NCBI RefSeq assembly: GCF_000008545.1
Contig: NC_000853.1
Coordinates: 386,465 to 450,464 of the forward strand
Source: Thermotoga maritima MSB8
GTDB lineage: Bacteria > Thermotogota > Thermotogae > Thermotogales > Thermotogaceae
DNA length: 64,000 nt
Direction of reading: 5' to 3'
The position numbers and the translations under genes were made by a program. A model generated the notes under the pieces. It was not told the origin of the DNA. It searched no databases and worked only from the letters and a program-made list of their open reading frames with translations. Below are positions 1 through 64,000 of this stretch, piece after piece; the first letter of the stretch is position 1; every line of letters starts with the position of its first letter.

Positions 1-770
1 CGAAGAAAATGTCGCTTGGATTTTCACTTTACAACTCCTCGAATTCACTTGGGATGCTTCTGAGCAGGATTTCCATAGGTTTTCTGCTGATGTTCATGGA
101 CCTGAAACTCGCTTTTGTTTTCTTTTCGATAGTCGTGGCAGTATCCGTGATTCCTGCTCTCGGGTTGAAAGAAGAGAAGATCCAAAAGAAGAAAGAGGAA
201 GACTTTCATTTTGGAAGGAAGGTAATGGAGCATGGAATCTGGGCACTGTACCTGGGGAGTCTCTTGAGGCAGATGGGAACTTCCGGTTCCATGTCACTGA
301 TCGCTGTCTATCTAAACGAAAGATTTCATTATAGTGCTTCGACGATAGGCTTTATCACGGCTGTGAATCCACTAGTTCAAATACCATCCCATTTTTTGTT
401 CGGGAAGATGGTAGAAAAGGTCGATCCGAAATTCATAAGTGTTCTGGGCATTTTCATGTCTTCACTGGTTCCCTTTCTCATGATGATACCTGAGAACTGG
501 GCACCAGTGCTGGCTTATGCCTTTTTGGGAGCGAGTTTTGGAGCTTTCATCAACGGATCGAACAATTTTCTTGGAAGAAGATTCCACTACCTTCAGAGGG
601 GAAGAGCACTTGGTCTTTTGAGCTCTGCCAGATTTCTTGGAGCAACCATCGGACCTTTCCTGGCGGGATTGCTCGCAGAAAAGTCTTACTCTCTTATGTT
701 TTCGACACTGGGTCTTGCTGTGCTTTCAGGAGGAATAGTGGTTCTTCTGTTCACAAAAGGCGGGGATTGA
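1..770 (+). CDS. MFS transporter, C-terminal part (5' end outside window)
   Basis: This is the last ~255 residues of a major facilitator superfamily permease, an inner-membrane secondary transporter of about 12 helices. The reading frame is open to the left edge (Lys-Lys before the Met at position 9), so that Met is internal and about one third of the protein is missing. Visible are hydrophobic helices separated by short basic loops and a long charged loop (LKEEKIQKKKEED), which fits the central cytoplasmic loop between the two six-helix halves. The substrate cannot be told; sugar or drug efflux are both possible. The gene ends in a GC-rich hairpin shared with the convergent gene at 780. Confidence 0.8.
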   Translation, partial: KKMSLGFSLYNSSNSLGMLLSRISIGFLLMFMDLKLAFVFFSIVVAVSVIPALGLKEEKIQKKKEEDFHFGRKVMEHGIWALYLGSLLRQMGTSGSMSLIAVYLNERFHYSASTIGFITAVNPLVQIPSHFLFGKMVEKVDPKFISVLGIFMSSLVPFLMMIPENWAPVLAYAFLGASFGAFINGSNNFLGRRFHYLQRGRALGLLSSARFLGATIGPFLAGLLAEKSYSLMFSTLGLAVLSGGIVVLLFTKGGD

Positions 771-780
771 TTCCCCGCCT
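759..780. terminator. Bidirectional hairpin between convergent genes
   Basis: AGGCGGGGA and TCCCCGCCT form a perfect 9-bp stem with a 4-nt loop, overlapping the stop codons of the MFS gene (plus) and the HTH gene (minus). No long T-tract follows on either strand, so termination strength is uncertain. Confidence 0.55.
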
Positions 781-1223
781 CACAGTTTCTGAATCACACT
801 TTCAAGTTTCTGTTTGATCTCCTCGAGTTCTTTTTTGACTTCCTGGAGCTTTTCGTCACTACCAGTAGTAGTAGTGACTACCTTGATACCCTCACCTATC
901 AATCCTTCCACACTCAACTTTCCTTCCTTCAGAAGTTCATAAGTTTCGTTCACCAGCTTTCCGGCTTTGGTTTCTCCCTTGACGTGTTCTCTGATTGTTG
1001 CTTCTGTCCTTCCAAGTTCCTCTGCTATTTCGGAAGCTGTCATTCCTGCCTTTGCCCTTGCAAGGGCACCGGCTGCCACCGCCAGGCTGTCAACCCAGGT
1101 GAGCCTCTCAGCAGAATTTCTGATCTCCTCGAGCACTTCCTTTCTGAAAAGTGTACCAACGAGCAAAGCGGTCTCGAGCTGGTGAATCTCCTCTTTGGTC
1201 ACGGGATTGAAGTTGAGTTTCAT
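780..1223 (-). CDS. Predicted HTH regulator paired with KaiC-like ATPase
   Basis: This is a 147-residue soluble protein. Residues ~60-80 ([21 protein letters not shown]) have the pattern of a helix-turn-helix. The C-terminal ~30 residues are a Lys/Glu-rich heptad-like coiled coil ([20 protein letters not shown]), suggesting oligomerisation. It overlaps the upstream KaiC-like gene by 4 nt (ATGA junction), so the two are translationally coupled and probably work together. Similar HTH proteins beside RecA-superfamily ATPases are known from archaea, from general recall. DNA-binding regulation is inferred; no target is known. A four-residue threonine run (TTTT) lies before the coiled coil. Confidence 0.6.
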
Positions 1224-1948
1224 CTTCCTTCACCCCCCTCCGAAGGATATATGACGATTCCTTTATCGGTTATTTCGAACGGATGCCTCCTCATCGAGTG
1301 GGATGTTCCTCTCATCTTCCAGACGATCAGGCTTCTTTTGAGTTCTCCATCGATTTCGTCAAGGTCCAGCCTGATGATACCGTCCACTCCGTGTTCGACA
1401 CCAGGACCTCCGAATCCCTTCTCAGTGACTGACACCTGACTCACAAAGAGCGATGTACATCCAAGGCCTGAGAGTATTCTCTTGAGCTGGAAGATAATAC
1501 TTCTTGCCATTGCAGGTTTCGTGATATAGAGAGTGGTTACAGAATCGATCACAACTCTTTTTGCCTGTGTTTCTCTCACCGCTCTCTTCAGCACTTCGGC
1601 GAGTTCTCTGACATCGTCTATGTCTCTTACGACGTATTTTTCTTTCTCGGCATATTCACCGATTCCACCTGTGAACGCGTCCACTATGGCAAACTTTCCT
1701 TCCTTCTCAAAAGGATCAACGTTCCAGCCGAAAACTTCCATGTTTTTCTTCACCTGAACAGGATGTTCCTCGAGTGCAACATAGATGCCGGGTTCTCCCA
1801 TCTGAAGACCGTTCCATATGAACTGCTGGGAGAAGATTGTCTTTCCGGTACCGGGTCCTCCAGAGATGAGCACGATGTTTCTCTCAGGAATTCCGCCGTG
1901 AAGAATTTCATCCATCCCCGGGATTCCCGTCTTGACCCTCTTGATCAT
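1220..1948 (-). CDS. KaiC-like RecA-superfamily ATPase (single domain)
   Basis: This is a 242-residue ATPase of the KaiC/GvpD-like group. The N-terminus ([18 protein letters not shown]) and Walker A GGPGTGKT (~residues 30-37) are diagnostic. A Walker B-like hydrophobic strand ending in VVIDSV follows at ~130. It has one domain, unlike cyanobacterial KaiC with two, so it is not evidence for a clock. The start at 1948 is chosen over upstream ATGs because GGGGGTGG lies just before it. It is co-transcribed with the HTH gene at 780. The family is common in archaea and spotty in bacteria, so lateral transfer is plausible. Its role (signal-dependent ATPase switch) is inferred only. Confidence 0.8.
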
Positions 1949-2119
1949 CTTTCCACCCCCCATAATTATCTTAGCAATCATTTTTTTCTTTTGATAAACC
2001 AATACGTTACTTTTTTGATAACAACATCATAAAAATTGAATTTTCCGTTCATATTTTTCATATTTATGCTATATATATAGTTGTATGCTTTCAAAAATGT
2101 TCTTCGGAGGTGTTTTCAA

Positions 2120-2578
2120 TTGAAAATTTCAAAGAAGAGAAGACAGGAACTGATAAGGAAGATTATACACGAGAAAAAAATAAGTAATCAATTCCAGATC
2201 GTTGAAGAACTGAAAAAATATGGAATAAAAGCAGTTCAACCAACCGTTGCTCGAGATCTGAAAGAGATAGGTGCCGTGAAGATCATGGACGAGAGCGGAA
2301 ACTACGTGTACAAACTTCTCGATGAGACCCCTGTGATCGATCCGTGGAAGGAACTGAAAAGAAACTTCAAATCTTTCGTTGAGAGTATAGACAGGGCAGG
2401 GAATCTCATCGTCATAAAGACGATACCAGGTACCGCAAGCGGTATCGCTCGGGTTATAGACAGACTCGACATAGACGAAATCGTAGGTACTCTCGCTGGA
2501 GACGATACCATATTCGTCGCGGTGCGCGATCCAGAAAGCTGTGAGAAGATAGTTGAGAAGCTCTCATCTATACTCTGA
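2120..2578 (+). CDS. argR: Arginine repressor ArgR
   Basis: This is a 152-residue arginine-responsive repressor. The N-terminal winged helix contains the family motif QPTVARDLKEIG (~41-52), which reads ARG boxes. The C-terminal half carries the hexamerisation and arginine-binding sequence GTLAGDDTIFVAV (~125-137), with the conserved GDD. The TTG at 2120 is chosen because GGAGGTG ends 6 nt upstream; the ATG at 2081 has no ribosome site. It is monocistronic on the plus strand, its 3' end overlapping the convergent RND gene by 11 nt. Arginine biosynthesis genes are not in the window, so its targets lie elsewhere. Some ArgR proteins also act as accessory factors in resolution of multimers, but nothing here indicates that. 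Confidence 0.95.
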   Translation: MKISKKRRQELIRKIIHEKKISNQFQIVEELKKYGIKAVQPTVARDLKEIGAVKIMDESGNYVYKLLDETPVIDPWKELKRNFKSFVESIDRAGNLIVIKTIPGTASGIARVIDRLDIDEIVGTLAGDDTIFVAVRDPESCEKIVEKLSSIL

Positions 2579-5570
2579 CTTTTCTTCTGATCGCGGCGTA
2601 GATCACAGGGATCACAAACAAAGTGAACAGCATGGATATCAACATTCCAAAGATCACCACCCAGGATATCGGAGACTCTATTTCCGATCCTTCTGCGTGG
2701 CTCAGTGCAGTTGGTAGAAGCGCAACGATCGTGGTGAAGGTGGTCATCAGGATGGGTCTTAACCTGCTCTGAGCACCTTCAAGTGTGGCCTCTAAGAGGC
2801 CTTTTTCCTGTCTTATCTGTTCTATTCTTGTCAGCATCACGATGGCGTTGTTCACAACCGTTCCCGAAAGGGTAAGAAGCCCAACAAGAACGGGTACATT
2901 CAGTGAGTATCCGTTCACGAAAACCGCGAAGGCAACCCCAACGACAGCAAAGGGTATGGTGAAGAATATGACAAAAGGTAGCACAAAAGACTCGAACTGC
3001 GCAGCGAGAATCATGTATACGAGTGCGATCGCTATGTAGACAACATACTGAAGCTCCGAAAACGCTTCGTCCATGAAACTTTTCTGTCCGGTGATTTCCA
3101 CTTTTACACCAGAAAGATCAATTTCATTTAAGAGCTTTTCTACTTTCTTTGCAACTTCACCGATCGAACCTTCTACACTCACCAGATCCACGTAAACAAC
3201 ACGTTCTCCATCGGAGTGCTCCACTATAGAAGGAAGTGTTTCCCTTGAGATGTTTGAAACAACACCAAGAGGGACATCTCCTTTGAGACCAGTAAGCGAA
3301 ATCTTCGATAAGTCTTCGGGGGATAGAAATTTTGCCTTTTTCAAAACGATGGGAAGTGTTCCTTCTTCCGTTCTCAGTGTTCCGATTTTCTTTCCGAGAA
3401 GGTAAGTCTGGAGATCCAGAAAGACCTGCCCTGCCACCACTCCGTTCATGAGGGCTTTGTTCCGGTCTATTTTCACATGAAGGACTTCCTTTTCAAAGGA
3501 ATTTCTTATCTGAATCTTTTTGACTTCCTGCAGTTTCCTTAAGCGCTCGAAGATTTCTTTCGCTTTTTCCTGTATCAGGGAAAGGTCATCTCCTCTAACT
3601 TCGATCGTCACAGGATAGCCCAGAATTTCGTATATCTGCTGTGATTGCTCAAGAACTTCTATTTTCGCTTCTGGAATGTTCAGCTGGGAGATGGCATTCT
3701 TCAGTTTCTCTCTGTTTTTCGCGAATTCCCTCCTGCTTCCTCCGAGGTTCACCATTATTCTTGCTTCGTTCTGTCCCCTTCCCATTATCTGCGAGTAAAC
3801 GTTCGTTATTCCAACTTCCGCGTAGAAGGAAGAGATTTTGTACTCGTTTCTGTGTTCGTTCAGGTAATCTTCTATTTGCTTCACAGCTTCGGCGGTTTTC
3901 TCATAGGACGACTGAGAGGGAAGTTTCACATCTATCACCATGAGATTCGTCTGGAAAGACGGGAGAAAACCCAGAGGTTTCGAAAGAAGGTAAATCACGG
4001 AGATTGCAACCAGAGCAAAAGAAATCACCAGGACCAGTTTCTTTCTCTTCAAACACCATTCCAATGCCTTCCGATAATGTTTTTGCAGTGCTTCGGTGAG
4101 TTTTCCTCTTCTTGGCTTTATCCACCTTGTACCCGCTGGAACGACGACTGTAGATACGAACAGCGAAGAAGAAAGTGCGAAGACGAACGCAATGGCGAAA
4201 TACTTGAACAGTCTCACCACAAAGCCTGTGAAGAACACTATGGGAAGAAAAACAGAAACGGTTGTGAGTGTGGAAGCAAGAATCGCCAGCCACACCTCTC
4301 CCGCACCTTTTCTCGCGGCGTCCGGTATTGGATCACCGAGGGAGCGATGACGGTATATGTTTTCAAATACGACTATGGAATTGTCCACCAGCATTCCCAG
4401 TGCCATGATGAGACCACCCAGCGTGAGCGTGTCGAGGTTCAAGCCGAAGGCGTAAAGAAGAACAAAGGTGATCGTGAGGGACAGCGGAATGGAAAACGAA
4501 GTGACGATGGTTGACGTGAAATCCTTCAAAAAGATCAAAACCACCACGAAAGCCGCGATGAAGCCGTAGAGAAGATTCTTGAGAAGATTGTCGATCGCTC
4601 TTTCAGTGTAATAAGCCTGGTTCATGGCCTCTATGTAATTTATTTTGGAATCTCTCAGTATCCTCTTTATTTCACGGACAGTTTTGACGGTGTTCGCACC
4701 GCTTCTTTTGTAGATAGCGATGAGAGAAGCCTTCTTTCCGTTGACCCTGACTTCTCCCTGAACGCTTTCGTTCGTTATATTAACCTCGGCTATGTTTCTC
4801 AATCTCACGGGAACGAGTATGTTCGGTACCTTACCCTGCAGAAGGGACTGGTACTTCACTCCCCTGAAACCAACGATGGTGTTTTTGAGATCTTCTATGT
4901 TCTCAAACCGGCCGTCAACGGAAACGGGGTAAATGTTTCCTTCAGAATCGCTCACATAGCCGAACGGGTAAACGAGATTTCCAGAAAGGATGGTCTCTAT
5001 CAACGAAGGATCAACATCGAACCGTTTTATTTTCTCCTGATCAAGTATAACCTCGACGATTTTTTCTGGTTTTCCCATCACTTCTACACTGGCGACTTCC
5101 GGCAGTCTTTTGATTTTCGACACGACATCTTCGTAGTCATCTTCCGTTGAGAAAGCATACACGGGAAGTAAGGAAGGATCGAACTCTACGACCACAGGAT
5201 TCGCACCCTCTGGCAGGTCGCGAGTGGCAAGATCTACGTACCTTGAGAGTCTTCCAACAGCTTCGGAGGTTTTCACATTCCAGTCGAACTCGACGAGGAT
5301 GAAAGAAACGGAATCCATCGACATGGAGGTGAACCTTCTAACACCCGGAGTTGAGGAAATGTACCCTTCAAGAGGTTTGGTTACGAGTTCTTCGACTTCT
5401 TCCGTGCCCGCTCCCATGTACGTGGTTATAACAACAGCGTAAGGGTACTCTATCTGAGGAAGAAGATCCAGCTTGAGATGCTGAAACGAAATGAAACCAA
5501 GGAAGACAACAGCCATCAACAACATGAAGATAGCTATGGGTCTTTTTGAAGAGATTTCCGCGATCTTCAC
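2568..5570 (-). CDS. RND-family efflux pump inner-membrane protein (HAE1/AcrB type)
   Basis: This is a 1000-residue proton-driven transporter of the resistance-nodulation-division family. It starts with the usual single helix (KRPIAIFMLLMAVVFLGFISF), has large periplasmic loops after TM1 and TM7, and contains the TM4 proton-relay region GMLVDNSIVVFEN at ~390 (AcrB has two Asp here; this protein has Asp-Asn). A second repeat-related segment (GLLTLSGTVVNNAIVML) is near the C-terminus. The GTG start at 5570 is preceded by GGGGAGGGAT; an upstream ATG is not. No membrane-fusion protein or outer-membrane channel gene adjoins it, so partner genes are elsewhere or it acts alone. The substrate is unknown; drugs, lipids or other hydrophobics are family possibilities. 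Confidence 0.9.
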   Translation of the reverse strand: MKIAEISSKRPIAIFMLLMAVVFLGFISFQHLKLDLLPQIEYPYAVVITTYMGAGTEEVEELVTKPLEGYISSTPGVRRFTSMSMDSVSFILVEFDWNVKTSEAVGRLSRYVDLATRDLPEGANPVVVEFDPSLLPVYAFSTEDDYEDVVSKIKRLPEVASVEVMGKPEKIVEVILDQEKIKRFDVDPSLIETILSGNLVYPFGYVSDSEGNIYPVSVDGRFENIEDLKNTIVGFRGVKYQSLLQGKVPNILVPVRLRNIAEVNITNESVQGEVRVNGKKASLIAIYKRSGANTVKTVREIKRILRDSKINYIEAMNQAYYTERAIDNLLKNLLYGFIAAFVVVLIFLKDFTSTIVTSFSIPLSLTITFVLLYAFGLNLDTLTLGGLIMALGMLVDNSIVVFENIYRHRSLGDPIPDAARKGAGEVWLAILASTLTTVSVFLPIVFFTGFVVRLFKYFAIAFVFALSSSLFVSTVVVPAGTRWIKPRRGKLTEALQKHYRKALEWCLKRKKLVLVISFALVAISVIYLLSKPLGFLPSFQTNLMVIDVKLPSQSSYEKTAEAVKQIEDYLNEHRNEYKISSFYAEVGITNVYSQIMGRGQNEARIMVNLGGSRREFAKNREKLKNAISQLNIPEAKIEVLEQSQQIYEILGYPVTIEVRGDDLSLIQEKAKEIFERLRKLQEVKKIQIRNSFEKEVLHVKIDRNKALMNGVVAGQVFLDLQTYLLGKKIGTLRTEEGTLPIVLKKAKFLSPEDLSKISLTGLKGDVPLGVVSNISRETLPSIVEHSDGERVVYVDLVSVEGSIGEVAKKVEKLLNEIDLSGVKVEITGQKSFMDEAFSELQYVVYIAIALVYMILAAQFESFVLPFVIFFTIPFAVVGVAFAVFVNGYSLNVPVLVGLLTLSGTVVNNAIVMLTRIEQIRQEKGLLEATLEGAQSRLRPILMTTFTTIVALLPTALSHAEGSEIESPISWVVIFGMLISMLFTLFVIPVIYAAIRRKVRV

Positions 5571-5735
5571 TTCGATCCCTCCCCGACAGAACAAATTATA
5601 GCTCACTTTTGATCTGAATTGTTATTATCATTCAAACATTTCATTTGCTATACGATATTGTTTCTAAAAAATTATATATTCGATTTCCCTCATATTTAGG
5701 TGCATGTATGTTTTTACAAATTCTCATACGACCCC

Positions 5736-5765
5736 TTGACATCCCATTCTGTGCCTCACTATAAT
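5736..5765 (+). promoter_or_regulatory. Sigma-A promoter of dnaK-hsp20
   Basis: A perfect TTGACA (5736-5741) and perfect TATAAT (5760-5765) are separated by 18 nt, about 39 nt upstream of the dnaK start. No CIRCE inverted repeat is visible between 5607 and 5803, so HrcA control at this promoter is not supported. Confidence 0.85.
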
Positions 5766-5803
5766 TTTTCATGGATGAGAAAAGGTTCTAAGGAGGTGAC
5801 ACA

Positions 5804-7594
5804 ATGGCAGAAAAGAAAGAATTCGTTGTGGGAATAGACCTTGGAACGACAAATTCTGTTATAGCTTGGATGAAACCGGACGGTACAGTTGAAGTGATAC
5901 CGAACGCTGAAGGAAGCAGGGTCACACCATCCGTGGTTGCGTTCACAAAGAGTGGAGAGATACTCGTAGGAGAACCCGCCAAGAGACAGATGATACTCAA
6001 TCCTGAACGAACGATAAAATCCATAAAGAGAAAAATGGGAACTGATTACAAAGTGAGAATAGACGATAAAGAATACACTCCTCAGGAGATCAGCGCGTTC
6101 ATTCTCAAGAAGCTGAAGAACGACGCGGAAGCGTACCTCGGTGGTGAAATAAAGAAAGCCGTCATCACCTGTCCCGCTTACTTCAACGATGCCCAGAGAC
6201 AGGCAACGAAAGAGGCTGGAATCATAGCAGGTCTTGAGGTCTTGAGGATCATCAACGAACCAACCGCAGCGGCCCTCGCTTACGGACTCGATAAAGCTGG
6301 AAAAGAAGAGAAAGTGCTGGTTTACGACCTCGGTGGTGGAACGTTTGATGTCTCCATACTCGAGATAGGAGAAGGTGTGATCGAGGTCATCGCGACAGCT
6401 GGTAACAACCACCTCGGTGGAGACGACTTCGATCAGAGGCTCATTGACTGGATGGCAGAGGAATTCAAGAAACAGCACGGAATAGATCTCAGAGAAGACA
6501 GACAGGCGCTTCAGAGATTGAGAGACGCTGCCGAAAAAGCCAAGATAGAGCTTTCAACGAAGATGGAAACCGATGTGAGTTTGCCGTTCATCGCTGTCTC
6601 TCCGAGCGGACAGCCTCTGCACCTTGAAATGAGAATCACCAGAAGTCTCTTCGAATCGCTCACAAGAGATCTCGTTGAAATGACAAGAGGCCCAATCGAA
6701 CAGGCACTGAACGATGCAAAGCTCTCACCACAGGATATCGACGAAATCATACTCGTCGGCGGTATGACCAGAGTTCCAATGGTGCAGAGGTTCATAAAGG
6801 AGTTCTTCGGAAAAGAACCCAACAAGAGCGTCAACCCGGACGAAGCAGTTGCTATCGGAGCAGCGATTCAGGCGGCGATACTCGCAGGCACCGAAGGAGC
6901 AAAGGGAAGAGATATCGTTCTCGTCGATGTAACACCACTAACACTCGGAATAGAAGTCAAAGGCGGACTCTTCGAACCGATAATCCCAAGAAATACCAAG
7001 ATACCCGTGAGGAAGAGCAAGATCTTCACAACGGTTGAAGACGGTCAGACCGAAGTAGAAATCAGAGTCTATCAGGGTGAAAGGCCGATTGCGAGGGAAA
7101 ACATCTTCCTTGGAAGCTTCAAACTCGTTGGAATTCCACCGGCACCGAGGGGTGTTCCTCAGATAGAGGTCACGTTCGACATAGACAGCGACGGAATAGT
7201 CCACGTTTCCGCAAAAGATCTCGGTTCTGGAAAAGAACAGTCCATGGTAGTCACAGGAAGACACAAGCTCTCCGAAGACGAAATAAAGAGAATGATAGAA
7301 GATGCGAAAAGATACGAAGAACAGGACAAACGTCTCAAAGAAGAAATCGAACTCAAGAACAGAGCAGACGATCTCGCATACAGCGTAGAAAAGACTCTGA
7401 AAGAACACGGAGATAAGATACCAGCGGATCTCAAGTCCAGACTTGAAGACATGATCAGAGAACTCAGAGACGCGATAAACAGAAACGACATACCAAAAGT
7501 GAAGATGCTCTTCGATGATCTTCAGAAGGAAAGCATGAAGATAGGAGAATACCTATACAAATCTGCAACTGGTGGAGAAACATCAAATCAGTAA
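5804..7594 (+). CDS. dnaK: Chaperone DnaK (Hsp70)
   Basis: This is a 596-residue ATP-dependent Hsp70 that binds unfolded cytosolic proteins. The nucleotide-binding domain shows GIDLGTTNS near residue 10, [11 protein letters not shown], the phosphate loop LGGGTFDVS (~180) and [10 protein letters not shown] (~310). The substrate-binding beta-sandwich begins after [11 protein letters not shown] (~375), and a charged helical lid ends the protein. It is slightly shorter than E. coli DnaK (638 residues), with a trimmed C-terminal tail and no EEVD. Its AAGGAGGTGA ribosome site and consensus promoter indicate very high expression. It is followed by hsp20 in the same transcript. grpE and dnaJ are not adjacent, unlike in many bacteria. 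Confidence 0.98.
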
Positions 7595-7610
7595 AAGGGG
7601 GGGTGACACT

Positions 7611-8054
7611 ATGCTTCTTGGAAGAAGAGAAGACATCTTCAGGCCGTTCAGGGAACTCCAGAGGGAGATCGACAGGCTCTTCGATGACTTCTTCAGGACG
7701 GAGGTCAGACCCGCTAAGGAGTTCTTTGCACCAGACATGGATGTGTACGAAACAGACGATGAAGTAGTGATAGAAGTAGAAATCCCAGGCATAGACAGAA
7801 AAGACGTCAAAATAACGGTTGAAGAGAACATTTTGAAGATCTCTGGTGAAAAGAAACTCGAAAGAGAACAGAAAGGTAAAAACTATTACTACGTTGAGAG
7901 AAGCGCTGGAAAATTCGAAAGGGCAATCAGACTCCCAGACTACGTTGACGTAGAAAAGATCAAAGCAGAGTACAAGAACGGTGTTCTCACGATAAGGGTA
8001 CCAAAGAAAGAAGAAAGGAAGAAGAAAGTGATCGAGGTGGAGGTTCAGGAGTAA
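7611..8054 (+). CDS. hsp20: Small heat shock protein Hsp20 (alpha-crystallin family)
   Basis: This is a 147-residue holdase that binds aggregating proteins as large oligomers. The alpha-crystallin domain spans ~residues 40-140. It has the family sequence VEIPGIDRKDVKITVEEN, the A-x-x-x-n-G-v-L motif (AEYKNGVLTIRVPK) near 120, and a C-terminal basic/Val tail (KKKVIEVEVQE) that fits the I/V-x-I/V assembly anchor. The start at 7611 is chosen over 7572 because GGGGGGGTGA lies 5 nt upstream and the longer form would run into dnaK. Only 16 nt separate it from dnaK, so the two chaperones form one operon closed by the terminator at 8055. Captured clients would pass to DnaK. Confidence 0.95.
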   Translation: MLLGRREDIFRPFRELQREIDRLFDDFFRTEVRPAKEFFAPDMDVYETDDEVVIEVEIPGIDRKDVKITVEENILKISGEKKLEREQKGKNYYYVERSAGKFERAIRLPDYVDVEKIKAEYKNGVLTIRVPKKEERKKKVIEVEVQE

Positions 8055-8084
8055 GGGGAGCGTGCGCTCCCCTTTTTTATTTTT
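8055..8084 (+). terminator. Rho-independent terminator after hsp20
   Basis: GGGGAGCG and CGCTCCCC pair around TG (8055-8072), followed by TTTTTTATTTTT. It begins immediately after the hsp20 stop codon and runs up to the stop of the convergent PduL gene. Confidence 0.92.
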
Positions 8085-8717
8085 CTAGAACTCCACGATG
8101 TAGACGAGATCTCCTGTGTTGAGCATGGCGGCGTTTGCTTCGTCCGTGTCCACATGAAATTCCAGGGCGAAATCTTCCCTCACCCTTATGAGAACATCGT
8201 CGAATATCAACCTTCTGTCTCCGCTTTCAACGATCACCTTCACTATGTCCTTGTCTTTCACACCGTAGTATTCTGCGTCTTTTGGGTGCATGTGTATGTG
8301 TCTTTTCGCTATGATGACTCCCTTTTCCTTCACCAGGATCCCGTTTGGACCTATTATGACGATTCCCGGGGTTCCCTCGAGGTCCCCCGAGTCTCTTACA
8401 GGGGGTCTTACACCGAGCCTGAATGCATCCGTTCTGGAGATCTCCACCTGGGTCTCTTTCCTGACGGGTCCAAGCACACGGACGTTTTCAATGGCACCTT
8501 TTGGACCAACTATGGTGACGGTTTCCTTCGCAGCGTACTGACCGGGCTGTCTGAGTTCTTTCACCGGTGTGAGTTCGTAACCTTCCCCAAAGAGTGTCTC
8601 TAGGTCTTCTCTGGAAAGATGGACGTGCCTGTTGCTCACTCCGACGATTATCCCGGGTTCTTTCCTGAGCAATTGGTACACCTCCCTAACTTTATGCATT
8701 ATTCCATCTGTTATCAT
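8085..8717 (-). CDS. pduL: PduL-type phosphate acyltransferase
   Basis: This is a 210-residue phosphotransacylase of the PduL family, which interconverts acyl-CoA and acyl-phosphate and is unrelated to Pta. It consists of two similar beta-barrel halves. The zinc-site signatures are visible in each: SNRHVHLS near residue 30 and AKRHIHMHP near 140. The hallmark basic and glycine segments (ELRQPGQYAAKETV, and the near-C-terminal ANAAMLNTGDLVY) are present. There is no N-terminal encapsulation peptide, and no microcompartment genes are nearby, so it is probably a cytosolic acetate- or propionate-forming enzyme. It lies 34 nt downstream of the TSUP transporter gene and may be co-transcribed with it. 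Confidence 0.9.
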   Translation of the reverse strand: MITDGIMHKVREVYQLLRKEPGIIVGVSNRHVHLSREDLETLFGEGYELTPVKELRQPGQYAAKETVTIVGPKGAIENVRVLGPVRKETQVEISRTDAFRLGVRPPVRDSGDLEGTPGIVIIGPNGILVKEKGVIIAKRHIHMHPKDAEYYGVKDKDIVKVIVESGDRRLIFDDVLIRVREDFALEFHVDTDEANAAMLNTGDLVYIVEF

Positions 8718-8751
8718 CTCACTTTTCTATTTCTTTCTGGTTGAAAGTTAA

Positions 8752-9477
8752 TTAAAAAACGTATCTTATTCCAACCACGATTACTGCTGTAAAGACGATC
8801 CATCTCACCCAATTTGCACCTTTTTTGATGGAGAAAGTGGCAGCGAGCCACGCACCAGTCATATTCCCAAGAGCGAGAATGAAACCGTAGAGGAAGTTCA
8901 CCTTTCCGTTCAGAATGAAGATCACAAGTGAGATTATATTGTAAGAAGCCACGATGAAAACTTTTACAGCGTTTGTTTTGACCAGTTCGTATCCAAGAAG
9001 AAGAGCGATCGCAGGCATGAGAAGAAAACCGACCCCCGCTTGAATGAACCCACCGTAGATACCGATCAGAAAAAAGACGATGTATATGAGAACCCAGTTT
9101 CTTTTGACGAATCTATCCTCAAGCCAGATTCTGGGTTTCCAGACAAGAGAAACGGCCATAACGAGGAAGATAACACCGACGATTTTCTGAAGCATCTCTT
9201 TCTCTATCTGAACCGCTATGGAGCTTCCCAGAATTGCTCCCACTATGGCCGGCAAGGCAACAAGAATCGCTTCTTTTATTTTCAAAACCTTCTTGGCTTT
9301 GAACCTTTCAATTGCCACAAGATTTTGAAGTATTATGGCGATCCTGTTCGTTCCGTTTGCAACATCTATTCCGAGTCCCAGAGCAGTTAAGATAGGAAGT
9401 GTGATCATTGATCCACCACCTGCGAGAACGTTCAAAAAACCTGCGAGGATACCCCCAAGGAACACAAGAACGATCAC
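8752..9477 (-). CDS. TSUP (TauE/SafE) family anion transporter
   Basis: This is a 241-residue inner-membrane protein with about 8 hydrophobic segments. The N-terminal repeat sequence GGILAGFLNVLAGGGSMITLPIL is characteristic of the sulfite exporter TauE/SafE family, and a related motif (GGFIQAGVGFLLMPAIALL, ~140) marks the second half. Members move sulfite, sulfoacetate or other small organosulfur anions; the substrate here is unknown. The GTG start at 9477 follows GGAGGTG. The promoter region would overlap the outer edge of the left CRISPR leader repeat (9569). Its only close partner is pduL downstream, which does not settle the substrate. Confidence 0.88.
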   Translation of the reverse strand: MIVLVFLGGILAGFLNVLAGGGSMITLPILTALGLGIDVANGTNRIAIILQNLVAIERFKAKKVLKIKEAILVALPAIVGAILGSSIAVQIEKEMLQKIVGVIFLVMAVSLVWKPRIWLEDRFVKRNWVLIYIVFFLIGIYGGFIQAGVGFLLMPAIALLLGYELVKTNAVKVFIVASYNIISLVIFILNGKVNFLYGFILALGNMTGAWLAATFSIKKGANWVRWIVFTAVIVVGIRYVF

Positions 9478-9568
9478 CTCAGAACACCTCCAAAAAAGTT
9501 TTGAAAAATTTTACCACTCTGTTCTTTGCTTTGATGTTAGGATAAAATATGTTTACTTTAACATGTTA

Positions 9569-10103
9569 TGTTTTATGCATACAAACCAAAATAGTTCCGA
9601 TTGTTCACAAAGTAGGTGATGTGTGTACATGGCACTGGAAGATCGATACAGAGTATGCAATTACCGGTAACGAAAAATTTCATGCGGGTTTGTGGTAACG
9701 GAAGCTATGCGTTAAAAAGGGAATAATGGATGATATGAAGAGACAATATGAAGAGAATTTGCGGTAATCTATGACGTGTAAGTGATTTGAATTCGAGAAG
9801 TTAATAGTTAACTTCTAACACACTGAGGAATACCTTCTTTCATCTATTTGTGAAACATGGAACTAATCGATTTTTACCAGAAACACCCCAAAATGCCCTG
9901 AACTAGGTTGATATAATTTATCTTCTGTTTTTTGCTTGTGTTCTTTTCTTGTTTGACTATGCAATTATTCCATTTTTCCAAACAGTACTTGAAGGTGCTC
10001 TCTTGTGTGTTAGAATGGTTTATGGAAAGGGAGGATATGGAAGTTCAAAAAACATCTTGCTTTCAGATTGTGTTTGTGGTATAATTTCTCTTGAACTCAA
10101 CGG
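9569..10103 (+). repeat. Left CRISPR leader, arm of a 535-bp inverted repeat
   Basis: This AT-rich, gene-free stretch is the leader of the array at 10104. Read in reverse complement it recurs almost unchanged at 24460-24993, with scattered substitutions mostly in the outermost ~60 nt and around 9945-9955. It contains a 10-bp palindrome TTACCGGTAA (9661-9670), two further GGTAA-containing copies downstream (TGGTAACGGAAG and GCGGTAATC), a hairpin GAAGTTAA-TAG-TTAACTTC (9797-9815) and the array promoter at its inner end. No open reading frame in it looks coding. Leaders recruit the spacer-acquisition machinery and start pre-crRNA transcription; the inner motifs are candidates for that. Confidence 0.9.
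10057..10085 (+). promoter_or_regulatory. Promoter of CRISPR array 1
   Basis: TTGCTT (10057-10062) and TATAAT (10080-10085) are spaced 17 nt, placing the transcript start ~12 nt before the first repeat. The same elements occur at the same distance from the other array. Confidence 0.75.
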
Positions 10104-10669
10104 GTTTCAATAATTCCTTAGAGGTATGGAAACGAAGGTTTGATGTAGAAGGTGGTGTGTACTGGAGAAGTTTCAATAATTCCTTAGAGGTATGGAAACC
10201 CAGAGAAGGAGGAGTGTTTTGGGATTTTGCATGTGTTTCAATAATTCCTTAGAGGTATGGAAACTGATCCAGACGGCATTCGTCCTGTACTGAGCTGGAA
10301 GGTTTCAATAATTCCTTAGAGGTATGGAAACTCAACCTCAAGCACCATTTGCCCGTAGCGCGTTGACAGTTTCAATAATTCCTTAGAGGTATGGAAACAC
10401 TAGTATGAGCTACTACAATCCAACCACTGCACCTAGTTTCAATAGTTCCTTAGAGGTATGGAAACACGTGAGCGCGTTTCTTTGCCATTTTCAGTATCGT
10501 ATTTGTTTCAATAGTTCCTTAGAGGTATGGAAACACCTGTGCTAAATTCTCATCCCAGTATCGGATCTCGGTTTCAATAGTTCCTTAGAGGTATGGAAAC
10601 TCTAAACCAGTGATACGACTCAAAAGCAATAACCTCATTGTTTCAACACTTCCTTATAGGTACAGAAAC
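10104..10669 (+). CRISPR. CRISPR array 1: 9 repeats of 30 nt, 8 spacers
   Basis: Repeats begin GTTTCAATAATTCC and end GAGGTATGGAAAC. They start at 10104, 10170, 10235, 10302, 10369, 10436, 10505, 10571 and 10640. Spacers are 35-39 nt and all differ. The first five repeats are identical; the sixth to eighth carry A to G at position 10; the ninth has several changes (CACTTCC, ATAGGTACAG). Decay at the right end, plus the AT-rich leader at the left, fixes the direction of transcription as rightward. The GTTTCAAT start and GAAAC end are typical of type I-B / III systems in Thermotogales (general knowledge). No cas gene is within the window, so effectors must act in trans. Confidence 0.98.
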
Positions 10670-10706
10670 ATCCAATTCCGTGAGATATGAGAGAACCATT
10701 TCACGA

Positions 10707-10736
10707 AGCAGGGGAAAACCCTGCTTTTTGTTTTTT
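10707..10736 (+). terminator. Terminator behind CRISPR array 1
   Basis: AGCAGGG pairs with CCCTGCT around GAAAA (10707-10725), followed by TTTTTGTTTTTTG. It would end the pre-crRNA before gpsA, whose ribosome site lies ~40 nt downstream. Confidence 0.88.
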
Positions 10737-10778
10737 GTTAAAATTCTTGGGGAATTCTGTTTTTGAGGAGGAATGGAG

Positions 10779-11743
10779 ATGAGATTTTTTGTTCTCGGTG
10801 CAGGGAGCTGGGGGACAGTTTTTGCACAGATGCTGCATGAAAACGGAGAAGAAGTGATTCTCTGGGCAAGAAGGAAAGAGATCGTCGATCTCATAAATGT
10901 TTCACACACGAGCCCTTATGTGGAGGAATCGAAGATCACCGTAAGAGCCACAAACGATCTTGAAGAAATCAAAAAAGAAGACATTCTCGTTATAGCGATT
11001 CCCGTTCAATACATAAGAGAACATCTTCTGAGACTACCTGTGAAGCCTTCCATGGTGCTGAATCTTTCAAAGGGAATAGAGATCAAAACAGGTAAAAGAG
11101 TGTCTGAGATCGTTGAAGAGATACTGGGTTGTCCTTACGCTGTCCTCTCCGGTCCTTCACATGCCGAAGAGGTCGCAAAAAAACTCCCAACTGCCGTCAC
11201 ACTCGCTGGAGAAAATTCGAAAGAACTTCAAAAGAGGATCTCCACCGAGTACTTCAGGGTGTACACCTGCGAAGATGTGGTGGGTGTGGAAATCGCTGGA
11301 GCATTGAAAAATGTCATCGTATCGCCGCGGGGATCCTGGATGGATTCGGTGGTTGGGACAACGCAAAAGCAGCACTCGAAACTCGCGGTATATACGAAAT
11401 AGCAAGATTTGGAATGTTTTTTGGAGCGGATCAGAAGACCTTCATGGGTCTTGCAGGAATAGGCGATCTCATGGTCACTTGCAACAGTCGTTACAGCAGA
11501 AATAGACGCTTCGGAGAATTGATAGCGCGGGGATTCAACCCGCTGAAACTCCTTGAAAGCTCAAACCAGGTTGTAGAAGGTGCCTTCACTGTGAAAGCTG
11601 TGATGAAGATAGCCAAAGAAAACAAAATAGATATGCCCATCTCCGAAGAGGTTTACCGAGTCGTTTACGAAGGGAAACCACCTCTTCAGTCGATGAGAGA
11701 TCTCATGAGAAGAAGCCTGAAAGACGAATTCTGGGCGAGCTGA
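10779..11743 (+). pseudogene. gpsA: Glycerol-3-phosphate dehydrogenase GpsA, split by a -1 frameshift
   Basis: Joined, the two frames give a ~321-residue NAD(P)-dependent sn-glycerol-3-phosphate dehydrogenase, which makes the glycerol phosphate backbone of lipids. The N-terminus shows the Rossmann motif FVLGAGSWGTVFAQML, then LSGPSHAEEVA and the catalytic-lysine region EIAGALKNVI. After ATC at 11316-11318 only two bases (GT) precede the next in-frame codons ATC GCC GCG GGG, which restore IAAGILDGFGGWDNAKAALETRG and the rest of the family sequence to 11743. One base is therefore missing at ~11319-11320, and the literal frame stops at 11402. Both halves are otherwise intact, so the lesion is recent or a sequencing error. 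The start at 10779 is preferred to 10773 for spacing from GAGGAGG. Confidence 0.88.
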
Positions 11744-11850
11744 TTATTAGACACCGTAATTTCTCTACCTTTGCAGTTGAAATTTAATCCGAAAAGTAGT
11801 AGAATTGTGAATGGAAGATCGTGAAAAATTTCTCTTTTGGAGGGGAAAAC

Positions 11851-13182
11851 ATGAGGTACGATGTTGTAGTTGTTGGAGGTGGACCAGCCGGTCTTGTGGC
11901 GGCATTCACCACAAAAAGATTCTTTGGAGACAAAAAAATTCTCGTTGTCAAGAAGACCGAGAAAGAAATGGTACCCTGTGGAATACCGTACATCTTTCAC
12001 ACTCTCGGCAGTGTGGAAAACGACTACATGGGAATTGAAGACCGCTTCAAAGGTGCAGGCATAGATCTTCTGATAGACGAAGTTGTCGATGGAAACCCAG
12101 ATGAAAAGAAGCTTTTCACGAAGAGCGGAAAAGAGATTTCTTACGACAAGCTCATCATCGCAACTGGATCTTCACCGAACATACCAAAGATCCCTGGTGT
12201 GGATCTAAAAGGTGTGTTCACCGTTCCAAAAGAGGCTGACTATCTCAAACTACTGCACGAGAAAGTGAAGGATGCCAACGATGTGGTCATCATCGGGGGC
12301 GGTTTCATAGGTGTTGAAGTGGCTGACGAGATCAAAAAGTCCGGGAAGAACGTCACCCTCGTGGAAATAATGGACAGCCTCCTTCCCGTGTCGTTCGACC
12401 CGGATTTTGGAGAACTCGCGAGAAAGGAACTCGAATCGGACAACGTCAAAGTCCTCACAGGAAGAAAAGTAACAGAGATCCTCGGAACGGAAAAAGTGGA
12501 GGGAGTAAAGCTGGACAGCGGAGAAACGATCCCGGCCGATGTGGTCGTGCTCGCAACGGGTTACAAACCGAATTCTGAACTCGCCAGAAAACTCGGACTC
12601 AAGGTGACAGAACTCGGCTTCATAGAAACGGATGAGTACATGAGAACTTCAAAACCTGATATCTTCGCTGCAGGCGACTGCGTACAGCACAAAGACTTCC
12701 TCACTGGAAAGCCTTCCAGACTTATGCTTGCCTCCGCTGCTGTTTTTGATGCCAGAATTGCAGCGTCCAACCTGTACGGTCTGAAGGTGATCAGAACGAA
12801 CAAGGGTTCTCTGAACGCGTACTCGACCGTCATAGGAAGCAAGGCCTTCGGCTCTGTGGGAATAACGGAGAGAATAGCGAAGGAAGAAGGATTCGAAGTT
12901 GTCGTTGGAAAGGCAGAGGCACCAGACAGACATCCTGGAAAGTTCGAAGATACCTCAAAACTCGTGGTGAAACTCATCTTCTCGGAAGACAGCAAGATCC
13001 TGCTCGGTGCGCAGGTGTGTGGTGGAAAGAGCGTCGGTGAGATAGTGAACCTAATAAGCCTCGGCATACAGAAAGGCATCACAGCCAACGATCTGTTCAC
13101 CATGCAGATCGGGACCCATCCACTTCTCACATCCGCTCCAACGGTGTATCCACTGGCGAAAGCGGCTGAAATGGTATTATAA
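11851..13182 (+). CDS. FAD-dependent NAD(P)H oxidase / CoA-disulfide reductase family
   Basis: This is a 443-residue flavoprotein of the NOX/CoADR branch of pyridine nucleotide-disulfide oxidoreductases. The N-terminal FAD dinucleotide fold is VVVGGGPAGLVAA. The single redox-active cysteine is in VPCGIPYIF (~residue 42), the NOX/CoADR-type position rather than a CxxxxC disulfide. The NAD(P)H fold is VIIGGGFIGVEVADE (~150), the FAD ribityl motif IFAAGDCV is at ~270, and a dimerisation domain follows. It probably reduces oxygen or peroxide, or a CoA or persulfide disulfide, with NAD(P)H. The start follows GGAGGGG. It heads a redox operon with the AhpD-like gene and dihydrolipoamide dehydrogenase. 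Confidence 0.9.
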   Translation: MRYDVVVVGGGPAGLVAAFTTKRFFGDKKILVVKKTEKEMVPCGIPYIFHTLGSVENDYMGIEDRFKGAGIDLLIDEVVDGNPDEKKLFTKSGKEISYDKLIIATGSSPNIPKIPGVDLKGVFTVPKEADYLKLLHEKVKDANDVVIIGGGFIGVEVADEIKKSGKNVTLVEIMDSLLPVSFDPDFGELARKELESDNVKVLTGRKVTEILGTEKVEGVKLDSGETIPADVVVLATGYKPNSELARKLGLKVTELGFIETDEYMRTSKPDIFAAGDCVQHKDFLTGKPSRLMLASAAVFDARIAASNLYGLKVIRTNKGSLNAYSTVIGSKAFGSVGITERIAKEEGFEVVVGKAEAPDRHPGKFEDTSKLVVKLIFSEDSKILLGAQVCGGKSVGEIVNLISLGIQKGITANDLFTMQIGTHPLLTSAPTVYPLAKAAEMVL

Positions 13183-13206
13183 ATTTCTCATATGGAGGTG
13201 TTGCTC

Positions 13207-13541
13207 ATGGCAGCGAAAGAAAAACTGGAACAGATTCAGAAGCAGCTTCAGGAAATCATCGGAAAGGCACCTGAGATCGGAAAGTTCGCAGAATACGTTC
13301 ACGCGGCTGAAAGCCCGAAAGCACTCGACACAAAAACGAAGGAACTCATATCTCTTGGAATAGCTGTGGCAGTGAGATGTGAACCGTGTATCGTCTGGCA
13401 TGCGGGACCGCTGTGAGAGCAGGAGCAACAGAAGAAGAAATCCTCGACACAATCAAAGTGGCAGTCTGTATGGGCGGTGGCCCAGCACTCATGTACGGTT
13501 TGAAGGCATACGAAATCGCCCTCGAATTCCTCGGAAAATAA
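13207..13541 (+). pseudogene. AhpD / carboxymuconolactone decarboxylase-like protein, frameshifted
   Basis: Joined, the frames give a ~111-residue all-helical protein with the AhpD redox motif CEPCIVWH (CxxC followed by His), used for peroxidase-linked thiol chemistry. In the sequence as given the frame meets TGA at 13414-13416, just after the motif. One base deleted near 13405-13409 (GGACCGCT) explains it: the next frame continues AVRAGATEEEILDTIKVA, then GGGPALMYGLKAYEIALEF to TAA at 13539. The second half is well conserved in pattern, so the damage is recent or a sequencing error. The start at 13207 is chosen because GGAGGTG lies 6 nt upstream. It lies 24 nt after the oxidase gene, in one transcript with it. 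Confidence 0.85.
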
Positions 13542-13546
13542 CATCA

Positions 13547-13569
13547 CCCCTCCCTTCGGGAGGGGTTTT
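13547..13569 (+). terminator. Hairpin with short T-tract before lpd
   Basis: CCCCTCCC pairs with GGGAGGGG around TTC, followed by TTTTC. It sits between the AhpD-like gene and lpd, only ~18 nt before the lpd start, and could partially terminate or attenuate the oxidase transcript, setting a lower lpd level. Confidence 0.7.
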
Positions 13570-13586
13570 CTCAGGAGGGGACGAAC

Positions 13587-14936
13587 ATGTACGATGCTGT
13601 GATCATAGGAGGAGGACCCGGAGGTTACGTCTGCGCTATAAAACTCGCACAGCTTGGAAAGAAGGTCGCACTTGTCGAAAAAGATGCCCTCGGGGGAACC
13701 TGTACCAACAGGGGATGCATTCCAACGAAGGCGATGCTCACAGTCTCCCATCTCATGGATGAAATGAAAGAGAAAGCTTCAAAGTACGGCTTGAAAGTCT
13801 CAGGAGTCGAATACGACGTCGCCGCCATAATGAAACACGTTCAAAAGAGTGTGATGATGTCAAGAAAGGGAATAGAGTACCTGCTGAAAAAGAATGGGGT
13901 TGAAGTCTTCAAAGGAACGGCCGTCGTGGAAAACAAGAACACGGTTGTTGTCCAGGAAACGGGAGAGAAACTGGAAGCAAAGAATCTTGTTCTCGCACAC
14001 GGATCCGTTCCCTCCGTGTTTTCTCCCTTCGATATCGACGGAGTCTGGACGAGTGATGACGTGTTCAATTTGAAAGAATTTCCAAAGTCGCTTGTGATAG
14101 TGGGCGGTGGTGTCATCGGAGTTGAATTCGCGACGTTTTTCGGTTCTTTCGGTGTGGATGTGACGATCGTTGAGATCGCAGAACACATCCTCCCCTATGA
14201 AGACTCAGATGTGGCAGAAGAAGTGAAAAAGGCCCTCAAAAGGAAGGGTGTTAAGATCCTGGAAAAAACAAAAATTTCCTCCCTGAGCAAAGTCGATGAC
14301 GGCTTTGAAGTCGCACTCGAAAATGGAGAAACCCTTAAGGCAGAAAAGGTCCTGCTCGCCGCAGGAAGAAAGCCCAACATACCGGAGGACGTGAAAGCTC
14401 TCGGAGTGAAGATAGAAAAAGGAGTCGTCACTGATAGCAGGATGAGAACGAACGTGGAAAACGTTTACGCGATAGGAGATATCAGAAGTGGAATCATGCT
14501 CGCTCATGTGGCCATGTACGAGGGAATAGTCGCTGCAAAGAACATCGCGGGAGAAGAGGAAGAAATGGATTACTCGGCCGTTCCGAGTATCATCTTCTCC
14601 TCTCCGGAAGTGGCATCTGTCGGTGTGAGAGAAAAAGACGTGAACCCCGAAGAAGTTGTGATCTCCAAGTTCCCAGTCTCCGCAAACGGAAGGGCAAGAA
14701 CGATGCTTGAAAACATAGGGTTTGCCAAGGTCATAGCGGACAAGAAAGACGGAACGGTTCTCGGCATGAGCATCGTTTCACCATCGGCTACCGATATGAT
14801 CATGGAAGGTGTCATAGCCGTGAAGTTCAGGATGAAAGCGGAAGATCTGGAGAAAGCCATTCACCCGCATCCGACTTTGACAGAAACCATACTCGGGGCT
14901 CTTGAAGGGGTCTCAGGAAAACCCATTCATCTGTGA
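13587..14936 (+). CDS. lpdA: Dihydrolipoamide dehydrogenase
   Basis: This is a 449-residue FAD-dependent oxidoreductase that reoxidises dihydrolipoyl groups with NAD+. It has the N-terminal FAD fold (VIIGGGPGGYVCA), the active disulfide GGTCTNRGCIPTKAML (~residues 40-50), the NAD fold VIVGGGVIGVEFATF (~175), VYAIGDI (~295), and the C-terminal catalytic His-Glu region HPHPTLTE (~435). No E1/E2 2-oxoacid dehydrogenase genes are present; anaerobes such as this use ferredoxin-linked oxidoreductases instead. Likely partners are therefore the glycine cleavage system or, given the neighbour, an AhpD-like thiol protein. In mycobacteria, AhpD is reduced by Lpd through a lipoyl protein. Its 3' end overlaps the convergent glycosylase gene by 24 nt. 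Confidence 0.93.
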   Translation: MYDAVIIGGGPGGYVCAIKLAQLGKKVALVEKDALGGTCTNRGCIPTKAMLTVSHLMDEMKEKASKYGLKVSGVEYDVAAIMKHVQKSVMMSRKGIEYLLKKNGVEVFKGTAVVENKNTVVVQETGEKLEAKNLVLAHGSVPSVFSPFDIDGVWTSDDVFNLKEFPKSLVIVGGGVIGVEFATFFGSFGVDVTIVEIAEHILPYEDSDVAEEVKKALKRKGVKILEKTKISSLSKVDDGFEVALENGETLKAEKVLLAAGRKPNIPEDVKALGVKIEKGVVTDSRMRTNVENVYAIGDIRSGIMLAHVAMYEGIVAAKNIAGEEEEMDYSAVPSIIFSSPEVASVGVREKDVNPEEVVISKFPVSANGRARTMLENIGFAKVIADKKDGTVLGMSIVSPSATDMIMEGVIAVKFRMKAEDLEKAIHPHPTLTETILGALEGVSGKPIHL

Positions 14937-15575
14937 TACATGGCAGCACTCTTTCTTTAAAGGGCAGACACCGCACTTCGGAGTTTTGCTGCAAAATTTT
15001 TTCGCGTGTTCCACTATAAGCCCGTGAAACTCCTGGTAAAGACGAACATCTTCTGGATAGTGAGTCATGAAAAGCTTTTGCACTTCGTCGTAGTCGTTCA
15101 GCTCGATGTTGAAGATTCTCTTCAAAAGTCTTCTTGTGTAGCTGTCAACAACGAAAACCGGTTTTTCCAGGGCGTAGAGCAGAATGGCATCGGCGGTTTC
15201 TTTGCCGATGCCTTTTATTTTGAGGAGTCTTTCTCGTAAAATATGTGTTGGAAGATCTCTCAGACGAGATAGATTGTAGTTGTATTCTTTGAGAAATTTC
15301 AACAGTTCCTTGAGGCGCTTTGTTTTGATGTTGAAGAACCCCGCTGGTCTTATGAGCTCTGCTACTTTCTCCTCGGGAAGAGAATCCAGTTCTTTCAGCA
15401 GGTTGTTTCCTTTGACTTCGTTTTTGATGTTTTCCATGGCACGTTCAACGTTCTTCCAGTTCGTGTTCTGGGTGAGAACTGCTGTTATTACGATTTCCTC
15501 AGGTGTTCCGGGCCACCATTTCCCAACCGATCCGTGTATTTCCAGTAACTTTCTGTAGAGTTCTGTCAGTCTCAT
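14913..15575 (-). CDS. Endonuclease III-like [4Fe-4S] DNA glycosylase (alkylbase type)
   Basis: This is a 220-residue HhH-GPD superfamily DNA repair protein. The helix-hairpin-helix reads LLKIKGIGKETADAIL, followed by the catalytic aspartate in VDSYTRR. The C-terminus has a four-cysteine cluster loop (C-x5-C-x2-C-x5-C). At the position of the catalytic lysine of E. coli Nth (GVGRKTA) this protein has Glu (GIGKETA), so it should be a glycosylase without lyase activity. That pattern fits the MagIII/MpgII group, which removes 3-methyladenine or 7-methylguanine; a T. maritima MpgII of this kind has been described. The start at 15575 (MRLTELYRKL) is chosen because the upstream extension is unlike the family. 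It is divergent from the nitroreductase by 28 nt. Confidence 0.85.
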   Translation of the reverse strand: MRLTELYRKLLEIHGSVGKWWPGTPEEIVITAVLTQNTNWKNVERAMENIKNEVKGNNLLKELDSLPEEKVAELIRPAGFFNIKTKRLKELLKFLKEYNYNLSRLRDLPTHILRERLLKIKGIGKETADAILLYALEKPVFVVDSYTRRLLKRIFNIELNDYDEVQKLFMTHYPEDVRLYQEFHGLIVEHAKKFCSKTPKCGVCPLKKECCHVSQMNGFS

Positions 15576-15603
15576 ACTTAAAATTATACGGGGGGTGAAC
15601 CAG

Positions 15604-16104
15604 ATGAGCATCATCTACAGGAGAAGGAGTATCAGAAAGTATCAGAAAAAGGATGTTCCGGACGAGCTGGTGAAAGAGATCATCCGTGCCGCCATGCACG
15701 CTCCTTCCGCGTGCAATCAACAACCGTGGCATTTCGTTGTTATCAGAAACGAAGAAACAAAAAAGAAAATCGCGGAGATCCACCCTCATGCACAAATGTC
15801 TGCAGAGGCGCCCGTTGTAATCCTTGTCTGTGGAGATCCCACACTTGAAAAGTGCAAAGGCTACTGGATCCAAGACTGTTCCGCCGCTGTGGAGAACCTT
15901 CTTCTGAGAGCGACAGAACTCGGTCTTGGAGCAGTGTGGTGTGGAGTTTACCCAAGAGAGGAAAGAGTGAAAGCCTTCAGAGAGCTTCTTGGAATACCCG
16001 AACATGTCGTTCCTTTTGCCCTCGTTCCGGTGGGATACCCCGCAGAACATCCCGTCCAGGTGGACAGGTTCAAGCCCGAAAGGATCCATTATGAAAAATG
16101 GTGA
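15604..16104 (+). CDS. Nitroreductase family protein
   Basis: This is a 166-residue FMN-dependent reductase, a cytosolic dimer that transfers electrons from NAD(P)H to nitro, quinone or flavin acceptors. The N-terminal FMN phosphate-binding pattern RRRSIRKYQKKDV and the APSACNQQPWHFVVI segment (~residues 37-51) are diagnostic. The C-terminal LGLGAVWCGVYP and GYPAEHP complete the fold. It is short compared with E. coli NfsB (217), typical of the compact archaeal/Thermotoga subgroup. The ATG at 15604 is preferred to the GTG at 15595 because GGGGGTGA then lies 6 nt upstream. Its C-terminal half resembles the second domain of the fusion at 18784. The substrate is unknown. Confidence 0.9.
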   Translation: MSIIYRRRSIRKYQKKDVPDELVKEIIRAAMHAPSACNQQPWHFVVIRNEETKKKIAEIHPHAQMSAEAPVVILVCGDPTLEKCKGYWIQDCSAAVENLLLRATELGLGAVWCGVYPREERVKAFRELLGIPEHVVPFALVPVGYPAEHPVQVDRFKPERIHYEKW

Positions 16105-16145
16105 AAAACATTAACAAACAGATCCATCTTTTTAGAATCTCCACC

Positions 16146-16191
16146 AACAATTTTTTGAGATGTAACTAAACAAACCACAATATATTGTGGT
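16146..16191 (+). promoter_or_regulatory. Tandem NrdR-box-like operator of nrdG-nrdD
   Basis: The perfect 18-nt palindrome ACCACAATATATTGTGGT (16174-16191) matches the NrdR-box consensus (acACwATATATwGTgt). A weaker copy, AACAATTTTTTGAG (16146-16159), agrees at 10 of 14 positions and is centred 30 bp upstream, about three helical turns, as in paired NrdR sites of other bacteria. They lie 39 nt and more before nrdG and overlap the likely -10 region. Confidence 0.75.
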
Positions 16192-16229
16192 AAAATCTCA
16201 GCAGATTTCACCGGAAGGGGGTCCTTCCC

Positions 16230-16781
16230 TTGTATGTGAACCGAATAGGAACTTTCCGGGATCATCCAGATCTCTATGGGGTGTCGGTTTACTTCCAGGG
16301 GTGCGATGCGAAACCAAAGTGCTACATGTGCCACAATCCAGAAACATGGCATCTTTCAGAAGAATACAAAAGACCATCAGAGGTTGTGACAAAGATCATC
16401 GATGAAAAACTCTCGAGTCTTTTGAGGTACTTCCCAAAAGCCGCCCTCGTCTTTCTCGGAGGAGAACCCCTCGCACCGTACAACAGAGAAGAGATGCTTT
16501 CTCTTTCGAAGATGTTCAAGGAAAAGTACGGAGAACGCTTGACGGTTGTGCTGTTCACCTGGAGGCTTCCGAAGGACATCGTAAAAGAGAACCTTCTCAA
16601 GTACGTTCAATACGTGGATGAGTTCGTCATGGGAAGGTACCTCCACACTTACCGCCGGGATGGGTTTCCGGCCTCTAAGAACCAGATTCATATTGACAGG
16701 AGAACTTTTGAGAGAATGATCGAAGCAGTGTTGAGGAGGGGACACTATGAAGGTTCAGTATTCGTTCGAAAGAGAATTTGA
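16230..16781 (+). CDS. nrdG: Anaerobic ribonucleotide reductase activating protein NrdG
   Basis: This is a 183-residue radical SAM enzyme that generates the glycyl radical on NrdD using S-adenosylmethionine and a [4Fe-4S] cluster. The cluster motif is CDAKPKCYMC (C-x5-C-x2-C, ~residues 26-35), which differs from the usual CxxxCxxC. The SAM-binding glycines follow as FLGGEPLAPYN (~77). It begins with TTG at 16230, ~8 nt after GGGGG; no ATG fits. The last 35 nt overlap nrdD, giving tight coupling. Placing the activase before the reductase is the reverse of E. coli nrdDG. Control by NrdR is suggested by the operator just upstream. Confidence 0.92.
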   Translation: MYVNRIGTFRDHPDLYGVSVYFQGCDAKPKCYMCHNPETWHLSEEYKRPSEVVTKIIDEKLSSLLRYFPKAALVFLGGEPLAPYNREEMLSLSKMFKEKYGERLTVVLFTWRLPKDIVKENLLKYVQYVDEFVMGRYLHTYRRDGFPASKNQIHIDRRTFERMIEAVLRRGHYEGSVFVRKRI

Positions 16782-18702
16782 AGAACTGATGAGTGATCTT
16801 CTTTCCAAGTACGGTTATGAGATGTTCCAGATGGACGGCCTCGGCGACCAGCTCGATGTAGTAAAGTTCACAGAAGACTTCGTGAGACGGGGAATCATCG
16901 AGTCTACGATCGACGCAAACGCGAACGTCAGGGTCACCAACATCAGCACTTACTTCATCGAGATATCGAAGCCGCACACGTACCTCTACTCGCTGTACAG
17001 GATCTGGCAAAAGATGAAGGAGATGTTTGGAAAAGGGGTCGCAGACGAGTTCGTCGAAGCGCAGATAAACGGTGCCGTCTATCTTCATGACAGGCACCAC
17101 GCAGCTCTCATGCCTTACTGTTTCGCCTACACTCTGAAACCCATAGTGGAGAAGGGACTTCCGTTCATAAAAACCATAAAATCCGAGCCCGCAAAGCACC
17201 TGTCCACATTCATTCAGCACGTCATTCAGTTTGTGATGTTTGCGTCCAACCAAAGCTCTGGTGCGGTTGGACTTCCTGACTTTTTCGTCTGGATGTGGTA
17301 CTTCGTCAAGAAAGACCTCAAGGAAGGAATCATCCCGCGTGACAAACTCGACTGGTACATAGAACAGCATTTCCAGATACTCACTTACTCACTGAACCAG
17401 CCCATCAGAACGACACAGTCTCCGTACACGAACTTCACGTACCTCGACAGAAACTACATAAAAGCGATTTTCGAAGGGGAAAGGTATCCAGATGGTTCTT
17501 TGATCACGGACCACGTGGAAGACATCATCGCTCTGCAGAAGCACTACTGGGAGTGGGTGTCAAGGGAAAGAGAGCGCCAGATGTTCACCTTCCCTGTACT
17601 CACAGCAAGCCTTCTCTATAAGGACGGCAAGTTCCTCGACGAGGACAGCGCTCGCTTCATAAACAAAATCAACATGAAGTGGCAGGACACAAACTGGTAC
17701 ATCTCCGACTCGATAGATGCTGTGGCGTCCTGCTGCAGGCTCACATCGTCTACTCAAACTCTGAAGAAGTTCTCACTTTCGAGCGAGGAAGAAGAAAAAC
17801 TGAAAGGAAGGATGAACTCTATCGGTGGATCAGACCTGAACATCGGATCCTTCAAAGTGATCACGGTGAACCTTCCAAGAATCGCTCTTGAAAGCGGCGG
17901 AGACAGAGAAAAGTATCTTCAGATTCTCAGGCACCGCGTTCAGCTCATCAAAAAAGCCCTCGCCGCAGTCAGGGAGATCATAAAAGAGAGAATATCCGAA
18001 GGACTTCTTCCTCTCTACGAAAACGGTCTCATGCTTTTGAACAGACAGTACGGAACCATCGGTGTCACTGGTGTCTGGGAGAGCGCCTCGATCATGGGAT
18101 TGACCACGGAAGACATCGACGGTCTGAAGTACACAGAAGAAGGAGAAGTGTTCGTAGACAACGTTTTGGACACCATCCGAGAAGAAGCGGAAAAGGGATA
18201 CCATGAGTACGGCTTCACCTTCAACATAGAACAGGTACCCGCAGAGAAAGCGGCTGTGACTCTTGCTCAGAAAGACAGATTTCTCTTCGGTGAGAAACAG
18301 CCGTTCGAGATCTACTCCAACCAGTGGGTGCCTCTCATGGCGAACACGGATGTTCTCAACAGAATCCGCTACTCCGGAAAATGGGACAAAAAGGTGAGTG
18401 GAGGAGCGATTCTGCATATCAACCTCGGAGAATCTTTCAAGACGGAGGAAGAATCCTTCAACATGGTGAAAATGATCGCGGACATGGGTGTAATGTACTT
18501 TGCGTTCAACACGAAGATCAGCGTGTGTGAGGATGGACACGCGTTCTACGGAGAGAGATGTCCTGTCTGTGGAAAAGCCAAAGTAGATGAATACATGAGA
18601 ATCGTAGGGTATCTCGTTCCCGTTTCCGCTTTCAACAAAGAAAGAAGAGAAATAGAGTATCCCAGAAGACAGTTCTACGATTCGCTGACAATCAGAAGGT
18701 GA
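16747..18702 (+). CDS. nrdD: Class III (anaerobic) ribonucleoside-triphosphate reductase NrdD
   Basis: This is a 651-residue glycyl-radical enzyme reducing NTPs to dNTPs without oxygen. It starts directly with catalytic-barrel sequence, and no ~90-residue ATP-cone precedes it, so overall activity control by ATP/dATP is apparently absent. The zinc site is C-x6..C with CPVCGKAK, and the radical glycine lies in RIVGYLVPVSAF (~residue 625). The YPRRQFYDSL tail ends the chain. The length and the unusual C-terminus match the T. maritima enzyme whose crystal structure lacked a pre-positioned radical cysteine. It is the main dNTP source expected for this anaerobe under strict anoxia, made with NrdG. 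Confidence 0.97.
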   Translation: MKVQYSFEREFEELMSDLLSKYGYEMFQMDGLGDQLDVVKFTEDFVRRGIIESTIDANANVRVTNISTYFIEISKPHTYLYSLYRIWQKMKEMFGKGVADEFVEAQINGAVYLHDRHHAALMPYCFAYTLKPIVEKGLPFIKTIKSEPAKHLSTFIQHVIQFVMFASNQSSGAVGLPDFFVWMWYFVKKDLKEGIIPRDKLDWYIEQHFQILTYSLNQPIRTTQSPYTNFTYLDRNYIKAIFEGERYPDGSLITDHVEDIIALQKHYWEWVSRERERQMFTFPVLTASLLYKDGKFLDEDSARFINKINMKWQDTNWYISDSIDAVASCCRLTSSTQTLKKFSLSSEEEEKLKGRMNSIGGSDLNIGSFKVITVNLPRIALESGGDREKYLQILRHRVQLIKKALAAVREIIKERISEGLLPLYENGLMLLNRQYGTIGVTGVWESASIMGLTTEDIDGLKYTEEGEVFVDNVLDTIREEAEKGYHEYGFTFNIEQVPAEKAAVTLAQKDRFLFGEKQPFEIYSNQWVPLMANTDVLNRIRYSGKWDKKVSGGAILHINLGESFKTEEESFNMVKMIADMGVMYFAFNTKISVCEDGHAFYGERCPVCGKAKVDEYMRIVGYLVPVSAFNKERREIEYPRRQFYDSLTIRR

Positions 18703-18706
18703 TCAG

Positions 18707-18731
18707 CCCCCGCACAACGCGGGGGTTTTTT
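18707..18731 (+). terminator. Rho-independent terminator after nrdD
   Basis: CCCCCGC pairs with GCGGGGG around ACAAC (18707-18725), followed by TTTTTT. It separates the nrd operon from the peroxiredoxin-nitroreductase gene. Confidence 0.92.
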
Positions 18732-18750
18732 GTGGTACAATTATTATTGA

Positions 18751-20748
<1,998 letters not shown>

Positions 20749-20756
<8 letters not shown>

Positions 20757-21834
20757 CCATCATCACCCTCCTCCAGTTCAAAAAAAAGAGAACGAAAGAG
20801 AGTACTATCCACACGATCGGCACTAAAAAGTGATTCGAGTAAATCGTTCTGTATCCGAAAGACCCCCTCAGATAATCCACCAAGTAGGTTGCAGGATTTC
20901 CAAGAACAACCGCTTTGATCGGCCAAGGAATTCCGGAGACATCGAAGTAAAAACCTCCGAGGAACATGAACACCTGGTTGAACACCTGCGAAGCTGCACT
21001 CAAAGCGGAGAAGGTTTTGAACAAAGACACCATGAGCAGAGACACACTCAGAAACGTAAGAAAGGAAAGAAGCACACCGCCTAAGAAGGATACATTGATG
21101 GGGAACTCTATTCCGTACACAAAACGTGCAAAGAGCGTCACAGAAGCGGAAGTGATGGACATGGCAAAAAGTCCGCAGACGACTATGGAGAAAAAGTAGT
21201 GATGACCTCTCAGTGGAGAAGCGAGGATTCTTTTCAAAATTCCCTGCTCTCTGTAGAGAGCGAGCTGATACGGAACAGTGAAAAGGCCGACGGACATCAC
21301 ACCCACAAGAAGAACGGCAGGAAGAATGTAGTGAGAGTAATTGATAGCCTGCCTTTCTTTTTTTCTGTACTCCACTTCTACCTCCTTTACCTTTCTTAGT
21401 TGAAGGTCGAGCGACTCGAGTATGTTAGAAACAACGTTCGCAAGGACAATGGATTCCTGCCTCTCCGGAGCGTAGAGAATGGTGATCTCTACAGGAACAG
21501 AGATCTTCGTTTTGGAAAAGATGATAGCTTTTGTGAAGAGATTGTCGAAGTTCTCCGGTAGAATCACACAAACATCGATCTTTCCGTATTTGAGGTCTCT
21601 TTCAGGGTTCTGTGTTCTGATGATCTCGATACCGGATGGGAGATGGCTGAACACACTCTCTACCAAACTACTCTCTCCCACAAGTCCTATCCTCAGGTTC
21701 ATGTTAGAAGACATATCTCCGAAGATGGATACGAGAATGAGATAGAGGAGTATTGGAAAAAGGAAATTCCAAAAAAGAACGCTCTTAGTTCTGAAGTAAT
21801 CGTTTTTCAGAATGGAAACAACAAGATGCCTCAT
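20749..21834 (-). CDS. ABC-2 type transporter permease (proximal)
   Basis: This is a 361-residue membrane protein with the same layout as its downstream neighbour: an N-terminal helix (SVLFWNFLFPILLYLILVSIF), a large external loop, and five further helices with the coupling segment ALYREQGILKRILASPLRGH (~210). The two permeases are paralogues and probably pair as a heterodimer. It starts 4 nt inside the ATPase gene end. No solute-binding protein accompanies the operon, consistent with export rather than uptake. Confidence 0.88.
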
Positions 21835-22703
21835 TCTCTGAGATCCCTGCCTGTGAGCTTCAGGAAAACATCTTCAAGATTCGGTTTTCTTATCACGATG
21901 TTTGAAACGTTCCAATTTTTCAGGAGATCTTTTATGAGTTCTTCTGGGGCATCAGTTTCCACAACGTAGTGGTTCTCTTTTTTCTCCAAGTATCTCACGT
22001 TCACGTCCTGATCACAGTCAAACTCGACGACGGTTTTCAGCCCGGAAGAGCTTATGAGAGAGGAAGGAGTTCCTTCTGCTATGATCTTCCCGTGGTCTAT
22101 GATGCAGACGTGGTCAGATAGTCTCTCTGCCTCTTCCATGTAATGGGTGGTGAGAAAGATGGTCTTTCCAAGATTTTTGAAGTGTTCTATGGTGTCCCAT
22201 ATCTGCCTTCTCGCCTGTGGGTCAAGACCTGTCGTTGGTTCGTCGAGGAAAACAATCTCCGGATCGTTGATGAACGCCACAGCCACTGCGAGTCTCTGAA
22301 GCTGGCCCCCAGAGAGTGTTTTCACCATTTTTTTCTCTATGTTTTCAAGAGAAAACAATCCCATCACTTCTTTGAGATCCAATCCCGTTCCGTACAGCCC
22401 GCGGAACAATTTGAGGGTTTCCCAAACGGTGAGGTTTTCAAAAAACGCACTTTTCTGGAGACACACACCAATTTTTCTCTTCGTTTCTCTATCCAAGACA
22501 TCCTTTCTCTCACCGAAATAGTAGATCTCCCCGGAGTCTTTCTTTCTGAGACCTTCGAGTATCTCAACGGTCGTGGTTTTTCCCGCACCGTTGGGTCCAA
22601 GAAAGGAGAAAACAGTTCCACGCTCCACGGTGAAACTTATCCCGTCCACGGCCTTCACGTCACCGTAGTGTTTCTTCAGATCAACGACTTTCAAAATCTC
22701 CAG
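21831..22703 (-). CDS. ABC exporter ATP-binding protein (DrrA-like)
   Basis: This is a ~290-residue ATPase. It has Walker A GPNGAGKTTT, the signature LSGGQLQRLAVA, Walker B IVFLDEPTTGLDPQAR and switch His in FLTTHYMEEAERL, followed by the ~70-residue C-terminal extension seen in DrrA/CcmA-type exporters. The start is uncertain: a GGGGGG ribosome site lies 6 nt before a CTG at 22703 and 15 nt before a TTG at 22694, while an upstream ATG at 22769 would add unrelated residues and overlaps the CRISPR terminator. I chose 22703 for spacing. It energises the two permeases downstream on the minus strand. Confidence 0.9.
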   Translation of the reverse strand: MEILKVVDLKKHYGDVKAVDGISFTVERGTVFSFLGPNGAGKTTTVEILEGLRKKDSGEIYYFGERKDVLDRETKRKIGVCLQKSAFFENLTVWETLKLFRGLYGTGLDLKEVMGLFSLENIEKKMVKTLSGGQLQRLAVAVAFINDPEIVFLDEPTTGLDPQARRQIWDTIEHFKNLGKTIFLTTHYMEEAERLSDHVCIIDHGKIIAEGTPSSLISSSGLKTVVEFDCDQDVNVRYLEKKENHYVVETDAPEELIKDLLKNWNVSNIVIRKPNLEDVFLKLTGRDLRE

Positions 22704-22745
22704 AAAAAATCCCCCCTTTGAATGTAATACTACCATACATTGAAA

Positions 22746-22770
22746 CAAAAAAGCGCCCCTCACGGGCACT
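22746..22770 (-). terminator. Terminator behind CRISPR array 2
   Basis: On the minus strand AGTGCCC pairs with GGGCGCT around GTGAG, followed by TTTTT. It lies between the trailing end of array 2 and the ABC operon, so it would stop pre-crRNA from reading into the exporter genes, mirroring the arrangement at array 1. Confidence 0.8.
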
Positions 22771-22830
22771 TTTGTTTAAAGGATGCATTGAAATTTGTTG
22801 AGCTTAGCGGAGATCATCGATACAAGACAA

Positions 22831-24459
22831 GTTTCCGTACCTCTAAGGAAGTATTGAAACCTGAAAGAGGGAACGAATGTGTTTATGCGACGAAAACTGG
22901 TTTCCATACCTCTAAGGAACTATTGAAACTTTGGGAAGAGGAGGGAGAACATGAGGATAAGTGAGTTTCCATACCTCTAAGGAATTATTGAAACTAATCA
23001 AAATGTATCCAGACGGAACATCTAAAGAATTGTTTCCATACCTCTAAGGAATTATTGAAACTTCCAGTCCAACCGTCGACTGAGTGTGAATGACTCCCGT
23101 TTCCATACCTCTAAGGAATTATTGAAACCACCCGTGATGTCTATCGTGTTGCCTGTCGTTACCGGTTTCCATACCTCTAAGGAATTATTGAAACGCGTTT
23201 CCACTCGTATCTATCGCTCTCACACGGAAGGTTTCCATACCTCTAAGGAATTATTGAAACTTGTGCCTGTAAAGGGGACAGTAGATACTGAAAGTTTATA
23301 TTGTTTCCATACCTCTAAGGAATTATTGAAACCCGACAGCGAATCAGCGAATCCCCACGATGGTGCGGTTTCCATACCTCTAAGGAATTATTGAAACAGG
23401 TGCAATCGCAGGCATCTGGAAGCTCCAGAACAAAGGGTTTCCATACCTCTAAGGAATTATTGAAACCAGAGTAATGAGAGGAGTCATATTTGAAATCGAT
23501 GAGTTTCCATACCTCTAAGGAATTATTGAAACCCGGAAGTAGTAGGGTTCGTCGCCGGGCTCTGTGATGTTTCCATACCTCTAAGGAATTATTGAAACGT
23601 CTGAACTCTGCCTTGAACAATGCCTCCGAAGAATGTTTCCATACCTCTAAGGAATTATTGAAACCATTTGTAGCACTATCATAAGTCAGAGTTTTCCCCG
23701 GTTTCCATACCTCTAAGGAATTATTGAAACAGGAAACGAATACGAAATCTGGATAAGAGAAGCAGAGTTTCCATACCTCTAAGGAATTATTGAAACTATT
23801 GTGCTTTTGTTCAGAATGCTTTCGAGTCTGTGTTTCCATACCTCTAAGGAATTATTGAAACTTTGAGCCTGATCGGGATAGCAGAGAACTTCACGTGCTG
23901 TTTCCATACCTCTAAGGAATTATTGAAACGTGTCCTTCAGTAGCAAATGGAGCTACAGGAAGAGCGTTTCCATACCTCTAAGGAATTATTGAAACACTTG
24001 AAAGTGCTTGAAAAAGTTGTGGAATAGCGCTAGTTTCCATACCTCTAAGGAATTATTGAAACTGCGAAGGATTGTGGTAGAGCATATGAAGTATATAGTT
24101 TCCATACCTCTAAGGAATTATTGAAACATCCATTCACAATCCCGACATTGTGAAGCCAACCACGGTTTCCATACCTCTAAGGAATTATTGAAACAAGTAC
24201 ACATCAACCATTGTCCCTTCTGTTACCTGGGTTTCCATACCTCTAAGGAATTATTGAAACTCGATGCGATGGGGTGATAGGGTGCTTCGATGGAAGTTTC
24301 CATACCTCTAAGGAATTATTGAAACAAGGCAGATCTGAGGATCATTGCAGAGCGAGGAAACAGTTTCCATACCTCTAAGGAATTATTGAAACGAAGAAAG
24401 GAGGATGAGGAAGATGGGAAAAGAGAACCGTTTCCATACCTCTAAGGAATTATTGAAAC
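22831..24459 (-). CRISPR. CRISPR array 2: 25 repeats of 30 nt, 24 spacers
   Basis: Repeats are the exact reverse complement of those in array 1 (plus strand: GTTTCCATACCTC... TATTGAAAC), starting at 22831, 22900, 22965, 23032, 23099, 23165, 23231, 23303, 23368, 23437, 23503, 23569, 23635, 23701, 23767, 23832, 23900, 23966, 24033, 24098, 24165, 24231, 24296, 24363 and 24430. Spacers are 35-42 nt and unique. The leader is at the right, so transcription is leftward. The two leftmost repeats are variant, and a further decayed copy may end at 22794, 36 nt beyond. The leader-proximal spacer (24393-24429) contains GGAGG followed by ATG in plus orientation, like a gene start of an invader. No cas genes adjoin. 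Confidence 0.98.
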
Positions 24460-24993
24460 CCGTTGAGTTCAAGAGAAATTATACCACAAACACACTCTGA
24501 AAGCAAGATGTTTTTTGAACTTCCATATCCTCCCTTTCCATAAACCATTCTAACACACAAAAGAGCACCTTCAAGTACTGTTTGGAAAAATGGAATAATT
24601 GCATAGTCCAACAATGAAAGAACACAAGCAAAAAACAGAAGATAAATTATATCAACCTAGTTCAGGGCATTTTGGGGTGTTTCTGGTAAAAATCGATTAG
24701 TTCCATGTTTCACAAATAGATGAAAGAAGGTATTCCTCAGTGTGTTAGAAGTTAACTATTAACTTCTCGAATTCAAATCACTTACACGTCATAGATTACC
24801 GCAAATTCTCTTCATATTGTCTCTTCATATCATCCATTATTCCCTTTTTAACGCATAGCTTCCGTTACCACAAACCCGCATGAAATTTTTCGTTACCGGT
24901 AATTGCATACTCTGTATCGATCTTCCAGTGCCAGATACACGCATCACCTACTTTGTGAATGATTGGAACTAATTTGGTTTATATGCATAAAAC
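24460..24993 (-). repeat. Right CRISPR leader, second arm of the inverted repeat
   Basis: This is the leader of array 2 and the reverse complement of 9569-10103. It shares the palindrome, the hairpin (here 24748-24766) and the inner promoter. Single-base differences from the left arm are visible near 24494, 24562 and 24612-24618, and more densely beyond ~24930. It contains no coding sequence. Between 22771 and 25115 only the array, this leader and the treT promoter are seen. Confidence 0.9.
24478..24506 (-). promoter_or_regulatory. Promoter of CRISPR array 2
   Basis: On the minus strand TTGCTT (24506-24501) and TATAAT (24483-24478) are 17 nt apart, identical in placement to array 1. Confidence 0.75.
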
Positions 24994-25040
24994 AATATTG
25001 TTCAAAACTACCTTTATTTTCACTAACTCGAAAAAACCTC

Positions 25041-25099
25041 TTGAAACATTTCCATCCCGTGGTATGATTAATTGTGTATTAATTCAAGTTACGAATAAA
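25041..25099 (+). promoter_or_regulatory. treT promoter with candidate ROK-regulator operator
   Basis: TTGAAA (25041-25046) and TATGAT (25063-25068) are 16 nt apart. Just downstream, TTAATTC (25079-25085) and GAATAAA (25093-25099) form an imperfect inverted repeat with 7-nt spacing, placed to block the polymerase. Assignment to the adjacent ROK regulator is inference. Confidence 0.55.
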
Positions 25100-25115
25100 T
25101 TTGGGAGGGATCACC

Positions 25116-26336
25116 GTGGATGTTGTGTTGAGAGAGCGAAGCATAGAGGAGTACCGCACCATAATCGGAAACGAGGTGGACGAGATAAAAAAACTCGCAG
25201 AACCTCTTAAAGGAAAAAAGGTGCTCCACGTCAATGCGACTGCCTACGGTGGAGGAGTTGCTGAAATTCTCCACAATCTCGTTCCGCTTATGAGATCGGT
25301 TGGTCTGGATGCCAGATGGAGGGTCATAGAGGCACCCGATGAGTTCTTCAATGTCACAAAAAAGTTTCACAACACGCTTCAGGGAGCAGATATAGAGATT
25401 TCAGAGGAAGAATGGAACCTTTACGAAGAGGTCTGCAGAAAAAACGCAGAACTGATCCAGGATGAAGAGTTATTCGTGATCCACGATTCCCAACCAGCAG
25501 CTGTGAGAAAGTTTGTGGATTTGAACGACAGGAAGTGGATCTGGAGATGTCATATAGATCTATCCACTCCAAACATGAAGGTCTGGCAAAAATTTTCTCA
25601 GTATCTGGAAGGATACAACAGACTCGTTTTCCATCTCGAGGAGTATTTCCCGCAGGGATGGAAAGAAAGGAGCATTGCTTTTCCACCGAGTATAGACCCC
25701 CTGAGTGAAAAGAATCGAGATCTTGACGAAGACACGATAAGAAAAACTCTTGAAAGACTCGAAATAGACCCGGAGAGACCTCTGATAACTGTTGTGGCTC
25801 GATTTGATCCGTGGAAAGATCTCTTCAGTGCCATCGACGTCTATAGACTGGTGAAGAAAGAGATCCCGGAGGTTCAGCTTGCCGTGGTTTCCGCCATGGC
25901 GGCGGACGATCCAGAAGGATGGTTCTTCTTTGAGAAGGTCCTCAGATACGCCGGAACGGACGAAGATATAAAATTCTGCACGAACCTGAAAGGTGTTGGA
26001 AACAAGGAAGTGAACGCTATTCAGAGGGCCACAACCGTTGCTCTTCACACGGCAACAAGAGAAGGCTTTGGTCTCGTCATAAGTGAAGCCCTTTACAAGA
26101 GGGTTCCGGTCGTGGCAAGGCCAGTTGGTGGTGTTAAGATACAGGTGAAACATGGAGAAAATGGTTATTTGGCATGGGAAAGAGAAGACCTTGCGGGGTA
26201 CGTGGTAAAACTCATAAAGGATGAAGAACTCAGAAGAAAAATGGGAGAAAAAGGAAGGCAAACCGTGGTGGAAAATTTCATTATCACGGTGCATCTGAAG
26301 AACTATCTGAAACTCTTCTTAGATCTGTTGAGGTGA
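25116..26336 (+). CDS. treT: Trehalose glycosyltransferring synthase TreT
   Basis: This is a 406-residue GT4-family glycosyltransferase that reversibly makes trehalose from NDP-glucose and glucose. The N-terminal VLHVNATAYGGGVAEILHNLVPLMR is typical of TreT. The GT-B C-terminal domain holds VVARFDPWKD and the E-x7-E catalytic motif EGFGLVISEALYKRVPVVARP (~330). The GTG at 25116 is chosen because GGGAGGG lies 6 nt upstream; the TTG at 25101 is inside that site. In Thermotogales it may run toward trehalose breakdown or synthesis of a compatible solute. The downstream ROK gene starts 4 nt after its stop, which supports trehalose-responsive control. Confidence 0.92.
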   Translation: MDVVLRERSIEEYRTIIGNEVDEIKKLAEPLKGKKVLHVNATAYGGGVAEILHNLVPLMRSVGLDARWRVIEAPDEFFNVTKKFHNTLQGADIEISEEEWNLYEEVCRKNAELIQDEELFVIHDSQPAAVRKFVDLNDRKWIWRCHIDLSTPNMKVWQKFSQYLEGYNRLVFHLEEYFPQGWKERSIAFPPSIDPLSEKNRDLDEDTIRKTLERLEIDPERPLITVVARFDPWKDLFSAIDVYRLVKKEIPEVQLAVVSAMAADDPEGWFFFEKVLRYAGTDEDIKFCTNLKGVGNKEVNAIQRATTVALHTATREGFGLVISEALYKRVPVVARPVGGVKIQVKHGENGYLAWEREDLAGYVVKLIKDEELRRKMGEKGRQTVVENFIITVHLKNYLKLFLDLLR

Positions 26337-26340
26337 GAGA

Positions 26341-27456
26341 GTGCCTTCACCGCTTCTTCGAAGAGAAAACAAGATAAAGATCCTGAGGTACATACTGAAA
26401 AATGGAAAAACTACCAGAAACCAGCTTGCCAGCAATTTGAACCTCGCACACAGCACTCTGAGCTACATAATCGACGAGTTGCTCGATGAAGGTTTCCTCG
26501 TCTTTGAGGAGATCAAAAAGAAGAGAGGGAGACCATATCAGATTTTGAGCGTCAATCCAGAGAAATTCACCGCGATCGGGGTGAAGGTAGGCCGCGAAGA
26601 GGTACGGGGTGTACTCTTTGACGCAAGAATGAATCCTTTGAAAGAACACAGAGTGCAGATTCTGTCCGGTATGAGAAACAACGACGGTTATACTCGTGCT
26701 CTCAGAGAAACCATCGAACAACTTCGCAGTGAAAATCTTCTCGGAGTGGGTATCTGCTCTTCTGGTATCGTGAAGGAAGGAAGAGTGGTTGTTTCTCATG
26801 TGATGAACGTGAAAGACTGGGATCCAAGGAAAGTCCTGAAAGATCTTGAAAGGATCCTCGTCATGAACGATTCGGATGCCCTCTGCCGGGAAATTTCCCA
26901 GAGAGTGAACACAGACTTTCTTCTGGTGAGCTACGGTGTCGGCATAGGTGCAAGTCTCTGGAAAGATAAGAAGATTCATCACATAGAGATGGGACATATG
27001 CTGGCCGCTTCGGAAGGAAAGTGCTACTGTGGACAGACAGGTTGTCTGGAGTATCACTCTTCAGAGTACGCTGTTTTGAAGTCTTACCTTGGAAAAGAGA
27101 TCGATTTCGAAGATTTCATCACAAGTGAAGAAGAAAAGTACAGGCAGACAATCGAAGAATTGAGAGAAAAAGCCAGAGAAGATTTTGATTCTGTGAAAGT
27201 GCACTACGAAAAGGCATTCAAAACCTTTTCTGTGGTACTGGGGAACGTTATCATGGGTTCGGGTGTTTCTCGGGTGTTCTTCGCGGGAGAAGGTGTGGTA
27301 AGCGAAGAGATGGTCAAGATCCTGGAAGAGCTGGTTAAAGTTCGGTTCAACCGCGATTTTGTGGGAGAAGTGCAATTCCAGGTGGCCGATGCGAACTGGA
27401 TGCTCGGCGCGGCTCGGGCGGTTGTTGACAAATACCTTCCTTATATTGTGAAATAA
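26341..27456 (+). CDS. treR: ROK-family transcriptional regulator (TreR-like)
   Basis: This is a 371-residue repressor. Residues ~10-70 form a winged helix-turn-helix (TTRNQLASNLNLAHSTLSYIIDELLDEGFL), and residues ~80-371 form a sugar-binding ROK domain with the zinc motif CYCGQTGCLEYHSS (~235) and GHMLAAS before it. The ROK ATP motif is degenerate, as in regulators rather than kinases. It begins with GTG 4 nt after treT. ROK regulators in Thermotogae commonly control the sugar genes next to them, and this one has been assigned to trehalose in comparative work that I recall. The likely operator is at 25079-25099. The operon ends with a strong terminator. Confidence 0.88.
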   Translation: MPSPLLRRENKIKILRYILKNGKTTRNQLASNLNLAHSTLSYIIDELLDEGFLVFEEIKKKRGRPYQILSVNPEKFTAIGVKVGREEVRGVLFDARMNPLKEHRVQILSGMRNNDGYTRALRETIEQLRSENLLGVGICSSGIVKEGRVVVSHVMNVKDWDPRKVLKDLERILVMNDSDALCREISQRVNTDFLLVSYGVGIGASLWKDKKIHHIEMGHMLAASEGKCYCGQTGCLEYHSSEYAVLKSYLGKEIDFEDFITSEEEKYRQTIEELREKAREDFDSVKVHYEKAFKTFSVVLGNVIMGSGVSRVFFAGEGVVSEEMVKILEELVKVRFNRDFVGEVQFQVADANWMLGAARAVVDKYLPYIVK

Positions 27457-27484
27457 GCTCCCGGAATCCCGGGAGCTCTTTTTT
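27456..27484 (+). terminator. Terminator after the treT-treR operon
   Basis: AGCTCCCGG pairs with CCGGGAGCT around AATC, followed by CTTTTTT. It overlaps the stop codon of the regulator and abuts the convergent glutamate synthase gene. Confidence 0.92.
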
Positions 27485-28220
27485 AATACGCATACAATCT
27501 TCCGTACGGTCTGTGTGTGTAGGGTTTGAGGATGATGAATTCTTCGTTCAGGATCTCCTCTGAGTCGTAGTCAAAGAGTCTGCAGAACTCTTCAACATAA
27601 GGCTTGATCCTGTTGATATCCTCTTCGGTGGGCTGGAAGATTTTCACTTCTTTTCCGAGTTTGTGCTCTTCTACGGTTCCTCTGAGAAAGATCTCCCCAC
27701 CGTGCATTCCTGTTCCAACGTAGTTTCCTGCGATGTTTCCATCTTCATCTTTTTCCAGTCCCAGCACTATGAGAAGTCCTCCTGCCATGTATTCTCCGAG
27801 GAAGTCTCTCGCAAAGCCTCCTATGACGACAACGGGGTAATTTTCTTTGTATGCCTTCATGTGTATTCCCACTCGATATCCAGCATTTCTTTTTATGTAG
27901 ATGTGTCCACCCCTCATGGCGTATCCTATGATGTCGCCCGCGTGCCCGTGAACCACGATTTTTCCTGCGTTCATGGTGTTTCCTACACCGTCTTGTGCGT
28001 TTCCGTTCACGATGATTTCAGGACCGTCCATGAAAACACCAAGATCGTTCCCCGGAACGCCGTTTATTTCTATTTTTACTTTCTTTCTGATTCCGGCTCC
28101 GATGTATCTCTGACCGCAAACGTTGTCCAGAACTATTTCTTCTTCTCCGTTTTCTACCGCTTCCCAGATCAAGTCGTTCAATTTTTTGTAGTGGAGACCT
28201 TTCGCGTCTATTCTAACCAT
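27483..28220 (-). CDS. Glutamate synthase GXGXG-domain protein (GltB3-like)
   Basis: This is a 245-residue protein made almost wholly of the right-handed beta-helix that ends the large subunit of bacterial glutamate synthase. Repeated turns such as VGNTMNAGKIVVHGHAGDIIGYAMRGGHIYIKRNAGYRVGIHMK are plain to see. In standard GltB this domain is structural, linking the amidotransferase and FMN domains; here it is a separate polypeptide, as in archaea. It is the last gene of the five-gene operon and overlaps the flavoprotein gene by 13 nt. Together with the genes at 29934 and 31450 it rebuilds GltB in three pieces. Confidence 0.88.
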   Translation of the reverse strand: MVRIDAKGLHYKKLNDLIWEAVENGEEEIVLDNVCGQRYIGAGIRKKVKIEINGVPGNDLGVFMDGPEIIVNGNAQDGVGNTMNAGKIVVHGHAGDIIGYAMRGGHIYIKRNAGYRVGIHMKAYKENYPVVVIGGFARDFLGEYMAGGLLIVLGLEKDEDGNIAGNYVGTGMHGGEIFLRGTVEEHKLGKEVKIFQPTEEDINRIKPYVEEFCRLFDYDSEEILNEEFIILKPYTHRPYGRLYAY

Positions 28221-29485
28221 ATCTTGATTTCCCCCTCCAGCATCTTCTTTCTGAACTCTTTTGGAAGGTAAACGAGGCCGAAGTTCTCGTCGAGTAGTCT
28301 GTCTTTGAAAGAAGACACGTCGAGTTTTTGAAGGATGAGGCCTGTGTAGATTCCGGCCCTGTCTATGTCGTTCACGAGGATAGCACCTACGAGTCTGTTG
28401 TCCTTCAACACCATTTTTTTGTAAGTATTTCCTTCTTCGAAGGTGAGGATTTCATACCCACCGTCTTCCACGTTCGAGTGCCCGACAGATATGGTTGGAA
28501 TACCGGCGAGTTCAACGGAGTTCATCGGGATACCGCCGGGATATCTCACGTTTTTCCCAGCCATGTTGTAGCCAGCCACTCTTCCCTGCGCAACGGCCAC
28601 AGGCCAGATGGCGATCGTTTTTCTCTGACCATCTATCAGATCGTAGAATTCAGTGCAGTCTCCCGCAGCGTAAACACCTTCCACGTTTGTTTCCATCTTT
28701 TCGTTCACCACAATACCGCGGTTTATTTCTATCCCGGAGTCTTTGAGAAATTCCACATTCGGCTTTACTCCAATTGCGATGACGAGAAGCTTTGTTGGGA
28801 TCTCCTTTCCGCTTTTTAGAACAACGGAGGAAACCGTGTCGTCACCGTTCACTTTCACCACTGTGTCGTTCGTTATAACGCTGCATCCTTCTTTTTTCAA
28901 AGCTTCGGTGATGATCTCAGATGCCTTTCTGTCGAAGGTAACAGAGAGTATCCTGTCTGCCAGTTCAACGATGGTGACCTTCACTCCGAGTTCCATCAGC
29001 GCTTCCGTTGTTTTAAGACCGATCAGACCTCCACCGAGCACCACGGCTTCTTTCACATCGTTTTCTTCTATGTACTTTTCTACCTTCTCTTCGTCTTCCC
29101 ACGTGGTGAATGTGAACACACCTTTCTTTCCAGTGAGTCCCTCTATGTTTGGAACAAACGGCTTTCCACCGGTGGCAATCAGGAGTTTGTCGTAGCGAAT
29201 TTCTTCTCCGCTGTCTGTTACTACTGTTTTCTCCTCTGGTATCACCTTTTCGACTCTTGTAGCGGGTTTTATATCGACCCTCATTTCTCTCAGATAGTCT
29301 TCCGTTCTGTAATACATCTTCTCCTCTGTGACCTTTCTTCCAAGCAAGTAGGTGATCAAAGGTCTTGAGTATCCCACGTATTTCTCTGCCGTGATCAGAA
29401 GGATTTCTCCTTCTTTGTCAACTTCTCTGATCGCTTCTATCGCGTTCAAACCGGCTGGTCCGGATCCAACTATCACGTACCTCAT
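28208..29485 (-). CDS. FAD/NAD(P)H oxidoreductase subunit of the glutamate synthase operon
   Basis: This is a 425-residue flavoprotein. It has FAD fold VIVGSGPAGLNAIEAI at the N-terminus, NAD(P)H fold AVVLGGGLIGLKTTEAL (~150) and VYAAGDCTEF (~270). It resembles NADH oxidase/rubredoxin reductase-type enzymes rather than the GltD small subunit, and there is no CxxxxC disulfide. Its place between the ferredoxin-like protein and the GXGXG protein suggests it feeds NAD(P)H electrons through the Fe-S protein to the FMN subunit, replacing GltD. The overlaps with both neighbours (4 and 13 nt) support a stoichiometric complex. The alternative is a stand-alone NADH oxidase. Confidence 0.82.
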   Translation of the reverse strand: MRYVIVGSGPAGLNAIEAIREVDKEGEILLITAEKYVGYSRPLITYLLGRKVTEEKMYYRTEDYLREMRVDIKPATRVEKVIPEEKTVVTDSGEEIRYDKLLIATGGKPFVPNIEGLTGKKGVFTFTTWEDEEKVEKYIEENDVKEAVVLGGGLIGLKTTEALMELGVKVTIVELADRILSVTFDRKASEIITEALKKEGCSVITNDTVVKVNGDDTVSSVVLKSGKEIPTKLLVIAIGVKPNVEFLKDSGIEINRGIVVNEKMETNVEGVYAAGDCTEFYDLIDGQRKTIAIWPVAVAQGRVAGYNMAGKNVRYPGGIPMNSVELAGIPTISVGHSNVEDGGYEILTFEEGNTYKKMVLKDNRLVGAILVNDIDRAGIYTGLILQKLDVSSFKDRLLDENFGLVYLPKEFRKKMLEGEIKIWLE

Positions 29486-29940
29486 TCTCTCACCTCAACC
29501 AGAACGAGCGCTTCGTTTGGACAGCCTTCGACACAGCCAGGAGTTCCTCTATCGGCACAGAGATCACACTTTGAGGCAACTTTCTTTTCTTTCGTGTTCC
29601 TTCTTATCACACCGAAGGGACAGGCCATCACACACATCCAGCATCCTACACACTTTTCTTGATTCACTCTGATGGCTCCTGTTTTTGGATCTCTGTGCAT
29701 CGCGCCCGTCATACAGGCCTTCAGACAGGATGGATCATCACAGTTTCTGCACTGAAGTGCGAAAGTGACGTAATCGTGCTCTTCCACTATCACGTTTGGT
29801 TCGGGAAGTTCCGGGACGTATCTGTACACCTTTATGAGGTTTCCCGTTCCCACCTGTGCAGCGACGCAGTTTATCTCACACAGCTTACATCCCATGCAGT
29901 ACTCTTCCCTGATAAGTATTCTTCTCACCGCTATCACCAC
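29482..29940 (-). CDS. Four-cluster ferredoxin-like electron transfer protein
   Basis: This is a 152-residue iron-sulfur protein with four cysteine clusters: CMGCKLCEINC near residue 15, CRNCDDPSCLKAC (~60), CVGCWMCVMACPFG (~90) and CDLCADRGTPGCVEGCP (~122). The layout is that of DmsB/HycB-type subunits carrying up to four [4Fe-4S] centres. No signal peptide is seen, so it is cytosolic. It is probably the wire between the NAD(P)H flavoprotein downstream and the FMN glutamate synthase subunit upstream. GTG start at 29940 overlaps the preceding gene by 7 nt. Confidence 0.85.
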   Translation of the reverse strand: MVIAVRRILIREEYCMGCKLCEINCVAAQVGTGNLIKVYRYVPELPEPNVIVEEHDYVTFALQCRNCDDPSCLKACMTGAMHRDPKTGAIRVNQEKCVGCWMCVMACPFGVIRRNTKEKKVASKCDLCADRGTPGCVEGCPNEALVLVEVRE

Positions 29941-31457
29941 GCCTCTCCTGCGGGTTTAATACCAAGGAGTTTCAACTCGTATTCGTGGAGTCCCACACCC
30001 CTGAGGACTTCCCTGTTGCCTCTCAGTGACTCTATGGCGTTGATACCCATTCCACCGAGGATTTCTTTTATCTCATGAGCCCAGGCTCTCAGAAGGTTCG
30101 CGGCTCTTCTTGCGCCTATCTCTGGATTCAGTCTCTTTGTGAGTTTTGGATCCTGGGTGGCGATTCCCCAGTTGCACTTTCCAAGGTAACACGTCTGACA
30201 GAGATGACAGCCGAGTGAAATGAGAGCGGCCGTTCCTATGTAAACCGCGTCCGCTCCGAGTGCGATCGCTTTGATCACATCGGCACTGTTTCTGATTCCA
30301 CCCGCAACCACGATAGAGGCCATGTGCCTTATGCCTTCCTCTCTGAGCCTCTGATCAACAACGGCTACAGCGAATTCTATGGGAATTCCGACGTGATCTC
30401 TTGTTATCTTGGGAGCGGCTCCTGTACCACCCCTTATACCGTCTATCACTATGTAGTCCGCACCGGCTCTGACTGCACCGGCAGCGATTGGAGCCACGTT
30501 GTGGACTGCAGCGATCTTGACACCAACTGGTTTTTCGTATCTTGTGGCTTCCTTTATGGCGTAGATGAGCTGTCTCAGGTCTTCTATGGAGTAGATGTCG
30601 TGGTGCGGTGCGGGAGAGAGAGCATCGGTTCCAACGGGAATCATTCTGGTTTCCGATATGGGCTCGGTGACCTTTTCTCCCGGAAGGTGTCCACCGATAC
30701 CCGGCTTTGCACCCTGCCCTATCTTTATCTCAACCGCAGATCCAGCGTTCAGATAATCTGCACTCACACCGAAGCGTCCGGATGCAACCTGAACGATCAT
30801 GTTGTCCTTGAACTCTCTCAGTTCTTTCGGGAGTCCTCCTTCACCTGTGTTGAAGAAGGTTCCCACGGTCCTTGCAGCTCTTGCGAGTGAAAGGATTGCG
30901 TTCAAACTGATCGAACCGTAGGACATGGCGGTGAACATGACTGGAACTTCCAGTTTGAGCTGAGGAGCGATCTCTGTTTTGAGTTTCACTGTTCCATCCT
31001 CGTCTTCTTCAATTTCCAGTTTTTCTTCTTTTCTTCCGATGTACGTTCTGATTTCCATGGGTTCTCTGAGGGGGTCTATCGAAGGATTCGTCACCTGACT
31101 CGCGTTGAGCACTATGCGGTCGAAATAGCTGAAATAAGGTCGGTCGTTGCCCATGCTGGTGAGAAGAACTCCTCCGGTTTCTGCCTGCTTCATGATGCCT
31201 ATGAGATGTTCTGGAGTCCAGTGGGCAAGAGGCCTTATGTCGAAATCGTTCTTTCGAACCGTGATGGCCTCTGTTGGACAGATAGCCTCACAGAAGTGAC
31301 ATCCAACACACTTGGTGTTTTCTGTGTACACTCTGTTGGCGTTTTCATCGTAGAAGTTCGCACCGTAGGAACAAACCCTCACACAGGCGAGACACCTTAT
31401 ACATTTATAATCATCGCGTTCCACAACAAATTCGGGGGGTACTTTTCTCTTAGCCAT
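29934..31457 (-). CDS. gltB: Glutamate synthase, FMN-binding central subunit (archaeal type)
   Basis: This is a 507-residue protein with two N-terminal [4Fe-4S] ferredoxin motifs ([14 protein letters not shown] and [15 protein letters not shown], residues ~18-65). A GltB FMN TIM barrel follows, with [36 protein letters not shown] and the cluster region [21 protein letters not shown] (~415). It converts 2-oxoglutarate and ammonia to glutamate using reduced Fe-S or NAD(P)H electrons. The ferredoxin fusion and separate amidotransferase are the archaeal form; published phylogeny of the T. maritima gene indicates exchange with archaea. It overlaps the amidotransferase gene by 8 nt. Confidence 0.92.
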
Positions 31458-32583
31458 TTTCTCCCTCCAGTACCACCTGAGTTTTCCTGGCGGATTTCAG
31501 CACTCCAACGACGGGATCACCGGCTTTTGGAGCCCAGACCTCATCAGGTTCCGGGCAAACAACTCTTATAGCGGACTCCTCGGAAGCGATGTATAGAAAG
31601 TCGTCTTTTGTAGCGGCGACGAGTGGTCTGAGCTTTATTCTGTCGTTCAGCCCCATCATCATGTTGTTGTTCGCAACGATAATGGCAAACGGTCCGTTCA
31701 AAAGTGCTCCTCCGTAGTTCATTCTCAAAGCGGTGTAGAGTTTTCTTTCCTCTTCTGGCATGAGGTCTATATCTTTCCAGAGAGGCGCTGCGAGGATCTT
31801 CGCTGTGAGCTGAGGACTGTAGCCGAACCGTCTCATGAAGAGATCCACCAGGTACGCTACCACTTCAGTGTCCGTCATGAGTGTACATTTGTAGCCGTAC
31901 GCTTCCAGAAACCTTCTGTTTATACCGTAGGAAGATATTTCTCCGTTGTGAACGACCGTCCAGTCGAGAATACCGAACGGATGTGCTCCTCCCCACCATC
32001 CGACGGTGTTTGTGGGGAACCTGTTGTGTGCTGTCCAGATGTAACCCTTGTACTCGTCTATTCTGTAGAAATCAGCGATGTCTTCCGGAAATCCCACTCC
32101 CTTGAAAACACCCATGTTCTTTCCACTGGACATGACGAAGGCTCCGTTTATTTTTTCGTTTATGAACATGACAGTGCTGACGACAAAGTCCTCTTCGCTC
32201 ATGTCTTCAGGAATGAATTTTGGCTTCAGAAAATAGCGCCAGAGGATGTGGACTTCCTTGATGTGGGGATTTTTCCTGGTGGGGATGGGTTCACTTTCGA
32301 TGATTTCGTAGTGATCTTTTATGTATTCTTCGGCATTTTTCTTATCGAGATCGCTGTCGTAGAGCATGTGGAAACAGTAAAGATCTTTCAACTCCGGATA
32401 TATTCCATACGCAGCGTATCCAGCCCCAAGCCCGTTTCCTCTTTCTCTCATGAGTGCCATGCTTTCCACGATCACGCTACCGCTGAATCTCTTTCCAGAG
32501 GTGTTCATTATCCCGGAGACTCCACAGGCGGATGGGACTTTGAAATCTTTATCTGGTGTCAGACGGGGAAGGTCATAGGACAA
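31450..32583 (-). CDS. Glutamate synthase class-II glutamine amidotransferase subunit
   Basis: This is a 377-residue class-II (Ntn) amidotransferase that hydrolyses glutamine to supply ammonia. The catalytic cysteine is in [10 protein letters not shown] (~residue 20), preceded by a short propeptide-like stretch ([16 protein letters not shown]) as in archaeal GltB1 proteins. [34 protein letters not shown] and [13 protein letters not shown] match the glutaminase domain. The TTG at 32583 is selected because AGGAGGTG lies 6 nt upstream. It is the first gene of the glutamate synthase operon and sits behind the promoter at 32637. Confidence 0.9.
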
Positions 32584-32636
32584 GGCATTCACCTCCTGAA
32601 GGAGAAAAGCATGAATATAAAATCTTGTGTATAACA

Positions 32637-32664
32637 TTTATACCATATGTGTTCTCTCAATCAA
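32637..32664 (-). promoter_or_regulatory. Promoter of the glutamate synthase operon
   Basis: On the minus strand TTGATT (32664-32659) and TATAAA (32642-32637) are 16 nt apart, ~54 nt before the TTG start of the first gene. Confidence 0.65.
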
Positions 32665-32774
32665 AGGACTGTATCAGTATTGTTTCGTTTGAGAAAAGTA
32701 AAAGTCTGTTATGAAACATCCGTGTAATTATTCCAGTTATGGCATAAAAATTAATTTGGTCTGTGGATAAAGAA

Positions 32775-32799
32775 AAAGGGGATGCATTGCATCCCCTTT
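32775..32799 (-). terminator. Terminator of the tRNA-Gln gene
   Basis: A perfect palindrome with 12-bp arms (AAAGGGGATGCA / TGCATCCCCTTT, one central base), followed on the minus strand by TTCTTT, begins one base after the encoded CCA of the tRNA. Confidence 0.88.
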
Positions 32800-32800
32800 C

Positions 32801-32874
32801 TGGCTGGGAGGGGAGGACTCGAACCTCCACCAGCGGATCCAGAGTCCGCCGTCCTACCGTTAGACGACCTCCCA
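32801..32874 (-). tRNA. tRNA-Gln (anticodon CUG)
   Basis: Read on the minus strand, TGGGAGG (5') pairs with CCTCCCA (3') as the acceptor stem, followed by discriminator G and an encoded CCA. The D-arm contains TAACGGTAGGA, the anticodon stem is GCGGA/TCCGC with loop CTCTGGA (anticodon CTG), and the T-arm is GGAGG-TTCGAGT-CCTCC. The weak first pair U1-A72 is typical of tRNA-Gln. It reads CAG codons. It is a single-gene unit with its own promoter and terminator. Confidence 0.97.
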
Positions 32875-32886
32875 ACGGCCTTTCAA

Positions 32887-32915
32887 ATTATACATCAAGA
32901 ACAGGGATAGTTCAA
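32887..32915 (-). promoter_or_regulatory. Promoter of tRNA-Gln
   Basis: On the minus strand TTGAAC (32915-32910) and TATAAT (32892-32887) are 17 nt apart, 13 nt upstream of the mature tRNA 5' end. Confidence 0.85.
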
Positions 32916-32989
32916 GGGGTGGTGTTTCACGTTTTTTTCACGTTCAAGCTGATAGAATTTGATCAAGGTCAAAAATCGGGGTGATGAAC

Positions 32990-33641
32990 GTGAGAGTCCT
33001 TGTGGTAGAAGACGAAAGAGATCTCGCCGATCTGATAACCGAGGCTTTAAAGAAAGAAATGTTCACCGTCGATGTCTGTTACGATGGCGAAGAGGGTATG
33101 TACATGGCTTTGAACGAACCTTTCGATGTTGTGATTCTTGACATAATGCTTCCCGTCCACGATGGGTGGGAGATCCTGAAGTCTATGAGAGAAAGTGGAG
33201 TGAACACCCCCGTTTTGATGCTCACGGCTCTTTCGGATGTGGAGTACCGTGTGAAAGGTCTCAACATGGGAGCGGACGATTACCTTCCTAAACCCTTCGA
33301 TCTCAGAGAGCTCATAGCCAGGGTGAGAGCTCTCATCAGAAGAAAGAGCGAAAGCAAAAGCACAAAACTCGTGTGCGGTGACCTGATTCTGGATACAGCC
33401 ACTAAAAAGGCATACAGGGGCAGTAAAGAAATAGATTTGACAAAGAAAGAGTACCAAATTTTGGAATACCTTGTGATGAACAAAAACAGAGTTGTCACGA
33501 AGGAGGAGCTCCAGGAACACCTGTGGAGCTTCGATGATGAAGTTTTCTCCGATGTTTTGAGAAGTCATATAAAGAATTTGAGGAAAAAAGTGGACAAAGG
33601 GTTTAAAAAGAAAATAATTCACACGGTGAGAGGTATCGGTT

Positions 33642-33661
<20 letters not shown>
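32990..33661 (+). CDS. OmpR/PhoB-family response regulator
   Basis: This is a ~223-residue two-component regulator. The receiver domain begins MRVLVVEDE, has the phosphoacceptor Asp in VVILDIMLP (~51), and the conserved Thr/Lys positions in MLTALSD and YLPKPFDL. The C-terminal winged helix (DLTKKEYQILEYLVMNKNRVVTKEEL... DVLRSHIKNLRKKV) is OmpR-type. GTG at 32990 is favoured: GGGGTGA overlaps the ATG at 32984, too close to serve it. The kinase gene overlaps its end by 20 nt, so they are a cognate pair. Targets are unknown; tRNA-Gln is divergent and thymidine kinase convergent, giving no clue. Confidence 0.93.
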
Positions 33662-35433
<1,772 letters not shown>

Positions 35434-35471
35434 TTAACAATCTTCCCAGTCAAACTGAAACATTCTCATAA

Positions 35472-35620
35472 TTGACAGCGGTTTTTTGAATTGATAGTAT
35501 TGAGACATATAAAATCCTCCAGAAATTTATTCCCGAAAATTAGTAATAAATATCTAATCCAACATGGGGTTTGTGCCCTCTAAAAAAAAGAACCCCATGG
35601 TGTTTGTTTTTTGTTTTTCA
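35472..35620 (+). promoter_or_regulatory. amtB promoter and structured leader with possible attenuator
   Basis: The 307-nt gap 35398-35704 holds this leader. TTGACA (35472-35477) and TAGTAT (35495-35500), 17 nt apart, form a promoter ~200 nt before amtB. In the leader AGAAATTTATT (35521-35531) can pair with AATAAATATCT (35545-35555) with one mismatch. Then CATGGGGTT (35563-35571) pairs perfectly with AACCCCATG (35591-35599) over a 19-nt loop, and GTGTTTGTTTTTTGTTTTT follows. That second element looks like an intrinsic terminator inside the leader. No gene fits here. Regulation by attenuation is inference. Confidence 0.6.
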
Positions 35621-35704
35621 AGAATATTGTTTATTTGTATCATATTGATAGAGAATTAATCTTAAAAGAGTCAACAAACATATTTACCAAAAGGAGGTGT
35701 TTTT

Positions 35705-37012
35705 ATGCGAAAGAGAGTTTTTTCCTTGTTGCTAGTTCTTGCTTTTCTTTCTGTGGGTTTCGCCCAGGACGGTGTCACAGATGTCGGCTGGTCACTCGAC
35801 ATGGTCTGGATCCTCATTTCCGCAGCGCTGGTCTTCTTCATGCAAGCGGGTTTTGCCATGGTAGAGTCCGGTTTCACCCGCGCAAAGAACACGGTGAATG
35901 TGCTCATGAAAAACCTCATGGATTTTGCGATCGGATCTGTGGTCTTCTTCATCTTCGGCTACTGGATCATGTTCGGGAAACATCCTCTCACCTTTGATCC
36001 CTCCACAAAAGAAGGTCTCTGGGATTTTGCCATGTGGATGTTTCAGATGGCTTTCGCAGGTACGGCCGCGACGATTGTGTCCGGAGCGATGGCAGAGCGC
36101 ACTAAGTTTCCCGCGTACCTCGCTTACACAGGTTTCATAACAGGAATCATCTATTCGGTTGTTGGAAGGTGGATCTGGGGAGGAGGATGGCTTGCACAGA
36201 AAGGTTTTATCGATTTTGCAGGTTCCACAGTTGTTCATTCTGTTGGTGGATGGGCTGCCATGATAGGTGCATCCCTTCTTGGTCCCAGGTTTGGAAAGTA
36301 CGACAGTCAAGGTAATCCCAAGCCTATTCCAGGGCACAACATTCCTCTTGCTGCTCTCGGAACCTTCATCCTATGGTTTGGATGGTTCGGGTTCAATGGA
36401 GGAAGCACTCTTGCCGGAACGAACGGTGCGATAGGGATGATCATATTGAACACCAACCTCGCTGCTGCCACTGGAGCACTCGCTGCAATGGTCACCGTAT
36501 GGGCAAAATATGGAAAGCCGGATGCGAGTATGACGATGAACGGTGCTCTTGCTGGCCTTGTTGCCATCACCGCACCGTGTGCTGTGGTGTCTCCTGTGAG
36601 TTCTTTGATCATAGGAGCGATCGGAGGGGTGATCGTAGTGTTTGCGGTTGAGTTCTTCGACAAAGTTTTGAAAATCGACGATCCCGTTGGGGCCATATCC
36701 GTTCATGGTGTCAACGGTGCTTGGGGGACTCTCGCCGTGGGACTCTTTGCGGAGAGCAAGTACGCTCTTGCAAGCGGGATGGGGGATGTGAACGGACTCT
36801 TCTTCGGAGGAGGAGTGCATCAACTTGGAGTTCAGTTTCTGGGGGTGGTCAGTGTGTTTGCCTGGACGGTAGTGACCAGTTTCCTTGTTTTCTGGTTCAT
36901 CAAAAAGACAATTGGTTTGAGGGTAGACAGAGACATAGAGTTGAAGGGGCTGGATATAGAGGAGCACGGCATGGAAGGATACGCTGATTTTGAAATCTTC
37001 ACCACAAGATGA
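35705..37012 (+). CDS. amtB: Ammonium transporter AmtB
   Basis: This is a 435-residue trimeric ammonium channel of the inner membrane. Residues 1-20 ([18 protein letters not shown]) are a signal peptide, and 11 helices follow. [12 protein letters not shown], the phenylalanine gate region and [10 protein letters not shown] (~215) are conserved, and HSVGGW and HGVNGAWG carry the twin pore histidines. GGAGGTG precedes the ATG. It is followed 13 nt later by the PII gene, the usual amtB-glnK pairing in which PII plugs the channel when nitrogen is plentiful. Expression may be controlled by the leader at 35472. Confidence 0.97.
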
Positions 37013-37025
37013 AGGAGGTGACAGT

Positions 37026-37367
37026 ATGAAACTGATCATAGCTGTTATACAACCCCACAAGTTACCGGATGTGAAAAAGGCACTTTTCGATGCACAGGTT
37101 TACAAGATGACTGTCATGAACGTTCTTGGATGTGGTCAACAGAAGGGATACACAGAAACGTATCGAGGTGAAGTAGAAGAGGTGAATCTTCTCAAAAAGG
37201 TGATGCTTCTCATAGCGGTCAATGAAGAATTCGTTGAACCAACTATCGAGGCGATTCAAAAAGGGGCAAGGACAGGAAACATAGGAGATGGGAAAATTTT
37301 TGTGCTGGATCTGCTGGATTGCATTAGGATCAGAACGGGAGAAAGAGGACGGGAGGCCATAGGATAA
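37026..37367 (+). CDS. glnB: Nitrogen regulatory PII protein
   Basis: This is a 113-residue trimeric PII signal protein that senses ATP/ADP and 2-oxoglutarate. The fold is recognisable from [19 protein letters not shown], the T-loop [14 protein letters not shown] and B-loop [13 protein letters not shown]. In the T-loop the usual YRGAEY is YRGEVE, so the tyrosine uridylylated in proteobacteria is replaced by Glu; control by covalent modification is not expected. Linkage to amtB suggests its role is to gate ammonium uptake. The start at 37026 follows GGAGGTGA. No glnD or glnA is nearby. Confidence 0.95.
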
Positions 37368-37378
37368 GGTTTCCTTTC

Positions 37379-37405
37379 GGGAGGAGAAACCTCCTCCCCT
37401 TTTTT
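37379..37405 (+). terminator. Terminator after amtB-glnB
   Basis: GGGAGGAG pairs with CTCCTCCC around AAAC, followed by CTTTTTT. Confidence 0.9.
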
Positions 37406-37452
37406 CGGCCTCCCTTGAAACGACGTCTGGGATTGAAATTATACTACAGAAG

Positions 37453-37484
37453 GCGAGGGCACGTAAAGCCCTCGCTTTTGTTTG
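37453..37484 (+). terminator. Second hairpin-T unit upstream of the deaminase gene
   Basis: GCGAGGGC (37453-37460) pairs with GCCCTCGC (37468-37475) over ACGTAAA, followed by TTTTGTTT. It lies ~50 nt beyond the glnB terminator and ~27 nt before the deaminase start. A TTGAAA...TTATAC pair (37416-37421, 37440-37445, 18 nt apart) lies between the two hairpins, so this may be a short attenuated leader rather than a back-up terminator. Confidence 0.65.
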
Positions 37485-37510
37485 TGATACAATCTCATAA
37501 GGGTGAGTTT

Positions 37511-38020
37511 GTGAAAGACAGGCTGGAGGAATATCTGAACAATCTGAAAATAGAGAAGAAACCAGATAGCAGAGAATCCTGGGACTCCTACTTCATGAGG
37601 ATTGCCAGGATGGTTAGTGAGCGATCGACCTGTGTTCACAGAAAAGTGGGAGCTGTGATTGTGAAAGATCACAGAATCCTCGCCACCGGATACAATCAGC
37701 CCCCCTCAAAATTTCCCCACTGCAACGAAATCGGATGTATCCGCGATGACCTTGAAATAAATTCTGGAGAACACCAGGAGATATGCTACGCGCTCCACGC
37801 GGAACAGAACGCATTGATGCAAGCGGCAAAGTTCGGTATAGCGGTCAACGGTGCTACCATATATGTCACGCACAAACCGTGTTCAATCTGTGCAAGACTC
37901 ATAGTTAACGCTGGAATAAAGAGAGTCGTTTACGAGAAGGATTATCCTGATCCTCTGACAGATTTCTTCTTCAAGTTCACGGGAGTGGAAAGTGTTCGTT
38001 TTGTAGGTGATGAGATGTGA
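37511..38020 (+). CDS. dCMP deaminase / ComE-type cytidine deaminase family
   Basis: This is a 169-residue zinc-dependent deaminase, probably converting dCMP to dUMP for dTMP synthesis. Zinc and catalytic motifs are LHAEQNA (~residue 97) and KPCSICARL (~120). The N-terminal WDSYFMRIARMVSERSTCVHRKVGAVIV is the dCMP deaminase signature. GTG at 37511 has GGGTGA 4 nt upstream; the ORF extends to 37415 but that part overlaps a terminator hairpin. It overlaps the next gene by 4 nt although they share no pathway. With tdk at 34843 it supplies pyrimidine deoxynucleotides. Confidence 0.92.
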   Translation: MKDRLEEYLNNLKIEKKPDSRESWDSYFMRIARMVSERSTCVHRKVGAVIVKDHRILATGYNQPPSKFPHCNEIGCIRDDLEINSGEHQEICYALHAEQNALMQAAKFGIAVNGATIYVTHKPCSICARLIVNAGIKRVVYEKDYPDPLTDFFFKFTGVESVRFVGDEM

Positions 38021-38817
38021 AAACGGAAAGACTCATTTCTTACCTCAGGCCGGGCAGGTGGCCGAGTGTCTGGTGCCCGGGTTGTGGGAACGGAATAGTC
38101 TTGAAAGCGTTCCTGGAAGCCGTAGATGACCTCGCACTTCCGAAAGAAAAAGTGGCTGTGGTGTCTGGAATCGGCTGTTCCTCGAGGGCCACAGGGTACC
38201 TCGATTTCAACACACTGCACACCCTTCATGGAAGGGCAATCGCCTTCGCAACGGGAGTGAAGCTGGCAAAGCCGGATTTCGAAGTGGTTGTGATGGGAGG
38301 AGACGGAGACATTCTCTCGATAGGTGGGAACCATTTCATACACGCGTGTAGGAGGAACATAGATATAACCGTTGTCATTTTCAACAACATGATATACGGC
38401 ATGACAGGTGGCCAGGTTTCTTCAACGACTCCTCAGTATTATCAGACTTCGACAACTCCTCTTGGGGCCTTTGAAAAACCGTTCGACGCGGTGGAGATAG
38501 CTCTCTCCGCTGGAGCCACTTTCGTTGCGAGAAGTACCGTTTATCACTACGATCACCTGGTGAGAGTCCTAAAAAAGGCCCTTCAGCACCGGGGAATTTC
38601 TGTTGTTGACGTTCTAACGAACTGTCACACCTACTTTGGACGGTACAACGGCATGCCCGAACCTCATCAGATGATGGAATACTTCAAGAACAACACGTGT
38701 TTTCTGGAACGACCCGAAGAAGGTAAAATAAAGATAGGAATCTTCCGTGAGGAAGAAAAAGAAGACTTTCTGACTGTTTACAGGCGTTTGACCAGAAAAG
38801 AAGGTGCGATGGAATGA
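38017..38817 (+). CDS. korB: 2-oxoacid:ferredoxin oxidoreductase, beta subunit
   Basis: This is a 266-residue thiamine-pyrophosphate subunit. The cluster/TPP signature WCPGCGNGIVLKAF (~19-32), SGIGCSSRA, LHGRAIAFATGVKLA and the TPP-Mg motif GGDGDILSIGGNHFIHACRRN (~92-112) are present; NMIYGMTGGQ follows. With CoA and ferredoxin such enzymes oxidise 2-oxoglutarate or a related 2-oxoacid. The gamma subunit follows with a 4-nt overlap, but the alpha and delta subunits that usually precede are absent here. Expression of beta+gamma alone needs an alpha subunit made elsewhere. The GTG start overlaps the deaminase stop. Confidence 0.9.
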   Translation: MKTERLISYLRPGRWPSVWCPGCGNGIVLKAFLEAVDDLALPKEKVAVVSGIGCSSRATGYLDFNTLHTLHGRAIAFATGVKLAKPDFEVVVMGGDGDILSIGGNHFIHACRRNIDITVVIFNNMIYGMTGGQVSSTTPQYYQTSTTPLGAFEKPFDAVEIALSAGATFVARSTVYHYDHLVRVLKKALQHRGISVVDVLTNCHTYFGRYNGMPEPHQMMEYFKNNTCFLERPEEGKIKIGIFREEEKEDFLTVYRRLTRKEGAME

Positions 38818-39416
38818 CAGAGCCTGTTTCCATACGAATAGCGGGTATCAGCGGACAGGGAAACATACTGGCGGGTTTGATACTCGCGAAGGCTCTCGTT
38901 TATGAAGGTAAATGGGTTGTCCAAACGCAGTCTTACAGCGCTCAGGTGAGAGGAGATGTCAGTTACTGCGACGTGCTTTACGACGACTCACCGATAGACT
39001 ATCCAGAGAGTGAATATTTCGACATTGTGTGTATTCTTCATCAGAAAGCGATGGACGAGCTTTACAAGTCGGTGAAAGTAAACGGTGTGGTCATTCTCGA
39101 TCAAACTTTTGTGAAGAACGTTCCTGACTTCGTAAAGAGAATAACCCGAAAGATTCTGTTTGTACCCGCTACAGAAAGGGCCATTTCAGAATTCAAGACG
39201 GCTATGGTTTCTAACGTCATAATGGTGGGGGTACTTGCCAAAGTTTGTAACATAGTGAAGCTCGATTCTTTGAAAAGAGCACTGAAAGATCACGTGAGGA
39301 GGCCTCTGTGGGACATAAACTTGAAGGCTTTGGAGTTCGGCTACAACATGTTCGAAAAACAGTTCAAGATAAAAACAGAGAGGGTGTGGAAGAGGCTTGC
39401 AGCGGGATTCGAATAA
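38814..39416 (+). CDS. korC: 2-oxoacid:ferredoxin oxidoreductase, gamma subunit
   Basis: This is a 200-residue gamma domain of the 2-oxoacid:ferredoxin oxidoreductase family. The N-terminus IRIAGISGQGNILAGLILAKAL and QTQSYSAQVRGDVSYCDV (~40-57) are the conserved CoA-binding/interface signatures. It overlaps korB by 4 nt (ATGA). It ends 5 nt before the TTG proposed for dgkA. The subunit is non-catalytic by itself but completes the CoA site with alpha. Substrate (2-oxoglutarate versus branched or indolepyruvate) is not resolved. Confidence 0.88.
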   Translation: MTEPVSIRIAGISGQGNILAGLILAKALVYEGKWVVQTQSYSAQVRGDVSYCDVLYDDSPIDYPESEYFDIVCILHQKAMDELYKSVKVNGVVILDQTFVKNVPDFVKRITRKILFVPATERAISEFKTAMVSNVIMVGVLAKVCNIVKLDSLKRALKDHVRRPLWDINLKALEFGYNMFEKQFKIKTERVWKRLAAGFE

Positions 39417-39420
39417 TATT

Positions 39421-39879
39421 TTGAAGTCCTTCAAAAACGCCTTTGAAGGAATAGAAAATGCCTTAAAACTGGAAAGAAATCTCAAAATACATTTCTTCAT
39501 AGGGATCGTTGTGGCTATTTTTTCTCTCTTTTTGCCGTTGAGTGCGAATGATCTTTTGTGGATATACTTTGCCATATTCTCTGTCATTGGAGCGGAGCTT
39601 CTCAACACGGTGGTGGAAAAATTTCTCGATCTTTTCTTCAAGGAGTACAGTGAATCGGTAAAGCTCGTGAAAGATATAGCGGCCGGTGTGGTTCTCTGGT
39701 ATTCACTTTTTTCAGTGGTTGTGGGTATTTTGATACTGGGAAAAGCTCTTTTCTCCTGGGAACCTTCGTTTGCCAAGTTCTTCGTTTCTGGTGTTTTGAT
39801 ATTCTTTCCTGTAATCTCTTTTTCCATGAGGAGGTACAGAAATGACAGACAGGGTGATAAGAGTACTGGTAGTAGATGA
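39421..39879 (+). CDS. dgkA: Diacylglycerol/undecaprenol kinase family (DgkA)
   Basis: This is a ~152-residue integral membrane kinase with three helices and an N-terminal amphipathic helix (SFKNAFEGIENALKLERNLKIHFF). The active-site motif AELLNTVVEKFLDL (~60-73) and VKLVKDIAAGVVL (~82-94) are conserved. Gram-positive-type members phosphorylate undecaprenol, a cell-wall carrier lipid; this length and motif fit that class or diacylglycerol kinase. The start is uncertain: TTG at 39421 lacks a strong ribosome site and translation may depend on coupling; TTG at 39397 is the alternative. The last 38 nt overlap cheB. Confidence 0.85.
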   Translation: MKSFKNAFEGIENALKLERNLKIHFFIGIVVAIFSLFLPLSANDLLWIYFAIFSVIGAELLNTVVEKFLDLFFKEYSESVKLVKDIAAGVVLWYSLFSVVVGILILGKALFSWEPSFAKFFVSGVLIFFPVISFSMRRYRNDRQGDKSTGSR

Positions 39880-40876
39880 CTCGGCGTTCATGAGAATGGT
39901 ACTCAAGGACATCATAGATTCTCAGCCGGACATGAAAGTAGTGGGGTTCGCTAAAGACGGTTTGGAAGCCGTTGAAAAAGCTATAGAGCTCAAACCAGAC
40001 GTCATAACCATGGACATCGAAATGCCGAATCTGAACGGTATTGAAGCGCTGAAGCTCATCATGAAAAAAGCTCCCACACGAGTCATCATGGTGAGCAGTT
40101 TGACGGAAGAAGGTGCGGCGATCACAATAGAAGCTCTCAGAAACGGTGCGGTGGATTTCATCACCAAGCCACACGGTTCGATTTCTCTCACCTTCAGACA
40201 AGTTGCCCCGGAACTTCTGGAGAAAATCAGACAGGCAATGAACGTGGATCCACGCACTCTCCTCTTTAAGCCGAAGGTTTCACGGCTCACCATAACCAAA
40301 CCAGCTGTAAGTGGGAAAATCGTGGTTATAGGTTCCTCAACCGGAGGGCCCAGATCGCTCGATATGATCATCCCAAACCTTCCGAAAAACTTCCCAGCTC
40401 CAATAGTTGTGGTCCAGCACATGCCTCCTGGTTTCACAAAATCGCTCGCAATGAGGCTGGATAGCACCTCTGAACTCACCGTGAAAGAGGCCGAAGATGG
40501 AGAAGAGGTCAAGCCCGGTTTTGTTTATATCGCTCCCGGGGACTTTCACCTTGGTTTGAAGGCCCAGAACGGCAAGGTTTTTTTCTTCCTGGACAAGTCT
40601 GATAAAATAAACAACGTGAGGCCAGCGGTGGATTTCACCCTCGACAAAGCAGCGGAGATATACAAATCCAAAACGATAGCTGTGATTCTCACGGGTATGG
40701 GCAAAGATGGCACCAAGGGAGCATTCAAGGTCAAGTTTTACGGTGGAACGGTAATAGCCGAGGACAAAGAAACATGTGTCGTCTTTGGAATGCCCAAATC
40801 GGTGATCGAGGAAGGTTACGCTGATTACGTCCTTCCGGCCTATAAAATACCTGAGAAGCTGATAGAACTCGTATGA
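39842..40876 (+). CDS. cheB: Chemotaxis response regulator protein-glutamate methylesterase CheB
   Basis: This is a 344-residue chemotaxis enzyme that demethylates or deamidates receptor glutamates. The receiver domain has Asp58 in ITMDIEMPNLNG. The catalytic domain carries the nucleophile GSSTGGPR, the histidine region VVQHMPPGFT and the aspartate region LTGMGKDGTKGA. The GAGGTACAGAA upstream of ATG 39842 serves as ribosome site within dgkA. It is not next to cheA/cheW/cheR here. The receptor at 62119 has the methylation helices it would act on. The catalytic domain of the T. maritima CheB has been studied structurally. Confidence 0.96.
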   Translation: MTDRVIRVLVVDDSAFMRMVLKDIIDSQPDMKVVGFAKDGLEAVEKAIELKPDVITMDIEMPNLNGIEALKLIMKKAPTRVIMVSSLTEEGAAITIEALRNGAVDFITKPHGSISLTFRQVAPELLEKIRQAMNVDPRTLLFKPKVSRLTITKPAVSGKIVVIGSSTGGPRSLDMIIPNLPKNFPAPIVVVQHMPPGFTKSLAMRLDSTSELTVKEAEDGEEVKPGFVYIAPGDFHLGLKAQNGKVFFFLDKSDKINNVRPAVDFTLDKAAEIYKSKTIAVILTGMGKDGTKGAFKVKFYGGTVIAEDKETCVVFGMPKSVIEEGYADYVLPAYKIPEKLIELV

Positions 40877-40889
40877 AAGGATGAGGAGG

Positions 40890-41705
40890 ATGAAGAGAGG
40901 CTTCTTTTTGCTTTTTCTGGTTGTCTTTTTCGTGTACGGATTTTCATCCTACTTCCTGATTCATTACAAGGTCCAGAAGAACGACACCCTTTACAGTATT
41001 TCCCTCAACTTTGGGATTTCCCCCTCTCTCCTTCTTGACTGGAATCCCGGACTCGATCCTCACAGCCTCAGAGTGGGGCAGGAGATCGTAATTCCTCAGC
41101 CGCCTGGCTACCTTTACACAGTGAAAAAAGGAGATACCCTCGATGCTATTGCAAAAAGGTTCTTCACAACCGCTACTTTCATAAAGGAAGCGAATCAGCT
41201 TAAGTCTTACACCATATATGCGGGACAGAAGCTGTTCATACCTGAAAGTATCATTGGAAAGGCGTTCAACGACGAGAAATTTTTCATCTGGCCTGTTTAT
41301 GGTGTCATTTCCTCCGGTTTTGGCTGGAGGATTCACCCCATAACCGGGAAATATTCCTTTCACTCAGGAGTTGATATATCGGCACCGGAGGGTACACCCA
41401 TATTCGCCGCCGAAAGCGGAGTGGTGGAGTTTGCCGGGAAAAACGGTGGGTACGGCCTCATGATAAAAATAAAATCCGCTTCTTACGAACACATATACGG
41501 GCATCTTTCCCAAATAGATGTCTACGAGGGTCAGTACGTAAAGAAAGGTCAGATAATAGGAAGGGTGGGAAACACCGGCTTGAGTACAGGGCCTCACCTT
41601 CATTTCGAGGTTAGAGTGAATCAGAAAGCCGTGAATCCGATCAATTACCTGCCAAACCAGATCTGGGTGTTGAAAAAAGAGCTCATAGGAACTGGTGGAG
41701 AATGA
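40890..41705 (+). CDS. LysM-domain M23 family peptidoglycan endopeptidase
   Basis: This is a 271-residue exported cell-wall hydrolase or divisome activator. Residues 1-~22 (RGFFLLFLVVFFVYGFSSYF) are a signal or anchor helix. Two LysM peptidoglycan-binding repeats start at HYKVQKNDTLYSISLNFG and YTVKKGDTLDAIAKRF. The C-terminal LytM domain has all metal and catalytic residues: HSGVDISAPEGTPI (HxxxD), HIYGHLS and HLHFEVR. ATG 40890 is preferred to 40881 for distance from AAAGGA. It is 13 nt after cheB and overlaps the DUF523 gene by 4 nt. Confidence 0.92.
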   Translation: MKRGFFLLFLVVFFVYGFSSYFLIHYKVQKNDTLYSISLNFGISPSLLLDWNPGLDPHSLRVGQEIVIPQPPGYLYTVKKGDTLDAIAKRFFTTATFIKEANQLKSYTIYAGQKLFIPESIIGKAFNDEKFFIWPVYGVISSGFGWRIHPITGKYSFHSGVDISAPEGTPIFAAESGVVEFAGKNGGYGLMIKIKSASYEHIYGHLSQIDVYEGQYVKKGQIIGRVGNTGLSTGPHLHFEVRVNQKAVNPINYLPNQIWVLKKELIGTGGE

Positions 41706-42151
41706 AGATCCTGGTAAGCGCGTGTCTTCTGGGACTTCCCACAAGATACGACGGGCGTTCGGTGGCAGATGAAAGAGTTCTTTCGCTGCTGAAAAGGCAC
41801 GATCTGATACCTGTTTGTCCCGAGCAACTTGGTGGTCTTCCAACCCCAAGGCCCCGGTGTGAGATTTATGGAGGCTGTGGATGGACCGGGAAGGAAAGAG
41901 TTCTCGATGAGTTTGGAAGCGACAGAACTGAGAATTTTTTAAGAGGCGCGGAAACCACCCTCAAGGTTGCTCGCCTTCTGAAAGTGGATCTCGCCATTCT
42001 GAAATCTAAAAGTCCCTCCTGTGGAAAAAGATTTGTCTACGATGGAAGTTTTTCCGGAAGATTGGTTCCGGGAAAGGGAGTTACCGCTTTCGTTCTGGAA
42101 AGAAACGGTGTGGAGGTACTGGACGAAACAGAGATACCAGGTGATTTGTGA
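41702..42151 (+). CDS. DUF523 family protein
   Basis: This is a 149-residue cytosolic protein starting MKILVSACLLGLPTRYDG, the DUF523 signature, with conserved CPEQLGGLPTPRPRCEI (~40-56) and KSKSPSCGKRFVYDGSF (~105-121). Four conserved cysteines suggest metal or Fe-S binding. In some bacteria the domain is linked to 2-thiouracil breakdown (general knowledge), but the function here is not established. It ends the run of overlapping genes that began at 37511, ahead of a terminator. Confidence 0.85.
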   Translation: MKILVSACLLGLPTRYDGRSVADERVLSLLKRHDLIPVCPEQLGGLPTPRPRCEIYGGCGWTGKERVLDEFGSDRTENFLRGAETTLKVARLLKVDLAILKSKSPSCGKRFVYDGSFSGRLVPGKGVTAFVLERNGVEVLDETEIPGDL

Positions 42152-42208
42152 ATAACGATGATTCTACTTGATGTGAAATGATCCCATAAAAATATTCTCC
42201 TTTAACCC

Positions 42209-42236
42209 GAGGAAACTTTTGTTTCCTCTTTTTTTC
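42209..42236 (+). terminator. Terminator before the inositol cluster
   Basis: GAGGAAAC pairs with GTTTCCTC around TTTT, followed by TTTTTTTC. Confidence 0.88.
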
Positions 42237-42264
42237 TAATTTTTCTTATAGTTGACAAATTGAT

Positions 42265-42296
42265 TATAATGTGGTTGGTTAGTTAACGATAACAAA
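42265..42296 (+). promoter_or_regulatory. iolR promoter -10 and candidate IolR operator
   Basis: A perfect TATAAT (42265-42270) is followed by an imperfect inverted repeat TTAGTTA-ACGA-TAACAAA (42279-42296; 6 of 7 arm positions match), at about the transcription start and 17 nt before the iolR ATG. The -35 is weak (TTTCTT at 42242). Autoregulation by the ROK protein is inferred. Confidence 0.55.
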
Positions 42297-42312
42297 CGAA
42301 AGGAATGGAAAA

Positions 42313-43464
42313 ATGCTGAATGAAATGGAAAAGACAGTTCTTCAAATGATAATGGCTGGAAGCGACATTTCAAGGGTGGATATCAGCAGAGCTCTTGGGA
42401 TAAGTAAGCCAGTGGTGTCTAAGGCTGTGAACAGGCTTATAGAACTGGGTTTCGTCAAAGAAGCGGGAAGGAAAGAAAGTTCTTCCAAAGGTGGAAGAAA
42501 GCCCGTTTTGCTTTCTTTTGTTCCGGAGAGCAGATACGTCATAGGTGTGGATATCGGCGGCACGAAAATCGACGCTGTGCTCACCGATCTGGTTGGAAAT
42601 GTTTTGAACAAGGAGCACATACTTTTACCCTCAAACCTGGACAAGAGGAAGTTGCTTGAATTGATAAAAAAGGTGATCCATCCATTTCTTGTCTATGAGA
42701 GGATTCTTGGAATAGGAATTGGAATACCGGGCACTGTCGATGAAGATCATCTTGTAAAGCGTATTCCGGCTTTCGATGTCACAGATTGGGATCTAAAAGA
42801 GGAGCTGGAGAAAACTTTTGGATATCCCGTTTTTGTCGAAAATAACGCGAATCTGGATGCTTTCGCGGAGGCAAAGATAGGAGCTGGACGAGGATTCAGG
42901 TGTGTCTTGCTCATTTCTGTCGGCTGGGGAATTGGATCGGGAATTGTTTACGATGGAAAGATCTTCAGGGGGGCGAGGGGGAAAGCAGGGGAGTTCGGGC
43001 ACATTGTTACGGACTGGTCAAAGGAAAAGGAGATAGTACTCGAAAAGGGTTTTGGACATCTGGAAGAGTGGTTCTCTGGTTTTTCTATGAGTAAAAGATT
43101 TGGAAAAAGTCCTGAATGGGTATTTGAAAAACGCCACAACGAGATAAAAAAGAACCTGGAACACTTTGGAGTCGCTGTCGCGAATGCGATTGTACTTTTC
43201 GATCCAGACGTTGTCATCATAAAAGGAGGAATAGGACTCCATCAATTTGAAAAAATCTCGGCTGTAGTGAGGTCGGTTGTCTCAAAGATCGTTCCCGAGG
43301 ATATATTGAAGGATGTTGAGATCAGAAAAGGAGAAATCGAGGAATACGGAGTTGCGATCGGTGGGGCTCTTTTTGTGATTGAAAATATCCTGGGGTTAAA
43401 AGGAGGGGGAAAGTATGAGGGCTGTCAGGCTTCACGCGAAGTGGGATCCAAGGCCGGAGTTTAA
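42313..43464 (+). CDS. iolR: ROK-family regulator of inositol catabolism (IolR)
   Basis: This is a 383-residue repressor. Residues ~8-65 are a winged HTH (RVDISRALGISKPVVSKAVNRLIELGFV). The ROK sugar domain starts with an intact phosphate motif GVDIGGTKIDAVLTD (~78), unlike treR. The ROK zinc motif is not evident; the region GAGRGFRCVLLISVGWGIGSGIV matches the sugar site. It heads the iol gene cluster. Its last 50 nt overlap iolM, so the tail after LGLKGGGK may be non-essential. The T. maritima orthologue has been assigned IolR by comparative genomics. Confidence 0.9.
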   Translation: MLNEMEKTVLQMIMAGSDISRVDISRALGISKPVVSKAVNRLIELGFVKEAGRKESSSKGGRKPVLLSFVPESRYVIGVDIGGTKIDAVLTDLVGNVLNKEHILLPSNLDKRKLLELIKKVIHPFLVYERILGIGIGIPGTVDEDHLVKRIPAFDVTDWDLKEELEKTFGYPVFVENNANLDAFAEAKIGAGRGFRCVLLISVGWGIGSGIVYDGKIFRGARGKAGEFGHIVTDWSKEKEIVLEKGFGHLEEWFSGFSMSKRFGKSPEWVFEKRHNEIKKNLEHFGVAVANAIVLFDPDVVIIKGGIGLHQFEKISAVVRSVVSKIVPEDILKDVEIRKGEIEEYGVAIGGALFVIENILGLKGGGKYEGCQASREVGSKAGV

Positions 43465-44602
43465 GCTCGGTCCAAAAGACATTGAGGGGAAACTCACCTG
43501 GCTCGGTAGCAAGGTTTGGAGATATCCGGAAGTGAGGGTGGAAGAGGTACCAGAACCAAGAATCGAAAAACCCACGGAAATCATAATCAAGGTGAAAGCC
43601 TGTGGAATCTGTGGAAGTGATGTCCATATGGCTCAAACTGATGAAGAAGGTTACATTCTCTACCCAGGTCTCACCGGTTTTCCTGTCACTTTGGGTCACG
43701 AGTTCTCGGGAGTTGTGGTTGAAGCGGGACCGGAAGCCATAAATAGAAGAACAAACAAAAGATTCGAAATTGGGGAACCTGTCTGTGCGGAAGAGATGCT
43801 CTGGTGTGGCCATTGCAGACCGTGTGCGGAAGGATTTCCTAACCACTGCGAAAATCTCAACGAACTTGGGTTCAATGTGGATGGAGCGTTTGCGGAGTAT
43901 GTAAAAGTGGACGCAAAGTATGCGTGGAGTCTCAGAGAACTTGAAGGAGTGTACGAAGGTGACAGACTATTCCTCGCAGGAAGTCTTGTGGAGCCCACAT
44001 CTGTTGCTTACAACGCTGTGATCGTAAGAGGTGGGGGTATCAGACCGGGCGACAACGTGGTGATTCTGGGAGGAGGTCCTATTGGGCTCGCGGCCGTTGC
44101 GATCCTGAAACACGCTGGTGCTTCAAAGGTGATTCTTTCTGAACCTTCGGAGGTTCGGAGAAATCTGGCAAAAGAACTCGGAGCGGATCACGTGATAGAC
44201 CCCACCAAAGAGAATTTTGTTGAGGCGGTTCTCGATTACACCAACGGCCTTGGAGCAAAACTCTTTCTTGAGGCTACTGGAGTTCCTCAGCTCGTCTGGC
44301 CTCAGATAGAAGAGGTGATCTGGAGGGCTCGCGGTATCAATGCCACAGTGGCGATCGTAGCGCGGGCCGATGCAAAAATACCTCTCACCGGTGAGGTTTT
44401 CCAAGTGAGGAGAGCTCAGATTGTGGGATCTCAAGGACATTCGGGACACGGGACATTTCCACGTGTGATCAGCCTGATGGCATCCGGCATGGATATGACG
44501 AAGATCATATCCAAAACGGTTTCAATGGAGGAGATACCTGAATACATAAAGAGACTTCAGACTGACAAATCTTTGGTGAAGGTTACCATGCTGAACGAGT
44601 GA
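43415..44602 (+). CDS. iolM: 2-keto-myo-inositol dehydrogenase IolM (Zn-dependent MDR family)
   Basis: This is a 395-residue NAD-dependent dehydrogenase of the medium-chain (alcohol dehydrogenase) family. The catalytic zinc site comprises CGICGSDVH and GHEFSG. The structural zinc lobe is CGHCRPCAEGFPNHC, and the NAD fold is VVILGGGPIGLAAVAIL (~210). The orthologous T. maritima enzyme oxidises 2-keto-myo-inositol, the second step of the variant inositol route, to a product not then identified. AGGAGGGGG lies 5 nt before the ATG. A ~45-residue N-terminal lead precedes the fold. Confidence 0.93.
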   Translation: MRAVRLHAKWDPRPEFKLGPKDIEGKLTWLGSKVWRYPEVRVEEVPEPRIEKPTEIIIKVKACGICGSDVHMAQTDEEGYILYPGLTGFPVTLGHEFSGVVVEAGPEAINRRTNKRFEIGEPVCAEEMLWCGHCRPCAEGFPNHCENLNELGFNVDGAFAEYVKVDAKYAWSLRELEGVYEGDRLFLAGSLVEPTSVAYNAVIVRGGGIRPGDNVVILGGGPIGLAAVAILKHAGASKVILSEPSEVRRNLAKELGADHVIDPTKENFVEAVLDYTNGLGAKLFLEATGVPQLVWPQIEEVIWRARGINATVAIVARADAKIPLTGEVFQVRRAQIVGSQGHSGHGTFPRVISLMASGMDMTKIISKTVSMEEIPEYIKRLQTDKSLVKVTMLNE

Positions 44603-44612
44603 GGTGAGATAT

Positions 44613-45584
44613 ATGGGTAAATGGCAGATTCCTCCTGAAGGAGGACACATGGAAAGGCCAACCGGGGTGTATTTTCAGACGATGACGATGAAGCAAATAA
44701 GGGAAAGACTCAAACAGTGCGATCTCATCATAATCCCTGTGGGGAGCACGGAGAACCACGGCCCGAACGCACCAACAGGGGAGGATACCTTTCTTGTCAC
44801 AAGAATGGCCGAGCAGGTCGCGCTGAAGACAGGCTGTACTGTTGCCGAGCCGATCTGGTACGGTTACCATCCTTACCATCATATAGGAATGCCAGGAACA
44901 GTTCCGGTGAAGGACGAGGCGTTCATAGATTATCTGGTGAGTGTCATAGCAGGATTCTGGAACACCGGTTTCAGAAAACAGATACTCCTCAACGGCCACG
45001 GCCAGGAGTTCGTGATTCCTATAGCAATACACAAATTCGCTAAAATTTTCCAGGTTCCCGCCATAATCATCAATCTGAACTGGTACCACGCTATACAGGA
45101 CAAATTCAAGACGAAGGAAGAAGGAGGACCGTACGAAACACCGTTCATTCACGCGGACGAGGTGGAAACATCCTGGAGTCTTGCTCTTTTCCCGGAGTTC
45201 ATGCATCAGGAGTGGGCTGTGGACACCGAACCAAAGGGTTTCCTTCCGGAAGGACACATCGACAAAGCGGGAAATCTTCTTCACAGACCGATTGCCTGGT
45301 ATGGACACGTTGGAGGTGGACCGATAGAGGTCGTGGCGTACCCCGAGGGAGTTGTAGGAAAGGCTACTCTGGCTTCTGCGGAAAAAGCTAAGGAAGGGGT
45401 AGAAGCTCTCCTTGATTACCTGGAAAAACTCGTGAGAGACATAATGGAAAGGTTCCCGGCGGGGAAACTGCCACCCGCTGAGATGCTTTCCCAGAGGCCG
45501 AAAGAGGAGCTCGAAGCGCTCACAAAAGAACCCCTCACAGAAGGCTGGAGAAACCTCTACACCGCTGGAAACCTCTGGGGATGA
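44613..45584 (+). CDS. iolN: Creatininase-family hydrolase IolN
   Basis: This is a 323-residue metallo-hydrolase of the creatininase/formamide hydrolase family. Metal ligands lie in VGSTENHGPNAPTGEDTFLV (E, H and D) and HPYHHIGMPGTV; NGHGQEF follows. In the T. maritima pathway this enzyme hydrolyses the IolM product to 5-keto-L-gluconate, a ring opening unlike the IolD/IolE route of Bacillus. The ATG at 44613 has GAGGTGA upstream; a GTG at 44604 is within that site. It is 10 nt after iolM. Confidence 0.92.
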   Translation: MGKWQIPPEGGHMERPTGVYFQTMTMKQIRERLKQCDLIIIPVGSTENHGPNAPTGEDTFLVTRMAEQVALKTGCTVAEPIWYGYHPYHHIGMPGTVPVKDEAFIDYLVSVIAGFWNTGFRKQILLNGHGQEFVIPIAIHKFAKIFQVPAIIINLNWYHAIQDKFKTKEEGGPYETPFIHADEVETSWSLALFPEFMHQEWAVDTEPKGFLPEGHIDKAGNLLHRPIAWYGHVGGGPIEVVAYPEGVVGKATLASAEKAKEGVEALLDYLEKLVRDIMERFPAGKLPPAEMLSQRPKEELEALTKEPLTEGWRNLYTAGNLWG

Positions 45585-45588
45585 GAGC

Positions 45589-46589
45589 GTGAGAATAGGT
45601 GTTATAGGCCTTGGAAGGATTGGAACGATACACGCCGAGAATTTGAAGATGATCGATGATGCGATTCTCTATGCGATATCTGATGTCAGAGAAGATCGTT
45701 TGAGAGAAATGAAGGAAAAGCTCGGTGTGGAAAAGGCCTACAAGGATCCACACGAACTGATCGAAGATCCGAACGTGGACGCGGTCCTCGTGTGCTCCAG
45801 CACGAATACCCACTCCGAACTTGTGATTGCCTGTGCAAAAGCGAAAAAGCATGTCTTCTGTGAGAAACCCCTCTCACTGAATCTTGCGGATGTGGACAGG
45901 ATGATCGAAGAGACGAAAAAAGCAGATGTGATTCTCTTCACTGGTTTCAACAGACGTTTCGACAGGAACTTCAAAAAATTGAAGGAAGCTGTGGAAAACG
46001 GTACAATAGGAAAACCTCATGTTCTAAGGATCACGAGCCGTGACCCCGCACCACCACCTCTAGACTACATACGGGTTTCTGGCGGAATCTTTCTCGACAT
46101 GACAATACACGATTTTGACATGGCGAGGTACATCATGGGAGAAGAAGTGGAAGAAGTTTTTGCCGATGGATCTGTCCTTGTGGATGAAGAGATAGGAAAG
46201 GCCGGGGATGTAGATACGGCTGTGGTTGTTCTGCGTTTCAAAAGTGGGGCTCTCGGTGTGATAGACAACTCCAGAAGAGCCGTGTACGGTTACGATCAAA
46301 GAATAGAAGTTTTTGGTTCGAAGGGAAGGATTTTTGCGGACAACGTCAGAGAAACAACGGTGGTTCTCACAGATGAGCAGGGGGACCGCGGTTCAAGGTA
46401 TCTCTACTTCTTTTTAGAGCGGTACAGAGACTCGTATCTGGAGGAGTTAAAAACGTTCATAAAGAATGTGAAGAGCGGCGAACCTCCAGCTGTAAGTGGC
46501 GAAGACGGGAAAATGGCTCTTCTTCTTGGATACGCTGCGAAGAAGTCCCTGGAGGAAAAAAGGTCTGTGAAGCTGGAAGAGGTGATTGG

Positions 46590-46593
<4 letters not shown>
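45589..46593 (+). CDS. iolG: myo-Inositol 2-dehydrogenase IolG
   Basis: This is a 334-residue Gfo/Idh/MocA-family NAD-dependent dehydrogenase that starts the pathway by oxidising myo-inositol to 2-keto-myo-inositol. The N-terminal Rossmann motif is GVIGLGRIGTIHAENL, the EKPLSLN lysine is at ~95, and the catalytic D-x3-H region MTIHDFDMARYIMG is at ~170. GTG at 45589 is the start, 4 nt after the iolN stop. It overlaps the kinase gene by 4 nt. The two minus-strand genes at 56594 and 57574 belong to the same superfamily but are not close paralogues by eye. Confidence 0.93.
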
Positions 46594-48231
<1,638 letters not shown>

Positions 48232-48247
48232 CATTATCTGGGGCATC

Positions 48248-48276
48248 TTGATTAATATTGAGAATAATGATAAACT
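48248..48276 (+). promoter_or_regulatory. Promoter of the FTR1 permease with a Fur-box-like element
   Basis: TTGATT (48248-48253) and TAAACT (48271-48276) are 17 nt apart. TGAGAATAATGATAA (48259-48273) fits the 7-1-7 Fur motif (TGATAAT-N-ATTATCA) with three mismatches and would cover the -10. Iron control is inferred from the motif and the gene product. Confidence 0.45.
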
Positions 48277-48324
48277 AATTGATGCTAGTCATTCCTGAAA
48301 AATCCAGAGAAGGAGGTAGAAACT

Positions 48325-49146
48325 GTGCATCTCGGTGCTCTTTTGATAACATTCAGAGAAGCTCTGGAAGCCAGTGTGATCATTGCAGTGATCCTCGCCT
48401 ATTTGAAAAGAACCGGAAGAGAAACTCAGAAAAGAGAAGTTTGGTTGGGAATGTTTTTTTCTATCTTTGCAAGTCTTGTTCTTGGAGCGATCGTTATCTG
48501 GTTCTATGGAGGTATTGAAGAAAAGGAACTTTTTGAGAGTGTAGCTTCGTACGTTGCAGTGGTGGTGCTTACAAGCATGATCTATTGGATGGCCACGAAG
48601 GGAAAAAGTATCAAGTCAGAGATAGAACGAAAAGTCAGTAAGGTTATCAGCAGATGGGCATTGATTGGTTTTGTTTTCGTTGTTGTGTTCAGGGAAGGCT
48701 TTGAGACAGTATTGTTCGTTACACCTTTCATGACGCAGAATCTTGCTGGAACTGTTGTGGGAATTGTCCTGGGATTGATATTTGCCGGAGCGATTGCTTA
48801 TACCCTTTACGTTGTGGGAGTAAAGATCAACCTAAGAAGGTTCTTCTATTACAGCTCCATTCTGTTGATTTTCGTCGCTGCTGGGCTTGTTGGTTACGGA
48901 ACACATGAATTCATAGAGTGGTCTGAAGAAAAAGGGTTCGATCTTGGCTTTTTTGAAAAAGAAGCTTATAACTTAGGAATCCCCGAAAGCAGTGTGTGGC
49001 ATCACAAAGGATTGATAGGTTCCATTCTTATGGTTCTATTCGGTTATTCCGTGAAAATGGAATGGGGGAGAGTGCTTGTACAATTCGGCTATCTTGTTTT
49101 GGCTCTTATTCTGATCACTCGAGCGTACAAAAGAAAAGAAATTTGA
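48325..49146 (+). CDS. FTR1-family high-affinity iron permease
   Basis: This is a 273-residue membrane protein with ~7 helices and the two REXXE metal-binding motifs of the OFeT/FTR1 family: FREALEASVI (~residue 10) and FREGFETVLF (~residue 127). It should bring iron across the inner membrane. Bacterial relatives (EfeU) partner a periplasmic EfeO and peroxidase EfeB, neither of which is present. GTG at 48325 follows AAGGAGG. It sits between the iol and ino operons although iron has no obvious link with inositol, other than that inositol phosphates chelate iron (inference). It has its own promoter. Confidence 0.88.
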   Translation: MHLGALLITFREALEASVIIAVILAYLKRTGRETQKREVWLGMFFSIFASLVLGAIVIWFYGGIEEKELFESVASYVAVVVLTSMIYWMATKGKSIKSEIERKVSKVISRWALIGFVFVVVFREGFETVLFVTPFMTQNLAGTVVGIVLGLIFAGAIAYTLYVVGVKINLRRFFYYSSILLIFVAAGLVGYGTHEFIEWSEEKGFDLGFFEKEAYNLGIPESSVWHHKGLIGSILMVLFGYSVKMEWGRVLVQFGYLVLALILITRAYKRKEI

Positions 49147-49172
49147 TATTTTTTAATGAAAATGAATATAAT
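49143..49172 (+). promoter_or_regulatory. Promoter of the inoEFGK operon
   Basis: TTGATA (49143-49148) and TATAAT (49167-49172) are 18 nt apart, ~33 nt before the inoE start. The -35 overlaps the stop of the iron permease gene. Confidence 0.7.
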
Positions 49173-49205
49173 GTGATAAAATAAATAAAAATGGGGGGTG
49201 AGATT

Positions 49206-50537
49206 ATGCGTAAATTTTTGATGACTATCGTTTTGATGGTCTCTCTTCTGATTTTCGCGGAGGAGATTACCATCACAGCCTGGACTGTGGGACCCGATAA
49301 TCCATCTTACTACAGGTTCGACAACCTGAAAACAGCTGCGGAGAGGCTAAACAAGATTCTGAAGGATCTGGGAGTCGATCTCACCATCAAGGTTGATGGC
49401 TATTTCGATACCACAGACTGGAGTTCTTTCAAGCAGAAAGTAGTTTTCGGAATCAAATCTGGTCAGACGGTGGACATCATCTGTTCCGGTCACGACGACA
49501 TAGGAGCCTGGGCAAAAGCGGGATACATCATACCTCTCGACGAATACGTGAAGAAGTACTGGGACGAGGTTTACTACGATTTCATCCCATCGCTCTGGGA
49601 ATCAACGAAGTACAAGGGACAGATCTATGGAATTCCTCAGGACACAGAAGCACGGCCTTTCTACATCAACAAGCAGGTTCTTAAGAAACTCGGCTGGTCG
49701 GACGAAGAGATCAATTCCCTGCCAGACCGAATCGCCAGAGGAGAGTTCACCTTCGAGGACTTCATCGAAGTGGCAAGAGAAGCCATTGAAAAGGGCCTTG
49801 TGGAATGGGGCCTCTATCACAGGCCGAAAGCAGGTATCGATTACTACCAGCTCATGATCAGCATGGGCATTGACTTCTACGATGAAGAGAAGGCAGTCTT
49901 TGTTTACAATGTGGAAGAGATGAAAGATTACTACAAATTGCTCTACGACCTTGCAAATACCTACAAGATTCTTCCAAAGAACATGATAGGAACACCGTGG
50001 ACTTCTGTTCACAAAGACGTTACAGGTGGAAAGGTCCTGGCGTGGATGGGCGGAACGTGGAACTGGGCTGAGTGGAAAAAAGATTACGGAAAAACAGAAG
50101 AAGAACTCCAGGAAATGTTCATTCTTGCTCCCGTTCCTAAGTTCAGAGACAGAGGAAGACCAAACACCCTGTCTCATCCGGTTGTTTACATGATCCCAAG
50201 CACGAGTAAGTACCCGGACATCGCGTTCCTTCTGATAACACTTGCGTCTGCTCCAGAGCTCAACATGAGGCATGCGGTTGAGAGTGGACATCTGCCGATC
50301 AGATGGCAGCAGACTGTGCTTCCCGAATACACCAAGGAATTCATCATGATGGAAGGAACAAAGCTTCTGCCGTACTCGGGGTTCATTCCAAACGACGACA
50401 TGTTCAATCTCTACAACCAAATCATCTTCGAAGGAATGCAGATGGCAGAAAGTGGCATGAATCCAGAGAAGGTAGCGGAGGATGTGGCAAAGAGGCTCAA
50501 ATCACAGCTGAAAGATAGAGTAGTGATCATTGAGTGA
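49206..50537 (+). CDS. inoE: Inositol(-phosphate) ABC transporter, substrate-binding protein InoE
   Basis: This is a 443-residue periplasmic solute-binding protein of the MalE/UgpB-like family. Residues 1-~18 (RKFLMTIVLMVSLLIFAEE) are a signal peptide without a lipobox Cys. The mature chain begins ITITAWTVGPDNPSYYRF, and the hinge region GVGGTWNW-like segment AWMGGTWNWAEW (~280) is typical. The T. maritima protein was reported to be specific for myo-inositol phosphate. GGGGGGTGA precedes the ATG. A strong hairpin after it separates it from the permeases, consistent with higher binding-protein levels. Confidence 0.9.
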   Translation: MRKFLMTIVLMVSLLIFAEEITITAWTVGPDNPSYYRFDNLKTAAERLNKILKDLGVDLTIKVDGYFDTTDWSSFKQKVVFGIKSGQTVDIICSGHDDIGAWAKAGYIIPLDEYVKKYWDEVYYDFIPSLWESTKYKGQIYGIPQDTEARPFYINKQVLKKLGWSDEEINSLPDRIARGEFTFEDFIEVAREAIEKGLVEWGLYHRPKAGIDYYQLMISMGIDFYDEEKAVFVYNVEEMKDYYKLLYDLANTYKILPKNMIGTPWTSVHKDVTGGKVLAWMGGTWNWAEWKKDYGKTEEELQEMFILAPVPKFRDRGRPNTLSHPVVYMIPSTSKYPDIAFLLITLASAPELNMRHAVESGHLPIRWQQTVLPEYTKEFIMMEGTKLLPYSGFIPNDDMFNLYNQIIFEGMQMAESGMNPEKVAEDVAKRLKSQLKDRVVIIE

Positions 50538-50553
50538 GGGGGTTCCCCCTCAC
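50534..50553 (+). promoter_or_regulatory. Intercistronic stabilising hairpin inoE/inoF
   Basis: GTGAGGGGG pairs perfectly with CCCCCTCAC around TT, overlapping the inoE stop. It is followed by TTCGCTTTTG, not a proper T-tract, so it more likely protects the inoE mRNA 3' end or terminates partially. Confidence 0.65.
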
Positions 50554-50575
50554 TTCGCTTTTGTGAGGTGATTCC

Positions 50576-51460
50576 ATGAAAAAACTGAAGCCGTGGCTTT
50601 TGCTTTCTCCTCTTCTCATCTTCGTGATCATCTTTTTTGTTATCCCAGTCATTCTCACCGTTGTCATTGCCTTCACTGATATGGATTATTCTTTCACATG
50701 GAATTTTGTAGGTTTCCAGAATTTCAAAGACATTTCCACGGATTTTATAATTCCAAGAGTGATCGCAAACACTTTTATTTATACCTTCGGGACCCTGGGA
50801 CTGTTCAACCTCGGTACCGCTCTTTTGCTCTCTCTTCTCACCACATCGATCAGCGATAGATGGGGAAATTTTTTCAGAACTCTCTGGATGTTACCAAGAC
50901 TCACTCCTTCTGTGGTCTATGGTCTTCTCTGGCTCTGGATGTTCGATCCCACTGAGTATGGACTTGTGAACTTCATACGGGGGCTCTTCGGTCTTCCACC
51001 ACAGGACTGGCTGCACAGCGCTCCAATGTGGATGATCATATTCGCCAATGGCTTCATAGGTGCTTCGATGGGTATGCTGGTTTTCACAGCGGCGATAAAA
51101 TCTATTCCAGAAGATTACTACAGGGCAGCTCGTATCGATGGGGCGAGCTGGTTCATGATAGTGAGAAAAATCACTCTTCCTCTCATAAAGTGGCATTTGC
51201 TGTTTGTAACTGCCTATCAGACTCTTTCACTCCTTGCTTCGTTCGAATACATTCTCATCATCACGGATGGAGGACCTGTTTACAGAACTGAAGTATGGGC
51301 GCTTTACACTTATCACAACGCCTTTTCACACTTCAGATTCGGTTACGGTGCCGCTCTTTCCATCATTTTAGTGATCATAGGTGTGATCTCTGCGTTTGTT
51401 TACATGAAATTCTTCGGTTTTGAATCCCTCATGGAAAAGCCGAAGGTCGAGGTGGAATGA
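50576..51460 (+). CDS. inoF: Inositol(-phosphate) ABC transporter permease InoF
   Basis: This is a 294-residue MalF-type inner-membrane permease with six helices. The ATPase-coupling EAA loop reads YYRAARIDGASWFMIVRKITLPLIKWH (~182-208), close to the EAA---G---------I-LP consensus. It pairs with InoG to form the channel. GTGAGGTGATTCC precedes the ATG. The gene overlaps inoG by 4 nt. Confidence 0.93.
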   Translation: MKKLKPWLLLSPLLIFVIIFFVIPVILTVVIAFTDMDYSFTWNFVGFQNFKDISTDFIIPRVIANTFIYTFGTLGLFNLGTALLLSLLTTSISDRWGNFFRTLWMLPRLTPSVVYGLLWLWMFDPTEYGLVNFIRGLFGLPPQDWLHSAPMWMIIFANGFIGASMGMLVFTAAIKSIPEDYYRAARIDGASWFMIVRKITLPLIKWHLLFVTAYQTLSLLASFEYILIITDGGPVYRTEVWALYTYHNAFSHFRFGYGAALSIILVIIGVISAFVYMKFFGFESLMEKPKVEVE

Positions 51461-52308
51461 TGAAGGTCACTTTCTGGCAAAAGAACTCGGAGAAAATCAG
51501 GAATCTCATAATAATAGTGATCCTTTTTCTCATAACCTCCCCGATACTGATCGGGTATGTTTGGCTCGTTCTCAGATCTTTCAGCGAAGATCTGGTGAAC
51601 GGTTTTGTGCCCACCAAACTCACATTGAAGAATTGGAGATTTCTATGGGAAGAAATTAAAGGCTATCCGAACATATGGCAAACTACCCTGAACACGGCGC
51701 TTTTAGCGCTTGGTGTGATGGGAGTTGAGGTGGCGATTACAAGTCTGGGTGGATACGCTCTGTCCAGGTACGATTTTCCGGGACGTTCTTCGATGATGAA
51801 GTTCATTCTCGCTTTGCACGCCTTCCCGGCGATTTCTCTTATGACGGCTGTGTTCTATCTTCTGTGGACCTTAAAACTTCTCGATACCCTCTGGGGGGTG
51901 ATTCTCCTCAAAGCTTCTCTGGAGGTACCATGGGGCACTTGGATCATGAAGGGATTTTACGATGGTATACCGTGGGAACTCGAGTGGGCAGGACTCGTTG
52001 ATGGTTACAGCAGGTTCCAGGTGTGGAGAAGAGTTCTTCTTCCACTTGTAAAACCCGGGATCGCCGTTACAGCTATCTTCGCATTTCTTTCTGGATGGTC
52101 TGAGTTTGTCTTTGTGAACACGTTCATCTTCTCGCAGAATCTGTGGACTCTTTCCAAGTACGTGAAAGGCTTCATCGGAGACTACAGATTTGCTGACTAT
52201 GGTCTCGTGACCGCTGTTGGATTGTTTTACATGATACCAACGATCATCTTTTTCTTCTTCGTCAGCAAACACATGATAAAACTGACCATCGGGGGAGTGA
52301 AAGGATAA
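51457..52308 (+). CDS. inoG: Inositol(-phosphate) ABC transporter permease InoG
   Basis: This is a 283-residue MalG-type permease with six helices. The EAA loop is WELEWAGLVDGYSRFQVWRRVLLPLVKPGIA (~169-199). It starts with ATGATG inside the end of inoF and ends one base into the inoK start (TAATG), so the three are translated together. Confidence 0.93.
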   Translation: MMKVTFWQKNSEKIRNLIIIVILFLITSPILIGYVWLVLRSFSEDLVNGFVPTKLTLKNWRFLWEEIKGYPNIWQTTLNTALLALGVMGVEVAITSLGGYALSRYDFPGRSSMMKFILALHAFPAISLMTAVFYLLWTLKLLDTLWGVILLKASLEVPWGTWIMKGFYDGIPWELEWAGLVDGYSRFQVWRRVLLPLVKPGIAVTAIFAFLSGWSEFVFVNTFIFSQNLWTLSKYVKGFIGDYRFADYGLVTAVGLFYMIPTIIFFFFVSKHMIKLTIGGVKG

Positions 52309-53387
52309 TGCCCAGTATCAGGGTTGTGAATCTGAAAAAGTACTTCGGAAAAGTAAAAGCGGTGGATGGTGTGAGTTTTGAAGTGAAAGATGGAGAGTTC
52401 GTAGCGCTGCTTGGTCCATCTGGCTGTGGAAAGACCACGACTCTTTTGATGCTTGCCGGTATATACAAGCCCACCTCTGGTGAGATCTACTTCGACGACG
52501 TGCTGGTCAACGACATTCCTCCAAAGTACAGAGAAGTGGGTATGGTGTTCCAAAACTACGCGCTTTATCCTCATATGACTGTTTTTGAAAACATAGCCTT
52601 TCCACTCAGGGCAAGAAGAATCTCAAAGGACGAAGTCGAAAAAAGGGTCGTTGAGATAGCCCGGAAACTTCTCATAGATAATCTTCTCGACAGAAAGCCA
52701 ACCCAACTTTCCGGAGGACAACAGCAAAGAGTGGCGCTCGCAAGGGCTCTGGTGAAGCAACCAAAGGTGCTCCTTTTCGATGAACCACTGTCAAACCTGG
52801 ACGCAAACCTCAGGATGATCATGCGGGCGGAAATAAAACACCTTCAGCAGGAACTTGGAATCACCTCTGTTTACGTCACTCACGATCAGGCTGAGGCGAT
52901 GACGATGGCTTCAAGAATCGCTGTTTTCAATCAGGGGAAACTCGTTCAGTATGGAACACCCGATGAGGTTTATGACTCTCCAAAGAACATGTTTGTCGCC
53001 TCGTTCATAGGTAATCCTCCAACGAACTTCCTGAGGGATTTCTCTGTCTCCGTGGAAAACAAACAAACGATTTTGAAAAGAGACGATGTCATCATTAAAC
53101 TGCCAGAACCAGTTGATGTAAAATTGAAGGAAGTCGTTGTCGGCATTAGACCTGAGCACTGCAGGATTTCCCGCGAGCGTGTGGAAAACTCAATTCCCGG
53201 TGTTGTCTATGTTGTAGAACCATTGGGAAGGGATATAATAGTGAACGTGAAAACGGAGAAAGGAGAGATAATAAAGGTCTTCGGCGACACTGGAAAAGCC
53301 CCACAACCGGGTGAGAATGTATTTCTGGTTCCTGATCTAAGGAAGATTCATCTGTTTAATCCAGAAACGGAGGAAACGATTCTGTAA
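52308..53387 (+). CDS. inoK: Inositol(-phosphate) ABC transporter ATPase InoK
   Basis: This is a 359-residue MalK/UgpC-type ATPase. It has Walker A GPSGCGKT (~38), signature LSGGQQQRVALARAL (~134), Walker B LLFDEPLSNLDA and the switch His in VYVTHDQAEAMT. A ~120-residue C-terminal TOBE/MalK regulatory domain (VVVGIRPEHCRI) follows. Such ATPases can serve several sugar transporters, but its gene is locked to inoG. It provides ATP-driven uptake of the ligand bound by InoE. Confidence 0.95.
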   Translation: MPSIRVVNLKKYFGKVKAVDGVSFEVKDGEFVALLGPSGCGKTTTLLMLAGIYKPTSGEIYFDDVLVNDIPPKYREVGMVFQNYALYPHMTVFENIAFPLRARRISKDEVEKRVVEIARKLLIDNLLDRKPTQLSGGQQQRVALARALVKQPKVLLFDEPLSNLDANLRMIMRAEIKHLQQELGITSVYVTHDQAEAMTMASRIAVFNQGKLVQYGTPDEVYDSPKNMFVASFIGNPPTNFLRDFSVSVENKQTILKRDDVIIKLPEPVDVKLKEVVVGIRPEHCRISRERVENSIPGVVYVVEPLGRDIIVNVKTEKGEIIKVFGDTGKAPQPGENVFLVPDLRKIHLFNPETEETIL

Positions 53388-53401
53388 AAGAAGGTGCAGT
53401 T

Positions 53402-54316
53402 ATGATAAAGGGAATAGGAACCAACGTGGATACAAGGAGGGTAAACGGTTCAATAAAAAGACTGGTGAGTGAACTCGAGTTTTTCAAAAGCATAGGATTC
53501 GATTACGTGGAGATTCCAGCTGCTGGCCTCGATGTGATAGCACGGGGCAGGATCATTAGGAAAAGGCTTGAGCGAGTGAAAGAACTTCTTTCCAACTACA
53601 ATTTCCGATACACGGTTCATGCTCCCGATGTGATAAATCTGAAGATAAAAACCAATCCCTGGCATTACCGGGTTATGGAAGCCACAATAGAATTCGCCGG
53701 TGAGATAAATGCGGAAGTGGTGGTTTACCATTACGGAGAGGTGGATCATTCGATAGATGTTCCCGAGAGAGTTCAAAGAAAGGCTGAAATCGTGGCTCTC
53801 CGTGAATTGGCGGATCTTGCAAAAGAGAAGGGTGTTGTCATAGGCGTTGAAAATGTTGGTCATCCAGTTTCTGAGGTGTTGAAGCTTGTAAGAGCGGTGA
53901 ATCATCCAAACGTGAAGCTCGTCATAGATGTGGGTCATTTGTTTATAGTTTCAAACTACACCGGTATAGATTTCTACGATGAGTTGAAGAAGGGCCTTCC
54001 ATATGCAGTTGAACTGCATCTCAGCGATAACTTCGGGGAGTCTCCGCAGACTTATCAAAAAATACCGGATGTAGAAGCCTTTCGTTTCGTCTATGGAATA
54101 GGAGATCTTCACCTTCCCATTGGAGAAGGGGATATTCCGTACAACAAGGTCTTCAGGATAATCAGAGAGTCTGGTTTCGATGGTATCGTAATTTTGGAAA
54201 TAAATTCCATGGACAGATTCGCTGATGAGTATGCGGACTCCCTCAACCTTCTGAGAAAGCGTCTGATTCTTGCAGCAGACAACAACAAGACTAAAAAAAG
54301 AAGAAAGGTCAAGTGA
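53402..54316 (+). CDS. TIM-barrel sugar epimerase/isomerase-like protein
   Basis: This is a 304-residue member of the xylose isomerase-like/AP endonuclease 2 superfamily, like IolE, IolH and IolO. Likely metal ligands are in VVVYHYGEVDHS (~110), GVENVGHPVSEV (~150), KLVIDVGHLF (~175), VELHLSDNFGE (~203) and IVILEINSMDRF (~262). The basic tail KTKKRRKVK is unusual. It is 14 nt after inoK, in the uptake operon, so it probably acts on an inositol-derived ketose or the phosphorylated ligand. It was not among the enzymes assigned a step in the published pathway. Its 3' end overlaps gldA by 8 nt. Confidence 0.85.
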   Translation: MIKGIGTNVDTRRVNGSIKRLVSELEFFKSIGFDYVEIPAAGLDVIARGRIIRKRLERVKELLSNYNFRYTVHAPDVINLKIKTNPWHYRVMEATIEFAGEINAEVVVYHYGEVDHSIDVPERVQRKAEIVALRELADLAKEKGVVIGVENVGHPVSEVLKLVRAVNHPNVKLVIDVGHLFIVSNYTGIDFYDELKKGLPYAVELHLSDNFGESPQTYQKIPDVEAFRFVYGIGDLHLPIGEGDIPYNKVFRIIRESGFDGIVILEINSMDRFADEYADSLNLLRKRLILAADNNKTKKRRKVK

Positions 54317-55403
54317 GGTTTTTTCTCATCCTTCCGTACCTGTCTGCTGCTTTTAGGGCGAAAAACACATCCTTTGATGTCACAGGTTGGGGTTCGTTGT
54401 GTATTGTTTCATTCTTGTCACAGGCTTTCTCAGCCACTTTCATCAGATCCTCGTCCGAAACACCATCAAGTCCTATCTCTGCCAGAGTAGTGGGTAATCC
54501 CACTTCTTCACAGAAGGAGTAGACCTCTTCGATCATCTTTCTGGGTTTGTCAGTCAAAAACAGTGATGCGAGAACTCCTATGGCCACTTTTTCCCCGTGT
54601 AAATACTTGTGGGTATTTTCCAGAACGGTGAGACCGTTGTGAATAGCATGTGCAGCTGCCAGTCCTCCACTTTCGAATCCCAGACCACTTAAAAGGGTGT
54701 TCGCCTCAACGATTTTTTCAAGGGCAGGTGTGACAGACTTTTCCTCCACCGACCTTTTCGCAAGTACACCGTATTCTAGAAGTGTCTCATAGCAAAGTCT
54801 TGCGAGCGCGTAGGCTGTCATCGAACCAAGTCTTCCCGTCATATTTGGAGCGTATTTCTGTTTACAAGATTCTGCCTCAAACCACGTGGCAAGGGCATCT
54901 CCCATTCCGGCAACAAGAAACCTCGCGGGGGCTTTCGCCACAATCTCCGTGTCTACCAGAACGACATCTGGATTCCTTGGCAAAAACAGGTATCTTTTGA
55001 ATTCCCCGTTTGGTGTGTAAATCACGGAAAGGGCGCTGCATGGAGCATCTGTAGAGGCAATAGTTGGAACAATCACAACAGGCTTTTTCAACTTATAGGC
55101 GACCGCTTTAGCGGTATCGAGTGTTTTTCCGCCACCTATGCCCACCACCACGTCTGTTTCTTCTTCAACAAGACCTGAAAGTCGCTCTATCTCTTCGTCT
55201 GAACACTCTCCACCAAAGATCTGTTTGTTTACCCTGACTTTTGTGAAAGAGCTGAAGAAATTTTCTCCTAGCACGTTTTTGTCCACAAAATCATCGATCA
55301 CCACAAATGCCCTTTCTCCAAAACGAGAAAGTTCTTCTTCTAGAATGTTGATAGCACCTGCCCCCTGAACATATCTACCTGGAAATATGGTGGTTGTTAT
55401 CAT
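54309..55403 (-). CDS. gldA: Glycerol dehydrogenase
   Basis: This is a 364-residue NAD- and zinc-dependent polyol dehydrogenase (glycerol to dihydroxyacetone). The NAD-binding GIGGGKTLDTAKAVAYKL and zinc ligands are present: Asp in GMGDALATWFEAE, His in AAAHAIHNGL and His in THKYLHGEKVAIG. The start at 55403 follows AGGAGGTGA and gives the length of the structurally solved T. maritima enzyme. It lies alone on the minus strand between the inositol uptake operon and the transposon remnant. With gpsA damaged, glycerol and glycerol phosphate metabolism in this strain is worth a look. Confidence 0.95.
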   Translation of the reverse strand: MITTTIFPGRYVQGAGAINILEEELSRFGERAFVVIDDFVDKNVLGENFFSSFTKVRVNKQIFGGECSDEEIERLSGLVEEETDVVVGIGGGKTLDTAKAVAYKLKKPVVIVPTIASTDAPCSALSVIYTPNGEFKRYLFLPRNPDVVLVDTEIVAKAPARFLVAGMGDALATWFEAESCKQKYAPNMTGRLGSMTAYALARLCYETLLEYGVLAKRSVEEKSVTPALEKIVEANTLLSGLGFESGGLAAAHAIHNGLTVLENTHKYLHGEKVAIGVLASLFLTDKPRKMIEEVYSFCEEVGLPTTLAEIGLDGVSDEDLMKVAEKACDKNETIHNEPQPVTSKDVFFALKAADRYGRMRKNLT

Positions 55404-55492
55404 GATTATCACCTCCTACCATTATTATCAACCTTAATTGTTAAATTTTTCACGAAGTATAGAAAAATTTTTATTAAGACTTGCAAAGAGGA

Positions 55493-55689
55493 CTCCATCT
55501 TCTACAAGGTGCTTTAATGTTAGAGAATGGACGTGAACCGCATGTGGAGCGCATCACGATAGAAACAGGAACCGTCCGAGTTCATGCCCGTGGACCGTGC
55601 TCTGGCGGCAGAACCCGAAAAGGGTCTACGATCTATCACGGGTCGAAGCGGAGAGCCTTGCCTTCTATGGAGCAGGGTAGTTCACAATA
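55493..55689 (+). pseudogene. Remnant of an IS200/IS605 element: TnpB 3' end with possible omega-RNA
   Basis: An open frame here reads ...LENGREPHVERITIETGT, then VRVHARGPCSGGR and SKRRALPSMEQGSS. This Gly/Arg-rich, low-hydrophobicity text resembles the disordered C-terminus of TnpB proteins, which usually ends in a (M)-(E/K)-Q-(E/G) segment, and is unlike neighbouring genes. GC content is higher than its surroundings. Upstream catalytic domains and TnpA are absent, so only the 3' end survives. The DNA ends ...GGTAGTTCAC, like an IS605 right end. CCCGTG/CACGGG and GCTCT/AGAGC can pair in pseudoknot order around an ACCC/GGGT hairpin, as expected for an omega-RNA. Identification is by resemblance only. 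The rest of 55404-55492 is AT-rich gldA upstream DNA. Confidence 0.45.
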
Positions 55690-56580
55690 TCAACCAAATA
55701 TACTCTCTAGGATGACAGCCCAGACAGGAAGAGTAAAGATGGCAAAGAAAGTGGTGAGAGTAACACCATAACTCACTGTTTCACTATCGCCACCGAGGGC
55801 GGAGGTGAGAATCACTGCGTTCACAGCAGCAGGCATCGCGGTTTCCAGCACGAAAACCTTGGCTGTGAGTCCTTCAAGACCGTAAATCAGAGCGAAAACC
55901 AGTGCAATGAGGGGGGCAAGGAAGAGCTTATTCACAACGATGATCCCGCCAATCTTTGAAAGATGTCTTCCCAGTTTCAGTTTGGAAACAGACAATCCCA
56001 CGTAAATAAGAAGGTACGGTATGGCAGATTGCTTCAACATCAAAATAGCATTTACAAGCCATTCGGGAAGTTCCCGAAAACTCCAGCCCAATTTTCCAGT
56101 TAGAAATCCAGCAACCAGAGCGTATACGTAGGGAAGTTTGAACAGATTTTTGACATTCACCTTCTCGCCAAGGAACATAGGGAGAACGGCGGAGAACATG
56201 ATGATGTTCAGGGTGGCGTAAACAACTCCGAGAGAAAGTGCTTCTTCTCCCCACAAAGAAAGAAGGATAGGATATCCCAAATAGCCAACGTTTGCGGTAA
56301 CTGCGGTGACGTGAATCACTTCTTTTTTCTCCTTGAAGAGTCTGGAATAAAGATAGAAGATAACAAAAATAATAGCCACTCCAAGTCCGAATTCTCCAAG
56401 AGTTGAAAAACTGGGAGTGTACTCGTTTATGAAGGTAAACGTTACCGTTGGAACCATGACCCAGATTGCAACTTTTGAAGCAAGACCCATTGTTTCTTCA
56501 GAAAAGATTTTCCCCACTGTGTAGCCGATGAGTATGATGAGAAAAGACGGGATTATCGCCGAGAACGTCGTGTAGAGCAT
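55690..56580 (-). CDS. AEC-family (auxin efflux carrier-like) permease
   Basis: This is a 296-residue membrane protein with ~10 helices in two repeats. The family pattern shows in IIPSFLIILIGYTVGKIF at the N-terminus and in ALGGDSETVSYGVTLTTFFAIFTLPVWAVIL at the C-terminus, where the polar ...S.G..LT.FFA.....W core of AEC proteins is conserved. Bacterial members (e.g. MdcF, MleP-like) transport malonate, malate or related organic acids by secondary transport. It is the last gene of the minus-strand operon starting at or before 62119, so its substrate may be an acid or cyclitol handled by the oxidoreductases. The stop abuts the TnpB remnant. Confidence 0.85.
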   Translation of the reverse strand: MLYTTFSAIIPSFLIILIGYTVGKIFSEETMGLASKVAIWVMVPTVTFTFINEYTPSFSTLGEFGLGVAIIFVIFYLYSRLFKEKKEVIHVTAVTANVGYLGYPILLSLWGEEALSLGVVYATLNIIMFSAVLPMFLGEKVNVKNLFKLPYVYALVAGFLTGKLGWSFRELPEWLVNAILMLKQSAIPYLLIYVGLSVSKLKLGRHLSKIGGIIVVNKLFLAPLIALVFALIYGLEGLTAKVFVLETAMPAAVNAVILTSALGGDSETVSYGVTLTTFFAIFTLPVWAVILESIFG

Positions 56581-56593
56581 TCTTTTTCCTCCT

Positions 56594-57580
56594 TCAGATC
56601 AGAACGATCTGCCCTGTATCTGCTGAAAGTCTTGCTTTTAATGCGATCTCGGTGGTGAGAATGGAGTCTTCCGGTGTTACCATACACTTTCCTTGACCAC
56701 GAATTTCCCTCAAGAAATCTTCGAAAATCTGCCCTTTTTCAACGAGTGGTACTTCTCTGTGTCCTTTCTCGTCAGTGAGAAACACTCTTTCATTAATGAC
56801 CTCTACGATTCCTCTGGTTCCCACTATTCTCATTCTGTCGTCGTCGTGGGTAGGGGCACCCTGGGGTCTGAGATAATCTATGGAAAGAGAGGCGAAAACC
56901 TCGTTTTCCAATGTGAAGTGGCAGAGTGCTGTCGTTTCGAGTTCTCCATGGCCTGAATTGTGAAGACGTGAGTGAGTAGCATAAACGGAGAGAAATTTTT
57001 TTCCGGTGATCCAGTGGATCCAGTCAATCGCGTGTATTCCAACCCAGGGAATGGTCCCTCCGTATGTTTCCCTCTTTTTGTAAAAATCTGGTCTTTGTCC
57101 GAGTTTGTATGACTTCTGTGTGTTCACAAGTCTGATTTCACCCACAGCACCTTCACTGACAAGTTTTTTGGCGGTGAGAAAATGTGGCCGGTATCTAATA
57201 CCAAACATGGCTGTGAAGAAAACCTCGTTCCTCACCTTCTGATAGACAGACCTGATCTTTTCCAGATCTTCAAAGGTGGTAGCTATAGGTTTCTCTACGA
57301 AGGCGTGGATTTTCCTCTCTAAAGCTTCTAGCAGGATCTTTCCGTTCAGAGAAAAAACGGTATTTATAACCAGAATATCGGGTTTTTCTTTTTCTAACAT
57401 TTCCCACCAGTTGTTGTATTTCTTCGGTTTTATGTTCATTTCAGATATAGCTTTTTCCAGCTTTGACAAATCTTCTTCTGGTACCCCTGGTGCGATCCCG
57501 GTAATGGAACACTCCTCGTCGAGTCCTTCTAAAGCATATCTGAAATGACCAGAGGAGCCAATTACGCATATCTTCAGCAT
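56594..57580 (-). CDS. Gfo/Idh/MocA-family oxidoreductase (first of pair)
   Basis: This is a 328-residue NAD(P)-dependent dehydrogenase. The N-terminal nucleotide site is CVIGSSGHFRYALEGL, a degenerate GxGxxG. The lysine of the conserved EKP motif (HAFVEKPIATTFEDL, ~95-109) and the substrate-site WVGIHAIDWIHWITG (~180) are intact. Substrates of the family are sugars, inositols and their acids. It overlaps the second Gfo/Idh/MocA gene by 7 nt. The two may act in sequence or as a heteromer on one substrate. No specific function is recognisable. Confidence 0.88.
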   Translation of the reverse strand: MLKICVIGSSGHFRYALEGLDEECSITGIAPGVPEEDLSKLEKAISEMNIKPKKYNNWWEMLEKEKPDILVINTVFSLNGKILLEALERKIHAFVEKPIATTFEDLEKIRSVYQKVRNEVFFTAMFGIRYRPHFLTAKKLVSEGAVGEIRLVNTQKSYKLGQRPDFYKKRETYGGTIPWVGIHAIDWIHWITGKKFLSVYATHSRLHNSGHGELETTALCHFTLENEVFASLSIDYLRPQGAPTHDDDRMRIVGTRGIVEVINERVFLTDEKGHREVPLVEKGQIFEDFLREIRGQGKCMVTPEDSILTTEIALKARLSADTGQIVLI

Positions 57581-58791
57581 GTTATCTCCCCTTCGAGCCC
57601 CTCGAAGTTTTCAAGCTTTACTTCTTCACCACGCTTCGCCCACGGTAGATTCAGTTCAGAAAAGATTTTTTCCTCCTCGTAGGCTCTCTCCATGGCCTCT
57701 TTTAATCCTTCTACCCAAATCATAGGAGGTTCTCCCTCTACTCTTTTCAGTTCTGTTGGAAAATCCTGGATTTCTTTCATGGAAACGTGTGCTCCATTTA
57801 TAGCAATTGTGTGGGCCATGGCCGATTCAAGGGTACAGATGAATTCCTTTCGCCCCCTCGCTGCATCTACCACAACCCAGAGTTTTCTCATACTACCATG
57901 ATCTGTTGGACCGTAAATCTCTTTTCTACCATCTTCATAAACAACGAGAAGATTCTCTTCACTTTCAGGATATTCCGGGTAATTACATATGACCCGGGCC
58001 TTTTCAAATCTGTATTCAAAAACAGGTCCTTTACGTTCTTTTACAGCGTGTGTTGCGAAGAAAAGAACGGGTATCTTTCTCACAGTCATTTTCAAAGCAC
58101 AAGTGTCGAAACTTTCTATGTCGTTGGCTCTGTAGAGTTCCGCAACCATACTTTCAGGATACGCACTTTCTTCCATTTTTTCGCCCAGCAAGAAAAGCAT
58201 GTTGTGCAGAAAGTGTGCTGTAGCGTTTCCTGCCACACTGTCTAAAACCCATCGATTGTTCACCTTCAATTTTCCTGCCCAGGAGTTTCTTCTGTAATAA
58301 GCCGTATCTCTTGGCCAGAGGACAAGAGTTTTAAAAAGAACCGGCTTTCCAAATTTTCCAGCGAGAATATCCTCCTTGAGCTTGAGAACCGCAGGATTAT
58401 AGGACCACTGATAACCTATCGCTACGATCTTTCCGTATTTTTCTCTGCATTCGATCATCTTTTTTACTTCCTTTACAGTAGCTGCAGCGGGTTTTTCACA
58501 GAGCACGTGACTTCCGTTTCTGACTGCCGTACAGGTTTGCTCGCAGTGATAATGGATAGGAGAAGAAATGATAGCAAGATCTGCTGTATGGTGAGAGTAA
58601 AATTCTTCGAGTGTGTTGTACATAGGAACGTTTAACGAACGGAGTTCATCATAGAACCTGCTGTTCTGTGGATACGGATCTACCACACCAGATATTCGAA
58701 CACCTTTTTCTCTTCCTTCTCTCAGTATGTACTCTACATATTTGTTACCGTAACCCCCGATGCCTACGAGAACCACAGAGATTTCTTTCAT
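57574..58791 (-). CDS. Gfo/Idh/MocA-family oxidoreductase (second of pair)
   Basis: This is a 405-residue protein, longer than usual (~340). The Rossmann motif is VVLVGIGGYGNKYVEYIL, followed by LCEKPAAATVKEV (~100) and a central NATAHFLHNMLFLLG where the catalytic HxxD-like region lies. The ~60 extra C-terminal residues include ESAMAHTIAINGAHVSMKEI. The start at 58791 follows GGAGG and gives a normal Rossmann N-terminus, unlike the ATG at 58812. It lies between its paralogue and the FAD protein; spacing of 17 nt to the latter indicates one transcript. Confidence 0.87.
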   Translation of the reverse strand: MKEISVVLVGIGGYGNKYVEYILREGREKGVRISGVVDPYPQNSRFYDELRSLNVPMYNTLEEFYSHHTADLAIISSPIHYHCEQTCTAVRNGSHVLCEKPAAATVKEVKKMIECREKYGKIVAIGYQWSYNPAVLKLKEDILAGKFGKPVLFKTLVLWPRDTAYYRRNSWAGKLKVNNRWVLDSVAGNATAHFLHNMLFLLGEKMEESAYPESMVAELYRANDIESFDTCALKMTVRKIPVLFFATHAVKERKGPVFEYRFEKARVICNYPEYPESEENLLVVYEDGRKEIYGPTDHGSMRKLWVVVDAARGRKEFICTLESAMAHTIAINGAHVSMKEIQDFPTELKRVEGEPPMIWVEGLKEAMERAYEEEKIFSELNLPWAKRGEEVKLENFEGLEGEITC

Positions 58792-58808
58792 GAGTTGTTG
58801 CCTCCTTC

Positions 58809-60803
58809 TCATCTGAAAACTTCTCTTCTCATGAAGCTATTCCATATCGTTTCGAACCAGGTATCTTCCCTTGGAATTTCCTTCACAGGATCCCAGAAAA
58901 ATTCACACCTGTTTTCTTTGCAACGAACTCTCTGAATTTTCTTGTTGAAAGATTCGCCGGCCAGGCTGTATCTGAACATCTCTGGTAGATTTGGGACGGG
59001 GAGTTCTCCAGTCGGATCGTGAACGATGTAAGAACCTCTACTCTTTCCACCCGATTCTATGTAATTTTCAACCGCTGAAAGATACACGTATTGTGTGAGA
59101 AGAACGTCGTAGAGTCTGAATGCGAAAGGAAGTTGTCTTATAGAGGAGAGTTCTACTTTTTCAATCAGATTATTGAAATCTCTGAGGGCCTCGTTTTTCC
59201 CTTTTCCCGCTTCTTCAAGAGATCTCACTATACCCATACTTCTCATGGAACGCTCGCTTATCTCTTTGAGAATGGATGACACATTGGATTTTCCAGTGAT
59301 TTTTTTCACAAAACTTTCGCCCAGTTCAATTTTTTTGAGGATTTGATCTTTCGCCTCTTCCAGAATTTCCTCTTCGCACAGAGGATCACCGGAGTAGTTC
59401 TCAACTATGTACTGGGCGGCCCTCACTCCTCCCACCTGTCCGGAGTTCAGAGCGCTACCACCGGGTCTGTATACTCCATGGGATCCGTTCACTTCTCCCA
59501 CCGGGAAGAAATGTTTCAGATTGCTTTCCCACCAGATGTTTCCGTGAAGACCTCCGTTGTTATGCTGGGCGCAGACTCCGATTTCTAAGTATTCTTTTCT
59601 CAGATCTATTCCGTGCTGTAAATAGACTTCTATCGCGGGTCTGTTCATTTTTTCAAGCCTGTCTATAGGTCGACCGAAGAGAGCACCTGAATTTTTCAGG
59701 TATTCGTACGCTTCTTTTCCAAGAAGGGAGAAGTCCAGTTCCCCGTTTTTGCTTCCCCAGCTGGGATTTCTTGTGAAATCCAACCAGACCCTTCTACCTT
59801 TGATTACTGTTTCGTAGAACACGAGGATATCTATTAGAGAGGAACCGTAGTTTTTTATCTTTCTCACATCGAACGGCCACTGGTAACCTTTCAGGAAGAT
59901 GGCGTTCAGCATCGTGGAAGGATCCGGGAAGTACTCTTCAAGGAACTCTCTTTCATCGTTTCCATTTTCATCCGTAGAAACGTACCTCGGTATGACCTGT
60001 TGATAGGTACCAGACAGGTTCCATCTGAACTTTTTGGAAGCGATTCCAAACTGCCATTCCGTCAGATTCTTCCCCATAACCCCCGCTTCGAAAGCGATAC
60101 CCGTGGCTCCAAAATGCACAGGAGGATAAACCGAGTGGAAATAGAACATTCCCGCAGGTCCACCGGTTGCGTAGATTATGTTTTTCACGTTGAAGAGAAC
60201 GTATCTCTTTTCCGGATCATCAATGTTGTTCAGATCTAGTGCGATGAGACCAATTGTTTTTTCTTCGTTTCTGTCTGTTAAGATACCGATCACCTGGTAA
60301 CCTTCAAAGATCTTTATACCCTTTCTTCTGATCTCCTCCAGGAGTTTTTCACACATGTAATAGGAAGTCAGAGGACCTGCAGAGGTAGCGCGCTGTTTGG
60401 GATCATGATCTGTCTTGTATCCAACGTACTCACCGTACCTCGAATGGGGAAAAGGAACCCCAAGTTCCACGAGCCTGAAAAACGCCCGGGCCGAAAGGGC
60501 AGCTTCAACGAGTGCGATGTCACCGTCCATACTTCCTCCGTTGAACAATGTTTCAGCAAGTTCATAAACGGAATCAGGTACATTACCTGCAAGCGTGAGC
60601 TTGTAGTATGTTTGCTTGTCAGAGCCAGTGTTTCTGGATGTTCCCCATTTCAGGTTATCCGTTAAAAGTGCCACATCTTTCTGGCCAAAAGAGAAAACCC
60701 TGTCTACCGCATTCAAACCCGCAGCACCAGAACCCACCACGATAGTATTGAGAGAGAAAATTCTCAGGGTGTATTCGTTTAACTTAACAACCGACTCTCT
60801 CAT
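58809..60803 (-). CDS. FAD-binding fumarate reductase/succinate dehydrogenase-like flavoprotein
   Basis: This is a 664-residue flavoprotein of the FAD_binding_2 superfamily. The FAD site is TIVVGSGAAGLNAVDRV (~20). Family signatures NIIYATGGPAGMFY (~230), CAQHNNGGLHGN (~430) and the C-terminal flavin motif GEVNGSHGVYRPGGSALNSGQVGG are all present. The covalent-FAD histidine region of FrdA is replaced by NTGSDKQTYYK, so binding is likely non-covalent. AprA-, FrdA- and ketosteroid-type enzymes share this fold, so it could reduce or desaturate a ring or an alpha,beta-unsaturated bond. It overlaps the OYE gene by 4 nt, suggesting direct electron coupling. Confidence 0.85.
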   Translation of the reverse strand: MRESVVKLNEYTLRIFSLNTIVVGSGAAGLNAVDRVFSFGQKDVALLTDNLKWGTSRNTGSDKQTYYKLTLAGNVPDSVYELAETLFNGGSMDGDIALVEAALSARAFFRLVELGVPFPHSRYGEYVGYKTDHDPKQRATSAGPLTSYYMCEKLLEEIRRKGIKIFEGYQVIGILTDRNEEKTIGLIALDLNNIDDPEKRYVLFNVKNIIYATGGPAGMFYFHSVYPPVHFGATGIAFEAGVMGKNLTEWQFGIASKKFRWNLSGTYQQVIPRYVSTDENGNDEREFLEEYFPDPSTMLNAIFLKGYQWPFDVRKIKNYGSSLIDILVFYETVIKGRRVWLDFTRNPSWGSKNGELDFSLLGKEAYEYLKNSGALFGRPIDRLEKMNRPAIEVYLQHGIDLRKEYLEIGVCAQHNNGGLHGNIWWESNLKHFFPVGEVNGSHGVYRPGGSALNSGQVGGVRAAQYIVENYSGDPLCEEEILEEAKDQILKKIELGESFVKKITGKSNVSSILKEISERSMRSMGIVRSLEEAGKGKNEALRDFNNLIEKVELSSIRQLPFAFRLYDVLLTQYVYLSAVENYIESGGKSRGSYIVHDPTGELPVPNLPEMFRYSLAGESFNKKIQRVRCKENRCEFFWDPVKEIPREDTWFETIWNSFMRREVFR

Positions 60804-62107
60804 GATTTCTTGCTCTCCTCCATCTTTCTGTATATGGGAAGGTACACTTCACCATCTCTGACAACACAACCACAGCTTTCTCCCGCAGCTTTCAGTTCCG
60901 CGCACTTGTTACAAGTGATACAAACTTTTTTCGGATCGAGTTCCCCCTTTGTCAGTATGTCTTTGGGATAATCTGGGTACGCGAATGTCATTCTTCCAAA
61001 ACCCACAAAGTCGCACCAGCCGTTCTTCAGCATACCGGCTGCAACGTAGGGTGCGAACTGTCTGAACCAGGTGAAGCCGCTCGCAACAACGAGCGTTTTT
61101 GAAAGAGTTTCTTTGGCCAGTTTCGCCAGGTTCAGAAGTCTCATGGCTCCAACGATGGGATGCTCAGGAGGATTGTACTTTCCCATTTCATCATACGGTC
61201 TGTTTATATGAGGTTTCAGATACGGTGTGGAAGCGGTCACGTTGATTATTTTCACACCGAGTTCTTCCAGTTCTTTCAGAAGTCTTCCAGGTTCTGTGAA
61301 ATCGAGTGTTCCCTCTTCTGTCGATCCCCACCCGTATGGGTAAGGAATGAAGTCAGAAAGGTTCAATCGCACGGTAATGTCTATTTCGACTTCCTTTCTA
61401 ACGAGTCTTACGATGTCTTTCAGAAGTTTTGTTCTGTTTTCGTAGGAACCTCCATATTTTCCCTCGCGTGTGTGTGCTGCAAGTAGTTCGGAAAGAAGGT
61501 ATCTGTGACACGCTTTAATATCAACCGCATCGAAACCAGCTGTTTTTGCGAATTTTGCAGCTCTCAGGTACTGTTCTTTCAAGCTATCCAGTTCTTCATC
61601 GGACATGAGGGGAAAATCTTCTGTTATACCGTATTTTTCATCCAAGAATTTATCGTGGAAGAGAATCTTTCTGTTCTTTCCAAATCTTCCAGGATGGGTA
61701 AGCTGGGCTACAATGTACGGTTCAAAGTTTTTTGTTTTCAAGGAAACACTTTTTATCTCTGCAACAAAGCTTCTGAAAGAGTTCACAGTTTCTTCTGTCA
61801 ACATTAGTTGTCTGTCGTTTCCCCTCGCTTCCCTGGAAACAGCAATGGCTTCCACCCATATCACACCAGCTCCACCTTCGGCAAGTTTCCTGTAACGCCT
61901 CAGTGTGAGGGGACCGGGAGTTCCATCGAGCTGTGCGTCGTTTCCTTCCATAGGTTGATCAACGAATCTGTTCGGGATTGTCTTTGAACCAAGATCAACA
62001 AGATCTCTGAAAACATCGAAATCACCCGACAGTGGAAGATCGATTCCCAACGTAATAGCTTCCCAGCGCATCTCTTCGAGTGTTCTGTATTTGAACCTTT
62101 TTTTCAC
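60800..62107 (-). CDS. Old Yellow Enzyme-like NADH:flavin oxidoreductase with Fe-S motif
   Basis: This is a 435-residue FMN TIM-barrel enzyme like the N-terminal half of 2,4-dienoyl-CoA reductase and bile-acid BaiC/H enzymes. Motifs include IPNRFVDQPMEGNDAQ, AQLTHPGRFG, DIKACHRYLLSELL (the usual HGYLL with an Ala-Cys variation), VRLNLSDF and FVGFGRMTFAYPDYP. The C-terminal CITCNKC with further Cys (ESCGC) is a [4Fe-4S] site. It ends there, lacking the C-terminal FAD/NADPH domain of full-length relatives. The separate FAD protein next to it might supply the electrons. It lies 11 nt after the chemoreceptor gene. Confidence 0.86.
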   Translation of the reverse strand: MKKRFKYRTLEEMRWEAITLGIDLPLSGDFDVFRDLVDLGSKTIPNRFVDQPMEGNDAQLDGTPGPLTLRRYRKLAEGGAGVIWVEAIAVSREARGNDRQLMLTEETVNSFRSFVAEIKSVSLKTKNFEPYIVAQLTHPGRFGKNRKILFHDKFLDEKYGITEDFPLMSDEELDSLKEQYLRAAKFAKTAGFDAVDIKACHRYLLSELLAAHTREGKYGGSYENRTKLLKDIVRLVRKEVEIDITVRLNLSDFIPYPYGWGSTEEGTLDFTEPGRLLKELEELGVKIINVTASTPYLKPHINRPYDEMGKYNPPEHPIVGAMRLLNLAKLAKETLSKTLVVASGFTWFRQFAPYVAAGMLKNGWCDFVGFGRMTFAYPDYPKDILTKGELDPKKVCITCNKCAELKAAGESCGCVVRDGEVYLPIYRKMEESKKS

Positions 62108-62118
62108 TCAGATTCACC

Positions 62119-64000
62119 TCACACCTTGAACTTCTGAACGAGCGTTGAGAGCTGTTCAGAAAGCTCAGACAGTCTTTCAGCAGCCTGAGAGACTTTTGCA
62201 GCAGAAGTGGTCTGATCTTCTATGAGAGACTCCATTCTGTTTAGACTTTCCACAACTCCTTCGACTATCTTTGTGACGTTGTCCATCGCGCTCGCCATCT
62301 CCTCCGCCGCCGCACCCTGTTCCTGCGCAGTGGCAGCTGTGTTCTCTATCATGCTGTTGATCTCTTCTATCCTTCCAAGGATCTCTCTGAATCTCTTTGT
62401 GACTTCTTCTCCCATCACCGCTATCTCGTCCACTCCTTCGAACATCTCTTTCGAGCCGTTTTCTACGTGTTCTATCGTTGTTCTCAGGCTGCTCAGCATC
62501 TTCGCTATGTCTTCTGTCGCCCTCTGGCTCTCTTCTGCGAGTTTCCTTATCTCGTCTGCCACCACCGCAAAGCCTCTTCCCGCTTCTCCAGCTCGAGCTG
62601 CTTCTATCGCTGCGTTCAACGCGAGCAGGTTCGTCTGCTCTGCTATCGAGCTGATCGTGTCCACTATCTCTCCTATCGTCTTGGCCGAGTCAACTAGTTC
62701 TCTCAGGTAGTCCCTCTGTCTTTCTGCTGACCCTTTGAGTTTGTTTATGACTCCTCCCACCGCTTCTACTCTCTCTGTCCCTTCTCTTGCCGCTTTCGTC
62801 ACCGCTTCTGACCTTTCTGTCAGATCCTGGGTGATCTTTGAGATGTTCTGAGCACTCGCTGCTACTTCTTCTACGCCGCTCGTCACTTCTGTCAGCGCAC
62901 TGCTCATGTTGTTCGCCTCGTCCAGTATCTTTTTGGCTTCTTCGTGCAGGTTCTCTGACATCTTGTGGCTCTCTTCTGAGAGAACTTTTATCTCTTCTGA
63001 TGCTCCGCTAAGCTCTTTCGCAGCTTCTATGATGCTCACTATCATCTCTTTGAGTGAGAGTGCCGCTTCTTTCAGGCTCTCTTCTATCTGGGTCAGCTCG
63101 TCTCTTCCTTTCGCTTCGAACTCTACTGTCAGATCCCCTTCTCCGAATCTCTTCACTTTCTCTACCTGCTGCCTCATTCTCTTCACTACCGGCATCATCG
63201 AGACAAACAGCACCGCAAAGATCACTCCGCCAAACACTACATACGTCACTATCGTCCCAAGGGTCGCTTTCCTTCCTTCTGCAAGAAGTTCTTCCAGGTA
63301 CCCTGTTGAGAAGATGTAGAAGTCGTACCCGGGCACTTTCTCCCATACGGTGTATTTCTTCTCCCCGTTGTATTCGTATTCTACGTATTTCTCTCCACCG
63401 CTCTTTGCTTCCTCGAATGCTTTCTCAAAGCCGCCTAACTCCTTCACGTCTTTCATGAAGTTTCCCATGTCTTTGTGGATCAGTACCTTTCCGTCGCTTG
63501 TGACAAGAAGCCCGTAGCCGCTCTTGCTCGCTTTCCCTTCTTCTACAACTGCCTTCCAGAGATCGGAGTTTTCGGAAAGATTTATTCCAAAACCCACAAT
63601 CCCGGTACGGGTATTCATAGTTTCTATGGGAACCACTACGGTCAGGACGGGCGTTCCCTGAAAGGTTTCGGGCATAAAGAAAATGTCTTTTCCCTCCACA
63701 GCTTTTATGTATTTCTCGTAATCAGCGAAATCTACACGGTCAACGCGATTACCATCAGTTAAGGCTGCACTTTTGTTAAAAGAAAGCGCAGAAAAAGCAA
63801 AGGCAAATGTTGATTTCTCTTTCTCCACAGTTGTTTTCAACTGGTTCGTAATCATATATGCCTCAAAAAATTGGGAACCAAGGTACGTTGCCGCAGATCT
63901 TGCAACATTAGTAACATTGTTCAGTTTCTCAACGACAAATTTCGACAAAGCTTTTGCTTGATTTTCCGTGTTCGATCTAACAGAATTAATTATTGAATTG
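62119..64000 (-). CDS. Methyl-accepting chemotaxis protein, 5' end outside window
   Basis: This covers ~627 residues of a transmembrane chemoreceptor; the frame is open past the right edge, and the TTG at 63948 is internal. The extracellular sensor is dCache-like ([55 protein letters not shown]). A membrane helix follows ([24 protein letters not shown]), then HAMP and a long coiled coil with methylation helices. The conserved tip [38 protein letters not shown] is present. Its closeness (12 nt) to the oxidoreductase operon suggests it senses that operon's substrate. CheB at 39842 would adjust it. Confidence 0.93.

What the first reader, a model, noticed from the sequence alone, without database searches (positions are those of the whole stretch)
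55493..55700. Orphan TnpB 3' end with pseudoknot-capable RNA: a fossil or retained omega-RNA
The peptide resembles a TnpB C-terminus, and the DNA ends in a right-end-like GGTAGTTCAC. In RNA, CCCGTG (55587) pairs with CACGGG (55637), GCTCT (55599) pairs with AGAGC (55652) across it, and ACCC/GGGT forms an inner hairpin, i.e. an H-type pseudoknot as in omega-RNAs. The catalytic part is gone, yet the fold is intact. If transcribed, the guide would be the sequence after ~55686, which is antisense to the 3' end of the AEC permease gene, so a TnpB supplied in trans could be aimed there or the RNA could regulate it.
Basis: partly seen in the sequence, partly recalled or inferred. Interest (0 to 1): 0.62.

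Follow-up and report, generated by a model that had tools for sequence, protein, structure and literature searches.

The report
Decayed IS605-type transposon remnant
This is a 211-bp remnant of an ordinary IS605-type (tnpB-only) transposon that has lost most of its gene; the guide-RNA segment it still carries is decaying at random, so it is a fossil and shows no sign of being a kept working RNA.

Summary
So this is an internally deleted 211-bp element (55475-55685). Two congeners have the site empty; two carry the same insertion, one with ~83 bp more of tnpB, so it decayed in place.

I built the omega-RNA structure from intact relatives. Its helices covary. The family's likely pseudoknot joins the loop of the first hairpin (GAA) to the terminal UUC, as in ISDra2. 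The fossil keeps 28 of 34 consensus pairs (orthologues 24), what random mutation gives; an intact relative at equal divergence keeps 33. Differences between orthologous copies break pairs without compensation. The guide's DNA match is unique here and lacks TTTAT beside it.

Verdict: ordinary fossil with a known precedent (PATE-like elements). A retained trans-acting omega-RNA is unlikely, not excluded.

The parts
55470..55474 (+). TTTAT target-adjacent motif at the left border
   Evidence: TTTAT (TTTATC in the others) precedes the left end of this copy and of four other insertions of the element; TTTGT at the empty site upstream of dnaG
55475..55511 (+). left-end remnant of the element
   Evidence: 25 of 29 identical to the left end of the intact copy; best of 200 shuffles 18 of 29
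55512..55519 (+). internal-deletion junction; the orthologue in G003 has ~83 bp more of 5' tnpB here
55519..55566 (+). remnant of tnpB around the zinc-finger and last RuvC motif, frame lost; a second deletion joins it to the 3' segment
   Evidence: 90% identity to the intact copy over 48 bp
55558..55685 (+). decayed omega-RNA scaffold / right end
   Evidence: covariance model R1 96.5 bits against 127-157 for the sequences it was built from; 28 of 34 pairs
55562..55577 (+). hairpin H1, 4 of 6 pairs left; loop GAA 55569-55571
55587..55591 (+). 5' arm of helix H0 (partner about 55648-55652), weakened by the GGGAAG to GGAGAG change
55595..55599 (+). 5' arm of helix H2 (partner 55637-55641); intact here, broken at 55595 and 55599 in the orthologues
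55613..55625 (+). hairpin H3, intact here, broken at 55623 and 55625 in the orthologues
55657..55676 (+). subterminal right-end hairpin H4, 7 of 8 pairs
55681..55685 (+). right-end terminus TTCAC; UUC 55681-55683 is the 3' side of the inferred true pseudoknot; CTGAC in the orthologues
55686..55705 (+). flanking host DNA that would be the guide; runs over the stop codon (55690-55692) of the AEC permease gene

Best explanation
An IS605-type element carrying only tnpB inserted next to a TTTAT motif, 4 bp beyond the stop codon of an AEC permease gene, in an ancestor of this strain and two congeners. Deletions then removed most of tnpB in place, leaving 211 bp: the left end, a scrap of tnpB, and the right end with its omega-RNA scaffold. 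The remnant now drifts and has no function as a guide RNA. Shown: homology of both ends, empty sites in relatives, a longer version at the same site in one relative, loss of base pairs at the random rate. Inferred: that it is not transcribed or not bound by TnpB.
For: Both ends match an intact 405-aa tnpB element in the same genome. The orthologous site in G001 and G004 lacks the element; G002 and G003 have it, and G003 keeps ~83 bp more. This strain and G002 differ at 6.6% of relic sites (6.7% in the omega-RNA part), close to third codon positions of the flanking permease (9.3%) and above positions 1+2 (1.9%). Pairs kept 28 and 24 of 34 against random expectations of 27.4 and 25.3, while an intact relative with 19 differences keeps 33 (P 0.003). 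Five pairs lost on the G002/G003 branch, no compensation. Folding energy no better than shuffles (z -0.43; intact copy -2.47).
Against: The scaffold is still recognised by the covariance model (96.5 bits); in this strain H2, H3, the terminal UUC and the H1-loop GAA are still there. Two other dead copies in the genus keep 31-32 of 34 pairs, so some scaffolds outlast their tnpB. An intact TnpB exists in the genome to act in trans.
Confidence: 0.88

Rival explanations
1. Retained stand-alone omega-RNA: the remnant is transcribed, loads onto the intact TnpB encoded elsewhere and directs cleavage of insertion-free alleles of this site, so that the insertion is kept.
For: Intact TnpB with all three catalytic acidic residues and zinc finger in the genome; omega-RNA still recognisable; three decayed insertions in the genus all keep the 3' end.
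Against: Structure lost at the random rate; H1 damaged here, H2, H3 and the terminal UUC damaged in the orthologues; no TTTAT beside the guide match in this genome and no second match within 2 mismatches over 16 nt; no promoter-like site on that strand.
Confidence: 0.05
2. A mobile miniature element (PATE/MITE) of this IS, moved in trans by a transposase.
For: It has both ends and no gene; three Y1 transposase matches exist in the genome; PATE-like ends-only IS605 elements are described (PMC7290912).
Against: No second copy with the same deletion in this genome or the genus; a longer version at the same site in G003 shows in-place deletion; left-end hairpin has a mismatch and the G002/G003 right end is mutated.
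Confidence: 0.04
3. A co-opted antisense or 3'-UTR regulatory RNA acting on the AEC permease mRNA.
For: The + strand past 55686 is antisense to the 3' end of the permease gene.
Against: This geometry follows from any such insertion just behind a stop codon; absent from two congeners that have the same two genes; near-neutral divergence; no promoter-like site.
Confidence: 0.03

Closest known systems
PATE-like ends-only IS605 derivative of Halanaerobium hydrogeniformans (PMC7290912)
   Same: 28 nt of left end, last 58 nt of tnpB and the whole right end; single copy in a genome with decaying IS605 elements
   Different: Other IS group; there from a tnpA+tnpB element, here from a tnpB-only one; decay in place is shown here by orthologues
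Intact tnpB element of the same genome, C1:1059184-1060398
   Same: Both ends, TTTAT motif, C-terminal codons, omega-RNA architecture
   Different: Full 405-aa TnpB, 33 of 34 pairs
ISDra2 omega-RNA (cryo-EM, PMC10097598)
   Same: Terminal UUC at -5 to -3 pairs with a GAA-type trinucleotide (-105 to -103) in the first hairpin; matching trinucleotides are conserved and covary in a few members of this family
   Different: In ISDra2 the pairing bases lie in a long loop closed by stem 1, here in a 3-nt loop; no structure of this family is known to me

Membership tests
IS200/IS605 family element (tnpB-only, IS1341-like), internally deleted | Left and right ends homologous to an autonomous copy | tested here: met
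IS200/IS605 family element (tnpB-only, IS1341-like), internally deleted | Insertion 3' of a fixed short motif, without target duplication | tested here: met
   TTTAT at five insertions; empty sites in G001/G004 here and in the own genome at the dnaG locus; a few bases of the empty site here are diverged
IS200/IS605 family element (tnpB-only, IS1341-like), internally deleted | Y1 transposase or TnpB reading frame (required of an autonomous member, not of a deleted derivative) | tested here: not met
   only a C-terminal scrap of tnpB remains; hence filed as a remnant, not as an element of the family in working order
PATE/MITE (mobile miniature element) | Several copies with the same deletion at different sites | tested here: not met
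Functional omega-RNA of this TnpB family | Consensus helices H0-H4 kept | tested here: not met
   28 of 34, the random expectation; intact members 32-34
Functional omega-RNA of this TnpB family | H1-loop GAA pairing with terminal UUC | tested here: inconclusive
   bases present here, but H1 stem damaged; broken in orthologues
Functional omega-RNA of this TnpB family | Transcribed and bound by TnpB | not testable with these tools
   no RNA data at hand; the T. maritima transcriptome paper lists 12-13 putative ncRNAs in supplements I could not open (PMC3636130)
   pair 44-104 broken in 12 of 12; the first helix excludes the better supported H0 and H2

The most novel reading that the evidence does not exclude
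The remnant is a gene-less guide cassette that borrows TnpB from another locus to destroy insertion-free alleles of its own site, i.e. selfish retention in trans by a dead transposon.
Probability: 0.04. Interest if true: 0.5.

Novelty: new member of a known kind. Interest (0 to 1): 0.14.

Why it matters
As a fossil it matters little. If a gene-less remnant still guided TnpB in trans, it would show that an insertion can be defended by a scaffold alone. The better candidates for that idea are the two other decayed copies in the genus, whose scaffolds are nearly intact.

Tried and rejected
Rfam on 55400-55800 gave only chance matches, and no Rfam family covers this omega-RNA in the intact copies tested. 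Pfam finds nothing in the relic peptide. I considered a mobile miniature element because both ends are present; rejected because no second copy exists and the orthologue in G003 is longer. Retention of the 3' end in all three decayed insertions of the genus is no evidence for selection by itself: left ends are kept too, and the sample is three.

Full report
What is there. The segment 55520-55685 is the 3' end of a tnpB element. The same genome (1,860,725 bp, the size I remember for Thermotoga maritima MSB8; the tools give it no name) holds an intact copy at C1:1059184-1060398 that encodes a 405-aa TnpB with the OrfB_IS605 and zinc-ribbon (Cas12f1-like TNB) domains; it aligns with ISDra2 TnpB, the three acidic catalytic positions included.

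Upstream, 55483-55511 matches the left end of the intact element at 25 of 29 positions; the best of 200 shuffled controls reached 18. Left ends of several insertions start behind TTTAT, and the relic has TTTAT at 55470-55474. Right ends finish at TTCAC or TTTAC. So the element runs from 55475 to 55685, 211 bp, with nearly all of tnpB deleted.

History. In G001 and G004 the same two genes flank a site without the element; G002 and G003 carry it. G003 has ~83 bp more of 5' tnpB at the left junction while the junctions further right are shared. The remnant therefore formed by deletions at one site, not by spread of a miniature element; no second copy with these junctions exists in the genus. At another site, upstream of dnaG, G002 and G003 have a decayed copy and the window's own genome has an empty site, which agrees with these borders.

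The omega-RNA. I collected 3' ends of related tnpB genes from Thermotogota, other genomes and viral contigs. Twelve close ones, ten of them used for the model, align over 127 positions. RNAalifold and my own reading agree on helices H1, H0, H2 and H4 and on the place of the inner hairpin H3, where the two use slightly different registers. For my structure 95% of cells are paired, 11 pairs have changes on both sides, and the covariation score is 0.347 against 0.19 in shuffles and at most 0.12 in slid versions. Scope: two of the twelve are themselves decayed copies; the model R1 was built without them.

On the same alignment its second helix has one pair broken in all twelve sequences, and its first helix uses bases that H0 and H2 pair better. 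A 6+5 bp H-type motif occurs in 42% of dinucleotide shuffles of the relic; the relic has seven such combinations, a number reached by 6% of shuffles. The pseudoknot seen in ISDra2 by cryo-EM joins -5 to -3 (UUC) to -105 to -103 (PMC10097598). In this family the loop of H1 is GAA or GGA and the end is UUC in most of 81 sequences, with GAC/GUC and GGC/GUC as covarying alternatives in a few. That scan was automatic and misplaces some rows (for example L051, L095 and L126), so it is support and not proof.

Is the fold kept? The model scores 127-157 bits on the sequences it was built from, 123-127 on the copy at C1:137926 and its orthologues, 111 on the dnaG copy, 96.5 on the window and 77 on the two orthologues. 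The window keeps 28 of 34 pairs and the orthologues 24. Random substitutions at the same distance from the best intact copy leave 27.4 and 25.3; an intact relative at equal distance keeps 33 (P 0.003). The distance is measured from one reference copy, so these are approximate. Between this copy and the G002/G003 copy the changes in the scaffold break pairs in H1, H2, H3 and H4 and alter the terminal UUC, none compensated. The scaffold part differs at 6.7% of sites, nearer to the third codon positions of the neighbouring permease gene (9.3%) than to positions 1+2 (1.9%); only two haplotypes are compared, since G002 and G003 are identical there. As a single strand it folds no better than shuffles (z -0.43), unlike the intact copy (z -2.47). 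All this says drift.

Guide and target. The first 16 nt match the genome only at this place with up to two mismatches, and there the neighbour is TTCAC, not TTTAT. A TnpB with this guide would not be expected to cut here; in principle it could cut an insertion-free allele, of which this genome has none.

Judgement. A decayed internally deleted IS605-type element, of a kind already described as PATE-like (PMC7290912). What remains open is transcription, which I could not test.

Noticed in passing
G000:C1:137926-138244 (L006 1430-1860), orthologues in G002 and G003; G002:C1:1330290-1330529 and G003:C9 upstream of dnaG: Two other copies of the element have a destroyed tnpB but omega-RNA scaffolds with 31-32 of 34 pairs. 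Better candidates for a stand-alone omega-RNA than the window relic, though recent insertion would explain it too.
   Followed up: partly
window 55475-55685 against G002 (L066) and G003 (L067): G002 is a mosaic: like this strain left of about 55512, identical to G003 to the right of it, so a recombination breakpoint seems to lie inside the remnant.
   Followed up: no
G000:C1:1059184-1060398 and G002:C1:1561816-1563030: Intact tnpB elements, 98% identical, sit at different sites in the two species with no Y1 transposase gene next to them: recently mobile, presumably with a transposase in trans.
   Followed up: partly
L131:1124-1333 and 1501-2691: In a viral contig a HEARO RNA (RF02033, 162.6 bits), the IscB-type guide RNA, lies directly 5' of a TnpB gene.
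   Followed up: no
L005, L078, L091, L131, L149: The covarying omega-RNA of these tnpB elements matches no Rfam 15 family.
   Followed up: partly
G006:C18:6240-7504: A broken Y1 transposase, a broken TnpB and an omega-RNA match (52.7 bits) lie in a row: perhaps a relative with its own tnpA.
   Followed up: no
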